This document shows, in pieces, positions 1 to 64,000 of a stretch of 64,000 bases of DNA. The stretch comes from Sedimenticola sp. (GTDB lineage Bacteria; Pseudomonadota; Gammaproteobacteria; Chromatiales; Chromatiaceae). The stretch lies in assembly GCA_026992075.1 (NCBI GenBank), contig JALXAM010000038.1, forward strand, positions 62,001 through 126,000, given 5' to 3'. Below the pieces are notes generated by a model. It did no database searches. It had not been told where the DNA came from and saw only the letters and a list, made by a program, of their open reading frames with translations. Every line of letters starts with the position of its first letter. The stretch's first letter is position 1. The position numbers and the translations under genes are program-made.

Positions 1-997
<997 letters not shown>

Positions 998-1072
998 TGG
1001 ATGCTTGAAGCCAGGATGCCGTCTCTTGGCGTGAAAATATAAGCTACCCAAAGCACCCCAATCCGCATGAAA

Positions 1073-1178
1073 GCCGATGTTCCGGTGTTTGTGGCGGGGC
1101 TTCGGCAGCAGGAATGCTGCCGCAGAGCCTACAGGGATGTATTCACGGCGTCCCCGCCACAAATACCCGGACAGCGGC
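1073..1178 (+). repeat. Foldback repeat copy A: 27-nt arms 1073-1099 / 1152-1178 (23/27 complementary), 52-nt core 1100-1151
   Basis: Core cttcggcagcaggaatgctgccgcagagcctacagggatgtattcacggcgt; 51/52 identical to copy B; TACAGGGATGTA at 1130-1141. Confidence 0.9.
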
Positions 1179-1222
1179 GCCGGGAAAGCGCTTGGGGTAA
1201 CAGCCTCTAACAGAGCGATCCA

Positions 1223-2077
1223 ATGCACCAGACCTTCAGCTTCGAGCTCTTCCCCCCCAAGACCGAAAAGGGGATGAAAAAGCTCAAGACCACCGTCTCC
1301 CGCCTCCAGGCCCTGGGACCGGAGTACTTCAGCGTCACCTACGGCGCCGGCGGCTCCACCCGCGAGCGCACCTTCGCCACCGTGGACTGGCTGCGGAGCC
1401 AGGGCGTCGAGACCGCGCCCCACCTCTCCTGCATCGGCGCCGGCCGCGACGAGATCCTCGACATCCTGCAGCGCTACCGCAACGAGGGCATCCACCGCAT
1501 CGTCGCCCTGCGCGGCGACCTCCCCTCCGGGGCGGGACTGGGCGCACTGGGCGACTTCAACTACGCCAACGAGCTGGTGGCCTTCATCCAGAGCGAGTTT
1601 CCCGGCGAGTTCCAGATCGAGGTGGCCGCTTACCCCGAGTTCCACCCCCAGGCGCCCAGCGCCTGGCAGGATCTGGACAACTTCCGGCGCAAAGTGGAGG
1701 CGGGCGCCAGCGGCGCCATCACCCAGTATTTCTACAACCCCGACGCCTACTGGCGCTTCCTCGACGACTGCGGCCGTCGGGGCATCACCATTCCCATCGT
1801 GCCGGGAATCATGCCCATCACCAACTACGCCAGCCTGGCCCGCTTCTCCGATGCCTGTGGCGCCGAGATCCCCCGCTGGCTACGCAAGCGGCTGGAGGCC
1901 TACGGCGAGGACCAGCAGGCGGTCTTCGACTTCGGCGTGGAGGTGGTGTGCGAGCTCTGCCGCAACCTGCTGGAGGGCGGCGCGCCGGGCCTTCACTTCT
2001 ACACCCTCAACCAGTCGGCGGCCACCCTGGCCATCTGCGAGCGACTGGGGCTCGGCCAGGGTGCGCCTGCCGCGTAA
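1223..2077 (+). CDS. metF: 5,10-methylenetetrahydrofolate reductase
   Basis: MHQTFSFELFPPKTEKG, SVTYGAGGSTRERT, LHFYTLNQS. Confidence 0.96.
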   Translation: MHQTFSFELFPPKTEKGMKKLKTTVSRLQALGPEYFSVTYGAGGSTRERTFATVDWLRSQGVETAPHLSCIGAGRDEILDILQRYRNEGIHRIVALRGDLPSGAGLGALGDFNYANELVAFIQSEFPGEFQIEVAAYPEFHPQAPSAWQDLDNFRRKVEAGASGAITQYFYNPDAYWRFLDDCGRRGITIPIVPGIMPITNYASLARFSDACGAEIPRWLRKRLEAYGEDQQAVFDFGVEVVCELCRNLLEGGAPGLHFYTLNQSAATLAICERLGLGQGAPAA

Positions 2078-2792
2078 TTTCGTCGATCACCCCCTGGTGA
2101 CGGGCCGGCGGATGGAACTGCCCGAACGGGTCCACCGTCACCTGCAGCAGGTGTTGCGCCTGCAACCCGGGGATCTGGTGGTGTTGTTCAACGGCAGGGA
2201 CGGCCGGGACTACCAGGCACGCCTGACACGGATCGATCGCAGGGGCGCGGAGGTTGAGATTCTTGAGGCGGGCGCAGAGGAGCTCCCGCCAGCACTGGAA
2301 CTACACCTGGCGCTGGGCATCTCCCGGGGGGAACGCATGGACTGGGCACTGCAGAAAGCGGTGGAGCTGGGGGTTGCCGGAATCCAGCCCCTGTTCACCC
2401 TGCGCACCCAGGTGCGGCTGCAGGGAGAACGCCTGGAAAAACGGCTGGCACACTGGCGGGGGGTAATCCTGTCCGCCTGTGAGCAGTCCGGACGCCGCCT
2501 GTTGCCAGACCTGGAGCCGCCACGCAAGCTGGACTCCTGGTTGCAGCAGACCACCGGGCCGGTCCTGTTGCTGGATCCCCGGGCGGCGCGCCCGCTGCCG
2601 AAACTGCCTTCACCCGGAGAACGGGTGACCTTCCTGGTCGGCCCGGAAGGCGGGTTCGATGAAAAAGAAAGGCACCTCGCATACGCCTGCGGCTGCACCG
2701 GAGTGCGGCTGGGACCGCGCATTCTGCGCACCGAGACGGCTCCTTTGGCGGCGCTGGCCGCAGCACAGGCGCTTTGGGGGGATTTCCGCTGA
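2061..2792 (+). CDS. rsmE: 16S rRNA (uracil1498-N3)-methyltransferase; GTG start overlapping metF
   Basis: RLPRNFVDHPLVTG, LGISRGERMDWALQKAVELGV, VGPEGGFDEKE, LGPRILRTETA. Confidence 0.92.
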   Translation: MRLPRNFVDHPLVTGRRMELPERVHRHLQQVLRLQPGDLVVLFNGRDGRDYQARLTRIDRRGAEVEILEAGAEELPPALELHLALGISRGERMDWALQKAVELGVAGIQPLFTLRTQVRLQGERLEKRLAHWRGVILSACEQSGRRLLPDLEPPRKLDSWLQQTTGPVLLLDPRAARPLPKLPSPGERVTFLVGPEGGFDEKERHLAYACGCTGVRLGPRILRTETAPLAALAAAQALWGDFR

Positions 2793-2799
2793 ACCGGTC

Positions 2800-3285
2800 T
2801 CAGGCGGCTTCCGCCTCGAGCTCCGCCACCAGGGCGCCGAGCCGGTCCAGGTCCGGCACCAGTGCCTCGGTCTCCTGGATGCGCACCTTGTAGAGCACCG
2901 GCCAATCGTCCGGCCAACCGCCGGACTCCTCCAGCGTCAGCGTCTCTTCGTTGACGTGGGCCAGGCGCGGCATGCCGGTGGCCTCCACGCCAAGAAAGGG
3001 ATGTTCCAGCCGGTCGTCGAACACGTGCACGATCACGATCCGCCTGCGCCCCCGGCGTTGCTCCCGCTCCACCCCCAACAGCCGCTCCATGGAGATCAGC
3101 GGCAACATGAGGTGGCGCCACTCGAAACGACCCAGCAGCCAGGAAGGAGCCGGCTCATCCTCCTTCATCAGCTCCCGGTAGCCGATGATCTCGATCACAG
3201 CCGCCGAAGGGAGCAGCAGCGGAATCTGTCGTTGGGGAATGAGTAACCCCTGGATCTCCAGCCCCTTCTCTTCCTGATCAGCCAT
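2800..3285 (-). CDS. chpC: CheW-like chemosensory adaptor (ChpC-like)
   Basis: CheW-like length and fold, position immediately after chpA. Confidence 0.75.
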   Translation of the reverse strand: MADQEEKGLEIQGLLIPQRQIPLLLPSAAVIEIIGYRELMKEDEPAPSWLLGRFEWRHLMLPLISMERLLGVEREQRRGRRRIVIVHVFDDRLEHPFLGVEATGMPRLAHVNEETLTLEESGGWPDDWPVLYKVRIQETEALVPDLDRLGALVAELEAEAA

Positions 3286-6200
3286 GGACCCGCTCCCCCA
3301 ATAATTGGTAGATGTTCTCCAGCAGATCGGTCTCCTGGTAGGGCTTGCCCAGATAGCGGTCCACCCCCAGCTCCAGCGCCCGCTTGCGGTGCTTCTCGCC
3401 GGTTCGCGAAGTGATCATTATGATGGGAATGCTCTCCAGCGCGGGCGTGTTGCGGATGTGGCGGGCCAGCTCGTAGCCATCCATGCGAGGCATCTCGATA
3501 TCCAGCAACATCACGTCCGGCTTGCGGTCCTGCAGCACGGTGATGGCATCCACCCCATCCTTGGCGGTGATCACCTGCATGTTGTGGCGCTCCAGCAGTC
3601 GGCTGGTGACCTTGCGCACCGTGATGGAATCGTCCACCACCATCACGGTGATACCCCGCGCCTCCTCTTCCTCGATCTGCGGAGGCAGAGCCCCTTGCGC
3701 CATCGCAGCCGAACGCACCACCGCATTCACATCCAGCAGCAGGGCGATCTTGCCGTCGGCCAGAATGGTGCCGCCCGTGAACCAGCGCACTCCGGCCAGC
3801 TGGGCACCGATGGACTTCACCACGATCTGCTGGTTGCCGATGAGACGGTCGAGATGAATCGCCATGCGCCGCTCACCGGCCCGCACCAGTAACAGCGGCA
3901 GCCAGCGCGCGTTTTCCGGCAGCGCGGGCTCGCCCAGGCCGAGCAGGCTGCCCAGGTAGCGCACCGGGTAGATGTGTCCACCATATTCGATACCCTCGGA
4001 GCGTCCCTTGTAGCAGGCCACCAGATCCTCCCGGGAAACACGGATGATCACCTCGGTGGAACCGTGAGGAATGGCGTAGATCTCGTCCGCCACCTCCACC
4101 AGCAGAGCTTCGGAGATGGCCAGCGTAAAGGGCAGCCGAATGACGAAACTGCTGCCGCGGCCCTGCTGGGACATGATCTCCAGGGATCCTCCCAGTTGCT
4201 TGATCTCGGCCACCACCGCATCCATGCCCACGCCGCGCCCGGCCACCTGGGTCACCTCGGCCGCGGTGCTGAAGCCGGGCTGGAGAATGAACTGATACAG
4301 GGTCTCCTCGTCCACCTCGGCGTTCTCTTCCAACAGGCCGTTCTGCACCGCCTTGCGGCGAATGGCGGCGGCATCCAGCCCGGCACCGTCGTCGGAGATG
4401 GTGAGCACCACCTCACTGCCCTCCCGCGCGAGCACCAGGGAAACCTTGCCCGTTTCCGGCTTGCCAGCCGACTTGCGTTGCTCCGGCGGCTCGATGCCAT
4501 GGGCCACCGCATTGCGCAACAGATGTTCCAGCGGGCCGGTGATGCGATTGAGGATGGTTCGGTCGATCTCGCCATCGGCACCGATGACGTCCAGCTCCGC
4601 TTTCTTGCCCAGGGTCTGTGCCGTCTGCCGCACCACCCGTTGCAGGCGCGAGGCCTGGCGCTTGAAGGGCACCATGCGGCTGCGCAGCAGGCCATCCTGG
4701 AGATCGTTGGTGACCCGGGCCTGCTGCAGCAGCAGGGTGTCGGCATCGCGCATCTGCTCTCCCAGGGTCTCACCGATATTGGAGAGGTCGCTCACCGTCT
4801 CCGACAAGGCCCGGGAAAGTTGCTGGAGCGTGGAATACTGATCCATTTCCAGGGGATCGAAATCCTCGTACCTGTGTGCCTCCTGCTCCCGTTCGTGGCG
4901 GGAGCGGATCTGCGCCTCCGTCTCCAGCTCCAGGGCCCGCAACTGGGACTGCAAACGGGCGATGGTGGCATTGAGCTCTTCCAGGTTGTGCTGGATACGC
5001 ATGTTCTGACGCTCCAGCCGGGCTCGGTAGATGCTCACCTCGCCAGCGTTGTTCACCAGCTGGTCCAGCAGCTCGGCGCGTACCCGTACCCGCTCACCCT
5101 TGTCTGATTGTTCCTCTTCCGCCCGCAGCGGCGGCGGCCGTTGCCGATCCTGGCGCTGGCGCACCTGGGGAGAGGGGAAAGGAATCACTCCCTCGTCGGC
5201 GCCCACCTCCCTCTCCTGCAACAACTCGGAATCGGTTAGCACCTGGGAGCTGAACAGCAGGGAGGAGTCGTGCTCCTGCTGCAGACTGGAGGCCTCCAGG
5301 CTCATCTGCGTGGAGGCGGCGGCCATGCTGGTCTCGGCAAGGGTGGTGAGTTCCGACTCACCGGCGATCGCCGGCATCTCCCAGGCCCGACCGGACGCGG
5401 CCGCCTCGATGGCTTTTGTCACGTCCGCCAGTTCCGGCTGTCCGGCACTCCGCTGCAGCTGCTCGATGCTGTGCTCCAGTCGGTCCATGCCCAGCCGCAC
5501 CAAGGGGACCAGCTGTTCATCGGCCTCGATACGCCCTTCCGCCAGCCCCTCGAACAGGGATTCCATGGCATGGCTGAGATCCCCCATGGCGAACAGCCCG
5601 GCAAACCGGGCATTGCCCTTGAGGGTATGCAGGTTGCGCATCAGTCCGTCGATGGCCTCCTGGGAGGTGATCTCCTCCTCCCAGGCTCCCAGCAGCTCTT
5701 CCAACCGCTCGGTGATCTCCCCGGCCTCCTCCATGAAAAGCTCCAGAAGTTCGGGATCGACCTCCGGAGTCGGCTCTGGAGAGGAAGTTTTCGCAGAATC
5801 CTCTTCCCCGACCTCCACGCTGGAGAGAGAAACCGATTCGGGATGATATTCCCGCTCGCTCTCCCAGCCTTCCGACAGGAGGATGGATTCCGGCTCCTGT
5901 TGCACCTGCTCCTCCGCCGGTTCTGCCTCCTCTTGCACCTCCGGCACGGCTTCCGGCTCCGGCTCGGCGGCCAGGGCTTCCAGGCGGGAAACCAGCTCCC
6001 GGGCCTCTTCGATGCGAGCCGTGAGATCCGGCAACCGGCCGTTGAGATGCAGCCCGTCCAGCGCATCCTCCATGGACTCCACCAGGCGACTCACCTGATT
6101 CCGCGTGTCCTGGTCCACCTCGCCGCCGCTTTCACGCAGCAGTTCGAAGAAGCGTTCCAGCTGCTGCGCCAGTTCGCCAAGAGCGTCCAGCCCGGCCATG

Positions 6201-9200
6201 CGGGCCCCACCTTTGAGCGTGTGGACCCCCCGCTGGATCTCCTCCAGCAGCGCTCCGCTCTCTCCAGCCAGCCACCGCTCCAGCCCACCACTGAGACGTT
6301 CCAGCACCTCGGCCGCCTCTTCGCTGAAGACCTGGATGATGTCGCCGCCGCCGGCCGGTTCCTGCAGCAGTTCGCTGTCGCTCACCGCTTCCAGGTCGGA
6401 AACCACTTCGGGGAGCTGGCGATCCGCCTCGCGGATCTCGGTCACCAGCGCTTCCCAGTCCGGCAGGGTGCTACCTGGAGTGTTGATGGCAGCCAGGATC
6501 TCCTGCATCACCTCGTGGAATCGCTGAAGCAGCGTCAATTCGTCTCTGCCACAAGGCCGGGAAAGCTGAAACAGGTGGTTGCAGTAGATCTCCATCTCCC
6601 CGGCGAGCACCGCCATGGGCTCCACCTCCGCCAGGTGGGAGCTGCCCCGAAGGGTGTGGAGCGCCCGCACCACCTCGTTCTCCATGGGGCAACCGGAGGT
6701 ACAGCGTGCCAGGAAGTCCTGCACCACCTCCAGGTGCCCTTCGCACTCGCCATGAAAGATGTTGAGAAGATCCTGGTCCAGCTGGATGGCCGCTGGCGGC
6801 AGTTCCGGCAGCTCGCCGGTGAATTCGCCCTCTTCCGCAGCCTGCTGTTGCGGCTCGGGTTCCTCTTCCGGAAGCTGGGGCTCCTCCGGTTCGGCAGTTG
6901 CACGTGGCTCCGCCAAGGCAAAGCCGCGCTCCATGAGCCCTTCCACGTCCACCTGCGCAGGAACACCTTTTTTCTGGGCCTCCACCAGCACCGGCACCGC
7001 GGCCACCGCCTGGTCCAGGAACTCCACAACCTCGTGATTCGCCGGCACGGTGCCATCCATGATGCGATTGAGGAGGTTCTCCACCGACCAGGCGAATTCG
7101 CCGATCACCGAAGCGCCTACCATGCGGCCACTACCCTTGAGGGTGTGGAAAGAGCGCCGGAAAGTCTGCAGCGCCTGTTCATCAGAGGGGTCGGCGCGCC
7201 ATTTCGGGTACTGCTCTCCGATCACCTCCAGCTCCTCTCCCGCCTCTTCCATGAAGATGTCGAAGATCTCCGGATCGATCTCGTCCATCTCCACCGCCAC
7301 CAATTTCTCTTCGGCGGGGAGGCTCTCTTCCCTCTCGTCAGGGGTTGCACCGGCCGCTTCGGGAATGGGGGACTCTGTGGTCTCTTGCCCCGCCTGCCCT
7401 GTTTCCACCTCCTCTTCCGGGCGCTCCATGGCTGGCTCTTCCGTTAGCGCGGTGGAACCGGCCTGCCCGGCAGCAGTGCCGGCCACGGGCTCTGCGGCAA
7501 CACGATCCTCTTCGTCCCCGTGTAAAGGGATCACCTGCGCCCCGGCCGAAGGAATGGCTGGCTGCTCGAGGAACTCCGGGTGCACCTCGCCCTCCTCCGC
7601 CTCGCCAGTGAGCAGCCGCAAGGCCGATTCCGCTTCCGCCAGGATCTCGTCCAGGCCGCTGCGCCCTTCCAGGCGCGCCTCCAGGTAGTAGTCCAATGCC
7701 GCGAAGAAGTCCACCAATGCGCCCTGTTGCAGCGGTTCGGGCTGGACTTCATCTTCCGCCAACCGGTCGAGCACGGGCTCCACACCTTCCAGCAGCAAGG
7801 CCATCCCATCGAAGCCCACCACGGCGAAGACGCCCGCCAGTTTGTGCACCTCCTGGGCCACGTCGTGAAGCCGCTGCCGCTCGGAAAAATCCTGCAGGTA
7901 ACGTTCCACCCCCTCCTTGATGCGGGCAAACTCCAGGGTCGCTTCACGAATCACGGCCTGGTGCCGGGCCCGCTGCTCCTTTTCCTCGGGGGTTTTGCCC
8001 GGCGCAGACGATTCCGGCATCCCGGCATCCGCTCCCAGGGTGGTCTGGACCTCCACCAGCAGGGTGGCCATGCGCATGAGCCGGTCATCGTCCGCCTGCA
8101 ATTCGCCGGATTCCATCCGGCGCAACTCGTCTGCTGCCGCGGCGAGACGTTCGCGCTGCCCACCCATGCCCAGCATTCCCAGGGTGTCGGCCACCTTGAG
8201 CAGGCGCTCCCCCAGTCCCTGCAAGCGCACAAGCTCTTCCCGGTCACCACGGATGAAGAGATCCAGCCCCTCCTGGATCTGTCCCAGATCGCCCAGCAAC
8301 TCGGCGGAGACGGCGGCCAACACGCTTTCATCAGCCGTCACGGCCTGCGCTTCGCCCTCCCTTTGCATCTGGTCGGGAAAACTGTTGGCCAGATCGGCGG
8401 TGCGTTTCACCGACTGCACCACCGGGTCGTTGGAGTGGGAACGGGATACGAAGTAGAGCACCTGCTTGAGCAGCTCCATGGGAAACCGCTCCATGGCCGC
8501 TTCTTCACCCTGCTCGATGAGCGCCTTGAAGACACGATCGAGCCGGCTGAAAAGCTGTTTCACTTCGTCGTCGGCAGCGAACTCGCCCTCCATGAGGGTG
8601 AGCACCAGGGCTTCGGCGGAGTCCATGAGACGCCGCAGGCGCCGGGTGCCGGCCACCGCGTTGACCCGCCGCACCACATCCAGAACAAGTTCCAGCCCCT
8701 CCTGCTCCCCCTCACCCCGGTACCAGGCCAGCAGGCCATGGTGGTAGCGGTTGCGCTGCTGCCTCACCAGGGTGGGAATCTCCGGGTTGCCGGAGCCGGG
8801 GATCACCGGTTCACGCTCCACCACCCGGTTCAGGTTCGGCGCGTAGAGCACGATCTCCGAGGCGGCCTCCACTCCGCGGGCGGCACGCAGATCGTTGAGC
8901 ACCGGCAACAGCACCAGCGGAATGTCAGGCTCCCCACGCTCCAGCCGGTCCAGGTAGGCGGGAAGCTGCACCAGCCCAAGCATCAGGGACTCGGCCAGTC
9001 GTTCGCTGCCCTGCAGGCTGCCATCCGCGAGCCCTTGGCCCACCCGTTCCATCTCTTCCACCAGCATGGCGGCGCCATAGACCTGGACCATGCGCAGGGT
9101 GCCGTGCAACTGGTGGACGCGATCTAGGAAGGCCGTGATCTGCTCCGCCTGGAAACCACTCTCCTCGTACGCCTCCAGCGCCTGCCGAGCCAGCTGGATG

Positions 9201-9265
9201 GTCTCGTCCAGCCCCTCCTTCACCCAGCGCAGAGTGGCGTAATCGGGCTTGTCGGTTTTGCTCAT
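3278..9265 (-). CDS. chpA: ChpA hybrid chemosensory histidine kinase (multiple Hpt, CheA catalytic core, CheW, REC)
   Basis: Four HTLK/RG Hpt motifs, LEHLLRNAVAHGIE H-box, GRGVGMDAV, C-terminal VMVVDDSITVRK receiver. Confidence 0.95.
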   Translation of the reverse strand: MSKTDKPDYATLRWVKEGLDETIQLARQALEAYEESGFQAEQITAFLDRVHQLHGTLRMVQVYGAAMLVEEMERVGQGLADGSLQGSERLAESLMLGLVQLPAYLDRLERGEPDIPLVLLPVLNDLRAARGVEAASEIVLYAPNLNRVVEREPVIPGSGNPEIPTLVRQQRNRYHHGLLAWYRGEGEQEGLELVLDVVRRVNAVAGTRRLRRLMDSAEALVLTLMEGEFAADDEVKQLFSRLDRVFKALIEQGEEAAMERFPMELLKQVLYFVSRSHSNDPVVQSVKRTADLANSFPDQMQREGEAQAVTADESVLAAVSAELLGDLGQIQEGLDLFIRGDREELVRLQGLGERLLKVADTLGMLGMGGQRERLAAAADELRRMESGELQADDDRLMRMATLLVEVQTTLGADAGMPESSAPGKTPEEKEQRARHQAVIREATLEFARIKEGVERYLQDFSERQRLHDVAQEVHKLAGVFAVVGFDGMALLLEGVEPVLDRLAEDEVQPEPLQQGALVDFFAALDYYLEARLEGRSGLDEILAEAESALRLLTGEAEEGEVHPEFLEQPAIPSAGAQVIPLHGDEEDRVAAEPVAGTAAGQAGSTALTEEPAMERPEEEVETGQAGQETTESPIPEAAGATPDEREESLPAEEKLVAVEMDEIDPEIFDIFMEEAGEELEVIGEQYPKWRADPSDEQALQTFRRSFHTLKGSGRMVGASVIGEFAWSVENLLNRIMDGTVPANHEVVEFLDQAVAAVPVLVEAQKKGVPAQVDVEGLMERGFALAEPRATAEPEEPQLPEEEPEPQQQAAEEGEFTGELPELPPAAIQLDQDLLNIFHGECEGHLEVVQDFLARCTSGCPMENEVVRALHTLRGSSHLAEVEPMAVLAGEMEIYCNHLFQLSRPCGRDELTLLQRFHEVMQEILAAINTPGSTLPDWEALVTEIREADRQLPEVVSDLEAVSDSELLQEPAGGGDIIQVFSEEAAEVLERLSGGLERWLAGESGALLEEIQRGVHTLKGGARMAGLDALGELAQQLERFFELLRESGGEVDQDTRNQVSRLVESMEDALDGLHLNGRLPDLTARIEEARELVSRLEALAAEPEPEAVPEVQEEAEPAEEQVQQEPESILLSEGWESEREYHPESVSLSSVEVGEEDSAKTSSPEPTPEVDPELLELFMEEAGEITERLEELLGAWEEEITSQEAIDGLMRNLHTLKGNARFAGLFAMGDLSHAMESLFEGLAEGRIEADEQLVPLVRLGMDRLEHSIEQLQRSAGQPELADVTKAIEAAASGRAWEMPAIAGESELTTLAETSMAAASTQMSLEASSLQQEHDSSLLFSSQVLTDSELLQEREVGADEGVIPFPSPQVRQRQDRQRPPPLRAEEEQSDKGERVRVRAELLDQLVNNAGEVSIYRARLERQNMRIQHNLEELNATIARLQSQLRALELETEAQIRSRHEREQEAHRYEDFDPLEMDQYSTLQQLSRALSETVSDLSNIGETLGEQMRDADTLLLQQARVTNDLQDGLLRSRMVPFKRQASRLQRVVRQTAQTLGKKAELDVIGADGEIDRTILNRITGPLEHLLRNAVAHGIEPPEQRKSAGKPETGKVSLVLAREGSEVVLTISDDGAGLDAAAIRRKAVQNGLLEENAEVDEETLYQFILQPGFSTAAEVTQVAGRGVGMDAVVAEIKQLGGSLEIMSQQGRGSSFVIRLPFTLAISEALLVEVADEIYAIPHGSTEVIIRVSREDLVACYKGRSEGIEYGGHIYPVRYLGSLLGLGEPALPENARWLPLLLVRAGERRMAIHLDRLIGNQQIVVKSIGAQLAGVRWFTGGTILADGKIALLLDVNAVVRSAAMAQGALPPQIEEEEARGITVMVVDDSITVRKVTSRLLERHNMQVITAKDGVDAITVLQDRKPDVMLLDIEMPRMDGYELARHIRNTPALESIPIIMITSRTGEKHRKRALELGVDRYLGKPYQETDLLENIYQLLGERVHG

Positions 9266-9297
9266 CGGCCTTCCTCAAGCATGGCGGAACGGCAGCC

Positions 9298-11433
9298 TCA
9301 CTTCTCGGGGAGCACGAAACCGGCCACCGACTGGCGCAGCTGATCGATCTTTTCGGCCAGCTCTCCGATGGCTTCCGCAGCCAGATTGCTGCTGTCGGTG
9401 GTCTGCTGGGTGATCTCCTGGATGACCCCCATGGTGTCGTTGAGCTGGCGAGCCTCCGCCGACTCCGCCTGCGCGGACTCGGCCAACCGGGTGATGATCT
9501 CGGCGATCTCCTTGGAGACGGTCTCGATCTCCTGCAACGCGGCGCCGGCGTCCTCTGCCAGCCTGGCCCCGCTGACCACCTCGGAGGTACTGGATTCCAT
9601 GGAACTCACCGCTTCCTTGGTATCCGCCTGAATGGTCTGAACCAGCGCCTCGATCTGCTTGGTGGCGTTGGCGGAGCGCTCGGCAAGCCGTTGCACCTCG
9701 TCCGCCACCACGGCAAAACCACGCCCCGCCTCCCCGGCCATGGCCGCCTGCATGGCGGCATTGAGCGCCAGGATGTTGGTCTGGTCGGCGATGTCCTCGA
9801 TGAGCTCCACGATATTTCCGATCTCCTGGGAGCTCTCACCGAGCCGCTTGATGCGTTTGGAGGTCTCCTGGATCTGGTCGCGAATGTTGTCCATACCGCG
9901 GATGGTGCGCTGCACCGCCTCATCCCCCTTGCCGGCCAGCTCCACCGAGCGCTGCGCCACCTCGGCGGATCGCATGGCGGTACCCTCCATCTCCACCAGG
10001 GCATTGGTCATCTTGTCGATCTTGGCGCTGGCGCCCGTGATCTCGTCCCGCTGGTGCTCGGCCGCCTCGGCCAGATGCAGGATGGTGGCCTGGGTCTCCT
10101 GGGAGGACCTGGAGACCTCTTCCGCCGTGTCGTTGATGGACTGCACCACTTCGCGCATCGCTTCGATGGCGTAGTTGATGGAGTCGGCGATGGCGCCGGT
10201 GATGTCTTCGGTCACCGTGGCTTCCACCGAAAGGTCGCCGTCGGCGAGATCACCCATTTCGTCCAGCAGCCGCCGGATGGCATCCTGGTTGCGCTGATAC
10301 TGCTCGGAAATCAATTTTTCCTGACGCCGCGCCCGGCTCACCAGCGCGATACCCAGCAGCACCAGCAGGGCCACGGTGAGCACACCCAGGCCGGTGATGA
10401 GCAAAGGCCCCACCACCACGGGCCCGATCTTCAACTGACCCGCCTCCCCGCGATAGGCTTCGATGAGCTTGCGCTCGGCATCCGCGACTTTGTCGGAAGC
10501 GAGCGCCACGGCACTGGGCACATCCATGTCGGGAAGCACCTTGCCCTCTTCCACCGCTTGCTGAGCCTTCTCCTGCAAGCCGGTCTCGCCCACCGCTTCC
10601 AGGGCCGGCAGCACGTCGGGAATCAGATCCAGAACGGTATTGAGGGAGTCATCGATGTCACCCAGGATGGCGGTGATCTCCAGCAGGTTTTCCTTGAGAT
10701 CCGGATCCTTCACTCCTTTCAAGCCCAGCGTGGAACTGCCATTGAGCAGTGCATCCACCACTGTCCTCAGCTCGTCCACGTCCTGGGTCAGCTGGTCCAC
10801 CGCCAGCGCCGTGGCCGAACCACCGGCAAGCACGTCGGCCAGAGAAGAGTTGATGCGCTGCGCCAGGAAGAGCTGCCGGGTGGCGTAATAGACCTGATTG
10901 GGATCGGCCTCACCCTCCACCAACCGGTTGGTCACTTCGGTGGAGAGCTCCAGCAGGTCGGGCAGAGTATCCTTGATGATGGTGATGATCTCCTTCACCG
11001 AGAGGATGGCATCCTGGTTGTTGAGAATGGAGTCCACGTGGGAGCGCAGCTCCAACCATGCGTTCTCCACCTCGTGCAACACGGGCTGCATTGCTGTCGG
11101 CGAGGGAGGAAGGCCCTCGGCGGGAGAGCCGTTCTTGAGTATCTTGAGCAGTTCCGAGAAGCGATCGCGGGATTCCCGAAGGCGGGAGAAAGAAGCCTCT
11201 TTTCCGCTGGCCGCCTCCACCGCATATTTGGCGATGCGGTGGGCCAGCACCCGCTGATCGGCGGCATAGAGTAGGTATTTCTCCAAGTGAGCGCTGTGCC
11301 GCGACCAGGCCACGAATGCCAGGATGCCAGACACCATGGAGACGATCAGCAGCAGGGACAGCAGTGGGATGAATGCCGACCGGTCCTGCCCTTTCTGTGC
11401 TCTTGCAACCATATTTCTCAAACCTCGGATCAA
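9298..11433 (-). CDS. pilJ: PilJ methyl-accepting chemotaxis protein
   Basis: MCP hairpin [52 protein letters not shown]-terminal TM. Confidence 0.94.
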
Positions 11434-11505
11434 GGCGGAACCAGTCCGCCAAATCAGGATTCCTCGCCTATTGCTCCACCACCTCTACACCTGACCTGAA
11501 CAGGT

Positions 11506-12060
11506 TCAGGCTGCCGCCGACAGGAAACGCTCGTCGTTGGCCAGCGCCGCCATGCTGAACACTGGCCAGACTTCGTCCTCCTGCTGAAAGACATCGTAGA
11601 CATATGGCCCCACAAGCCCCTCGAACTCGGCATTCGGAATCTGCCGTTCCAATGGGAGGTGGCGCATTCCGATCACCGTGGGAACCAACAGGCCGGTGGA
11701 GGCGCCCCGGTTGCGGATCACCAACACCCGGCAACGTTCGTTGATCACCACCGGCGGCCCACCGATGAATTGCTGCAGATCGACGATGGGCAACAGTTCA
11801 CCCCGGATGTTGGCCAGCCCCAGCATCCAGCTCTGGGTACCCGGCACGCGAGTCACCCCCTCCGGAAAAGGGAGGAGTTCCCGCAGCTCGTCCATGGCGG
11901 CCACCAGCCTCACACCATCCAAGACGAATGCGAGCCCCTGCCAGTCCTCCTCCTTCACCAGCGTGGCAGGCACCCGCTCCTCCTGAGCCTCACTGCGGCG
12001 GGCATATTCCGCCAGTTTGGCCAGCACTTCGGCTGCTTCTGTCCCGGAAGACCGCCCCAT
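11506..12060 (-). CDS. pilI: PilI CheW-type adaptor
   Basis: CheW domain (GVTRVPGTQSWMLGLANIRGELLPIVDLQQFIG) in the pil-chp cluster. Confidence 0.88.
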   Translation of the reverse strand: MGRSSGTEAAEVLAKLAEYARRSEAQEERVPATLVKEEDWQGLAFVLDGVRLVAAMDELRELLPFPEGVTRVPGTQSWMLGLANIRGELLPIVDLQQFIGGPPVVINERCRVLVIRNRGASTGLLVPTVIGMRHLPLERQIPNAEFEGLVGPYVYDVFQQEDEVWPVFSMAALANDERFLSAAA

Positions 12061-12061
12061 C

Positions 12062-12427
12062 TCAACCCGCCGCCAGCAACGATACCTTCTGCAGCAGCTC
12101 TTTCATGTTCACCGGCTTCACCAGATAGTCCTTGGCGCCCTGGCGCATCCCCCATTCCCGATCGGTGTCCTGATCCTTTGTGGTGACGATGATGATGGGA
12201 ATGTGGCGAGTGGCCGCGTTGCGGTGAATCTTGCGCGTGGCCTGAAAACCATTGAGGCCAGGCATCACCACGTCCATGAGAATCACGTCCGGCTGCTGCT
12301 CGTTCGCCTTCTTCACGCCCTCCTCGCCATCCGTGGCCACCAGCACCTCGTGCCCGGCATCGCTGAGAGCAGAGCTGAAGATATGCACCTCGGTGGGAGA
12401 GTCGTCAACGATCAGTACTTTTGCCAT
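12062..12427 (-). CDS. pilH: PilH single-domain response regulator
   Basis: MAKVLIVDDSPTEVHIF, DVILMDVVMPGLNGFQATR, 121 aa. Confidence 0.9.
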   Translation of the reverse strand: MAKVLIVDDSPTEVHIFSSALSDAGHEVLVATDGEEGVKKANEQQPDVILMDVVMPGLNGFQATRKIHRNAATRHIPIIIVTTKDQDTDREWGMRQGAKDYLVKPVNMKELLQKVSLLAAG

Positions 12428-12515
12428 TGGCTCGATCACCCGTTGTCGTTTTGGTTCTGGAACACCCCTGCATCTTGCCGCAGTGGATGATGGAATGCTG
12501 AGGCATACTTCAAGT

Positions 12516-12956
12516 TCAGGCGGCCTTGTCGATGTGGCGGCGAATGGCATCCAGCAGCTCTTCCCGGGTGAAGGGTTTGGTGAGGTACTGGTCGGAGCCG
12601 GCCAGCCGCCCCTTGGCACGGTCGAACAGGCCGTCGCGGCTGGAGAGCATGATCACCGGCGTGTCACTGTAGGCCTGGTTGCTCTTGATCAGGGCACAGG
12701 TCTGGTAACCATCGAGTCTCGGCATCATGATGTCCACGAAAATGAGGTCCGGGTGATGGTCCGCCACCAGCGACAAGGCCTCGAATCCATCCGTCGCCGT
12801 GATCACCTCGCAACCCGCCTTGCGCAGCAGGTTCTCGGCCGTCCGCCGAATGGTCTTGCTGTCGTCGATCACCATGATTTTGAGCCCGTTGAAACCGGTT
12901 TCTCTCTCTTCCTCGGTCACGTCGTCACCCCGCAGTGCTGCCTGCATCGTCGTCAT
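12516..12956 (-). CDS. pilG: PilG response regulator
   Basis: LKIMVIDDSKTIRRTAENLLRKAGCEV, DLIFVDIMMPRLDGYQTC. Confidence 0.92.
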   Translation of the reverse strand: MTTMQAALRGDDVTEEERETGFNGLKIMVIDDSKTIRRTAENLLRKAGCEVITATDGFEALSLVADHHPDLIFVDIMMPRLDGYQTCALIKSNQAYSDTPVIMLSSRDGLFDRAKGRLAGSDQYLTKPFTREELLDAIRRHIDKAA

Positions 12957-12971
12957 CGTTCTCAGTCCCTG

Positions 12972-13733
12972 TCACTCTTTCTCTTTTCCCGGCCGGATAG
13001 TGGTAAGCCCCCACAGCTCCCACATCTGCATACCGCCCCGGTAATAGTGGATCTTGTCCGGCGGGTAGTCGGCCGCCAGCAACCCGCGCACCGCGCGCGG
13101 TGACTGGCCGCAGGCCGGGCCATTGCAGAAGAGGACCAGCTCCTTGGCCTCGGTGAAATCCCATTTCGAAGTCTTGTACCGGGCATCGCTCAACCCCCAC
13201 TTCTCCAACAGGGAGTCCCAGAAGCCCACCTCGCCCCGTGGCTTGGCCCCCAGACGCTTGAGCATCGCATCCATCTCCGGAGAGTTCGGCTTTTTACTCA
13301 GCTCGGTGAAGGGAATGTTGATGGAGCCGGGGATGGTTCCTTTTCGGTACCAAGAGGGCGTCCGTGCATCGATGAGCAGCCCTTTGCCATTGCGCAGCTG
13401 GTTTTCCATGAAATCGAACAACTCCACTTCCCCGATCACCCCCACCCGGGGATCCGGCGTGATGGGCTGGATACAGAAGGGGGGACACTTGCGGATGGTC
13501 TTGGCGAAATAGCCACTCAACTCGTAGTTGGGATCCTGTATGCGCTGCACTTTGATAGAGGTGCCATCATGGATCACGTAGAGGTAGGGCTTGTCCTTGG
13601 TCAAGGGAACGAAATCGGTATCCGCTCCCACCTCGAGCCGATCCTCTGCAGAGGCGCCTTTCGCCAGCCAAGGCCCCGACAGCAGCAGGATCGCGGCAAA
13701 CGTCCACGTTCTCCAATTTTTCACCATCCTCAT
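12972..13733 (-). CDS. Secreted/periplasmic rhodanese-domain protein with N-terminal CPPFC motif
   Basis: Signal-like N-terminus; LLIDARTPSWYRKGTIPGSINIPF; LVLFCNGPACGQSPRAVRGL. Confidence 0.82.
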   Translation of the reverse strand: MRMVKNWRTWTFAAILLLSGPWLAKGASAEDRLEVGADTDFVPLTKDKPYLYVIHDGTSIKVQRIQDPNYELSGYFAKTIRKCPPFCIQPITPDPRVGVIGEVELFDFMENQLRNGKGLLIDARTPSWYRKGTIPGSINIPFTELSKKPNSPEMDAMLKRLGAKPRGEVGFWDSLLEKWGLSDARYKTSKWDFTEAKELVLFCNGPACGQSPRAVRGLLAADYPPDKIHYYRGGMQMWELWGLTTIRPGKEKE

Positions 13734-13739
13734 TCCCCT

Positions 13740-14075
13740 TTATCGATGCAACCTTCTACTGATGATCATCTTTCGGATGCGGGCGAAGTCCGCCCCCTCC
13801 CGGTAGGCCTTGTAGACCTCTGCCTTGTCCTTTTCCAAGAGCGCACGGTAGAAGGAATAGGTGCCCTGATGCTTCTTCAGCTCCGCTTCGAAACCGGCCC
13901 GGTCCTTACGCTCTCCACCTGTTTCCGCCGGCTCTGTTTCCGACATCTCCGGGGCCTCGATGCGCGCAGCCTCGGCCTCCAGCGCCTGGAGGTAGGCATC
14001 ATCCTCCTCCGACGCAGCGGCCAGTGGCAACAAACCGGATATCGCCAAAAGCAGACGGAACCAATGGCACCCCAT
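13740..14075 (-). CDS. Hypothetical small exported protein (111 aa)
   Basis: Start at 14075 gives MGCHWFRLLLAISGLLPLAAASEEDD signal-peptide-like N-terminus. Confidence 0.5.
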   Translation of the reverse strand: MGCHWFRLLLAISGLLPLAAASEEDDAYLQALEAEAARIEAPEMSETEPAETGGERKDRAGFEAELKKHQGTYSFYRALLEKDKAEVYKAYREGADFARIRKMIISRRLHR

Positions 14076-14290
14076 CTTCGCACCCCCACTCGCGAGCCTG
14101 TCGCGCCTCCCGCATCCGCTGCCAGCCCGAACGGCCGGCAGCATTCCTCCATGTGACGGCTTCTTGTACTTGTTGCCCGTCGGGCGGCAACATAGCAAGC
14201 TGAATAGGGCCACGCAAGGCTGACAGAAAGCGCTTGTGCTTTGGGCCACAAAATACTGACCGAAAACCGGAATCATGGGGCGAACATAGC

Positions 14291-15241
14291 ATGACGATCG
14301 GGCTTGGAATTGTGATGGATCCCATAGAATCCATAAAGGTGCACAAGGACAGCAGCTTCGCCATGCTGCTCGAGGCGCAGCGCAGAGGATGGCAGCTCCA
14401 CTACATGGAGATGGATGGACTGGCGCTCCGGGACGGCGAGCCCATCGGCCACATGCGCCGCTTGCAGGTGAGGGACGACCCGGACCACTGGTTCACCCTG
14501 AAAGAGGAGTCCATCCGGCCACTGGCGGAGCTGGAAGTGATCCTGATGCGCAAGGATCCCCCCTTCGACATGGAATATGTCTACGCCACCTATCTGCTGG
14601 AGCAAGCCGCTGCCCGGGGCACCCTGGTGGTGAATCACCCCCGCGCTCTCCGTAACGCCAACGAGAAACTGTTCACCGCCTGGTTCCCCCAGTGCACGCC
14701 CCCCACATTGGTCACCCGGCGGCACGCCGACCTGCTGGAGTTCCTGCAGCACCACGGCGATATCATCCTCAAGCCCCTGGGGGGCATGGGTGGCGCCTCC
14801 ATCTTTCGCCTGCGACAAGGGGACCCCAATCTCCACGTGATCCTGGAGACCATGACCGGGCACCAGCAACGCTTCGTCATGGCCCAGCGTTTCATTCCCG
14901 AGATCAGCGAGGGAGACAAGCGCATCCTGGTGATCGACGGCGAGCCGGTTCCCTGGGCCCTGGCCCGCATCCCCCGCCCCGGAGAGACCCGGGGAAACCT
15001 GGCGGCCGGGGGAACCGCTCGGGGAGTGCCGCTGTCGGAAAGGGACCGGTGGATCGTGAAGCAGGTCGCCCCGCGTCTGCGCGAGGCGGGTATACTCTTT
15101 GCCGGTCTCGATGTGATCGGCGACTTTCTCACCGAGATCAACGTCACCAGCCCCACCTGCATTCGTGAACTGGACCGCCTCTACGGCCTCAATATCAGCG
15201 GGCTGTTGATGGACCGCATCGAGCAGGAGATTTCTCCATGA
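14291..15241 (+). CDS. gshB: Glutathione synthetase
   Basis: GIVMDPIESIKVHKDSSFAML, KPLGGMGGASIF, FLTEINVTSPT. Confidence 0.96.
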   Translation: MTIGLGIVMDPIESIKVHKDSSFAMLLEAQRRGWQLHYMEMDGLALRDGEPIGHMRRLQVRDDPDHWFTLKEESIRPLAELEVILMRKDPPFDMEYVYATYLLEQAAARGTLVVNHPRALRNANEKLFTAWFPQCTPPTLVTRRHADLLEFLQHHGDIILKPLGGMGGASIFRLRQGDPNLHVILETMTGHQQRFVMAQRFIPEISEGDKRILVIDGEPVPWALARIPRPGETRGNLAAGGTARGVPLSERDRWIVKQVAPRLREAGILFAGLDVIGDFLTEINVTSPTCIRELDRLYGLNISGLLMDRIEQEISP

Positions 15242-16308
15242 GCCGACTGTTGCTACCCCTGCTGGCCCTACTCCTGCTGACCACCGGCTGTAACCGTACC
15301 GAGCCGGTGTACAACAGCCGTTTCCTGGCCTTCGGCACCATCAATGACATCAGCATCGTGGGCGTCACCCGCCAGCAGGCGGAAAAGGCGGTGGCCGCGC
15401 TGGAACAGGACTTCGCCGCCATGCACCGGTCATGGCACGCCTGGGATCCCGGCCCGCTGGGACGCACCAACCGGCTTCTGGCGGAAGGGGTCCGTTTTGC
15501 CGCCCCCCCATCGGTCCTGCCCTTGATCCGCCTGTCGAAAATTCTGGCGGAACAGAGCGAAGGCCTGTTCGACCCCGCCATCGGCAAGCTCATCGCTCTC
15601 TGGGGATTTCACCAGGACCCCCTGGAATGCAAAGGGCCACCGGACGAGGCCGAGATCGAAAAACTGGTGCAGGCCCACCCTTCCATGACAGACATCGAGG
15701 TGAATGGCATCTTCGTGCGCTCTCGCAACCCGGCGGTGCAGCTCGATTTCGGCGCCATTGGCAAGGGCTATGGCATCGACCTGGCCATCGAGCACCTGCG
15801 GGAACTGGGTATAGAGAACGCCATCGTCAACAGCGGCGGGGACCTTCGCGCCATCGGCTCCCGGGGCGGTCACCCCTGGCGCGTCGCCGTTCGCAGCCCC
15901 ACCGGATCCGGAACCTTGGGTTACCTGGACATCGCAGGGGACGAAAGCGTCTTCACCTCGGGCGACTATGAACGCTTCTGCCAATGGGAGGGCAAGCGCT
16001 ATCATCACATATTGGATCCACGCACCGGGTATCCGGCCCAGGGCACCCGCTCGGTGACCGTGATCCACGACAATGCCGCAGTGGCCGATGCCGCCGCCAC
16101 GGCGCTCTTCGTGGCCGGCCCCGATGACTGGCACCGCATCGCACGAAAAATGGGCATCCATTATGTTCTGCTGGTGGACCAGAACGACACCATCCACATG
16201 AATCCCGCCATGGCGGCGCGGGTGCACCTGCTCGAAAAACGCCGCTACCGGGTGAAGATCAGCCCTCCGCTGATGGAGGAAAAGGGGCCCGCCGGCCGTC
16301 TGCAATGA
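15238..16308 (+). CDS. apbE: FAD:protein FMN transferase (ApbE family lipoprotein)
   Basis: Lipobox-like LLTTGC; LDFGAIGKGYGID; VNSGGDLRAIG; HHILDPRTGYPA. Confidence 0.94.
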   Translation: MSRLLLPLLALLLLTTGCNRTEPVYNSRFLAFGTINDISIVGVTRQQAEKAVAALEQDFAAMHRSWHAWDPGPLGRTNRLLAEGVRFAAPPSVLPLIRLSKILAEQSEGLFDPAIGKLIALWGFHQDPLECKGPPDEAEIEKLVQAHPSMTDIEVNGIFVRSRNPAVQLDFGAIGKGYGIDLAIEHLRELGIENAIVNSGGDLRAIGSRGGHPWRVAVRSPTGSGTLGYLDIAGDESVFTSGDYERFCQWEGKRYHHILDPRTGYPAQGTRSVTVIHDNAAVADAAATALFVAGPDDWHRIARKMGIHYVLLVDQNDTIHMNPAMAARVHLLEKRRYRVKISPPLMEEKGPAGRLQ

Positions 16309-17186
16309 GCGCTCTTCCCCGCCACCCCGAAGATAACACCCGCCTGGTCACCATGCTGGTGATCGCCGCCCTGGTCCATGGCGTCGTGCTGCTGGGGCTG
16401 GGATTCGATCTGCCGGCACCCCCGGAACCGAGGTCCCAGCGCAGCCTGGATGTCATTCTGGTGCATCCCCGCAAGCCGAAGGAAAAGGTGGAGAAGGCCG
16501 ACTTTCTCTCCAATGAAAGCCAGGCAGGGGCTGCACAGAAAAAGGGCCGGGAGCGCCCCCGCTCCGTTCCCAACCAGCCCGCCCTGGAGAAGAGCCAGCG
16601 TGCCACGGTGGAACGTCAGCGCAGCGGCACCCCGGTTCCACAGCAGCAACCGGCACCGAAAGTGGTGACCCGTGAGAAGCCGGCCCGGCAGCAACAGAAA
16701 CCGGCACGCAGGAAGCCGGTGAAAGCCCGTCCCAAGCCGGACATCAGCCAGCTGCTGGCCAGCACCCGCCAGGAGATCGCCCGGCTCACCGCGGAACTGG
16801 ACCGCAGCAGCCGCTACGCCTCGCAGCATCCCAGGCGCAAGGCCATCAACGCCAGCACCCAGGAATACCGTTACGCGGCCTATCTGGAGGCGTGGCGCAA
16901 GAAGGTGGAACGGGTGGGCAACCTCAACTATCCCGATGCCGCCAAACGCAAGAAACTCTATGGCGACCTGCTGCTGCGGGTCTCGGTACGCGCCGACGGC
17001 AGCGTGGCGGAGATCAAGGTGCTTCGCTCCTCCGGCCACAAGATCCTGGACGATGCGGCGGTACGCATCGTGCGCCTGGCCGCCCCTTTCGCCCCTTTCC
17101 CGGAAGAGATCCGCAAGGAGACCGACATTCTCGACATCACCCGCACCTGGCAGTTCCTCAGCGGCAACCGCCTTTTCTCCAAGTGA
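16305..17186 (+). CDS. TonB family energy-transducing protein
   Basis: N-terminal TM, Pro/Lys-rich linker, C-terminal YPDAAKRKKLYGDLLLRVSVRADGSVAEIKVLRSSGHKILDDAAVRIV. Confidence 0.88.
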   Translation: MSALPRHPEDNTRLVTMLVIAALVHGVVLLGLGFDLPAPPEPRSQRSLDVILVHPRKPKEKVEKADFLSNESQAGAAQKKGRERPRSVPNQPALEKSQRATVERQRSGTPVPQQQPAPKVVTREKPARQQQKPARRKPVKARPKPDISQLLASTRQEIARLTAELDRSSRYASQHPRRKAINASTQEYRYAAYLEAWRKKVERVGNLNYPDAAKRKKLYGDLLLRVSVRADGSVAEIKVLRSSGHKILDDAAVRIVRLAAPFAPFPEEIRKETDILDITRTWQFLSGNRLFSK

Positions 17187-17190
17187 CCCG

Positions 17191-17544
17191 ATGAAAGACT
17201 CGCTCGACCAGCTGAACCGGCGGCTGTTGCAATTCGCCCGTGAACGGGACTGGGAACAGTTCCACTCCCCCAAGAACCTGGCCATGGCCCTGGCCGGCGA
17301 GGCGGGCGAGCTGCTGGAGCACTTTCAGTGGCTCACCGAGGCGCAGAGCAGCCAACTCTCCCCGGAAAAGCGGGAGGCGGTGGCCCTGGAGATGGCGGAC
17401 ATCCTCATCTACCTGGTGCGGCTGGCGGAACGACTGGACCTGGACCTGGTGGAGGCGGCCTGGCGCAAGATCGAGATCAACGAACGACGTTACCCGGCGG
17501 AGAAGGTGAAGGGCGACGCGCGGCGGGCGGAAGAGTATGAATAG
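17191..17544 (+). CDS. MazG-like nucleotide pyrophosphohydrolase
   Basis: FHSPKNLAMALAGEAGELLEHFQW, EMADILIYLVRLAERL, KIEINERRYP. Confidence 0.9.
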   Translation: MKDSLDQLNRRLLQFARERDWEQFHSPKNLAMALAGEAGELLEHFQWLTEAQSSQLSPEKREAVALEMADILIYLVRLAERLDLDLVEAAWRKIEINERRYPAEKVKGDARRAEEYE

Positions 17545-17594
17545 TTCAGGAATTCGTTTTGCAAACCAGGCAAAAACACCCTGTCCGCTTGTAA

Positions 17595-17700
17595 GCCGCT
17601 GTCCCGATGTTCGTAGCGGGGCTTCGGCAGCAGGGATGCTGCCGCAGAGCCTACAGGGATGTATTCACGGCGTCCCCGCTACAAACATCGGGACAGCGGC
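17595..17700 (+). repeat. Foldback repeat copy B: arms 17595-17621 / 17674-17700 (26/27 complementary), core 17622-17673
   Basis: Core cttcggcagcagggatgctgccgcagagcctacagggatgtattcacggcgt; TACAGGGATGTA at 17652-17663. Confidence 0.93.
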
Positions 17701-17732
17701 GCCCGGAAAGCCTTTGGGCCATCGAGACCGGA

Positions 17733-18392
17733 TCAGGTTTCCTCCAGCACCCGCAGCAACCAGCTGCGGATGTCGGCAATCTCCTCCGGGCAGACCGAGT
17801 GATCCATGTCGTACTCGTGCCATTCCACTTCGTGCCCCTGGGCCAGCAGCCGCTCCCGCGCCGCCTCCCCGGCACTGAAGGGAACCACCGGATCCTGGCG
17901 CCCGTGGGCCTGAAAGATACGGCGCGGCAGGGGATTTTGCGGGAGCACCGGCTGCGGCAAATAGGTGGAGAGGGCCATGACACCAGCCAGTGGCCGGTCG
18001 TCGTGCAGCGCGGCCGCCAGCGCCACCAGCCCGCCCTGGGAAAATCCGGCCAGCACGATCCGCTCCGCGTCGATACCCCGCCGGCACTCCGCCTCCACCA
18101 GCGACTGTACCCGGCGGGCCGAGCGCAGGATCCCCTCCAGGTCCACCGGCGCTCCGGGCTCCAGCGAATGGATGTCGTACCAGGCCGGCATCACCAGGCC
18201 GCCGTTCAGCGTCACCGGCATGCGCGGGGCATTGGGGAACAAAAAGCGCACCCCCAGTTCCGCTGGCAGGCGCAGCGCCTCCACCAGCGGCAGGAAGTCG
18301 GTGCCATCCGCCCCCAGCCCATGCAGCCAGATGATGGCACTTCGGGCCACTCCGCCGGGTTCACGGATGATGCAGGAAAGAGACTCGGTCAT
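17733..18392 (-). CDS. Alpha/beta-hydrolase carboxylesterase/phospholipase
   Basis: WLHGLGADGTDF, LAGFSQGGLVALAAAL, HGRQDPVVPF. Confidence 0.92.
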   Translation of the reverse strand: MTESLSCIIREPGGVARSAIIWLHGLGADGTDFLPLVEALRLPAELGVRFLFPNAPRMPVTLNGGLVMPAWYDIHSLEPGAPVDLEGILRSARRVQSLVEAECRRGIDAERIVLAGFSQGGLVALAAALHDDRPLAGVMALSTYLPQPVLPQNPLPRRIFQAHGRQDPVVPFSAGEAARERLLAQGHEVEWHEYDMDHSVCPEEIADIRSWLLRVLEET

Positions 18393-18451
18393 GCTCCAAT
18401 GGTAGCTGGCAAAAGGCTATACTAGCTTTTTTTCCAACACGGGTTACAGGC

Positions 18452-18565
18452 ATGTTCCGTTTTCTTCTTGCCGCCGCCCTGCTCCTCTCCGCGCTCCACC
18501 TTAGCGGTTGCGGCCACAAGGGCCCGCTCTACATGCCACCTCCCGAACAGCAGTCGAACCCCTGA
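18452..18565 (+). CDS. lptM: LptM (YifL-like) small lipoprotein, 37 aa; absent from the ORF track
   Basis: MFRFLLAAALLLSALHLSGCGHKGPLYMPPPEQQSNP with lipobox LSGC-GHKGPLYMP; just upstream of lysA-dapF-xerC. Confidence 0.85.
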   Translation: MFRFLLAAALLLSALHLSGCGHKGPLYMPPPEQQSNP

Positions 18566-18567
18566 CC

Positions 18568-19815
18568 ATGGACCATTTCGAATACCGGGACGGCCGGCTC
18601 CATGCCGAGGAGGTTCCCCTGGCCGAGATCGCCCAGCGCTGGGGCACCCCCTGCTACGTCTACTCCCGCGCCACCCTGGAACGCCATTGGCACGCCTTCG
18701 ACGACGCCTTTGCCCATCGTCCCCACCTGGTCTGCTACGCGGTGAAGGCCAACTCCAACCTGGCGGTGCTGGATCTGCTGGCCCGCCTCGGTTCGGGCTT
18801 CGACATCGTCTCCCTGGGCGAACTGGAACGGGTGGTGAAGGCCGGGGGCGACCCGGGGCGCACCGTCTTCTCCGGCGTGGGCAAGCGGGTGGACGAGATG
18901 GAACGGGCGCTGGAGCTGGGCATCCGCTGCTTCAACGTGGAGTCGGAAGCGGAGCTGGAGCGGCTCTCCCAGGTGGCATCCGCCCACGGCGCCGAGGCGC
19001 CGGTGGCCCTGCGCGTCAATCCCGACGTGGATGCCCGCACCCACCCCTACATCTCCACCGGTCTCAAAGAGAACAAGTTCGGGGTGCCCGTGGAGGAGGC
19101 GCTGCGGCTCTACCAGAAGGCTGCAGAGCTGCCGGGATTGCACATCTCCGGGGTGGATTGCCACATCGGCTCGCAGCTCACCGAACTCTCGCCCTTTCTC
19201 GACGCGCTGGACCGGGTGCTTGCGCTGGTGGACCGCCTGCAGGACGAAGGCATCGGCATCGACCACCTGGATCTCGGCGGCGGCCTGGGCGTACGCTACC
19301 GGGACGAGCAGCCCCCTTCCCCAGCCGAGTATGCCCGGGCGCTCTCGCAACGGCTGGGGCAACGCCCCCTGGAGCTGCTGGTGGAACCGGGACGCGCCAT
19401 CGCCGCCAATGCCGGCGTGCTGCTCACCCGGGTGGAATATCTCAAGCCCACCGAGGCGCGCAACTTCGCCATCGTCGATGCCGCCATGAACGACCTGTTG
19501 CGCCCTGCCTTGTACGACAGCTGGCAGGAGATCGTGCCGGTGGAACCGGATCCGGAGGTGCCGGAGAGAGAATACGACCTGGTGGGACCGGTGTGCGAAA
19601 CCGGCGATTTCCTGGGCAAGGAGCGCTTGCTGGCGCTGCAGCCGGGGGACCTGCTGGCGGTGCGCTCCGCCGGCGCCTACGGTTTCACCATGGCCTCCAA
19701 CTACAACAGCCGGCCAAGGCCCGCGGAGGTGCTGGTGGATGGCGACTGCGCCTACCTGGTGCGCGAACGTGAAAGCCTGTCCGACCTGTGGCGGGGAGAA
19801 CACTTGGTCCCATGA
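18568..19815 (+). CDS. lysA: Diaminopimelate decarboxylase
   Basis: YAVKANSNLAVL, HIGSQLTELSPF, CETGDFLGKER. Confidence 0.97.
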   Translation: MDHFEYRDGRLHAEEVPLAEIAQRWGTPCYVYSRATLERHWHAFDDAFAHRPHLVCYAVKANSNLAVLDLLARLGSGFDIVSLGELERVVKAGGDPGRTVFSGVGKRVDEMERALELGIRCFNVESEAELERLSQVASAHGAEAPVALRVNPDVDARTHPYISTGLKENKFGVPVEEALRLYQKAAELPGLHISGVDCHIGSQLTELSPFLDALDRVLALVDRLQDEGIGIDHLDLGGGLGVRYRDEQPPSPAEYARALSQRLGQRPLELLVEPGRAIAANAGVLLTRVEYLKPTEARNFAIVDAAMNDLLRPALYDSWQEIVPVEPDPEVPEREYDLVGPVCETGDFLGKERLLALQPGDLLAVRSAGAYGFTMASNYNSRPRPAEVLVDGDCAYLVRERESLSDLWRGEHLVP

Positions 19816-20477
19816 AGCGCGTGCCCGAACCCCAGGAGTTGATGGACGGAGTACCCCAGGCGCAGGCCTATGCGGAGGCGGATTTTTCTGAGGCCAATGA
19901 ACTTTTTCTGGATCTCTTTGATCACCTTCATCCTGACGCTTTCCGCGGCACGGTCATCGATCTGGGCTGCGGCCCGGCCGACATTCCGTTGCGTTTCGCC
20001 TGCCGTCATCCCGAGGCGCGTATCGACGCAGTGGACGGTTCCCTGCCCATGATCACACTGGCCCGCCGGGCCATCGAAACAGCCGGTCTCGAAGATCGCA
20101 TCACCACCCGCTGCCAACATCTGCCAACCCGAGAGCTGCCCGCCAGCGCCTATGGAGCCGTGTTCTCCAACAGCCTGCTTCATCATCTCAACGATCCCCA
20201 CGACCTATGGCGGACGGTACGCCACTGCGCCTCCCCCGGGGCCCTGGTTCTGGTGATGGACCTCATACGTCCGGACTCGGCAACCAATGTGGATCTCCTG
20301 GTCCGGCAATACGCCGCGGATGCACCGGAAATTTTGAAACGGGACTTCCGCGCCTCGCTCCATGCTGCATACACACTGGAAGAGGTGAAGGCACAATTGG
20401 ATCGATGCGGCCTGGAGATGCTACATGTCGAGCAGGTCAGTGACCGCCACCTTGCAATAATGGGAACCCTGCCATGA
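19812..20477 (+). CDS. Class I SAM-dependent methyltransferase
   Basis: [28 protein letters not shown]. Confidence 0.85.
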
Positions 20478-21301
20478 AACTCGCCTTCACCAAGATGCAG
20501 GGGCTGGGCAACGATTTCGTGGTGATCGACGCCATCCACCAACAGGTTCAACTCACCGGGGAGCAGATCCGCTTTCTCGCCGACCGCCGCTTCGGCGTCG
20601 GCTGCGACCAGGTGCTGCTGGTGGAGCCGCCGCGGGACCAGCACACCCAATTCTATTACCGCATCTTCAACGCCGATGGCGGCGAGGTGGAACAGTGCGG
20701 CAACGGGGCGCGCTGTTTCGCCCGCTTCGTGCGCGACAAGGGGCTCACCGACCAGGAGGTCATCGACGTGGGCACCGCCGCCGGACCCATCCGTCTCTTT
20801 CTCGAGGGAGAGCAGGTCCGGGTGAACATGGGAAGGCCGGTGCTGGAGCCGCGGGAGATCCCCTTTCAGGCGGAGGCGCGCAGCGCCAGCTACCCACTGT
20901 CGGTGGAGGGGCGGGAGGTCACCATTGGCGCCGTCTCCATGGGCAACCCCCACGCGGTGCTGGTGGTGGATGAGGTTGCCCGGGCGCCGGTGGAGAGTCT
21001 GGGACCCCGGATCGAGACCCACGAGCGTTTTCCCCAGCGTACCAACGTGGGCTTCATGGCCGTGCGCACCCCCCGGGAGATCGACCTTCGGGTGTGGGAA
21101 CGGGGGGTGGGCGAGACCCTCGCCTGCGGCACCGGGGCTTGCGCCGCCGTGGTGGCGGGCCGTCTCCAGGGGCTGCTGGAGCCGGAGGTGCGGGTGCACC
21201 TGCCCGGCGGAGATCTTGTGGTAAGCTGGCAGGGAGAGGGGCAGCCCGTCTGGATGACCGGCCCGGCCAGCCCGGTATTCGAAGGCGTCATTGAGCTATG
21301 A
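20474..21301 (+). CDS. dapF: Diaminopimelate epimerase
   Basis: [42 protein letters not shown]. Confidence 0.97.
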
Positions 21302-21972
21302 AGGCAGAGATCGACTCCCAGTACGAAGCGGAGATCGCCCGCTATCTCCTCGACCATCCCGATTTCTTTCTCCGTCACGAGGAGGTGCTGGATGATCTGG
21401 AGGTGCCCCACCGCACCGGCGAGGCGGTGTCGCTGCTGGAGCACAAGATCCGCATGCTGCAGGACAAGGCCTCCCGCTACCAGAACCAGCTGCAGGAGCT
21501 CATTTCGGTGGCGCGGGAGAACGAGCAGCTCAACCAGCGGCTGCACCAGCTCACCCTCAATCTCATCGAGGCCACCTCGGTGGAGGAGGTGCTGGCCACC
21601 CTGCAGGATGAGCTGCGCGCCCGCTTCAATGCCGACGCGGTGGAGCTGAAGCTCTTTTCCCTGGAGGATCTGGAGGAGGCGCGGGTGAGCGAGGCGGGCA
21701 TGGCCATCTTCCGCAAGTTCATGCGCACCGACAAACCCACCTGCGGCCCGCTCAGCGGGGAGAAGCTCAAGGTGCTGTTCGGCGACCAGGCCGGGGACAG
21801 CGGCTCCGCCGCCCTCATTCCCATCCGCACCAGCGACCTTTCCGGCGTGCTGGCCATCGGCAGCCGCGACCGCAACCGTTTCCACGCCGGCAAGGGGGTG
21901 GATTTCCTGGTGCGGCTGGGGGAACTGGTGAGCCTCACCCTGCAGGCGGTGAACCGCCGCAGGCAGGGATGA
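21298..21972 (+). CDS. DUF484 family protein
   Basis: [23 protein letters not shown], position between dapF and xerC. Confidence 0.88.
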
Positions 21973-22874
21973 AGCCCGCGGACGAAGATCCCCTCGTCGC
22001 CGGCTTCCTGCGCCACCTGGCCCACGAACGCCGCCTTTCCCCCCGCACGCTCGACGCCTACCGGCGCGACCTGCGAAGCTTCCGCCACTGGAACCGGTGC
22101 CACGGCGACCTGCCCTGGCAACGCCTGGACCAGGCCCAGGTGCGCGCCTATGTGGCGGACCAGCATCGCCAGGGAATCTCCGGCACCACTCTGCGCCGCC
22201 GCCTCTCCGCCCTGCGCAGTTTCTACCGCTACCTGATGCGGGAGGGCGAAGCGAAGTGCGACCCCGCCCGGGGAGTGCGAGCCCCGAAAGTGGCCCGCAA
22301 GCTGCCGGGGACCCTGGAGGTGGACCAGCTGCAGCAGCTGCTGGACCAGCCGGCCAACACCCCACTGGAGATCCGGGACAGCGCCATGATGGAGCTGGTC
22401 TATTCCTGCGGCCTGCGGCTGGCCGAACTGGTGGCCATCGACCTGACGGACCTGGACCGGCGGGAGGCGATGCTGGAGGTCACCGGCAAGGGCAACAAGA
22501 CCCGGCGTCTGCCGGTGGGGCGCAAGGCGCTGGAGGCGGTGGACCGCTGGCTGCGGCTGCGCGGGGAGATGGCCCGCCCCGGGGAGCCGGCTCTCTTCGT
22601 CAGCCGCCGTGGCCGGCGCATCAGCCGGCGCAGCGTGCAGCAGCGTATGGATCTGCTGGCGCGTCGGCGGGGCGCCCTGCGCCATCTCCACCCCCACCTG
22701 CTGCGCCACTCCTTCGCCAGCCACCTGCTGGAATCCTCCGGCGACCTGCGTGCCGTGCAGGAGCTTCTCGGCCACGCCGATATCTCTACCACCCAAGTCT
22801 ACACCCACCTCGACTTCCAGCACCTGGCGCGCGTCTACGACCAGGCTCATCCGCGGGCGCGGCGGAAGAAGTAG
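21969..22874 (+). CDS. xerC: Tyrosine recombinase XerC
   Basis: LSPRTLDAYRRDL, YSCGLRLAELVAID, HLLRHSFASHLLESSGDLRAVQELLGHADISTTQVYTHLDF. Confidence 0.96.
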   Translation: MKPADEDPLVAGFLRHLAHERRLSPRTLDAYRRDLRSFRHWNRCHGDLPWQRLDQAQVRAYVADQHRQGISGTTLRRRLSALRSFYRYLMREGEAKCDPARGVRAPKVARKLPGTLEVDQLQQLLDQPANTPLEIRDSAMMELVYSCGLRLAELVAIDLTDLDRREAMLEVTGKGNKTRRLPVGRKALEAVDRWLRLRGEMARPGEPALFVSRRGRRISRRSVQQRMDLLARRRGALRHLHPHLLRHSFASHLLESSGDLRAVQELLGHADISTTQVYTHLDFQHLARVYDQAHPRARRKK

Positions 22875-22893
22875 AGAATCGCCAAGGGGGTTC

Positions 22894-22953
22894 GTAGGTC
22901 GGACTTCAGTCCGACAACAACCTGCCCAAATGTCGGGCTGAAGCCCGACCTAC
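22894..22953. repeat. REP pair: GTAGGTCGGACTTCAGTCCGAC and inverted GTCGGGCTGAAGCCCGACCTAC
   Basis: Two 22-nt palindromic units in inverted orientation 16 nt apart; same unit at 25149, 30659 and 30945. Confidence 0.88.
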
Positions 22954-23025
22954 CAGTGTTCCGTGGCCTGAAATGAAAACAGGGACGCCCCTTCTGACAT
23001 TCCTCAGCTTTCCACCCCAATCTGG

Positions 23026-23039
23026 CTGATCCAGATCAA
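23026..23039. promoter_or_regulatory. Candidate FNR/ANR box CTGATCCAGATCAA
   Basis: One mismatch to TTGAT-N4-ATCAA, 78 bp upstream of nrdD. Confidence 0.65.
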
Positions 23040-23051
23040 AAACCCTGCCTA

Positions 23052-23099
23052 CCGCTATATCTTGTGGCAACTAAAATCTTATACCGCAAGATAAAGAAC
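23052..23099. promoter_or_regulatory. Candidate tandem NrdR boxes: CCGCTATATCTTGTGG (23052-23067) and CCGCAAGATAAAGAAC (23084-23099)
   Basis: First box resembles ACACTATATATTGTGT-type NrdR boxes; second, weaker box starts 32 bp downstream, about three helical turns. Confidence 0.6.
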
Positions 23100-23116
23100 A
23101 GCCACCAGGAAAACCC

Positions 23117-25138
23117 ATGAAGCCCTCTACCCAAGTCACCACCCTCCCCAGCACCCTGCGCAAGCGCGACGGCAGCCTCGTCCCCTTCGACAGCCGCAAG
23201 ATCCACTCCGCCATCGCCCGCGCGGGACGGGCCACCGGCGAGTTCGGCGAGGACGAGGCGGGCCTGCTCACCGCCCAGGTGGTGAAGGTGCTGAGCCACC
23301 TGCCGGGCGTGCCCGAGGTGGAGCGCATCCAGGACATCGTGGAGCAGACCCTCATCTCGGCCAACCACTTCCGCACCGCCCGCGCCTACATCGTCTACCG
23401 TGAACAGCACGAGCGGCTGCGCCAGGACCGCCAGACCCTGGTGGACGTGGCCGCCTCGGTGAACGAGTACCTCGACCGCAGCGACTGGCGGGTGTCGGCC
23501 AACGCCAACCAGGGCTACTCGCTGGGCGGCCTCATCCTCAACACCTCGGGCAAGGTGATCGCCAACTACTGGCTGAGCCACGTCTACCCGCCCGAGATCG
23601 GCCGCGCCCACCGCGAGGCCGACTTCCACATCCACGACCTGGACATGCTCTCGGGCTATTGCGCCGGCTGGTCGCTGCGCACCCTGCTCCACGAGGGGCT
23701 CAACGGCGTGCCGGGCAAGGTGGAGGCGGGACCGCCGAAACACATGTCCTCGGCGGTGGGCCAGATCGTCAACTTCCTCGGCACCCTGCAGAACGAATGG
23801 GCCGGCGCCCAGGCCTTCAGCTCCTTCGACACCTACATGGCCCCCTTCGTGCGCAAGGACCGACTGGACTACCCCCAGGTGCGCCAGTACATCCAGGAGC
23901 TGATCTACAACCTCAACGTCCCCTCCCGCTGGGGCACCCAGACCCCCTTCACCAACCTCACCTTCGACTGGGTCTGCCCCGAGGATCTGCGCGACCAGGT
24001 GCCGGTGATCGGCGGCGAGGAGATGCCCTTCACCTACGGCGAGCTGCAGCACGAGATGGACCTTATCAACCGCGCCTACATCGAGGTGATGAGCGCCGGC
24101 GACGCGAAGGGACGGGTCTTCACCTTCCCCATCCCCACCTACAACATCACGCCCGACTTCCCCTGGGAGAGCGAGAACGCCGAGCTCCTGTTCGAGATGA
24201 CCGCCAAGTACGGCCTTCCCTACTTCCAGAACTTCCTCAACTCGGAGCTCAAGCCCAACATGGTGCGCTCCATGTGCTGCCGCCTGCAGCTCGACCTGCG
24301 CGAGCTGCTCAAGCGGGGCAACGGCCTCTTCGGCTCGGCGGAACAGACCGGCTCCCTGGGCGTGGTGACCCTCAACTGCGCCCGCCTCGGCTACCTGCAC
24401 CGGGGCGACGAGCAGGGGCTCTACGCCCGCCTGGACGAGCTGCTGGAGCTGGCCCGCAACAGCCTGGAGATCAAGCGCAAGGTGATCCAGCGCCACATGG
24501 ATGCCGGCCTCTTCCCCTACACCAAACGTTACCTCGGCACCCTGCGCAACCACTTCTCCACCATCGGCGTCAACGGCATCAACGAGATGATCCGCAACTT
24601 CACCAGCGACGCCCACGACATCACCGACGAGTGGGGCCACGACTTCGCCTGCCGCCTCCTCGACCACATCCGGGCGCGGATGGTGGCCTTCCAGGAGGCC
24701 ACCGGCAACCTCTACAACCTGGAGGCCACACCGGCGGAAGGCACCACCTACCGATTCGCCAAGGAGGACCGCAAGCGCTGGCCCGACATCCTCCAGGCCG
24801 GCACGCCCGAGAAGCCCTACTACACCAACAGCTCCCAGCTCCCGGTGGGCTACACCGACGACCCCTTCGAGGCGCTGGCGATGCAGGAGGAACTCCAGTC
24901 GAAGTACACCGGCGGCACCGTGCTCCACCTCTACATGAGCGAACGCCTCTCCTCCGCCGACGCCTGCCGGCGGCTGGTGAGGCGGGCGCTGGAGAACTTC
25001 CGCCTCCCCTACATCACCGTCACCCCCACCTTCTCCATCTGCCCGAAACACGGCTACCTGGAGGGGGAGCACGAGTTCTGCCCCAAGTGCGACCAGGAAC
25101 TCATCGCCCGGAAGAAGGCTGCCCATGCCACCGCCTGA
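23117..25138 (+). CDS. nrdD: Anaerobic ribonucleoside-triphosphate reductase, body (ATP-cone, catalytic barrel, C-terminal Zn site) lacking its glycyl-radical domain
   Basis: LRKRDGSLVPFDSRKIHSAI ATP-cone; C-terminus CPKHGYLEGEHEFCPKCDQELIARKKAAHATA then stop; no RVxGYxRP motif. Confidence 0.95.
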   Translation: MKPSTQVTTLPSTLRKRDGSLVPFDSRKIHSAIARAGRATGEFGEDEAGLLTAQVVKVLSHLPGVPEVERIQDIVEQTLISANHFRTARAYIVYREQHERLRQDRQTLVDVAASVNEYLDRSDWRVSANANQGYSLGGLILNTSGKVIANYWLSHVYPPEIGRAHREADFHIHDLDMLSGYCAGWSLRTLLHEGLNGVPGKVEAGPPKHMSSAVGQIVNFLGTLQNEWAGAQAFSSFDTYMAPFVRKDRLDYPQVRQYIQELIYNLNVPSRWGTQTPFTNLTFDWVCPEDLRDQVPVIGGEEMPFTYGELQHEMDLINRAYIEVMSAGDAKGRVFTFPIPTYNITPDFPWESENAELLFEMTAKYGLPYFQNFLNSELKPNMVRSMCCRLQLDLRELLKRGNGLFGSAEQTGSLGVVTLNCARLGYLHRGDEQGLYARLDELLELARNSLEIKRKVIQRHMDAGLFPYTKRYLGTLRNHFSTIGVNGINEMIRNFTSDAHDITDEWGHDFACRLLDHIRARMVAFQEATGNLYNLEATPAEGTTYRFAKEDRKRWPDILQAGTPEKPYYTNSSQLPVGYTDDPFEALAMQEELQSKYTGGTVLHLYMSERLSSADACRRLVRRALENFRLPYITVTPTFSICPKHGYLEGEHEFCPKCDQELIARKKAAHATA

Positions 25139-25148
25139 TACCCCTTTC

Positions 25149-25170
25149 GTAGGTCGGGCTTCAGCCCGAC
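25149..25170 (+). repeat. REP unit GTAGGTCGGGCTTCAGCCCGAC
   Basis: Matches the units at 22894-22953 and 30659. Confidence 0.88.
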
Positions 25171-25192
25171 AGAACAACCTGTTGCGCCGGAA

Positions 25193-25300
25193 GGCCGCTG
25201 GCCGACCCTTGGTGGCGGGGTTTCGGCAGCAGGGATGCTGCCGCAAAGCCTACAGGGAGGTATTCACGGCGTCCCCGCCACCAAGGGTCGGCCAGCGGCC
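25193..25300 (+). repeat. Foldback repeat copy C: arms 25193-25220 / 25273-25300 (28/28 complementary), core 25221-25272
   Basis: Core tttcggcagcagggatgctgccgcaaagcctacagggaggtattcacggcgt; TACAGGGAGGTA at 25251-25262. Confidence 0.93.
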
Positions 25301-25368
25301 CTCGCGAAAGCATTGGAATCATCATGCCTGGTTGCCGGGCTTTGGCCGGGCAACTGAAACGCTTTCGG

Positions 25369-25476
25369 GGCCGGCGGAGGGGAGCTTGTAGCGGGAACGC
25401 CGTGAATACATCCCTGTAGGCTCCGCCTCGGCATCCCTGCCTCGGAGGTCCCGCTACAAGCCCCCCTCCGCCGGCC
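25369..25476 (-). repeat. Foldback repeat copy D: arms 25369-25396 / 25449-25476 (27/28 complementary), core 25397-25448 on minus strand
   Basis: Minus-strand core cctccgaggcagggatgccgaggcggagcctacagggatgtattcacggcgt; motif at 25407-25418. Confidence 0.93.
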
Positions 25477-25498
25477 TACAGGCACTGTTGGTTGTTCT

Positions 25499-25520
25499 GT
25501 CGGACGGAAGACCAGCCTAC
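25499..25520 (-). repeat. Diverged inverted REP unit (GTAGGCTGGTCTTCCGTCCGAC on minus strand)
   Basis: Shares ccgacagaacaacc flank with the REP at 25149 in inverted orientation. Confidence 0.65.
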
Positions 25521-25563
25521 ATACGACGAGTTAAACCCATCGATCCAACAACGGAGGAACCCG

Positions 25564-25722
25564 ATGCAACAACAAACCATCACGCTCAAAGACGAAGAAC
25601 GCACCCGCTGCGAGATCTGGACCCGGGTGATGGGCTACCACCGCCCTGTCACCTCCTTCAACCCCGGCAAGCAGTCGGAATACCGCGAACGGCAGGTATT
25701 CGTGGAATCCAAGACTCGTTGA
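25564..25722 (+). CDS. Stand-alone glycyl-radical domain of class III RNR (52 aa), separate from NrdD body
   Basis: MQQQTITLKDEERTRCEIWTRVMGYHRPVTSFNPGKQSEYRERQVFVESKTR; RVxGYxRPVxxxNxGKxxEfxxR typical of NrdD C-termini; SD acggaggaa upstream of ATG. Confidence 0.85.
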   Translation: MQQQTITLKDEERTRCEIWTRVMGYHRPVTSFNPGKQSEYRERQVFVESKTR

Positions 25723-25723
25723 C

Positions 25724-25804
25724 GTAGGAGCGCCGTCCCCGGCGCGAACCCGGAACGCGGTACCCGGTGCCGTTGTCCGTTCGGCGCGGGGACGCGCCTC
25801 CTAC
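25724..25804. repeat. Second REP-type inverted pair (GTAGGAGCGCCGTCCCCGGCGCGAA ... TTCGGCGCGGGGACGCGCCTCCTAC)
   Basis: Imperfect inverted 25-mers at 25724-25748 and 25780-25804 between the glycyl ORF and nrdG. Confidence 0.75.
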
Positions 25805-25819
25805 AGGGATTCCTTCACC

Positions 25820-26443
25820 ATGCGCATCGGCGGCTTCGTTCCCTTCACCTCAATCGATTACCCCGGCGAGCTGGCGGCGGTGGTCTTCTGCCAGGGGTGT
25901 CCCTGGCGCTGCGGCTACTGCCACAACCCCCACCTGCTGCCGGCCCGTGGCAGCGAGCTGCTCGACTGGCGGGCGCTGCTCAAGATACTGGAGCAGCGGC
26001 GCGGACTGCTGGACGCCGTGGTCTTCAGCGGCGGCGAGCCCACCCTGCAGGGCAGCTTGCCGGAGGCGATGCGGCAAGTGAAGGCGCTGGGCTTCAAGGT
26101 GGGCCTCCACACCGCCGGCTGCTACCCCCGCCGCCTGGAACGGCTGCTGCCGCTGGTGGACTGGGTGGGACTGGACATCAAGGATCTGCCGCCCCACTAC
26201 CCGGCCCTCACCGGCGTTCCCGGCAGCGGCGAGCGCGCCTGGAAGGGCCTGGAGCTGGTGTGTGCCAGCGGGATTCCTTTCGAGGTGCGCACCACCCTGG
26301 GGCCCCACCTGCCCGAAGAGCGGCTGTCGCAAATCGAAACGGTGTTGAAGGAAAAGCGGGTTCCCCGTCACCGCCTGCAGCCGCTCAACCCGCTGCCAGC
26401 AACTGGCGAAGGGCCGCCTCCAGGTGGGGGTAAGCAAAGGTGA
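25820..26443 (+). CDS. nrdG: Anaerobic RNR activating protein, radical SAM (NrdG2-like)
   Basis: IGGFVPFTSIDYPGELAAVVFCQGCPWRCGYCHNPHLLP; FSGGEPTLQ. Confidence 0.93.
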   Translation: MRIGGFVPFTSIDYPGELAAVVFCQGCPWRCGYCHNPHLLPARGSELLDWRALLKILEQRRGLLDAVVFSGGEPTLQGSLPEAMRQVKALGFKVGLHTAGCYPRRLERLLPLVDWVGLDIKDLPPHYPALTGVPGSGERAWKGLELVCASGIPFEVRTTLGPHLPEERLSQIETVLKEKRVPRHRLQPLNPLPATGEGPPPGGGKQR

Positions 26444-27278
26444 AGCCGGCCTCCAGCAGGCGTTGCGGCACCGCGCGCTGGCTGGCCAGCAGGATCTCCG
26501 CCTGTTCACCCAGCAGCCAACGCAGTGCAAAAGCAGGCGCCGGCAGCCGGGCGGGCCGGCCCAGAACCCTTCCCAGGGTCCGCGCCAGCTCGCGGTTGGT
26601 GACCGGCTCCGGCGCCACCAGATTGAAAGGCCCCTCGAGGGTCTCGTGCTCCACCAGGTAGCGGATCGCCGCCAGGTGGTCCTGCAGGTGGATCCAGGCC
26701 AGCCACTGGCGCCCGCTGCCCAGAGGCCCGCCCAGCCCCAGGCGAAAGGCAGGCAGCATCCGCGCCAGCATTCCACCGCCGGCACCCAGCACCGGGCCGG
26801 TGCGCAGCAGGCAGACCCGCACACCGAGCCGCTCGGCCTCCAGCGCCGCCTCCTCCCAGGCGACGCAGAGCTCGGCCCCGAACCCCCGGCCCGGCGGCGA
26901 GGACTCGGTGAGCACCTGGTCGCCCCGGTCGCCGTAGTACCCCACCGCGGATCCCGACAGCAGCACCCCGGGCGGCGTCTCCAGCGTGGCCAGATGGGCC
27001 ACAAGACGGTTGGTGAGCGTCACCCGGCTCTCCCGGATGGCCGCCTTGCGCCTGGCCGTCCAGCGCGGCCCCAGGATGGGTTCGCCGGCCAGGTTCACCA
27101 CCACCTCCGGCTCCCCCATCTCTTCCATTTGCTGCACGGCGCGCACCGCCCCGCACAGGGCCGCCACCTGCTCGGGCCGTTGCCGGCTCAGCACCCGGAT
27201 CTGGTGGCCGGCGGCCAGCCATTCCCGGCACAGGTGCCGCCCGATAAAGCCCGTGCCGCCGGTGATGAAGATACGCAT
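26385..27278 (-). CDS. TIGR01777-type NAD-dependent epimerase
   Basis: MRIFITGGTGFIGRHLCREWLAAGH; VVNLAGEPILGPRWTARRKAAIRESR; SGSAVGYYGDRGD. Confidence 0.92.
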   Translation of the reverse strand: MRIFITGGTGFIGRHLCREWLAAGHQIRVLSRQRPEQVAALCGAVRAVQQMEEMGEPEVVVNLAGEPILGPRWTARRKAAIRESRVTLTNRLVAHLATLETPPGVLLSGSAVGYYGDRGDQVLTESSPPGRGFGAELCVAWEEAALEAERLGVRVCLLRTGPVLGAGGGMLARMLPAFRLGLGGPLGSGRQWLAWIHLQDHLAAIRYLVEHETLEGPFNLVAPEPVTNRELARTLGRVLGRPARLPAPAFALRWLLGEQAEILLASQRAVPQRLLEAGFTFAYPHLEAALRQLLAAG

Positions 27279-27333
27279 CTGACCGTTCTCCCAGGGGTGC
27301 TTCCCCACCCGGTCGATCAACGACCTTTCCTGA

Positions 27334-27434
27334 GACCGGAAGGGGGTGTTCCAGAAAACGGCCGAGGCAGGATGCCGAGGCCGAGCCTACAGGGATGTAT
27401 TCACGGCGGTTTTCTGGAATACCCCCTTCCGGCC
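27334..27434 (+). repeat. Foldback repeat copy E: arms 27334-27359 / 27409-27434 (24/26 complementary), core 27360-27408
   Basis: Arms gaccggaagggggtgttccagaaaac are unrelated to copies A-D; core ggccgaggcaggatgccgaggccgagcctacagggatgtattcacggcg. Confidence 0.92.
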
Positions 27435-27457
27435 GCCCCCGGATGAGCCGCTCAAGG

Positions 27458-27604
27458 GAAGGTCTGAAAAATTCAGACCTTCCGCCGGTACAGGGAAGTG
27501 CCGGCAAAATCGATCGCTGTAAGCGATTGATTTTGGAGCAAGCCGCAAACCGCGTTTGCGGCGTGGCGTGCTCTGATAAAGCCAGGGATGGCTTTTATCA
27601 GAGC
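27458..27604. repeat. Chain of five consecutive hairpins upstream of hslV
   Basis: 27458-27482 (11-bp stem), 27484-27505, 27506-27534 (11/12), 27542-27562 (9-bp perfect), 27570-27604 (14-bp with bulge, loop AGGGAT). Confidence 0.8.
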
Positions 27605-27693
27605 TTCCCAAGGGATTCATTTTCCTGCTGGAGCCTTTCCCAGTTGAAGGATAGGTTAAAATTCCTCTCTTGTTATCTTTTCCGGAAGAACCA

Positions 27694-28236
27694 GTGGAAC
27701 AGTTCAAGGGCACCACCATTCTCTCGGTGCGCCGCGGCGGCCGCGTGGTCATCGGCGGCGACGGCCAGGTCTCCATGGGCAACACCGTGATGAAGGGCAA
27801 CGCGCGCAAGGTGCGGCGCCTCTACAAGGGGCAGGTGCTGGCCGGTTTCGCCGGCGCCACCGCCGACGCCTTCACCCTCTTCGAGCGCTTCGAGGGCAAG
27901 CTGGAGAAACACTCGGGCCACCTGGTGCGCGCTGCGGTGGAGCTGGCCAAGGACTGGCGCACCGACCGCATGCTGCGCCGCCTGGAGGCGCTGCTGTGCG
28001 TGGCCGACCGCGAGGCCTCGCTGATCCTTACCGGCAACGGCGACGTGGTGGAGCCCGAGCACGACCTCATGGCCATCGGCTCGGGCGGCCCCTACGCCCA
28101 GGCGGCGGCCATCGCGTTGCTGCAGAACACCGACCTTTCCGCCCGCGAGATCGTGGAGAAGGGGCTGGCCATCGCCGCCGACATCTGCGTCTACACCAAC
28201 CACAACCGCACCATCGAAGAGCTGGAGTGCGACTGA
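27694..28236 (+). CDS. hslV: ATP-dependent protease peptidase subunit HslV (GTG start)
   Basis: [34 protein letters not shown]. Confidence 0.96.
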
Positions 28237-29573
28237 TGTCCGAGATCACCCCCCAGGAGATCGTCCGCGAGCTGGACAAGCATATCGTCGGCCAGGACCA
28301 GGCCAAGCGCGCGGTGGCCATCGCCCTGCGCAACCGCTGGCGCCGGACGCAGGTGGACCCCGAACTGCGCAACGAGATCACCCCCAAGAACATCCTCATG
28401 ATCGGCCCCACCGGCGTGGGCAAGACCGAGATCGCCCGCCGCCTGGCGCGGCTGGCCAACGCCCCCTTCATCAAGGTGGAGGCCACCAAGTTCACCGAGG
28501 TGGGCTACGTGGGACGCGAGGTGGACTCCATCATCCGCGACCTGGCCGACGCCGCGGTAAGCATGGTGCGCGAGCAGGAGCTGGCCAAGGTACAGGACGT
28601 GGCCGCCGCGGCGGCCGAGGAGCGGATCCTGGACATCCTGCTGCCGCCACCGCGCAGCGCCAGCGCTTGGGAGGAGGAGACCGCGCCGCCGGTGAGCTCG
28701 GCCACGCGGGAGAAGTTCCGCGAGCGGCTGCGCGCCGGTGAGCTGGACGACAAGGAGATCGAGGTGGACCTGGCCGAGCCCACCCTGGGGGTGGAGATCA
28801 TGGCGCCGCCCGGCATGGAGGAGATGACCAGCCAGCTCCAGAGCCTGTTCCAGAACCTCTCCGGCGGGCGCAAGCGCAAGCGCAAGCTGCGCATCAAGGA
28901 CGCCCTCAAGCTGATCCGCGAGGAGGAGGCGAGCAAGCGCATCAACCACGAGGATCTCAAGCTGCGCGCCCTGGAGATGGTGGAACAGCAGGGCATCGTC
29001 TTCATCGACGAGATCGACAAGGTCACCTCCAGCCACGAACGCCACGGCGCCGACGTCTCCCGCGAGGGGGTGCAGCGGGACCTGCTGCCGCTGGTGGAGG
29101 GCTGCACCGTCTCCACCAAGCACGGCATGGTGAAGACCGACCACATCCTCTTCATCGCCTCCGGCGCCTTCCACCTCTCCAAGCCCTCCGACCTGATCCC
29201 CGAACTCCAGGGCCGCCTGCCCATCCGCGTGGAGCTCGACGCCCTCACGGTGGAGGATTTCATCCGCATCCTCACCGAGCCCGACGCCTCCCTCACCGAG
29301 CAGTACCAGGCGCTGATGGCCACCGAGGGGGTGAAACTGGAGTTCACCGGGTCGGGCATCCGCCGCATCGCCGAGATCGCCTGGGAGGTGAACGAGCGCA
29401 CCGAAAACATCGGCGCCCGGCGGCTGCACACGGTGATGGAACGGCTGCTGGAGGAGGTCTCCTTCCTGTCGCGGGAACTGGAGGGGCAGACGGTGGTGGT
29501 GGACGACACCTATGTGGACAACCACATCGGCAACCTCTCCGAGGACGAGGATCTGAGCCGGTTCATCTTGTGA
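28236..29573 (+). CDS. hslU: HslU ATPase subunit
   Basis: [53 protein letters not shown]-terminal DEDLSRFIL. Confidence 0.97.
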
Positions 29574-29595
29574 GAGTCTCATCCTGGCAACCGTA

Positions 29596-29883
29596 ATGCG
29601 GTGTCACTCCATTCAGTTCAGCGGTCACGCCATCAGTCGAATGTTCGAGCGTGACCTTTTTCCCAAAGACGTCACGGCGGCCATCGAACGAGGAGAGGTC
29701 ATCGCGGAATATCCCGAGGATCATCCTTACCCCAGCTATTTGCTGCTAGGATTTGTCGAAGGAGAGCCACTCCACGTGGTCGTGGCCCGGGATGAGGCCG
29801 GTAGCCGTTGCTTCGTCGTGACTGTTTACCGCCCTGATCCCGAACTCTGGCAACCCGATTTCAAGACCAGGAAAAGAACATGA
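29596..29883 (+). CDS. DUF4258 family protein (candidate toxin of a TA pair)
   Basis: IQFSGHAISRMFERDLFPKDVTAAIERGEVIAEYPEDHPYPSYLLLG; overlaps next gene by 4 bp. Confidence 0.8.
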   Translation: MRCHSIQFSGHAISRMFERDLFPKDVTAAIERGEVIAEYPEDHPYPSYLLLGFVEGEPLHVVVARDEAGSRCFVVTVYRPDPELWQPDFKTRKRT

Positions 29884-30104
29884 ACTGCGTGATCTGCAAA
29901 ACCGGCCAGATCAGACCAGGACGGGCGACCATCACCTTGCAACGCGGTGACACCACCGTGGTGATCAAGGGAGTTCCCGCGGACGTATGTGACAACTGTG
30001 GTGAATACTATCTGGATGAAGAGATGACAGAACGAGTACTGTCGATGGCGAAAGAGGCGGCAGCACCCGGCGTGGAGGTGGAAATCCTGCGGTGGGCCGC
30101 CTGA
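29880..30104 (+). CDS. YgiT/MqsA-type zinc-finger protein (candidate antitoxin)
   Basis: MNCVICKTGQIRPG...VCDNCGEYYLDEE: two CxxC knuckles. Confidence 0.83.
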   Translation: MNCVICKTGQIRPGRATITLQRGDTTVVIKGVPADVCDNCGEYYLDEEMTERVLSMAKEAAAPGVEVEILRWAA

Positions 30105-30280
30105 CCCAAGCCCGGAAGGAAAGACTTTCTTCCAATAAGCAACGCCGTGTCTCATCCCTTTCCGCCCTCCTCTCCTCCCGGTTGCCGGAATAGGGGCAAA
30201 CCGGACGATCTCTGACGCAAATGGCCAGCCGCCTTGGGGCATAATGGCGCCATCGCAACGTCATCCGAGGAAAGAGGAAG

Positions 30281-30649
30281 ATGTCCCATCCCATTCCCAC
30301 CGAACTCAACCTCCACCGCCTCTCCAGGGTGCTGGAGATCACTTTCGACAATGGCGAGTCATTCAAGCTGCCCGCCGAGTACCTGCGCGCCTGGTCCCCT
30401 TCCGCCGAGGTGATGGGTCACGGCCCCGGGCAGCGCAAGGTGCCCATCGGCATCGAGAAGGTGAACATCGACCAGATCGAACCGGTGGGCAACTACGCCA
30501 TCACCATCCACTTCGACGACGGCCACAACACCGGAATCTACTCCTGGGAAACCCTGTATAATCTGGGGAAGAACTACGAGGAGCTGTGGAACCGGTATCT
30601 TGAGGAGCTGAAGGAGGCCGGCTATACCCGCAAGGATCCCGAGTCCTAG
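30281..30649 (+). CDS. DUF971 family protein
   Basis: FDNGESFKLPAEYLRAWSPSAEV; IHFDDGHNTGIYSWETLYNLG. Confidence 0.9.
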   Translation: MSHPIPTELNLHRLSRVLEITFDNGESFKLPAEYLRAWSPSAEVMGHGPGQRKVPIGIEKVNIDQIEPVGNYAITIHFDDGHNTGIYSWETLYNLGKNYEELWNRYLEELKEAGYTRKDPES

Positions 30650-30658
30650 GCTTGACCC

Positions 30659-30966
30659 GTAGGTCGGGCTTCAGCCCGACAGATTGGGTGCTTGGTTTCA
30701 ATCCATTCGGGGGGCCGGTGGGGACTCCTTCCTGGCGGGGACGCCGTGAATACATCCCTGTAGGCTTTGCGGCAGCTTTGTAGCTTCGCAATCCATGTTA
30801 CGCTACAAAGTCCAGCCTCGCCATCCTTGGCGAGGCGTTCGCCAGCTGCGAAAATCCACTGGATTTTCGGTCTGGCTCACCCCTGCTGCCGAAACCCCGC
30901 CAGGAAGGAGTCCCCACCGGCCTTCAAGCTGTGTCACAAGGTTCGTCGGGCTGAAGCCCGACCTAC
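30659..30966. repeat. Composite: two inverted REP units (30659-30680, 30945-30966) bracketing foldback copy F
   Basis: GTAGGTCGGGCTTCAGCCCGAC ... GTCGGGCTGAAGCCCGACCTAC. Confidence 0.88.
30713..30922 (-). repeat. Foldback repeat copy F: arms 30713-30740 / 30895-30922 (28/28 complementary); core interrupted by about 105 bp
   Basis: Minus-strand core tttcggcagcaggg[insert]ctgccgcaaagcctacagggatgtattcacggcgt; insert 30776-30880 contains three hairpins. Confidence 0.9.
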
Positions 30967-31016
30967 AGGTATCGGGTTTTCCGTAATTGGGGGTGAACCC
31001 CACAAACGAGGTCGAC

Positions 31017-31769
31017 ATGAACCACGCAAGCGAAGAGACCCATTTCGGCTTCCGCAAGGTGGCGAAGGAGGAGAAGGCCACCCTGGTGAAGGGAGTGTTC
31101 GACTCCGTGGCCTCGCGCTACGACCTGATGAACGACCTCATGTCCTTCGGCATCCACCGCCTCTGGAAGCGCTTCGCGGTGGAACTGGCCGGCGTGCGCG
31201 GGGGACAGAAGGTACTAGACCTTGCCGCCGGCACCGGCGACCTGGCGGAACGCTTCGCCGGCCTGGTGGGCCCCGAGGGGCTGGTGCTGATGACCGACAT
31301 CAACGCCAGCATGCTGCGCACCGGGCGCGATCGCATGCTCGACCACGGCCGCGCCGGCAACGTCCAATACGCCCAGGTCAACGCCGAGCAGCTCCCCTTT
31401 CCCGACAACACCTTCGACTGCATCACCATCGGCTTCGGCCTGCGCAATGTCACCGACAAGCAGAAGGCGCTCGAAGCCATGTATACCGCCCTCAAGCCCG
31501 GCGGGCGCGCGCTGGTGCTGGAATTCTCCCACCCGGTGAGCAAGCCGCTTCAGAAGGTCTACGATCTCTACTCCTTCACCCTGTTGCCAAAGATGGGCAA
31601 ACTGGTGGTGAACGACGAAGAGAGCTACCGCTACCTGGCCGAGTCCATCCGCGTCCATCCCGACCAGGAGACCCTCAAGGAGATGATGGAACAGGCCGGC
31701 TTCGAGCGCTGCGACTACCACAACCTCACCGGCGGAGTGGTGGCCATCCACCGGGGCTTCAAGTTCTGA
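31017..31769 (+). CDS. ubiE: Ubiquinone/menaquinone C-methyltransferase
   Basis: [44 protein letters not shown]. Confidence 0.97.
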
Positions 31770-31804
31770 GAGGCTGCCATGAGAACACCCGAAAGCATCG
31801 CCAA

Positions 31805-31909
31805 GGGCCGTCCGGGAGGCTTCGACGGGACGTCGGAGGCCATGGAGGGCCGACGCGAGCTTACGAGGAGGTACTTGCAGCGTTCCCGTCGAAGCCTCCC
31901 GGACGGTCC
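31805..31909 (+). repeat. Divergent foldback repeat copy G: arms 31805-31830 / 31884-31909 (25/26 complementary), core 31831-31883
   Basis: Core cgtcggaggccatggagggccgacgcgagcttacgaggaggtacttgcagcgt aligns with the last 27 nt of copy B core at 19/27. Confidence 0.75.
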
Positions 31910-31941
31910 GTTCCGACGGCCCATGAACAATCGAGGGACCC

Positions 31942-32568
31942 ATGAGCACTCGTGACCTCGCCCTCGCCTCCCTGGAGAAAGCGGTCAACGCCCTGCTGGC
32001 TCTCGACCCAGTGGCCATGGAGCGCCTGGCCCGCCACCACGGCCGGGTGATCGGAATCCACCTGCGCGGCCTGGAGATCACCCTCTACTTCGTTCCCGAC
32101 GAAAAGGGCCACCTGCAGCTGCTGGGAGACATCGAGGGCGAACCCGACGCGCTCATCAGCGGCTCGCCGCTGGACCTGATGCGCTCCGGCGGCTCCGAGG
32201 AGGGCAGCCGCCAGCTTTTCGCCGGCCGCGTCACCCTGAACGGCGACACCGCCCTGGCTCACGATTTCAGCGCAATCCTGGCGGACCTCGACATCGACTG
32301 GGAAGAGCAGTTGTCGAAGTTCACCGGCGACCTGGTGGCCCACGAGCTGGGCAGCGCCGTCCGCCACCTCAAACACTACACCGAGGAGACCGGCGACCGC
32401 CTGGCCCGCGACCTGGGCGAATATCTCACCGAGGAGGCGCGCCTCCTGCCCACCCGCGCCGAGGTGGAAGAATTCATCGAGCAGGTGGACGAACTGCGCG
32501 ACGATGCCGAGCGGCTGGAGGCGCGGGTGAAGCTGCTGGAACGGAAACTGGGGAAAACGGCCGAATGA
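31942..32568 (+). CDS. ubiJ: Ubiquinone biosynthesis accessory factor UbiJ (SCP2 domain)
   Basis: SCP2-like domain, C-terminal coiled coil, ubiE-ubiJ-ubiB order. Confidence 0.9.
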
Positions 32569-34217
32569 TCCCCCTGCGCCAGGGGCTGCGGGTGGCCCAC
32601 ATCACCTGGGTGCTGCTGCGCAACGGGCTGGACGAGTTCATCCTCGCCGCCCACCTCTTCCGCCCCATCCGCTTCTTCCGTTTCCTCTCTCCCTTCTACT
32701 GGCTGCAGCGCGGCCAGCGTCCCGGCTACGGGGTGCGCATCCGCCGTACCCTGGAGGAACTGGGCCCCATCTGGGTCAAGTTCGGCCAGATTCTCTCCAC
32801 TCGCCGCGACCTGCTGCCCGACGAGATCGCCGAGGAGCTGGTCAAGCTCCAGGACCAGGTGCCCCCCTTTCCCGGCAGCGAGGCGCGCCGCATCATCGAA
32901 ACGGCCCTGGGCGATCAGGTGAGTCACCTCTTCGCCCGCTTCGACGAACAGCCGTTGGCGTCGGCCTCCATCGCCCAGGTGCACGCCGCCACCCTCCACG
33001 ACGGCACCGAGGTGATCGTCAAGGTGGTGCGCCCCGGCATCGAAAAGGCCATCCGGCGCGACATCGAGCTGATGTACACCCTGGCGCGGCTGGCGGTGCG
33101 CTATTCCAAGGAGGCGCGCCGGCTGCGGCTGGTGGAGGTGGTGCAGGAGTACGAGAAGACCATCTTCGACGAGCTGGACCTGCTGCGCGAGGCGGCCAAC
33201 GCCTCCCAGTTGCGACGCAACTGGCTCGACAGCGAGATGCTCTACATTCCCGAGGTCTACTGGGACTACTGCCGCCGCGAGGTGCTGGTGATGGAACGGG
33301 TCTACGGCACCCCGGTGGACCAGGTGGAGGAACTCAAGCGGCAGGGCATCTCTATGGCGCTGCTGGGCGAGCGTGGTGTGGAGATCTTCTTCACCCAGGT
33401 GTTCCGGGACAACTTCTTCCACGCCGACATGCACCCCGGCAACATCTTCGTGGCGCCCGACGGCCGCTACATCAGCGTCGATTTCGGCATCATGGGCACC
33501 CTCACGCGGGAGGACCAACGCTATCTGGCCGAGAACCTGCTCGCCTTCTTCCACCGCGACTACCGGCGGGTGGCCGAGCTGCACGTGGAGTCGGGCTGGG
33601 TGCCGCCTGGCACCCGGGTGGAGGAGTTCGAGGCGGCCATCCGAACCGTGAGCGAGCCCATCTGGGAGAAACCCATCGCCGAGATCTCCTTCGGTCACTT
33701 CCTGCTGCGCCTGTTCCAGACCGCGCGCCGCTTCGACATGGAGGTGCAGCCCCAGCTGGTGCTGCTGCAGAAGACCCTGCTCAACATCGAAGGACTGGGG
33801 CGGATGCTTTACCCCGAGCTGGACCTGTGGGCCACCGCCAAGCCCTTCATGGAACGCTGGCTGAGCGAACAGGTGGGACCCAGGGCCTTCCTGCGCCGGG
33901 TGAAGGAGAGTGCGCCACAGCTCTCGGAAGAGCTGCCCGAGGTGCCTCATCTGGCTTACAAAGTGCTCAGCCAGGCCACGGAGGGAAAGCTCACCTTCAA
34001 CTGGAAATCGCGTGAGCTGCGTTTGCTGCGCCGTGATATGAAGCAGGAACAACAGCGCACTCGGATGGTGGTGGCTGGCGGCGCCCTGCTGCTCGGTGGC
34101 ATCCTACTGGGGGGCTTGGGCTCGCCGCTACTGCCCGCTACCCTGCTCCCCTGGGCCAGTGGCACACTGGGGCTGGCGGGCCTGGTGATGGCCGGACGCG
34201 GACTGGTCCGGCATTGA
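32565..34217 (+). CDS. ubiB: UbiB kinase-like protein
   Basis: [53 protein letters not shown]. Confidence 0.96.
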
Positions 34218-34238
34218 TCCACCTCGCCAGTTTCCGAG

Positions 34239-35501
34239 TCAAAACTTCTTCTCGGCGGCCACCGTCTGCAGCAAGTAGACCTCGGCCCGCTCCAGTTGGT
34301 CCAGTGAGAGGTAGGCCAGGAATTCGCCTCCCCGGATGTGCTGACGTAAAACCGCCTGCCCGTCCCTCACCTCCACCAGCACGCCGCTGCGTACGGGATC
34401 CCCCCGCTCCTGCAGCCGGGCGCGATGCCCCAGGTAGCGGGACAATTCAGAAGGGTTCACCACCCGGTAGCCCCAGCGCTTCTGCAGCCGCCGCAGGCGC
34501 GGTGCCCGCGCAGCTACCGGCGACCTCTTCCCCTGGCTAGCGCTTGCCAACTGCAAAGCGACCCCTTCCATGAGCCGACCATTCACCAGCAACTCCATCC
34601 CAAGCTTCTGCCGCAGCTGGTCCGGAGGCACAAAGGGCAGAAACGCCAGGCTGAGGGGTACCGGTGGCGTCAGGTTCAGCTCCAGCGAACCCCAGCTCCG
34701 TACATACTGGTACAACGCCTCTTCCAGCTCGTCGTTCACCAGCACACCCGCTTTGCCCAGCTCCGCCAACACCCGTTCTGCCAACTGGTCCCCGAAAGCG
34801 GCCGGGGTGAGCTGACGTCTGGCGGCGCAGTGGCGAAGCAGGCGACGCCCAAAGGCCGGCTCGATCTCCACACGCAGCCCCAGCTCCGCCAATAGCGCAG
34901 TGGCCAACTCACCACTACGGAACCCCTGGTCAGTAACGTTCTGCAACCGTAACCGCAGGCGGGTATGTTCGATCTCCCCCAGATCCAGTGTCAGGCTACC
35001 CTGCAAGCGAGCCTCGGCTGGCCGGTAGCCGTACTCCCCCCGGATACTCCAGGGCAGCTCCCGAAAGCCCATCTCGCGCAACAATCCGAGGGAAAGACCC
35101 TGTTCCAGCTCACAGCCGTCTTCTCCGGCGTGGACCGGGCCCGCCAAGGGCAGCCGAGCTCCGCTGAAACGATAGGAAAGGTGTCGGGGTGGACCAAATC
35201 CGGTGATGGGGTTGTTGCGCAGGAGGTAGGCCGGCACCGAAGGACCCTGCAACTCGATTCTCCCCATGGCCACCGGCGCCGGGAGGGCGGACAGCACCAA
35301 GCGGGCATCCTCGATCTCCACCCTGCCGAGCAGCGAGGTGCGCAGGTCACCGTACTCGAAAACCGCGCCGGATGGCAGCTGGTGGGAGAGGTCGTTCAGC
35401 AGCCCCCGCATGTAGAAATGGAAGCCCCAGTGAGCCGCCACTCCGACAAAGAGAGGCAGCCCCAGGATCCACAGCCAACGCCTCCTGCGCAGTCTCATCA
35501 T
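34239..35501 (-). CDS. Membrane-anchored protein of unknown function (420 aa)
   Basis: N-terminal TM (WLWILGLPLFVGVAAHWGF); no motif I can name confidently. Confidence 0.6.
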   Translation of the reverse strand: MMRLRRRRWLWILGLPLFVGVAAHWGFHFYMRGLLNDLSHQLPSGAVFEYGDLRTSLLGRVEIEDARLVLSALPAPVAMGRIELQGPSVPAYLLRNNPITGFGPPRHLSYRFSGARLPLAGPVHAGEDGCELEQGLSLGLLREMGFRELPWSIRGEYGYRPAEARLQGSLTLDLGEIEHTRLRLRLQNVTDQGFRSGELATALLAELGLRVEIEPAFGRRLLRHCAARRQLTPAAFGDQLAERVLAELGKAGVLVNDELEEALYQYVRSWGSLELNLTPPVPLSLAFLPFVPPDQLRQKLGMELLVNGRLMEGVALQLASASQGKRSPVAARAPRLRRLQKRWGYRVVNPSELSRYLGHRARLQERGDPVRSGVLVEVRDGQAVLRQHIRGGEFLAYLSLDQLERAEVYLLQTVAAEKKF

Positions 35502-36055
35502 CCTCCAGGCCGCATGAGGGGTTCTTCCACCTGTCTGCGAGCCTCCTCACCCAGCAGGGTCTCGATCAGGGAAAGCGCGAAATCCATGGCGGTGCCCGGC
35601 CCCCTGGAGGTGATCACCTGACCATCGGCCACCACCGGCTTTTCCACCAGGCGGGTGCTGGGCAGCTCCATGGACTCCAGCACACCGGGATAGGAGGTGG
35701 CCTGGCGGGAATCCAGCAGGCCGGCGCTGGCAAGGACCTTGGGCGCGGCACAGATCGCCGCGGCGTACTTCCCCTCTTCCGACATCCGCTGGAGCAGCCG
35801 ACGTATGCGGGCATCCTGTTCCAGGTGATCGGCACCGGGGAGTCCACCCGGCAGCACCACCATGTCGAAGGTTTCGGAGAGTACCTGGTCGAGAGTGGTG
35901 TCCGGCACCAGGACCACGCCTCGACTGCATTTCACCGGTCCCTCTTTCAATCCTGCAGTGATCACCTCGATCCCTGCCCGACGCAGCAGGTCGATGATGG
36001 TCACGGCCTCCAGCTCTTCACATCCCTCGGCCAGGGGAACCAACACTCTTGCCAT
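35498..36055 (-). CDS. DJ-1/PfpI family protein (YajL-like)
   Basis: MARVLVPLAEGCEELEAVTIIDLLRRAGIEV; VVLPGGLPGADHL; AAICAAPKVL. Confidence 0.92.
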   Translation of the reverse strand: MARVLVPLAEGCEELEAVTIIDLLRRAGIEVITAGLKEGPVKCSRGVVLVPDTTLDQVLSETFDMVVLPGGLPGADHLEQDARIRRLLQRMSEEGKYAAAICAAPKVLASAGLLDSRQATSYPGVLESMELPSTRLVEKPVVADGQVITSRGPGTAMDFALSLIETLLGEEARRQVEEPLMRPGG

Positions 36056-36181
36056 TGCTGTCACCTCCGCATCGCCGATGGAGCAGCCGGCCACGCGACC
36101 AACCGCCCCCAAGCGATCCACTGTGAATTATCGATCAGATGGTAATGGAAAAATGCGACAAGGTTGCTTTTTCCGAAACCC

Positions 36182-37486
36182 TCACCTGCGAGACTGGGCG
36201 TAGATGGCCAGCCCCTTGAGCAGATTGAGCGCTTCATTGAGTTCGAAATCCTTCTCCAGCAACCCGTTCTTCTCCTGTTTCTCCCGGTGCTTCTTCTCTC
36301 CATTGGGGTTGGCGAGGTGATCGGCCAAGTCCGCTTCGCGCAGCTGCAGCGCATTGCGCTCCACCGCCTCCAGCTTGACCCGGGAGAGGAGGATATCCGG
36401 CTCGATTCCCTCGGCCTGGATGGAGCGTCCGCTGGGAGTGTAGTAGCGCGCCGTGGTGAGCTTGATGGCGATCTTGTCGCTGATGGGAATGATGGACTGC
36501 ACCGACCCCTTGCCGAAGGTGGTGCGCCCCATGATCACCGCCCGCTTGTGATCCTGGAGAGCGCCCGCCACGATCTCGGAAGCAGAGGCCGAGCCCTCGT
36601 TCACCAGCACCACCAAAGGCGCGCCATGCAGCTCGTCCCCCGGCTGGGCCCGAAATTCCAGCCGCGACGACTTTTCCCGCCCCTGGGTGTAGACGATGAG
36701 CCCTTTGTCGAGGAAGGCGTCGCTCACCGCCACCGCCGCCTGCAGCACGCCGCCGGGGTTGTTGCGCAGATCCAGCACCAACCCTTTCAGACGGCCTCCG
36801 TTCTTCTTCTCCAGCTTGCGGATGGCGCGCAACATCTCTTTCGGCGTAGGCGCCTGGAACTGGGAAAGACGCACGTAGCCGAAGCCGGGCGCCAGCATCT
36901 TCCACTTGACACTGGCCTGGCGAATGACGGCGCGGGTGATCTCGAACACCAGAGGCTTGGCCTCGCCGGCCCGGCGCACGGTGAGCTTGATCTTTGTGCC
37001 CGGCGTGCCGCGCATGATCTTCACCGCTTCGGTGAGACTCATCCCTTTCACCGGCCGGCCATCCAGGCGGATGATGAGATCACCAGCCTTGATCCCGGCA
37101 CGCTGCGCCGGGGTATCGTCGATGGGGGCGATCACCTTGATGAAGCCGTCCTCCATGCCCACCTCGATGCCCAGGCCACCGAACTCGCCGCTGGTCCCCT
37201 CCTGCAGCTCCTTGTAGTCCTCCTCATCGAGATAGGCGGAATGAGGGTCCAGCCCGCCCAGCATGCCCCGAATGGCGTACTCGAGCAGCTCCTTGTCGCT
37301 CACCGGCTCCACGTAGTCCTGCTTGATGCGGCCGAAGATGTTGGCGAAGATGCGCAGCTCCTTGAGCGGCAGGGCCGCCTTCTCCGCGGTGGCGGCCGCC
37401 TCCCGCGCCGGCGCCAAACCGGTAACGGAGACCAGCAGGGCCATCATCAGCCCGGTGAACAGAGTTGGTCTGGAAAAAAGCTTCAT
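36182..37486 (-). CDS. ctpA: S41 family carboxyl-terminal processing protease
   Basis: PDZ GLGIEVGMEDGFIKVIAPIDDTPAQRAGIKAGD; VLVNEGSASASEIVAGALQDHKRAVIMGRTTFGKGSVQ. Confidence 0.95.
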   Translation of the reverse strand: MKLFSRPTLFTGLMMALLVSVTGLAPAREAAATAEKAALPLKELRIFANIFGRIKQDYVEPVSDKELLEYAIRGMLGGLDPHSAYLDEEDYKELQEGTSGEFGGLGIEVGMEDGFIKVIAPIDDTPAQRAGIKAGDLIIRLDGRPVKGMSLTEAVKIMRGTPGTKIKLTVRRAGEAKPLVFEITRAVIRQASVKWKMLAPGFGYVRLSQFQAPTPKEMLRAIRKLEKKNGGRLKGLVLDLRNNPGGVLQAAVAVSDAFLDKGLIVYTQGREKSSRLEFRAQPGDELHGAPLVVLVNEGSASASEIVAGALQDHKRAVIMGRTTFGKGSVQSIIPISDKIAIKLTTARYYTPSGRSIQAEGIEPDILLSRVKLEAVERNALQLREADLADHLANPNGEKKHREKQEKNGLLEKDFELNEALNLLKGLAIYAQSRR

Positions 37487-38667
37487 GACTTTCCTCGGCC
37501 CGTCTTACGGCCGGATTTCCTGCGGCACCACCGCACCGGGTCCACCGGCTTGCCATCGTGTCGGATGCCGAAATAGATACCGGACCGCCGAAGACCACCG
37601 CTGCGACCTGCCAGGCCGATCACCTCGCCGGTCTCCACCCAGTCCCCGGTCTCCTTGAGGAGACTCTGGTTGTGCCCGTAGAGGCTCATGTAACCATCGC
37701 CGTGATCGAGAATGATCAGCAGACCATAGCCGCGCAGCCAGTCGGCATAAGCCACCCGACCGCTGTGCACGGCCTTCACTTCACGGCCCTCGGGAGCCCC
37801 GATTATAACGCCGTCCCAACGCAGGTTACCGATTTTCTCCCGGCCATAGGGCACCAGCAGGCGGCCGGACAGAGGCCATTCCAGCTTGCCCCGGCGTTGA
37901 GCGAACGAAACCTGTTCGGGCAGCTCCAGCGCCCGCAACGCCCGAGCGCTCTCCTTCACCACCTCGGTGAGGCGGCGGGCATCCTCCTGCATTCGCCGCA
38001 GCCGTTCGTCACCCTTGCGCAACTCGCGCTCCAGCCGTGCCAGCAGCTGCTCGCGCGACCTCTTCTCCTGCTGGAGAAGACGGCGCTGCTCGGCGATCCG
38101 GCTGACGTTTCGCTCCAGCTCGGTCTGGGATTGCTGCACCTGCCTCTCCAGCTCCTGCAGCTCCTGCAGCCGGGTCTCCAGCTGCCGGATCTTCTCCACC
38201 CGGGTGCGGGCCAAGTAGTCGTGGTAGGCGAGCATGCGGTTCAGTAGGGCGGGATCGCCCTGATTGAGTAGGAGCTTGAGACGCTCCTCCCGCCCGGAGA
38301 GGTAGGCGGCTCGTACAAGAGCCGCCAGCTGGCGGCGCAGAAGCTGCACCTGTTGGCGATGCCGGTGCTGTCCCTGGCGCAGTTGCCCAAGGCGTTGCTC
38401 CAGGATCCGGCGCTCTTCGTCCAGCCGCCGCATTTCCCGGGCCAGCTCGCCGATGCGCTGGTCCGTTGCGGCCAGCTCGCTGCCAAGGCGGTCCCGCCGG
38501 GAACGCAGTTGCTGTTGCTGGTTGCGCAGCCTCTCGATGGCCTGCCGCAGCTGTGCGTCCGCTTCTCCATCGCCGGCGGCTGCCGACGGCCCACTGACCG
38601 CCAGGAAGAACAGCAGCAGGCCCACCAGGCCATACTCAGTCTTGATCTTTTTCCTCGTCCTGATCAA
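37483..38667 (-). CDS. envC: Murein hydrolase activator EnvC (coiled coil + LytM/M23)
   Basis: Long coiled coil then [33 protein letters not shown]. Confidence 0.92.
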
Positions 38668-40210
38668 GGAACTCCAACAGAGGGTGGCCAGTCATCTCCA
38701 TGGGCTGGGGAAGCCCCATGATCTGCAGCAGGGTGGGGGCCACATCGCACAGGGCGCCTCCATCGATGACCCGGGCCGGGCGCTCGCCGAAATAGACGAT
38801 GGGCACCGGGTTGGTGGTGTGAGCGGTGTAGGGCTGGCCGGTCTTCTCGTCCCGCATCTTCTCGCAATTGCCATGGTCGGCAGTGAGCAGCATGGCCCCC
38901 CCCACCTTGTGAATGGCTCGGGTCACCCGTCCCAGGCACTCGTCCAGTGTCTCCACCGCCTGCACCGCCGCCTCGAAGTTGCCGGTATGGCCCACCATGT
39001 CGCCATTGGCGTAGTTGACGATGATGGCGTCGTATTTTCCCCCTTCGATGGCCTCCACTAGCCGGTCGGTGACCTCTGGGGCGCTCATCTCCGGCTTGAG
39101 GTCATAGGTGGGCACATTCGGCGAGGGTACCAGGATCCGATCCTCACCCTCGAAGGGCTCCTCGCGCCCGCCGTTGAAGAAAAAGGTGACGTGGGCGTAC
39201 TTCTCGGTCTCCGCCAACCGTAGTTGGTGCAGACCCAGATTGGCGATGTATTCCCCGAACACGTTCTTCAGCTTCTCGGAGGGAAAAGCCACCGGCAGAT
39301 CCCAATCCTTGTGGTACTCGGTGAGGGTGACGAACTGGGCCAGCCGCGGCCAACGGCTGCGCTCGAAACAGTCGAAGCCCGGCTCGATGAAGGCGCGCAC
39401 GATCTGCCGTACCCGGTCGGAGCGGTAGTTCATGCTGATCATCACGTCGCCGTCCTCGATGCGCACCGGCTCTTCGCCGGGCGGCACGATGCGGGTGGGC
39501 TTGACGAACTCGTCGGTCTCACCCCGCGCGTAGGCCATCTCCAGCCCCTGCTCTGCGCTGGGCGCCTCGAATTCCGCTTTGGCGTCCACCATCAGGTCGT
39601 AGGCCAGCTTCACCCGATCCCAACGGTGGTCGCGGTCCATGGCATAGTAGCGGCCAACGATGCCGGCAATGCGCCCGGTGCCCAGCTCCCGGAACACCTC
39701 GTCCATGGCTTCCAGGGAGGGGCCGGCGCTCTTCGGCGGCATGTCGCGCCCATCCAGGAATGCGTGCACATAGACCCGCTTTGCTCCCCGTTCCACCGCC
39801 AGCCGTACCATGGCGTGGATATGCTCTTCGTGGCTGTGCACGCCGCCGGGAGAGAGAAGACCCATGACGTGCACCGCCTTGTCGTGCTCCACCGCCAGGT
39901 CCACCGCACCGGTGAGGGTGGCATTGTTGAAGAAAGAACCGGTACGGATGGAGCGGCTCACCCGGGTGAACTCCTGGTACACCACACGCCCGCTGCCGAG
40001 ATTGATATGCCCCACCTCGGAGTTGCCCATCTGTCCGCTGGGCAGCCCCACCGCGGAACCGGAGGTGTGCAGCACATTGTGCGGACATTCCCGCCACAGC
40101 CGGTCCCACACTGGGGTACGACCTGCGGCTATGGCGTTGTACTCGGTCTCTTCGCTGATTCCCCAGCCATCGAGAATGATGAGCACGACGGGGCGCGGTG
40201 ATTTGCTCAT
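38636..40210 (-). CDS. gpmI: 2,3-bisphosphoglycerate-independent phosphoglycerate mutase
   Basis: [49 protein letters not shown]. Confidence 0.97.
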
Positions 40211-40382
40211 TGTTTCTGGTGTCGCCTCGGATACTGAGAACTTCCCGCCATCGGCCTGACCCGAACGGCGGCGAAGAGGTGGGCATGGAAAGGGGCGATT
40301 CTATCAGAGCCGTCCGCCGACCGGGGAGGCGAACCACCGATAGGCCTCCCATTTCCTTTCGGCTTTCAGGGTAAAGCAGTGT

Positions 40383-40398
40383 ATCATTGTATAATGAT
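40383..40398. promoter_or_regulatory. Inverted repeat ATCATT-GTAT-AATGAT containing TATAAT (candidate promoter/operator)
   Basis: 6-bp perfect arms; TATAAT at 40390-40395; upstream of the ArsR-type gene. Confidence 0.4.
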
Positions 40399-40630
40399 CT
40401 TCGAATCTTGGCGCGGTGGAACCGCGGCGAAAATCCCGACAGCAGTTGCTTCGGGACCCCAGCCATCACCAGCCACCGCGGTGCTGAACCCGAACAGGCC
40501 AAAGCCGTTTTTCCATTGCTTTTTGGTGGGGCAGTCCGAAAAACCGGACCACCCTCCCTCACAGGGACGTGTCAGCAAGATCAGTTGCTATAAGCGAATC
40601 AAGAGAACGTTGACAGGCGAGGAATCCGTG

Positions 40631-40984
40631 GTGACGAAAAAGGCCTCCAGCAAAGCCGAAAGGCAGGAAGAGATGCAACAAGGCTGGTCGCTGCTGGGCA
40701 GCGACAAGGACATAGAGCGGGCATCACGTTCGCTCAAGGCGATGTCACACCCCCTGCGGCTGAAGATCCTCTGCACGCTGGGTGAGAACGAAGTGAGCGT
40801 GCACGACATCGTCAGTCAGGTGGGCTCTTCACAGAGCAACATCTCACAACATCTGGCCATCCTCAGAGACAAGGGGATCCTGGACGCCCGCAAGGAGGCC
40901 AACCGTGTCTACTATCGTGTGGCCGACGCCCGAACCCTGCAGCTCATCGGCATGATGCGGCAGGTATTCTGCAGTCACTCTTAA
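40631..40984 (+). CDS. ArsR-family regulator, SqrR/BigR-like (two conserved-position cysteines)
   Basis: MSHPLRLKILCTLGENEVSVHDIVSQVGSSQSNISQHLAILRDKGILDARKEANRVYYRVAD...MMRQVFC. Confidence 0.83.
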   Translation: MTKKASSKAERQEEMQQGWSLLGSDKDIERASRSLKAMSHPLRLKILCTLGENEVSVHDIVSQVGSSQSNISQHLAILRDKGILDARKEANRVYYRVADARTLQLIGMMRQVFCSHS

Positions 40985-41130
40985 CGGGCCACGATACCTT
41001 GTCGACCCAATACCGGCCTCTTCAAGTCCCCTGGAGAGAAGCCCGCGGGACCTCCATCCCGTCATTCCTGCCCGGCCCGGTTGCGCTATAATTCCCGCCT
41101 TTCCCCGCAACCCGGCCAAGATCAATCCGG

Positions 41131-41553
41131 ATGCAACAGCTATTGGAATTCGCCACCAACCACCTGGCGCTGGTGCTCACTTTCGTGGGCCTGGCGGCAG
41201 CCCTGGTCTGGAACCTTTTCTTCGACCCCGTGGCCAAATCGGCCGTCACCCCGTTGCAGGCAACCCCGCTGATCAATCACGAGGACGCGGTGGTACTGGA
41301 CGTGCGTTCCATCGCCGAGTTCAACAAGGGTCACATCGTGAACGCGGTGAACATCCCCCTCAACAGTCTGGCCAAGCAGTTGCAACAGCTGGAGAAATAC
41401 CGGGACCGGCCCATCATCGTCGCCTGCCGCTCCGGTTCCCGGTCGGGCATGGCGGTGAAGATGCTGCTGAAGAAGGGCTTCCAGAACGTGCACAACCTGC
41501 GCGGCGGCATGATGGCGTGGGAGAACGCCGGCTTGCCGGTGAAACGTTCCTGA
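41131..41553 (+). CDS. yibN: Membrane-anchored rhodanese-like protein (YibN-like)
   Basis: N-terminal TM; AVVLDVRSIAEFNKGHIVNAVNIPL; VACRSGSRSGMAVKML. Confidence 0.9.
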   Translation: MQQLLEFATNHLALVLTFVGLAAALVWNLFFDPVAKSAVTPLQATPLINHEDAVVLDVRSIAEFNKGHIVNAVNIPLNSLAKQLQQLEKYRDRPIIVACRSGSRSGMAVKMLLKKGFQNVHNLRGGMMAWENAGLPVKRS

Positions 41554-41599
41554 ATCCCGGCGACTCCTCTCGAAAAACTATGGCAACAGGAAATCCCCG

Positions 41600-42055
41600 A
41601 TGAGCGAAGAAAACCAGGAAAGACAATTCACCATCCAGCGAATCTATACCAAGGATGTCTCTTTCGAAACCCCCAACACTCCCGAGATCTTCATGCAGGA
41701 ATGGCGGCCGCAGATTAGCGTCAACATCAACAACGCGGTGCAGGATCTCGGCGAAGGCAACATCGAGGTTTCACTCACGGTGACGGTGACCGCCAAAGTG
41801 GGTGACAAGACCGCCTTCCTGGTGGAGGTGACCCAGGCCGGCATTTTCCTGGCCAAGGGAATTCCGGAAGAGGAGATGGGACCGCTGCTGGGCATCTACT
41901 GCCCCAACGTGATCTTTCCCTACGTGCGCGAAGTGGTCTCGGACCTGGTCACCCGTGGCAGCTTCCCGCAGTTCCTGCTGGCGCCGGTGAACTTCGAAGC
42001 GCTCTACGCACAACAGATGCAGCAGCAACAGGAAGGCCAGCAGCCCGGGCACTGA
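41600..42055 (+). CDS. secB: Protein-export chaperone SecB
   Basis: FTIQRIYTKDVSFETPNTPEIF; YCPNVIFPYVREVVSDLVTRGSFPQFLLAPVNFEALY. Confidence 0.97.
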   Translation: MSEENQERQFTIQRIYTKDVSFETPNTPEIFMQEWRPQISVNINNAVQDLGEGNIEVSLTVTVTAKVGDKTAFLVEVTQAGIFLAKGIPEEEMGPLLGIYCPNVIFPYVREVVSDLVTRGSFPQFLLAPVNFEALYAQQMQQQQEGQQPGH

Positions 42056-42068
42056 ACCTCACTCCCAC

Positions 42069-43097
42069 ATGGAGCAAGCACCACCGCAGCGTTTCGCTCT
42101 TCTGGGCGCCGGTTCCTGGGGGACCGCCCTGGGTATCCTGCTGGCCCGCCACGGACACCAGGTGCGGCTGTGGGGGCACGAGCCCGACGCCCTGCGGAAG
42201 CTGCAGCAGCAGCGGGAGAACCGGCAATACCTCCCCGGCATCCCCTTTCCGCCCGGCCTGGAGCCGGTGGTGGAACTGGAGAGCGCGTTGGAGGGTGCCC
42301 AGGAGCTGCTGTTGGTGGTGCCCAGCCATGCCTTCGTCGAAGTGCTGGAGCGCGTCACCCAGGCTGGCATCCGCCCCTCCTCCCTCTCCTGGGCCACCAA
42401 GGGGCTGGAGCCGGGCCGACGACGTCTGCTGCATGAGGCGGCGGGAGCCTGTTTCCCCGAGGCCAGCCTGGCGGTGATCTCCGGCCCCACCTTCGCCATG
42501 GAGGTGGCGAAAGGCCTGCCCACCGCCGTCACCGTCGCCTCCCCGGATGCCGGGCACGCCCGCCGCCTGGCGGCCGCGCTGCATGGCGACACCTTCCGGG
42601 CCTACACCTCCAGCGACATCGTGGGGGTGCAGGTGGGCGGGGCCGCGAAGAACGTGATGGCCATCGCCGCCGGGATTTCCGATGGGCTGGGTTTCGGCGC
42701 CAACGCCCGCGCCGCGCTCATCACCCGGGGGCTGGCGGAAATCACCCGGCTGGGGCTGGCGCTGGGCGGCCACCGGGACACCTTCATGGGCCTGGCGGGC
42801 CTTGGCGACCTGGTGCTCACCTGCACCGACGACCAGTCCCGCAACCGCCGCATGGGACTGGCGCTGGCCCAGGGGGAAACCGTCGAGAGCGCCCGACTCC
42901 GGATCGGACAGGAGGTGGAAGGGGTGGCAGCCGCCAGGGATTTTCACCGCAAGGCACAGGAGCTGGGGGTGGAGATGCCCATCACCAGAGCAGTGCATGA
43001 GGTTCTCTACGAGGGACTGGAGCCTGCGGCAGCGGTGCGCGAACTGCTGGCGCGCCACCCCCGCGAAGAGGGGGAATCCCTCTCCAGCCCGCGCTGA
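42069..43097 (+). CDS. gpsA: Glycerol-3-phosphate dehydrogenase [NAD(P)+]
   Basis: LLGAGSWGTALGILLARHGHQVRLWGHE; AKNVMAIAAGISDGLGFG. Confidence 0.97.
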   Translation: MEQAPPQRFALLGAGSWGTALGILLARHGHQVRLWGHEPDALRKLQQQRENRQYLPGIPFPPGLEPVVELESALEGAQELLLVVPSHAFVEVLERVTQAGIRPSSLSWATKGLEPGRRRLLHEAAGACFPEASLAVISGPTFAMEVAKGLPTAVTVASPDAGHARRLAAALHGDTFRAYTSSDIVGVQVGGAAKNVMAIAAGISDGLGFGANARAALITRGLAEITRLGLALGGHRDTFMGLAGLGDLVLTCTDDQSRNRRMGLALAQGETVESARLRIGQEVEGVAAARDFHRKAQELGVEMPITRAVHEVLYEGLEPAAAVRELLARHPREEGESLSSPR

Positions 43098-43107
43098 CGC
43101 GGGCGCC

Positions 43108-43599
43108 CTACCACCCTCCGGAGAAGTCGAGCTGGCGCCACGCTTCGTACACGGCGATGGCCACCGCGTTGGAGAGGTTGAGGCTGCGCTGGCCGGGCCG
43201 CATGGGCAGGCGCAGGCGCTGTTCCGGCTTCAACCGCTCCAGCAGCTCCCCTGGCAACCCCCGGGTCTCCGGACCGAACAGCAGCAGGTCCCCCGGCGCG
43301 TAGCGCACCGCGCTGTGCCAGCGACGCCCGTGGGTGGTGAAGGCGAACAGGCGCGGCGGTGACAAGGCCTCCAACAGGGCGTCGACGGAAGCGTGCACCC
43401 GCACCTGCACGAACTCATGATAATCGAGTCCGGCACGGCGCAACCGGGCCGAGTCCAGCTGGAAACCAAGCGGCTCCACCAGGTGCAGGCGACAACCGGC
43501 ATTGGCGCAGAGCCGAATGACATTTCCCGTGTTGGGGGGAATTTCAGGCTGATACAATGCGACGTCGAACACCGACTCTTCCGGAGTGAAGCTGGGCAT
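43108..43599 (-). CDS. trmL: tRNA (cytidine/uridine-2'-O-)-methyltransferase TrmL
   Basis: [65 protein letters not shown]. Confidence 0.95.
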
Positions 43600-44572
43600 G
43601 AACCAGGCGCCCGATCCCAGACTGGCTGTCGATTTCTGCGGTCTGCAGTTTCAGACCCCGCTGGTATTGCTTTCGGGCTGCGTGGGTTTTGGCGAAGAAT
43701 ACACCCGGGTGGAAGGCTTCACCAACCGCGACGTGGGCGCCATCTGCCTCAAGGGCACCACAGGCACGGCGCGCCTGGGCAACCCTCCCCACCGGGTGTT
43801 CGAGACCCCGGGTGGAATGCTCAACGCCATCGGTCTGCAGAACCCCGGCGTGGATCATGTGGTGAAGAAGATTCTGCCGAGGCTCGACTTCGGAGAGACC
43901 CGTTTCATCGCCAACGTCTCCGGCTCCACCCTGGAGGAGTACGAAGCGGTGACCCGGCGTTTCGACGACTCACCGGTGGACGCCATCGAGATCAACATCT
44001 CCTGTCCCAACGTGAAGGAGGGTGGCGCCAGCTTCGGCAATGACCCCGAGATGTCGGCGCGGGTGGTGGAGGTCTGTCGCCGCGCCACCAACAAGCCGCT
44101 CATCACCAAGCTCTCTCCCAACCAGACCGACATCGCCGAGAACGCCCGCCGCTGCCTGGAGGCGGGAAGCGACGCCTTCTCCGTGATCAACACCCTGATG
44201 GGCATGGCCATCGACATCGAGAGCCGTACCCCGGTGCTGGGCAACAACCAGGGCGGCCTTTCCGGCCCGGCGATCAAGCCGGTGGCCCTGCTCAAGGTGC
44301 ATCAGGTTTACCAGGTGACCCGGGACCATGGCGTGCCCATCATCGGCCAGGGGGGCATCACCAGCGCCGAGGATGCCATCGAGTTTCTCATCGCGGGCGC
44401 CACGGCGGTGGGGGTGGGCACCGCCCTTTTCTACGACCCCTTGGTGTGCAAGCGCATCAACCAGGGAATCCTGGAATACCTGGATCGCCACCAGCTCGCC
44501 CGGGTGGGACAGATCACCGGCAGCCTGAGACTCAATTCGCAGAACGCGCCAGGCTGCGGATGTGGCACTTGA
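43586..44572 (+). CDS. Dihydroorotate dehydrogenase (class 1B-like)
   Basis: [81 protein letters not shown]. Confidence 0.9.
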
Positions 44573-44650
44573 TTACACTGAGAGGCTGCCGATGGAGTTC
44601 GAGCCACCGGCAGTTTGTCTGAAGCCCACTGGAGAACAGGAACCTCGACC

Positions 44651-45961
44651 ATGCTCGGTAAGACCAAACCCGTTGAACCCTCGGTGGAGCTGCTGCAGCA
44701 GTTCACCCCGCTGGACGAGGCGCCGCCGGAGCAGCTGGCGGAGATCGCCCGGCAGGCCGAGTGGCTGCAGGCGGGCAAGAAATCGGTGCTCATGGACCTG
44801 GGAGACACCGACGAGCACAGCATCTTCCTGGTCAAGGGCAACATCCTGCTGGAAGCTGCCGACGGTCGCAAGCGCATCATCAAGCACACCGACCCGGCCG
44901 CCCGCTCCCCTCTCTCCCGGCTGCGCCCCAGCCGCTACCGCGTCACCGCCCTTACGCCGGTGCAGTACGTGAAGATCGACAACACCCTGCTGGACCGGGT
45001 CCTGGAAGAGGAGGAGGCGTCGGAGATGATCTCCTCCCATTATTACGTGGTGGAAGAGGGGCCGGAAAGCGGGGGCGACACCGATTTCGCCACCCAGGTA
45101 CTGGCGCAGATTTACGAAGACCTGCACCAGAACCGGCTGCTGATCTTCTCCTGGCAGCCGGCCAGCCTGCCCATCACCGCGCGCATCCTCGACGAGAAGG
45201 AAGAGAGCGACAAGCAGGCGGGGCTGGCCATGCTGGACCCTGTGCTGGCGCTGAAGCTGCTCCGTAAAGCCGGGGCAGGGGACGGAAAGGAGATTCCCGA
45301 CCGGGTGGACAGTGCCGTGCGAACCCTGGGAATCGAGGGCACCCACCGGCTGGCCTTTCTCAACCTGTTCCGGGAATCCTGCCGGCCCCACACCCATTTC
45401 ATGAACGAGATCTTCCGCAACAGCTGGGAACAGGCCATCGCCGTCTCCCGCCTGGCTTCCGAACTCGCTCTGGAACAGGGGCTGGTACCGGTGGAGAGCG
45501 TGGCTCTCGCCGGTCTGCTGCACAACGTGGGCAAACTGACGCTCATCAGCTATGCGCACAATTTCTACCGGGAGGTGAGCCTGGAGGAGCTCAAGAGCTG
45601 CGTGCAGATGTTCTCCAAGGAGACCGGGCGCATGGTCCTCACCCACTGGAACTTGCCCCACTCCCTGGTGCGCGGCATCTCCGACTCCTTCGAATGGTCC
45701 CAGGAGCACGGTGGCAGCAAGGCCACCCTGGGGGACGTGCTCATTGCTGCCCGGCTCTACACCAGATTCACGCGCAAGAAGAAACCGCTCAAAGAGGTCC
45801 CCGCCCTCCGCAAACTGGGGCTGGTGGACCCCCGCTCGAGCCGCGGCCAGGCGCTGCAGAATCTGGTGATCCAGGCGGTGTCGGAGGCCCGGGAGCTGTT
45901 GCGGCTGGAGCGCAAGCCGGCAGCCCGGAACCCGGAACCGCAGCAGGCGCAGGAAGCGTGA
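44651..45961 (+). CDS. HDOD-domain protein with N-terminal cyclic-nucleotide-binding-like domain
   Basis: HDOD-like LAGLLHNVGKLTL and HWNLPHSLVRGI; N-terminal LLQQFTPLDEAPPEQLAEIARQAEW. Confidence 0.7.
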   Translation: MLGKTKPVEPSVELLQQFTPLDEAPPEQLAEIARQAEWLQAGKKSVLMDLGDTDEHSIFLVKGNILLEAADGRKRIIKHTDPAARSPLSRLRPSRYRVTALTPVQYVKIDNTLLDRVLEEEEASEMISSHYYVVEEGPESGGDTDFATQVLAQIYEDLHQNRLLIFSWQPASLPITARILDEKEESDKQAGLAMLDPVLALKLLRKAGAGDGKEIPDRVDSAVRTLGIEGTHRLAFLNLFRESCRPHTHFMNEIFRNSWEQAIAVSRLASELALEQGLVPVESVALAGLLHNVGKLTLISYAHNFYREVSLEELKSCVQMFSKETGRMVLTHWNLPHSLVRGISDSFEWSQEHGGSKATLGDVLIAARLYTRFTRKKKPLKEVPALRKLGLVDPRSSRGQALQNLVIQAVSEARELLRLERKPAARNPEPQQAQEA

Positions 45962-46002
45962 GGGAAAGGACTCCCACACGCCCTGCCCGCCCGGCACGAG
46001 AA

Positions 46003-46404
46003 TCAACGATTGCGGATGTGCTCGATGTACTTGGGCAGGTCCTCCCGCTCCAGTTGCACCGATTCCGCCTCCACGCGAATGGGCTGGTCGTCCCCCTCCA
46101 CCCTGAGCAAGCAGCCGGCCCGGCCGCGTCCCTCCAAGGGAACCGGAACCATGTCCCGATAGGTGTAGACGTTCAGGATCACGTCGCCCCCGGCGCAGGT
46201 GGCCGGCAGGTTCAAGTCACCGCCCTCCAGAAGCTCTGCACCACCAAACACCAGCTCGATGTTCTGGCGCCAGCGGGTGCGCTCCTCGGAACCGGTCATG
46301 GTCTGGATGAGGTAGGCGGGCTCGAAACGGATACGCACCTGGTCTCCCTCCACCCGCAGCCGCTGGATGACGGAACCCGGCAGTTCTATGCTGGTAAGGT
46401 CCAT
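46003..46404 (-). CDS. Hypothetical protein (133 aa)
   Basis: Intact ORF, no recognised motif. Confidence 0.55.
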   Translation of the reverse strand: MDLTSIELPGSVIQRLRVEGDQVRIRFEPAYLIQTMTGSEERTRWRQNIELVFGGAELLEGGDLNLPATCAGGDVILNVYTYRDMVPVPLEGRGRAGCLLRVEGDDQPIRVEAESVQLEREDLPKYIEHIRNR

Positions 46405-46416
46405 GGTTGACTCGAC

Positions 46417-46494
46417 ATGATGCTGATCGAACTGTTTCTGATTCTAGCGCTGGTGGCCCTGGTGATCGCCTTGTTGAAGCCGTGGAAATGGTGA
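46417..46494 (+). CDS. Candidate 25-aa single-pass membrane microprotein
   Basis: MMLIELFLILALVALVIALLKPWKW between two minus-strand genes; not in ORF track. Confidence 0.4.
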   Translation: MMLIELFLILALVALVIALLKPWKW

Positions 46495-47885
<1,391 letters not shown>

Positions 47886-47889
<4 letters not shown>

Positions 47890-48974
47890 GATTCGCTCTC
47901 CAGGGGAAGATAGACGGTGAACACGGTATGGCCCGGCTCGCTCTCGAACTCGATGAGCCCCCCGTGGCGGTGCACCAGGGACTGGGCGATGGAGAGCCCC
48001 AGCCCGGTGCCCTCCGCCTTGCCGGTGACCATGGGAAAGAAGACGGTATGCTGCAACTCCGGGGGAATGCCGGGGCCGCTGTCCACCACGTTCACCTGCA
48101 CCACCAGGCGGTGGCGCTGGCTGGCCAGGGTGAACTGGCGCAGGATCCGGGTCTGCAACAGCACCTCGCCCCCCCCGCTGCTGGCCTGCACCGCGTTGCG
48201 CACGATGTTCATCAAGGCCTGAATGAGCTGGTCGGGGTCTCCCTGCAGCTCCGGAATGCTGGGGTCGTAGTCCCGCACCAGCTTCACCCGGTTGTCGGGA
48301 TCCGATTCGATCACCGAGGCCACCCGCTCCAGCACGTGATGGATGTTCACCGCCCGCTTCACCGGCAGCTTGCGAGCCCCGAGCATGTTGTCCACCAGTG
48401 CGCCGAGCCGGTCCACCTCCTTGAGGATGATGTTGGTGTACTCCTTCAGCTCCGGATCGGCCACCTCCATCTCCAACAGCTGGGCCGCGCCCCGCAACCC
48501 GCCCAGGGGATTCTTGATCTCGTGGGCCAGCCCCCGCAGCAGGGTCCGGGTGGCCGAATTCTGGCGAATGAGCTGCTCTTCCCGGCTCAGCCGAAGCTGC
48601 CGGTCCACCTGGCGCAGCTCCATCAGGATCATGGGCGGGGACTCCTCCATCATCGGCACCATGGTGCAATCCAGGGTCACCGTATGACCATCCGCCAGCT
48701 CCACCGCCACCTGGCGTTCGGTTACCGGCTGCTGTTGTTCCAGCACCACCTGCGCATGCTCCTCCAGCGAGCCTGCCACGCACTGCAGCAACTGCCCCAC
48801 CGGCTGGCCCACCGCGGTACGGGCGCTCACGGAGAAAAGCATTTCCGCAGCGGTATTGATGAAGCGCACCCGCAACGCCTGGTCCAGCAACAGCAGGGCT
48901 GTCACCTGGTTGGCGACTATGCGCTCAGCCAGCGCTTGGGAAAGAGAAGAATCGCGTGCCTGTTGCGGTGCCAT
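47886..48974 (-). CDS. ntrB: Nitrogen regulation histidine kinase NtrB
   Basis: LLRGLAHEIKNPLGGLRGAAQLLE; PGIPPELQHTVFFPMVTGKAEGTGLGLSIAQSLV. Confidence 0.95.
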
Positions 48975-49029
48975 GGGGAAACCGCCGACCGATCCGGGCA
49001 ATGCGGAAAGCCCGATCCTATTTCGGCGC

Positions 49030-49566
49030 CTATTGGGGCCTGGCGATGGTGCGGTGCAGATAGAAGATATGGCTATCCGAGCGCTTCAGCTCGCGCCCCT
49101 TGCCGTCGTAGACGGCCACGGCGATGCTGTGTTCGCCGCGATCCACGTTTTCCAGCTTGATCACCGTACTGGTGAATTTCCCCGGCCAGGGCTTGCCATC
49201 CAGGATCACCTGCAGGTAATCCTCGCCCTGAAGGGGTGGATCCAGTGCCACGAAGACCGGCACTTCACCTGGCGAACTGCGCACCGTGCCTTCCGGTTCC
49301 GGACTGATCACCTCCAGTACCCTGTAGCCGGCCTGCTGGGACGACGAATCCCCTGCCTCCGCATCCTTTTCCTCCTCCAGCACCGTCTCGGGAAGTTGGC
49401 GCGGCTCATAGGTGGAGAGCCCCGGCAGATCCTTCACCGGCCGCGCCCCCGGCGTGGCCGGATCATCGGTGTAATGCACCGTACCCTGCTCGTCCACCCA
49501 TTTGTAGATCTGGGCGAGGGCCGGCAGAGCCAGGAACAGGAAAAGCAGTGGCATTCGTCTCGACAT
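49030..49566 (-). CDS. DUF4124 domain-containing exported protein
   Basis: Signal peptide then IYKWVDEQGTVHYTDDP. Confidence 0.88.
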   Translation of the reverse strand: MSRRMPLLFLFLALPALAQIYKWVDEQGTVHYTDDPATPGARPVKDLPGLSTYEPRQLPETVLEEEKDAEAGDSSSQQAGYRVLEVISPEPEGTVRSSPGEVPVFVALDPPLQGEDYLQVILDGKPWPGKFTSTVIKLENVDRGEHSIAVAVYDGKGRELKRSDSHIFYLHRTIARPQ

Positions 49567-49616
49567 GTTCACGATGCTATCGCGGTTTGCCTCCGCTGCC
49601 AAGCTGCCCCCGCCCG

Positions 49617-50363
49617 TCAGCCCCAGCTCACCGGTGAGCCCACAGCCAGCCGCAGCAGATGGTCCGCCCGTCCCTGGTTCACGGCGACCTCCACCAACCC
49701 AAGGGAGTTGACATACCAGAAGGGCTCTCCCCGCGCCACTTCGGAAAAAGTGCCCGCGCGAGCTATCAGGCGATCACCTACCCGAAGAGGCTGCTCCTCT
49801 GGCCCCGTTGGCGGACGCAGGCCCGTCATTGCATTGCCATACTGGTCCAGATAGATCACTTCCGGCAGCTCTTCCGGCCATTGGTACCCCGTCAGGCTTT
49901 CCAGAGGCAACGGCTCCAGTTCCAGCGGTCGGCCGCTGAGCAACCGGCCCGCTGCGGGAGCAAAGAGGTCGCGGCCGTGAAAGCTGGCCGAAAGCTGGAA
50001 GCCGGAGGTGCCGATCGCCCAGGCCTGCACCGGCCCCTCGCCATGGCACAGTGGAGCCAGCAGGCCATTGTCGGGCCCGATGAAGCGCCGCGCTCCTGCC
50101 TGCACCAGCAGGGGACGCCGTGGCCCGCCCACACCGGGATCCACCACGGCAACCACCAACGCCGACCGGGCCATCCAGGGCACCATGGCCGCCAGGAGAT
50201 ATCCGGCGTGGCGCGGTGAAAAGGCGGGCGCATCTGCGGCCAGGTTCACCACCCGGGCCGAAGGACATTGGGCCAGCAGCGCCGTTTCCATCAGCCCCAA
50301 ATAGGGACCGCCGGCACCGAAATCGGTGAAGAAATGGACGATTGGCGTGGTGTCGTTATCCAA
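49617..50363 (-). CDS. SAM hydroxide adenosyltransferase (DUF62 family); probable TTG start
   Basis: IVHFFTDFGAGGPYLGLMETALL; VVDPGVGGPRRPLLVQAGARRFIGPDNGLLAP; YVNSLGLVEVAVNQG. Confidence 0.9.
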   Translation of the reverse strand: MDNDTTPIVHFFTDFGAGGPYLGLMETALLAQCPSARVVNLAADAPAFSPRHAGYLLAAMVPWMARSALVVAVVDPGVGGPRRPLLVQAGARRFIGPDNGLLAPLCHGEGPVQAWAIGTSGFQLSASFHGRDLFAPAAGRLLSGRPLELEPLPLESLTGYQWPEELPEVIYLDQYGNAMTGLRPPTGPEEQPLRVGDRLIARAGTFSEVARGEPFWYVNSLGLVEVAVNQGRADHLLRLAVGSPVSWG

Positions 50364-50379
50364 ACCGGTGCCCCAGACG

Positions 50380-50411
50380 GCAGGAAGCCGGGCGGCCGCC
50401 CGGCTTCCTGC
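50380..50411. other. Perfect 32-bp palindrome GCAGGAAGCCGGGCGGCCGCCCGGCTTCCTGC (possible terminator of the ribosomal operon)
   Basis: Half-sites exactly complementary, no spacer; between rplQ stop and the next minus-strand gene. Confidence 0.7.
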
Positions 50412-50437
50412 TGCAATCCTCCGCGAAAGAGCCGGGA

Positions 50438-50830
50438 TCAGTCCTCGAACATCTCTTCCGTATCCTCGCTCACAGGCCGGTCCACCAGCTCCACGTAGGC
50501 CATGGGCGCCTTGTCGCCGGGACGGTACCCGCACTTGAGGATGCGCAGATAGCCTCCGGGACGGTCCTGGTAACGCGGCCCCAGCTCGCTGAAGAGCTTG
50601 CCCACCGCCGCCTCGTTACGCAGGCGCGCAAAAGCGAGCCGCCGCCGTGCCACGCTGTCCTCCTTGGCCAGGGTGATGAGGGGTTCAGCCACCCGCCGCA
50701 GCTCCTTGGCCTTGGGAAGAGTGGTCTTGATCAGCTCATGCTCGATGAGCGAGGCAGCCATGTTGCGGAACATCGCCTTGCGATGGGCGCTGTTGCGATT
50801 CAATTGCCGTCCGGCTTTGCGATGACGCAT
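50438..50830 (-). CDS. rplQ: 50S ribosomal protein L17
   Basis: [32 protein letters not shown]. Confidence 0.98.
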
Positions 50831-50871
50831 GGGTCGACTTCCTGAATTTCTCGGGGTTCAATGAAAGGCGA

Positions 50872-51876
50872 TTACTTCGCCACCAGTTCCTGGATGTTCT
50901 CCGGCGGCCAGTTCTCCAGCCGCATGCCCAACGACAGGCCACGGGTGGCCAGCACGTCCTTGATCTCGTTGAGCGATTTCTTGCCCAGGTTGGGCGTCTT
51001 GAGCAGTTCCACCTCGGTGCGCTGGATGAGATCGCCGATGAGAAAGATGTTCTCCGCCTTCAGGCAGTTGGCCGAACGCACCGTGAGCTCCAGGTCGTCC
51101 ACCGGGCGTAGCAGGATGGGATCGATGGCCGGCGCCTCCGGCTGGGCCGTGGGCTCCGCCTCCGCAGCGGTCTCCTCCAGGTAGACGAAGGTCTCCAGCT
51201 GCTGCTGCAGGATGGTGGCCGCACGGCGGATGGCATCCTCGGGATCGATGGTGCCGTTGGTCTCGATGTCGATCACCAATCGGTCCAGGTCGGTGCGCTG
51301 TTCCACCCGCGCCGCTTCCACGCTGTAGGCGACACGGCGGATAGGGCTGAAAGCGGCATCCAGCTGCAGGTGACCGATGGGGCGGTCTTCGCCGGCCGCG
51401 CTCTCACGGGCCGCTGCCGACTCGTAACCCCGGCCACGCCGCACCCGCAGTTTCATCTTCAGCTCACCCTTGTCGGTGAGATGGGCGATGACATGGTCAC
51501 CATTCACCACCTCCACCCCATGGGTGAGCTGGATGTCACCAGCAGTGACCACGGCGGGGCCCTTCACATCGAGGGTCAGCTCGGCCTCGTTGCGATCCTC
51601 CATGACGATGGCCACCCCCTTGAGGTTGAGCAGGATCTCCAGCACATCCTCCTGCACCCCCTCGATACCACTGTATTCGTGTTCCACCCCTTCGATTTGG
51701 GCGTCGACGATGGCGCAGCCGGGCATGGAGGAGAGCAGGATGCGGCGCAGGGCGTTGCCCAGGGTGTGGCCGAAACCCCGCTCCAGCGGTTCCAGCGAAA
51801 CCTTGGAACGGTGATCGTTGAGCTTCTCGACGTTGACGATACGAGGCTTGAGGAAATCTGTGACGGCGTCCGTCAT
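50872..51876 (-). CDS. rpoA: RNA polymerase alpha subunit
   Basis: [32 protein letters not shown]. Confidence 0.98.
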
Positions 51877-51894
51877 GAACTGTACCTTCCTGTA

Positions 51895-52515
51895 TTACTT
51901 GGAATAGAGCTCGACGATGAGCTGCTCGTTGATCTCCGCCGGCAGGTCGGCGCGTTCGGGGACACGCTTGAAGGTACCGCTCATCCCCTTCACGTCCACC
52001 TCCACCCAGTCGGGGAAGCCGTACTGCTCCGCCAGCGCCAGGGCGTTCTGGATGCGCACCTGCTTGCGCGCCTTTTCACGCACCGAGATCACATCCTCGG
52101 GCTTCACCAGGTAGGAGGGAATGTTCACCACCTTGCCGTTCACCTCGATGGCCTTGTGGCTCACCAGCTGACGCGCCTCGTTGCGGGTGGAGCCGAAACC
52201 CATGCGGTAGACCACATTGTCCAACCGCCGTTCCAGCAACTGCAGCAGGTTCTCGCCGGTAGGGCCCTTCTGCCGATCGGCCTCGGCATAGTAGTTACGG
52301 AATTGCCGCTCCAGCACGCCGTAGAGGCGGCGAACCTTCTGCTTCTCCCGCAGTTGCACGCCGTAGTCGGAGAGACGACGGCGACGCTCCTGGGTCTGCC
52401 CCGGCAGCTTGTCCATCTTGCACTTGGAGTCGACGGAACGCACCCGGCTCTTGAGGTACAGATCCGTACCTTCACGGCGCATCAACTTGCATTTGGGTCC
52501 GAGATACCTGGCCAT
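51895..52515 (-). CDS. rpsD: 30S ribosomal protein S4
   Basis: [23 protein letters not shown]. Confidence 0.98.
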
Positions 52516-52533
52516 GTTCTTCTAACTCCAGTG

Positions 52534-52923
52534 TTAAACGCGACGTTTCTTGGGCGGACGACAGCCGTTGTGCGGAATGGGCGTCACGTCCGTGATGCTG
52601 AGGATCTTGAAGCCGGCATTGTTCAGGGCACGCACGGCGGAATCCCGACCGGGACCCGGGCCCTTCACGTTCACGTCCAGGTTTTTGACCCCGAAGTCCT
52701 TGGCCATCTGGCCGGCACGATCCGCGGCCACCTGGGCGGCAAAAGGCGTGCTCTTGCGCGAGCCACGGAAACCGGAGCCGCCGGAAGTGGCCCAGCAGAG
52801 GGTGTTTCCCTGACGATCGGTGATGGTGATGATGGTATTGTTGAAAGACGCATGGATATGCGCGATCCCATCGGTCACCGTCTTCTTGACCTTTTTCTTG
52901 GTACGGGTGGTTGTCTTGGCCAT
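52534..52923 (-). CDS. rpsK: 30S ribosomal protein S11
   Basis: [31 protein letters not shown]. Confidence 0.98.
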
Positions 52924-52955
52924 GCCTGTGTCACCTGTATGCGTTCAGCTTGCTG

Positions 52956-53312
52956 TCAGCGCTTGATGGGGCGCCGCGGTCCCTTGCGGGTACGGGCGTT
53001 GGTCTTGGTCCGCTGGCCACGCACCGGCAGCCCGCGGCGGTGGCGGATCCCGCGATTGCAGCCCAGGTCCATCAGGCGCTTGATGTTCATCGAGATCTCC
53101 CGCCGCAGATCGCCCTCCACCGTGTACTTGGCCACCTCGGCGCGCAGGCGATCCACCTCCTCTTCGCTCAGGTCCATAACCTTGCGATCGCGGGGCACTC
53201 CTGCGTCGTCGCAGATCTTCGCCGCACGCGAGCGGCCGATGCCGTAAATGGATGTCAGCGCAATGACCGCGTGCTTGCGGTCAGGAATGTTGACGCCTGC
53301 TATGCGGGCCAT
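52956..53312 (-). CDS. rpsM: 30S ribosomal protein S13
   Basis: [30 protein letters not shown]. Confidence 0.98.
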
Positions 53313-53409
53313 TCTCTTTTCTCCTGTGATTCAACTTCCAGCGCAACCGGCGCGAGGAAACGCGAAATTATAACCGGGTGCGCCAGGCCTTTCAATAGAG
53401 TTGCCAGAC

Positions 53410-53523
53410 TCAGCCCTGACGCTGTTTGTGCCGGGGCTCCTTGCAGATCACGCGCACCACCCCTTTGCGGCGGATGATCTTGCAGTTGCGGCACATCTTC
53501 TTGACCGATGCTCGTACTTTCAT
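53410..53523 (-). CDS. rpmJ: 50S ribosomal protein L36 (37 aa; absent from ORF track)
   Basis: [37 protein letters not shown]. Confidence 0.96.
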
Positions 53524-53556
53524 GGCTCTTTACCTGGTGATGGTTCGATGACAGGC

Positions 53557-54909
53557 TCAGCGGATCATTCCACTGCTGCCCTGCCCCTTGAGGTTCGCTT
53601 TCTTCATCAGCCCCTCGTACTGGTGGGACATCAGGTGCGACTGCACCTGGGCGATGAAATCCATGATCACCACCACCACGATGAGCAACGAGGTACCACC
53701 GAAGTAGAAGGGCACGTTCCAGCCGACGATGAGAAACTCCGGCAACAGACAGACGGCGGTGATGTAGATGGCACCGGCCAGAGTGAGCCGAGTCATCACG
53801 GCATCGATGTAGCGTGCCGTCTGCTCCCCGGGGCGAATGCCGGGAATGAAGGCCCCGGAGCGCTTGAGATTGTCGGCCGTCTCCCGCGCGTTGAACACCA
53901 ACGCGGTATAGAAGAAACAGAAAAAGATGATGGCGCCTGCATAGAGCCCCACATAGAGCGGTTCACCTGGCGACAGCTTGGCCACGATGTCCTGCAGCCA
54001 GCGCATGTTGGGCGTGTTCCCGGCCCAGGAAGCCAAAGTGGTGGGGAACAGGATGATGCTGGAAGCGAAGATGGGCGGGATGACCCCCGCCATGTTCAGC
54101 TTCAGCGGCAAAAAACTGCTCTGCGCCGCCATCAGCCGCCGCCCCTGCTGGCGCTTGGCATAGTTGATGGTGATGCGCCGCTGTCCCCGCTCGACGAAGA
54201 CTACGAAAGCGGTCACCGCCACCGCCAACAGCATCAGAAAGAGCGCGAACAACGCATTCATCTCGCCGTTGCGCACCAGCTCCGCCACGGAACCGAAAGC
54301 CGCCGGCAAGCCGGCAACGATGCCGGCGAAGATGATCATGGAGATGCCGTTGCCCAGCCCCCGCTCGGTGATCTGTTCGCCCAGCCACATGAGGAACATG
54401 GTTCCCGTCACCAAGGAGACGGCCGCAGTGAAGACGAAGCCCATGCCCGGCGCCATCACCAGCGACATGCCACCGGCAGACTGAGACTGTAACGCCACCG
54501 AGATGCCCACCGCCTGGAAGGTGGCCAGCACCACGGTGCCATACCGGGTGTACTGGGTGATCTTCCGACGACCGGCCTCACCCTCTTTCTTCAGCTGTTC
54601 CAGCTTGGGGATCACCGCCGTCATCAGCTGCACGATGATGGAAGCGGAGATGTAGGGCATGATTCCCAAGGCGAAGATGGAGGCTCGTTCGAGCGCCCCA
54701 CCAGAAAACATGTTGAACATGCCCAGGATGGTGCCCTGCTGCTGGTCGAACAGCGCCGCCAGCGCCGCCGGATTGACCCCCGGCACCGGGATGTAGGTGC
54801 CGATACGGAACACCACCAGCGCCCCCAGCAGGAACAGGAAACGCTGGCGCAGCTCGGTGAGCTGCCCGAGCTGGATCCCGCCGGCCGCTGCAGAAGGGTT
54901 CAAGGCCAT
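53557..54909 (-). CDS. secY: Protein translocase subunit SecY
   Basis: [11 protein letters not shown]...[47 protein letters not shown]. Confidence 0.98.
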
Positions 54910-54916
54910 GGAGGAA

Positions 54917-55351
54917 TCAGTCCTCCACCTTTCCGCCCGCTGCCTCGATGGCCGCGCGCGCACCCTTGGTGGCACCAATCCCCTTGAGCGTCACCGGGCG
55001 GTTGATCTCGCCGGAGAGAATCACCTTGGCACGTTTCATGGTGCGCGGCAGGATGTCCGCCTCGTAGAGGGCGTTCATGTCGATCACGTCGCCGGGCACC
55101 TTGTCGATCTCATGCAAACGCACCTCGGCGGTGTACTTCGCCTTGCGGGAGCGGAAACCCACCTTGGGCAGGCGCCGCTGAAGCGGCATCTGGCCGCCTT
55201 CGAAACCCACTTTGTGGAAACCTCCGGAACGGGACTTCTGCCCCTTGTGGCCGCGGCCGCAGGTCTTGCCCAGCCCGCTGCCGATGCCCCGGCCAACGCG
55301 CTTGCGCTCCTGGCGGCTGCCCGCTGCGGGCTTGAGGGTATTCAGGCGCAT
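54917..55351 (-). CDS. rplO: 50S ribosomal protein L15
   Basis: [44 protein letters not shown]. Confidence 0.98.
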
Positions 55352-55352
55352 C

Positions 55353-55544
55353 TTATGCTTCCTCCACCAGCTGTACCATGTAGGAGACCTTGTTCAGCAT
55401 GCCGCGGGTGGCAGGGGTGTCCTCCACCTCCACCACCTGGTGCATGCGCCGCAGCCCCAGACCACGCACGCAGGCCTTGTGGCTCTTCAGCCGGCCGTTC
55501 ATGCTCCGCACCAGCTTCACCTTCATCGTCTTCTTTTCCGCCAC
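55353..55544 (-). CDS. rpmD: 50S ribosomal protein L30 (GTG start)
   Basis: [53 protein letters not shown]. Confidence 0.95.
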
Positions 55545-55549
55545 GGTCC

Positions 55550-56056
55550 TTACTCCGTAATCTCTTCCACCGTCTTGCCACGCTTGGCGGCCACCTCTTC
55601 CGGGCTGCGCATCTGCACCAGGCCGTTCATGGTGGCACGCACCACGTTGATGGGGTTGTTGGAGCCGATGCACTTGGCCAGCACGTTGTGCACGCCCACC
55701 GCCTCGAAAATGGCGCGCATGGCTCCACCGGCAATGATGCCGGTACCCTCGGAAGCGGGCTGCATGAAGACCTTGGCCGCGCCGTGCTTGCCAATGATGG
55801 GGTACTGCAGGGTGCCGTCCTTCAACTTGATAGTCTGCATGTTGCGCTTCGCGGTCTCCATCGCTTTCTGGATCGCCACCGGCACCTCCTTGGCCTTGCC
55901 CATACCGTAGCCCACCTTGCCGTCACCGTCGCCCACCACCACCAGGGCGGAGAAACCGAACTGGCGGCCACCCTTTACCACCTTTGCCACCCGGTTGACG
56001 GCGACCAGCTTCTCGATCAGCTCTTCGCCCGCAGGATTGGTATCGTAGTTTGCCAT
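55550..56056 (-). CDS. rpsE: 30S ribosomal protein S5
   Basis: [39 protein letters not shown]. Confidence 0.98.
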
Positions 56057-56067
56057 CGTTTGAATCC

Positions 56068-56424
56068 TCAGAACTGGAGCCCGGCCTCACGGGCCGCCTC
56101 GGCCAGAGCCTTCACCCGACCGTGATACTGAAAACCAGAACGGTCGAAGGCCACCTTTTCGATACCGGCGGCCCGGGCCCGCTCCGCCACCGCCCGACCC
56201 ACCACGGCCGCTGCGGCCACGTTGCCGGTGGAACCTTCGATACTGTCGCGCAGCGACTTGTCCACGGTGGAGGCGCTGCAGACCACGTCGGTACCGTTGG
56301 CGGCGATCACTTGGGCATAGATGTGACGTGGCGTGCGGTGCACGGTGAGGCGGGGGACGCCCAGTTCCCGGATTTTGGCACGGGCACGACGGGCCCGGCG
56401 CAGCCGACTTGCTTTCTTGTCCAT
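56068..56424 (-). CDS. rplR: 50S ribosomal protein L18
   Basis: [40 protein letters not shown]. Confidence 0.98.
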
Positions 56425-56437
56425 CGTCGTGACCTCT

Positions 56438-56974
56438 TTACTTCTTCTTCGCTTCTTTGCGAACCACGTGTTCGTCCGCGTAACGCACACCCTTGCCCTT
56501 GTAGGGCTCCGGTGGACGGTACCGCCGGATCTCGGCGGCCACCTGACCCACCTTCTGCTTGTCGCTGCCAGATACGACGATCTCGGTCTGCGACGGGGTC
56601 TGGATGGTGATGCCCTCGGGGATGGGATATTCCACCGGGTGAGAGAAGCCGAGACTCAGATCCAACACCTTGCCCTTCACCTGGGCACGGTAACCCACGC
56701 CCACCAGCTGCAGCTTCTTCTCGAACCCCTTGCTCACACCCACCACCATGTTGTTGATGAGCGCGCGCATGGTGCCGGCCATGGCCCAGGCCGCCTTGTT
56801 CTCCGGGTCCACCGGGCTCACCCGTATCTGGTCGCCTTCCAGCGAGACCTCTACCAACGGATGCACTTCGTATTCGTGAGTGGCCTTGGGTCCCTTCACG
56901 GTGACCTTGCGCCCCTCCACTTTCACCTCCACCCCGGAGACCACGGGCACCGGTGCCTTTGCAATGCGTGACAT
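56438..56974 (-). CDS. rplF: 50S ribosomal protein L6
   Basis: [46 protein letters not shown]. Confidence 0.98.
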
Positions 56975-56990
56975 GGCAGCTACCTCCCGG

Positions 56991-57386
56991 TCAGGCGACG
57001 AAGGCGATGACCTCTCCGCCATGGCCCTGTTTACGGGCCTCGCGGTCGGTCATCAAACCCTTGGAAGTGGAAACGATGGCGATTCCCAGGCCGCCGCGCA
57101 CCTTGGGCAGCTCCTCCTTGCCCTTGTAGACCCGAAGCCCGGGACGGCTCACCCGCTTGATCATCTCGATCACCGGCTGGCCCTGGTGATATTTGAGCTT
57201 GATCTCCATGGTGGGCTTGCCGTCCTCCTCGATGAGGCTCACGCCGGCAATGTAGCCCTCGTCCTGGAGCACCTTGGCAATGGCCATCTTTTTCTTGGAA
57301 GCCGGCAGGCGCACGCTGGCCTTGCCCGCCTGCTGGCCGTTGCGGATACGCGTGAGCATATCCGCAATGGGATCTGACATACTCAT
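56991..57386 (-). CDS. rpsH: 30S ribosomal protein S8
   Basis: [38 protein letters not shown]. Confidence 0.97.
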
Positions 57387-57538
57387 CTGTTCTTGGCTCC
57401 TCGGGTCAGCCAACTCCTGGAGCGGAGTCCGATACCCAATGATGAAAGTCTGGCACCCACGAAAGGGAGCCGGCTAGGATAAAGGATTGGAATCGATAAA
57501 TCCAGTGTTTTCGCCACCCACTCGGGTGACCAGAGAGA

Positions 57539-57844
57539 TCACCAGCTGGCTTTGCGCAGCCCCGGCACGTCACCCCGCATGGCCGCTTCCCGCAACTTGT
57601 TGCGACACAGGCCGAATTTGCGGTAGACCGCATGGGGCCGGCCGGTGATGCGGCAACGGCGCTGCTTGCGCACCGGGCTGGAGTCGCGCGGAAGCTTCTG
57701 CAGTTTCAGCACCGCGGCGTCGATTTCTTCCGGTGTGCTGTTGGGGTTCTTGATGATCGCCTTCAGCTCGGCCCGCTTCTGTGCGTACCTGGCCACCATC
57801 CGTGCCCGCTTGTTCTCCCGGGCAATCATGCTCTTCTTCGCCAT
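57539..57844 (-). CDS. rpsN: 30S ribosomal protein S14
   Basis: [28 protein letters not shown]...[39 protein letters not shown]. Confidence 0.98.
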
Positions 57845-57861
57845 TCTGTTACCGCTCCCGA

Positions 57862-58398
57862 TTACTTGAAGGGAAAGTTGAAGCCGTCGAGAAGCGCCTT
57901 GGCCTCCTCGTCCGAGCGCGCCGTGGTGGTGATGGTGATATCCATGCCGCGCAGTGCGTCGATCTTGTCGTAGTCCACCTCGGGAAAGATGATCTGCTCC
58001 TTCACGCCCATGCTGTAGTTGCCCCGGCCATCGAACGACTTGGCGCTCAGGCCGCGGAAGTCCCGGATCCGGGGAATGGCGATGTTGATCAGGCGGTCGA
58101 GGAACTCGTACATGCGTTCGGCACGGAGGGTCACTTTGCAACCGATGGGCCAACCCTCCCGGATCTTGAAACCGGCCACCGACTTGCGTGCCCGGGTGAT
58201 CACCGGCTTCTGCCCGGAAATCTTGGCCATGTCGTCCATGGCGAACTGCAGCACCTTCTTGTCGGCCACCGCCTCGCCCACCCCCATGTTGAGGGTGATC
58301 TTCTCGATGCGCGGCACCTGCATCACGCTCTTGTAGCCGAACTTCTCCATCAGTGCCGGCACAACCTGCTCTTTGTAGTGATCTCGTAATCTTGCCAT
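57862..58398 (-). CDS. rplE: 50S ribosomal protein L5
   Basis: [43 protein letters not shown]. Confidence 0.98.
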
Positions 58399-58411
58399 TG
58401 GACTGCCTGCC

Positions 58412-58729
58412 TCAAACGTCCACGATCTCGCCGTTGGACTTGTATACACGGACCTTGCGCCCGTCCTCCAGGGTCTTGAAGCCCACGCGGTCGGCCTTGT
58501 TGGTCACCGGATTGAAGAGCGCCACGTTGGAGATGTGTAGCGGCATCTCCTTCTCGATGATGCCACCAGGCTCGCCCTTCATGGGGTTTGGCTTGACGTG
58601 CTTCTTGGCCAGGTTGATGTTCTCCACCACCACCCGGTCCTCCAGCACCCGGAGAACGGTGCCCCGCTTGCCCTTGTCCTTGCCTGCGATGACGATGACG
58701 TCGTCGCCTTTGCGAATCTTTCTAGCCAT
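58412..58729 (-). CDS. rplX: 50S ribosomal protein L24
   Basis: [28 protein letters not shown]. Confidence 0.98.
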
Positions 58730-58737
58730 GACCTACC

Positions 58738-59106
58738 TCAGAGCACCTCGGGTGCCAGCGAAATGATCTTCATGAAGCGCTCCCCGCGCAGTTCCCGGGT
58801 CACGGGGCCGAAGATGCGGGTGCCGATGGGCTGCAGCTGATTGTTGAGCAGCACCGCCGCGTTGCCATCGAAGCGGATCACGGATCCGTCGGGACGCCGC
58901 ACGCCCTTCTTGGTACGCACCACCACGGCGTTGTAGACGTCGCCCTTCTTCACCTTGCCCCTCGGGATGGAGTCCTTCACGGAGACCTTGATGATGTCCC
59001 CGATGCCGGCATAGCGACGATGCGAACCGCCCAGCACCTTGATGCACTGAACCTTCCTGGCGCCGCTGTTGTCGGCCACGTTCAGCATGGTCTGCATCTG
59101 GATCAT
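58738..59106 (-). CDS. rplN: 50S ribosomal protein L14
   Basis: [39 protein letters not shown]. Confidence 0.98.
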
Positions 59107-59161
59107 GACATTACCCCAATCTTGAATCGTTTATGCTTCGACCGGTTCGCGGGTGCCCCGT

Positions 59162-59422
59162 TCACTTGGCACGCTCGACCACTTTCACCAGCCGCCACTT
59201 CTTGGTCTTGGAGAGCGGACGGCACTGCTCCACCACCACGGTGTCGCCGATACGGCACTCGTTGTTCTCGTCGTGCGCATGCACCTTGGTGGAGCGGCGG
59301 ATGTATTTGCCATACAGGGGGTGCTTCACCCGGCGCTCCACCTGCACGGTGATGGACTTGTCCATGCGGTCGCTGATCACTCGTCCCTGCAGCGTGCGAT
59401 TGGTTGGTTGTTGCTCGCTCAT
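59162..59422 (-). CDS. rpsQ: 30S ribosomal protein S17
   Basis: [38 protein letters not shown]. Confidence 0.98.
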
Positions 59423-59424
59423 CT

Positions 59425-59622
59425 TCAGCCTGCCTTCCGCTTCTCGTTCATGACCGTCTTCACCCGTGCGATGTCGCGACGCACCTGGCGCACCTGGTGG
59501 TGCCGGGCCAGCTGGCCGGTGCCACGCTGCATGCGCAGGTTGAACTGCTCCTTCAGCAGTTCGTGCAGCGTCTCCTTCAGTTCTTCCTGGGACTTCTCCC
59601 GCAGTTCGCTCGCTTTCATCAC
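59425..59622 (-). CDS. rpmC: 50S ribosomal protein L29
   Basis: [31 protein letters not shown]. Confidence 0.97.
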
Positions 59623-60032
59623 ATCATCGTCCGCTTGACAAAGGTGGTCTCCACCGGCAGCTTCGCCGAGGCCAGCTTGAATGCCTCCCGCGCCAGCTCC
59701 TCCGGAACGCCCTCGATCTCGTAGAGCATGCGGCCCGGCTGAATCAGCGCCACCCAGTACTCCACGTTGCCCTTACCCTTGCCCATGCGCACCTCGAGGG
59801 GCTTCTTGGTGATGGGTTTGTCGGGAAAGACACGGATGTAGAGCTTACCGCCCCGCTTCACCTTTCGGGTGATGGTGCGGCGCGCCGCCTCGATCTGGCG
59901 GGCGGTGATACGGCCGCGCCCCACTGCCTTGAGCCCGAACTCACCGAAGCTCACCTCGTTGCCGCGGTGCGCCAGGCCCCGGTTCCGGCCCTTCTGCTGC
60001 TTGCGGAATTTCGTACGCTTGGGCTGCAACAT
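59619..60032 (-). CDS. rplP: 50S ribosomal protein L16
   Basis: [34 protein letters not shown]. Confidence 0.98.
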
Positions 60033-60035
60033 GAC

Positions 60036-60728
60036 TTAACTTCTCCCGGCCGCTTTCTTGCCTTTCTTGCCGCCTTTGACGGCTTCCTCCGCAGGCTGAT
60101 CACCGAACACCTCGCCGCGGAAGATCCACACCTTGATACCGATGATGCCGTAGGTGGTCTCCGCCTCGGCGGTGCCATAGTCGATATCGGCCCGCAGAGT
60201 GTGCAGGGGAACCCTGCCCTCTCGGTACCACTCGGTGCGCGCGATCTCGGCACCGTTGAGGCGCCCGGCGATGCTCACCTTGATGCCCTCGGCACCCAGG
60301 CGCATGGTGTTCTGCACCGCCCGCTTCATGGCCCGCCGGAACATGATGCGGCGCTCGATCTGCTGAGCAATCCCCTCGGCCACCAGCTTGGCGTCCAGCT
60401 CCGGCTTGCGGATCTCCTCGATGCTGATGTGCACCGGACCACCCACCATCTGTGCCACCTCCTTGCGCAGACGGTCGATGTCCTCGCCCTTCTTGCCGAT
60501 CACCAGGCCAGGCCGCGCCGTGTGCACCGTGATGTGAGTGTTGTTGGCCATGCGGTCGATCTGGATCCGGGAGACCGAGGCGTGCGCCAGCTTCTTCTGC
60601 AGGAAGTCGCGCACCTGGAGATCCTGGTTCAGCAGCTCGGCATAGCTGCTGTTGTCCGCATACCATTTGGAGTTGTGCTGCTTGACGATACCCAGGCGGA
60701 TACCGATTGGATGTACTTTCTGGCCCAT
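60036..60728 (-). CDS. rpsC: 30S ribosomal protein S3
   Basis: [25 protein letters not shown]. Confidence 0.98.
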
Positions 60729-60743
60729 ATTCCTGAAATCCGC

Positions 60744-61076
60744 TTACTCGTCGCCCACTGCGACGGTGATATGGCTGGTCCGCTTGAGGATGCGCGTGGC
60801 CCGACCCTTGGCCCTGGCGCGAATGCGCTTCATGGTGGGACCCTCGTCCACCATAACCGCCACCACCTTGAGCTCGTCCACGTCGGCGCCCTCGTTGTTC
60901 TCGGCATTGGCTATGGCCGAATCGAGCACCTTCTTCATCAGCGCCGCGCCCTTCTTCTTGCTGAACTGGAGCAGCTCCAGCGCCTGCTCCACCGGTAGCC
61001 CCCGGATCTGGTCGGCCACAAGCCGCCCCTTCTGCGGAGAGATGCGCGCGTAACGCAATACTGCTTTCGTCTGCAT
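60744..61076 (-). CDS. rplV: 50S ribosomal protein L22
   Basis: [34 protein letters not shown]. Confidence 0.98.
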
Positions 61077-61090
61077 GATCGCTAGCCTCC

Positions 61091-61369
61091 TCAGCGCTTC
61101 TTCGCCTTCTTGTCCGCGGCGTGGCCCCGGTAGGTCCGGGTCAGCGCGAACTCGCCCAGCTTGTGGCCCACCATGTTCTCAGTGATGAGCACCGGCACGT
61201 GCTGACGACCGTTGTGAACGGCGATGGTCAGGCCCACCATCTCCGGCACGATCATGGAGCGGCGCGACCAGGTCTTGATGGGACGGCGATTGTTGCTGGC
61301 CACCGCCTCCTCCACCTTCTTCATCAGGTGGTGGTCTACGAATGGCCCCTTGCGTACTGAACGTGGCAT
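61091..61369 (-). CDS. rpsS: 30S ribosomal protein S19
   Basis: [19 protein letters not shown]. Confidence 0.98.
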
Positions 61370-61388
61370 TGCTCTTTACCCCGAAGAA

Positions 61389-62216
61389 TTACTTGCGGCG
61401 ACGATCGCGCACGATGAACTTGTCGGTGCGCTTGTTCTTGCGCGTCTTGTGACCCTTGGTGGGCACGCCCCAGGGGGTCACCGGGTGACGGCCGCCGGAG
61501 GTACGGCCCTCGCCGCCCCCGTGCGGGTGATCCACCGGATTCATCACCACGCCCCGCACCGTGGGCCGGATGCCCCGCCAGCGGGAGGCGCCCGCCTTGC
61601 CCAGCTTGCGCAGGTTGTGCTCTGCATTGCCCACCTCTCCGATGGTTGCACGGCAGTCTGCGTGGATCTTGCGCATCTCGCCGGAACGCAGGCGCAGGGT
61701 GGCATAGTCCCCTTCCCGCGCCACCAGTTGGGCGGAGGTGCCAGCGCTGCGGGCGATCTGTGCACCCTTTCCGATCTTCATCTCCACGCAGTGGATGGTG
61801 GTACCCACGGGAATGTTGCGCAGGGGCATGGCATTGCCCACGGAGATGGGCGCCTCCACCCCGGAAAGGATGGTGTCGCCGACCTCCAGCCCCTTGGGCG
61901 CGATGATGTAGCGCCGCTCACCATCCAGGTATTTGATCAGGCAGAGATGGGCGCTGCGGTTGGGATCATACTCGATCCGCTCCACGATGCCCGGGACGCC
62001 ATCCTTGTTGCGCTTGAAATCGACGATGCGGTAACGGCGCTTGTGGCCACCGCCCCGGTGCCGGGTGGTGATGCGGCCCTGATTGTTGCGACCACCGGTC
62101 TTGGACTTCTTGGCCACCAGGGGGGCATAGGGCTCGCCCTTGTGCAGCCCCGGGGTCTTGACCTGGACCACGAAGCGGCGACCGGGTGATGTCGGCTTGG
62201 CTTTGACGATTGGCAT
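61389..62216 (-). CDS. rplB: 50S ribosomal protein L2
   Basis: [57 protein letters not shown]. Confidence 0.98.
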
Positions 62217-62264
62217 CTTTCTGCTTCCGCTGAATTCTCTTTAGTCTGGTGAATCCGCCCGGGA

Positions 62265-62561
62265 TCAGGCACCGCTTCCGAAATCGATGTCCTGGCCCTC
62301 GGCAAGGCGCACCACGGCCTTCTTCCAGTCCTTTCGCTTGCCCGGAATCTGCCCGAAACGCTTGCGCTTGCCCTTCACGTTTAGGGTTTGCACCTTCTCC
62401 ACGTCGACGTCGAACAGCATCTCCACCGCCGCTGCGATTTCGGGCTTGGTGGCGTCGCGGGTCACTCGGAAGGTGAACTGGCGCGCCGCATCGGCACCGA
62501 TGGCGCTCTTCTCGGAGATCACCGGCCCCAGCAGGACCTTCATCAGTCGTTCCTTGTTCAT
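62265..62561 (-). CDS. rplW: 50S ribosomal protein L23
   Basis: [56 protein letters not shown]. Confidence 0.98.
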
Positions 62562-63160
62562 GCCAGGCGCTCCTCGACTTTCTTCAGTGCCTCGGTGGTC
62601 ATCAACACTTTCTCGTAACCCACCAGGCTCACCGGATCCAGCTCCTCACTGTCGCGCACGTCCACGTGATACAGGTTGCGCGCCGCCAGATAGAGGTTCT
62701 CATCGGCCTGCTCGGTAACGATGAGCACATCATCCAGGCCAAGCTCTTTCAGCTTGCCCACCAGTTGTTTGGTCTTGGGCGCCTCCACACCGAAGCCGTC
62801 CACCACCACCAAGCGGTCCTGACGCACCAGCTCGGAGAGAATGGAGCGCAGCGCGCCGCGGTACATCTTCTTGTTCACCTTCTGCGCGTAGCTGCGCGGC
62901 TTGGCGGCGAAAGTGACGCCACCGCCCCGCCAGAGGGGGCTGCGGATGGTGCCGGCGCGGGCGCGCCCGGTGCCCTTCTGGCGATAGGGCTTCTTGCCCC
63001 CGCCGCTCACCGCGGAACGGTTCTTCTGGGCCTTGGTGCCGGCACGGGCGCCCGCCAGGTAAGCGGTCACCACCTGGTGCACCAACGGCTCCTTGAAATC
63101 GGCGCCGAACACGACGTCGGATACCTGCAGGGACGCCCCGCCTTGTACGTTGAGCTCCAT
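62558..63160 (-). CDS. rplD: 50S ribosomal protein L4
   Basis: [36 protein letters not shown]. Confidence 0.98.
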
Positions 63161-63163
63161 GAC

Positions 63164-63814
63164 TTACCCCTTGTTCTTCAGTTTCACCGCAGGGGTGACC
63201 ACCACATCGCCGCCGGGCGCGCCGGGCACGGCGCCCTTGATCAGCAGCAGGCCCCGCTCGGGATCCACACGCACGATCTCCAACGTCTGTACCGTGACCC
63301 GCTTGTTGCCCATGTGGCCCGCCATCTTCTTGCCCTTGAACACCCGGCCCGGGGTCTGGCACTGGCCGATGGAGCCGGGCGCTCGGTGGGACAAAGAGTT
63401 GCCATGGGTGGCATCCTGGGTGCGGAAGTTGTGCCGCTTCACCGGCCCCTGGAACCCCTTGCCCTTGGAGATGCCGCTCACGTCCACCTTCTGGCCGCTC
63501 TCGAACAGCTCCACGGTGATCTCGCTGCCCACCTCGGGAATCTCGCCCTCGTGATCGTCCAGGCGGAATTCCCACAGGCCGCGACCCGCTTCCACGCCGG
63601 CCTTGGCGAAATGTCCCGCCATGGGCTTGTTCACCCGGCTCGGCTTGCGCCGCCCCACGGTGACCTGCACGGCCTGGTAACCGTCACGCTCCGGCGTGCG
63701 CACCTGGGTGACCCGGTTGGGCTCCACCTGCACCACGGTCACCGGAACGGAGACCCCGTCCTCGGTGAACACGCGGGTCATGCCCGCCTTGCGTCCCACT
63801 AATCCTAATGCCAT
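63164..63814 (-). CDS. rplC: 50S ribosomal protein L3
   Basis: [58 protein letters not shown]. Confidence 0.98.
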
Positions 63815-63824
63815 GTTCGAAACC

Positions 63825-64000
63825 TCAGTTCAGCTTGATCTGAACATCCACGCCAGCGGCCAGGTCCAGCTTCATCAGCGCATCCACCGTCTTGTCGGTG
63901 GGGTCGATGATGTCCATCAGGCGCTTGTGGGTGCGGATCTCGTACTGGTCCCGCGCGTCCTTGTTGACGTGCGGCGAGATCAGCACCGTGTAGCGCTCCT
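63825..64000 (-). CDS. rpsJ: 30S ribosomal protein S10, 5' end beyond window
   Basis: Minus-strand translation [56 protein letters not shown]. Confidence 0.97.

Follow-up and report, generated by a model that had tools for sequence, protein, structure and literature searches.

The element examined here, F (30713–30922), lies in a window of 64,000 nucleotides from Sedimenticola sp., in the interior of a 145-kb contig (C38) of a 2.73 Mb genome in 76 contigs (G000). F fills the gap between a DUF971-type gene (30281–30649) and ubiE (start 31017) and is enclosed by a co-directional gene run. Two inverted GTAG-type REPs frame the element: the left unit, GTAGGTCGGGCTTCAGCCCGAC (30659–30680, plus strand), has its inverted partner on the right (30945–30966, minus strand). 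The bracketing by inverted REPs, already proposed in an initial annotation of the bare sequence, extends over 26 nt at 96% complementarity (30655–30680 and 30945–30970). The foldback between the REPs has an outer stem formed by a left arm of copy-specific sequence (30713–30740, plus strand) and a right arm (30895–30922, plus strand). The arms are 28 nt long and 100% complementary, as that annotation had read them, and a chance test with the arm's inner 21 nt gave two matches in the window against 0.01 expected. Inside the left arm, the conserved core CGCCGTGAATACATCCCTGTAGGCT (30742–30766, plus strand) contains the hairpin TACA-TCCC-TGTA (30751–30762), with a minus-strand AGGGAT loop. Next comes an inner host hairpin, whose 5′ strand CGGCAGC (30770–30776, plus strand) pairs with the 3′ strand GCTGCCG (30885–30891, plus strand).

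The loop of this inner hairpin holds a nested module of 107 nt (30776–30882, minus strand) that scores 124.3 bits with a covariance model. In order, the module consists of GGGTGAG, hairpin 3, GAAC, hairpin 2, and hairpin 1, all on the minus strand. Sequence and alignment define hairpin 1 (30776–30810), formed by CTTTGTAGC and GCTACAAAG, whose inner loop reads ATGGAT on the minus strand, and hairpin 2 (30815–30836), which reads GCCTCGCC-AAGGAT-GGCGAGGC. Three consecutive foldbacks had been claimed within the loop, and all three are found where they were placed. The third (30849–30869) had been drawn too short, since GCCAG (30841–30845) also pairs with CTGGC (30872–30876). Hairpin 3 is a two-part stem (30841–30876), with GCCAG/CTGGC outside and CGAAAATCC/GGATTTTCG inside; both stems covary in other copies, and the extra GCCAG/CTGGC pairs do so in relatives. 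The insert size of 105 bp given originally requires correction, as F exceeds the short form by a net 102 bp (a loop of 154 nt versus 52 nt).

The foldback that hosts the module belongs to a large family in this genome. The core CGCCGTGAATACATCCCTGTAGGCT has 69 genome matches with up to three mismatches, 34 forward and 35 reverse, and a reversed-pattern control has none. Most foldback copies are of a short form of about 108 bp, against 210 bp with the module. Short copies have arms of ~27 bp and an inner region of 49–52 nt holding two hairpins, TACA-TCCC-TGTA and an intact inner hairpin with an ATCCCT loop. The window contains five further short copies (1073–1178, 17595–17700, 25190–25303, 25369–25476, and 27336–27432). 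Arms from different copies share a mean pairwise identity of only 54%; within a single copy, by contrast, the two arms pair at about 92% of their positions. The mismatches in these arms comprise 38 G·T and 45 A·C, and the host arms therefore carry no RNA strand bias.

GTAG-REPs accompany many of these foldbacks at fixed distances, on both sides in 26 of 70 and on one side in 18 of 70. None of the 70 has a wrongly oriented flanking REP, and two-sided REPs are always inverted. F meets two criteria for a GTAG-REP unit, namely a GTAG tag beside a short palindrome (GTAGGTCGGGCTTCAGCCCGAC on both sides) and an inverted REP pair as one REPIN-like unit. The same genome encodes a cognate RAYT gene (L157, 1353–1979; Y1_Tnp, E = 4e-12). 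This RAYT-like gene is bracketed by four copies of the REP of F, with an inverted pair on each side, the arrangement of a REPtron.

Sister genomes reveal how the unit changes at a fixed site. The closest sister, G002 (ubiE 96% identical), carries a REP–foldback–REP unit in the same gap, in which the module is absent and the interior is inverted between the REPs. A search for an orthologue of F without the insert, suggested in the initial annotation, thus succeeded in the nearest relative. The arms of F and G002 differ at two positions, both compensated (2/2), and the single arm change at another orthologous site (L174/L026) is compensated as well (1/1). At two more pairs of sites, L177/L022 and L169/L057, a different foldback lies between the same REPs. 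Among the other genus members with a readable F locus, G011, G012, and G008 lack the foldback. These comparisons establish that one orthologous site can have or lack the module, and they document inversion and co-change of the arms. They also demonstrate that the interior between the REPs can flip or be swapped: the frame stays while its content is inverted, as in G002, or exchanged for a different foldback.

The covariance model matches 29 modules in the genome of F (67–126 bits). In this model, both sides have changed in 14 of 33 pairs, and paired cells make up 95%. All 29 modules sit in foldbacks or foldback remnants, and none is adjacent to a tRNA gene (0/29). They form two lineages, one in the inner loop and a diverged one in the loop of the core hairpin, and some copies hold both. 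In both lineages, the minus-strand ANGGAT hexaloop becomes ANGG followed by the module, which replaces the loop end (ANGG^AT). About 15–16 copies, F included, bear the ~102-bp insert at the same inner loop, and the insert of F and that of a copy on contig C30 share 97% identity. The same module–foldback composite is present in two other genus members. Distances between modules show only a weak relation to those between their hosts (r = 0.20, P = 0.06), and this correlation decides neither for mobility of the module itself nor for recombination. One copy, L318 (C63:743–850), has a module linking half an inner hairpin to half a core hairpin, with the intervening stretch missing.

A search for the insert beyond F, also proposed at the outset, recovered it at other sites in the genome and in relatives. 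Within the class, inferred from genes and repeats to be Gammaproteobacteria, the model matches at least 35 of 229 sampled genomes (at least 33 of 196 genera); these counts are lower bounds, as only limited candidates were scored per genome. In a phylum-wide draw, nearly all matches fell within the same class, with one marginal outsider. An intact tRNA gene lies within 250 bp of 57 of the 120 matches examined. The 57 modules come from at least 24 genomes, and tandem arrays inflate their number; 38 are upstream of the tRNA and share its strand, 17 are downstream in antisense, and two are placed otherwise. Most tRNA-side modules are preceded by a tRNA-end fragment cut in a loop, either ...GTAGCTCAGTTGG| in the D-loop or antisense ...GGGGCGAGAGG| in the T-loop. 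The native T-loop sequence at the antisense junction is GG^ATTCGAACC, cut after GG. At L220 and L221, the two strands of the D-stem flank the module, the second coming after it; the far-side half of the loop stem is still present at tRNAs in a few cases only. A tandem array of seven units stands at a tRNA gene in G053 (L191, L195, L198), where each unit joins a module to 25 bp of the 5′ end of tRNA-Met; antisense modules lie on the 3′ side.

Other relatives occupy hairpins that are not tRNA loops. Both G101 and G113 carry the module in a hairpin homologous to the core hairpin (CCC..GGGTTCACGGCGTCC); G116 and G042 have it in unrelated perfect stems of 7–8 bp. Flank pairs with stems of at least 7 bp number seven, versus 1.1 in permutations (maximum of six in 5000), and some of these are self-complementary tRNA ends. 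Across all matches, the mean effect of flank complementarity is weak (P = 0.03) and is clear for long stems only. G116 also has dispersed inverted module pairs after ...ACAGGATTAAGCA (L233–L245), possibly another composite element. At six sites (L294, L230, L295, L297, L298, and L214), a protein gene runs directly into a module at its 3′ end and takes its stop codon from the module's GGGTGA or GGGTAA; by eye, these gene ends resemble xerD, rimK, and nrdJ products.

We interpret F as a three-layer nested element acting at the DNA level, composed of a REP frame, a host foldback, and a loop-sited module of a class-wide family, and give this reading a probability of about 0.58. This reading draws support from the coexistence of short forms with long ones, in which the module takes the exact place of the loop end. 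The two inverted GTAG-REPs of the outer layer are inferred to be mobilised in trans, probably by the genome's own RAYT/Y1 transposase. In the second layer, the long arms are demonstrably kept complementary despite divergence between copies and species. This upkeep would most likely come from hairpin repair or copying against itself, or from selection as a single-stranded hairpin. The third layer follows a clear pattern, that of an independent structured cassette of ~80–115 nt found just after GG in a hairpin loop, whether in the foldback (ANGG^AT) or in the tRNA fragments (D-loop, GG^T; antisense T-loop, GG^A). The nesting, the shared junction rule, the class-wide distribution, and the tRNA association are all directly observed.

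How the module reached these loops is inferred. It probably entered by insertion into an exposed loop, through an enzyme that is unidentified; no insertion or excision was seen. In the genome of F, there may have been two entries, one per host loop. Since each lineage keeps to a single loop there, most copies are explained by spread together with the host or by copy-to-copy recombination, and the pattern of one loop per lineage within the genus fits a single entry each with later recombination. The initial annotation had suggested that loops of these elements are insertion targets for other foldback sequences. This idea gains support from the two host-foldback loops, the unrelated stems, and the tRNA D- and T-loops, always after GG, although insertion itself was not observed. 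F itself carries no private insertion, because the module is common to about 15–16 inner-loop copies; the insert of F is an old lineage shared by many copies and no fresh event. More tentatively, and with less than even confidence, we propose a class-wide family of non-coding cassettes whose specific insertion target is a single-stranded hairpin loop, entered after GG; tRNA genes would offer such targets in their D- and T-loops, and repetitive palindromes in their own loops. Such cassettes could nest, because each brings new ANGGA loops of its own. The loop-sited relatives at tRNAs and palindromes suggest an undescribed kind of small loop-entering element.

The module might instead have no mobility of its own. 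One old capture per host loop would then have been followed by homologous recombination or gene conversion that added or removed the module copy by copy, F included. The single lineage per loop in this genome agrees with such a history, as do the swapped or inverted REP interiors at orthologous sites, the near-identity of the F and C30 inserts, and the recombinant copy L318, which joins both loops. It fails to account for the homologues of the module that occupy tRNA loops and unrelated stems in many families, or for the weak correlation of module distances with host distances, and we consider it rather unlikely. Misassembly has still less to recommend it. Palindromes and repeats are hard to assemble, and some G002 copies lie at contig ends, but F is internal to a 145-kb contig, several contigs hold about 15 more composites that share its junction, and two other genus members carry the same composite, so that an artefact is barely credible.

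A function at the RNA level is a further alternative. The minus-strand ANGGA hairpin loops correspond to the CsrA/RsmA motif, so that foldbacks and modules could be kept as parts of CsrA-binding RNAs. The ANGGAT loops are indeed kept while the stems change with compensation, TACAGGGATGT resembles the CsrA SELEX consensus, and the genome has a csrA gene. Module pairs favour G·U over A·C by 33 to 18 (in an alignment fitted to the structure), and some modules are sense-oriented at gene 3′ ends. A CsrA/RsmA sponge should show ANGGA in hairpin loops, which sequence and alignments confirm, and consistent transcription and maintenance of the sense strand, for which no support was found: orientation in co-directional gene contexts is 8 versus 8 (from rough ORF calls), the sister species has F the other way round, and the host arms have no G·U bias. 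With 17 tRNA-side modules antisense, we regard this explanation as improbable, more so than recombination of an immobile module, and retain the three-layer DNA element as the preferred reading.

If the nested DNA element is real, it would add a target rule (a hairpin loop after GG) to those of the few known elements that recognise the fold of DNA or RNA instead of the sequence. The arms, which diverge between orthologues yet stay perfectly paired, offer a natural system for measuring palindrome upkeep. Among known families, Rfam gave nothing relevant at F or at the module relatives with gathering or relaxed thresholds; elsewhere in the window, it identified an Alpha operon ribosome binding site (RF00140, 41.4 bits; 53280–53386, minus strand). 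Plasmid and phage collections gave no match, and the literature searched on CsrA/RsmA repeats, tRNA-associated repeats, and the module motif contained no description of the module.

The outer frame has a known counterpart. GTAG-tagged REPs, REP dimers, and REPINs with RAYT transposases constitute a known superfamily (Di Nocera et al. 2013, PMC3733652), which the flanking units of F resemble in their GTAG tag and palindrome, inverted intergenic arrangement, and RAYT gene with the same REP. REP dimers inside longer palindromes have been reported in Anabaena variabilis and Halothiobacillus neapolitanus (PMC3733652); the REPs of F, in contrast, bracket a large foldback with copy-specific arms and a nested module. 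Like MITEs, RPE, and CGTC-REPs, the module is small, non-coding, palindromic, and present in many copies, but terminal inverted repeats are missing, and a hairpin loop determines where it sits. It shares with CsrA/RsmA-binding RNAs of the CsrB and RsmZ type several one-strand hairpins with ANGGA loops, unlike them in that the foldback shows no strand-specific maintenance and has no Rfam match. E. coli rtT was considered as a member of the same family and rejected, the best match of the module reaching 7.6 bits (E = 0.18), which does not indicate homology. The tRNA-side arrangement nevertheless resembles it: E. coli tyrT/rtT (RttR, next to tRNA-Tyr) combines the 3′ end of a tRNA, truncated in the T-arm, with a structured sequence, in tandem, beside an intact tRNA. 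The same combination of tRNA-end fragment and structured unit beside an intact tRNA occurs among the relatives in other genomes and at no module in the genome of F. If the nested-element reading is correct, it would link swollen palindromic repeats with tandem tRNA-end repeats of the tyrT/rtT kind, which are usually treated apart.
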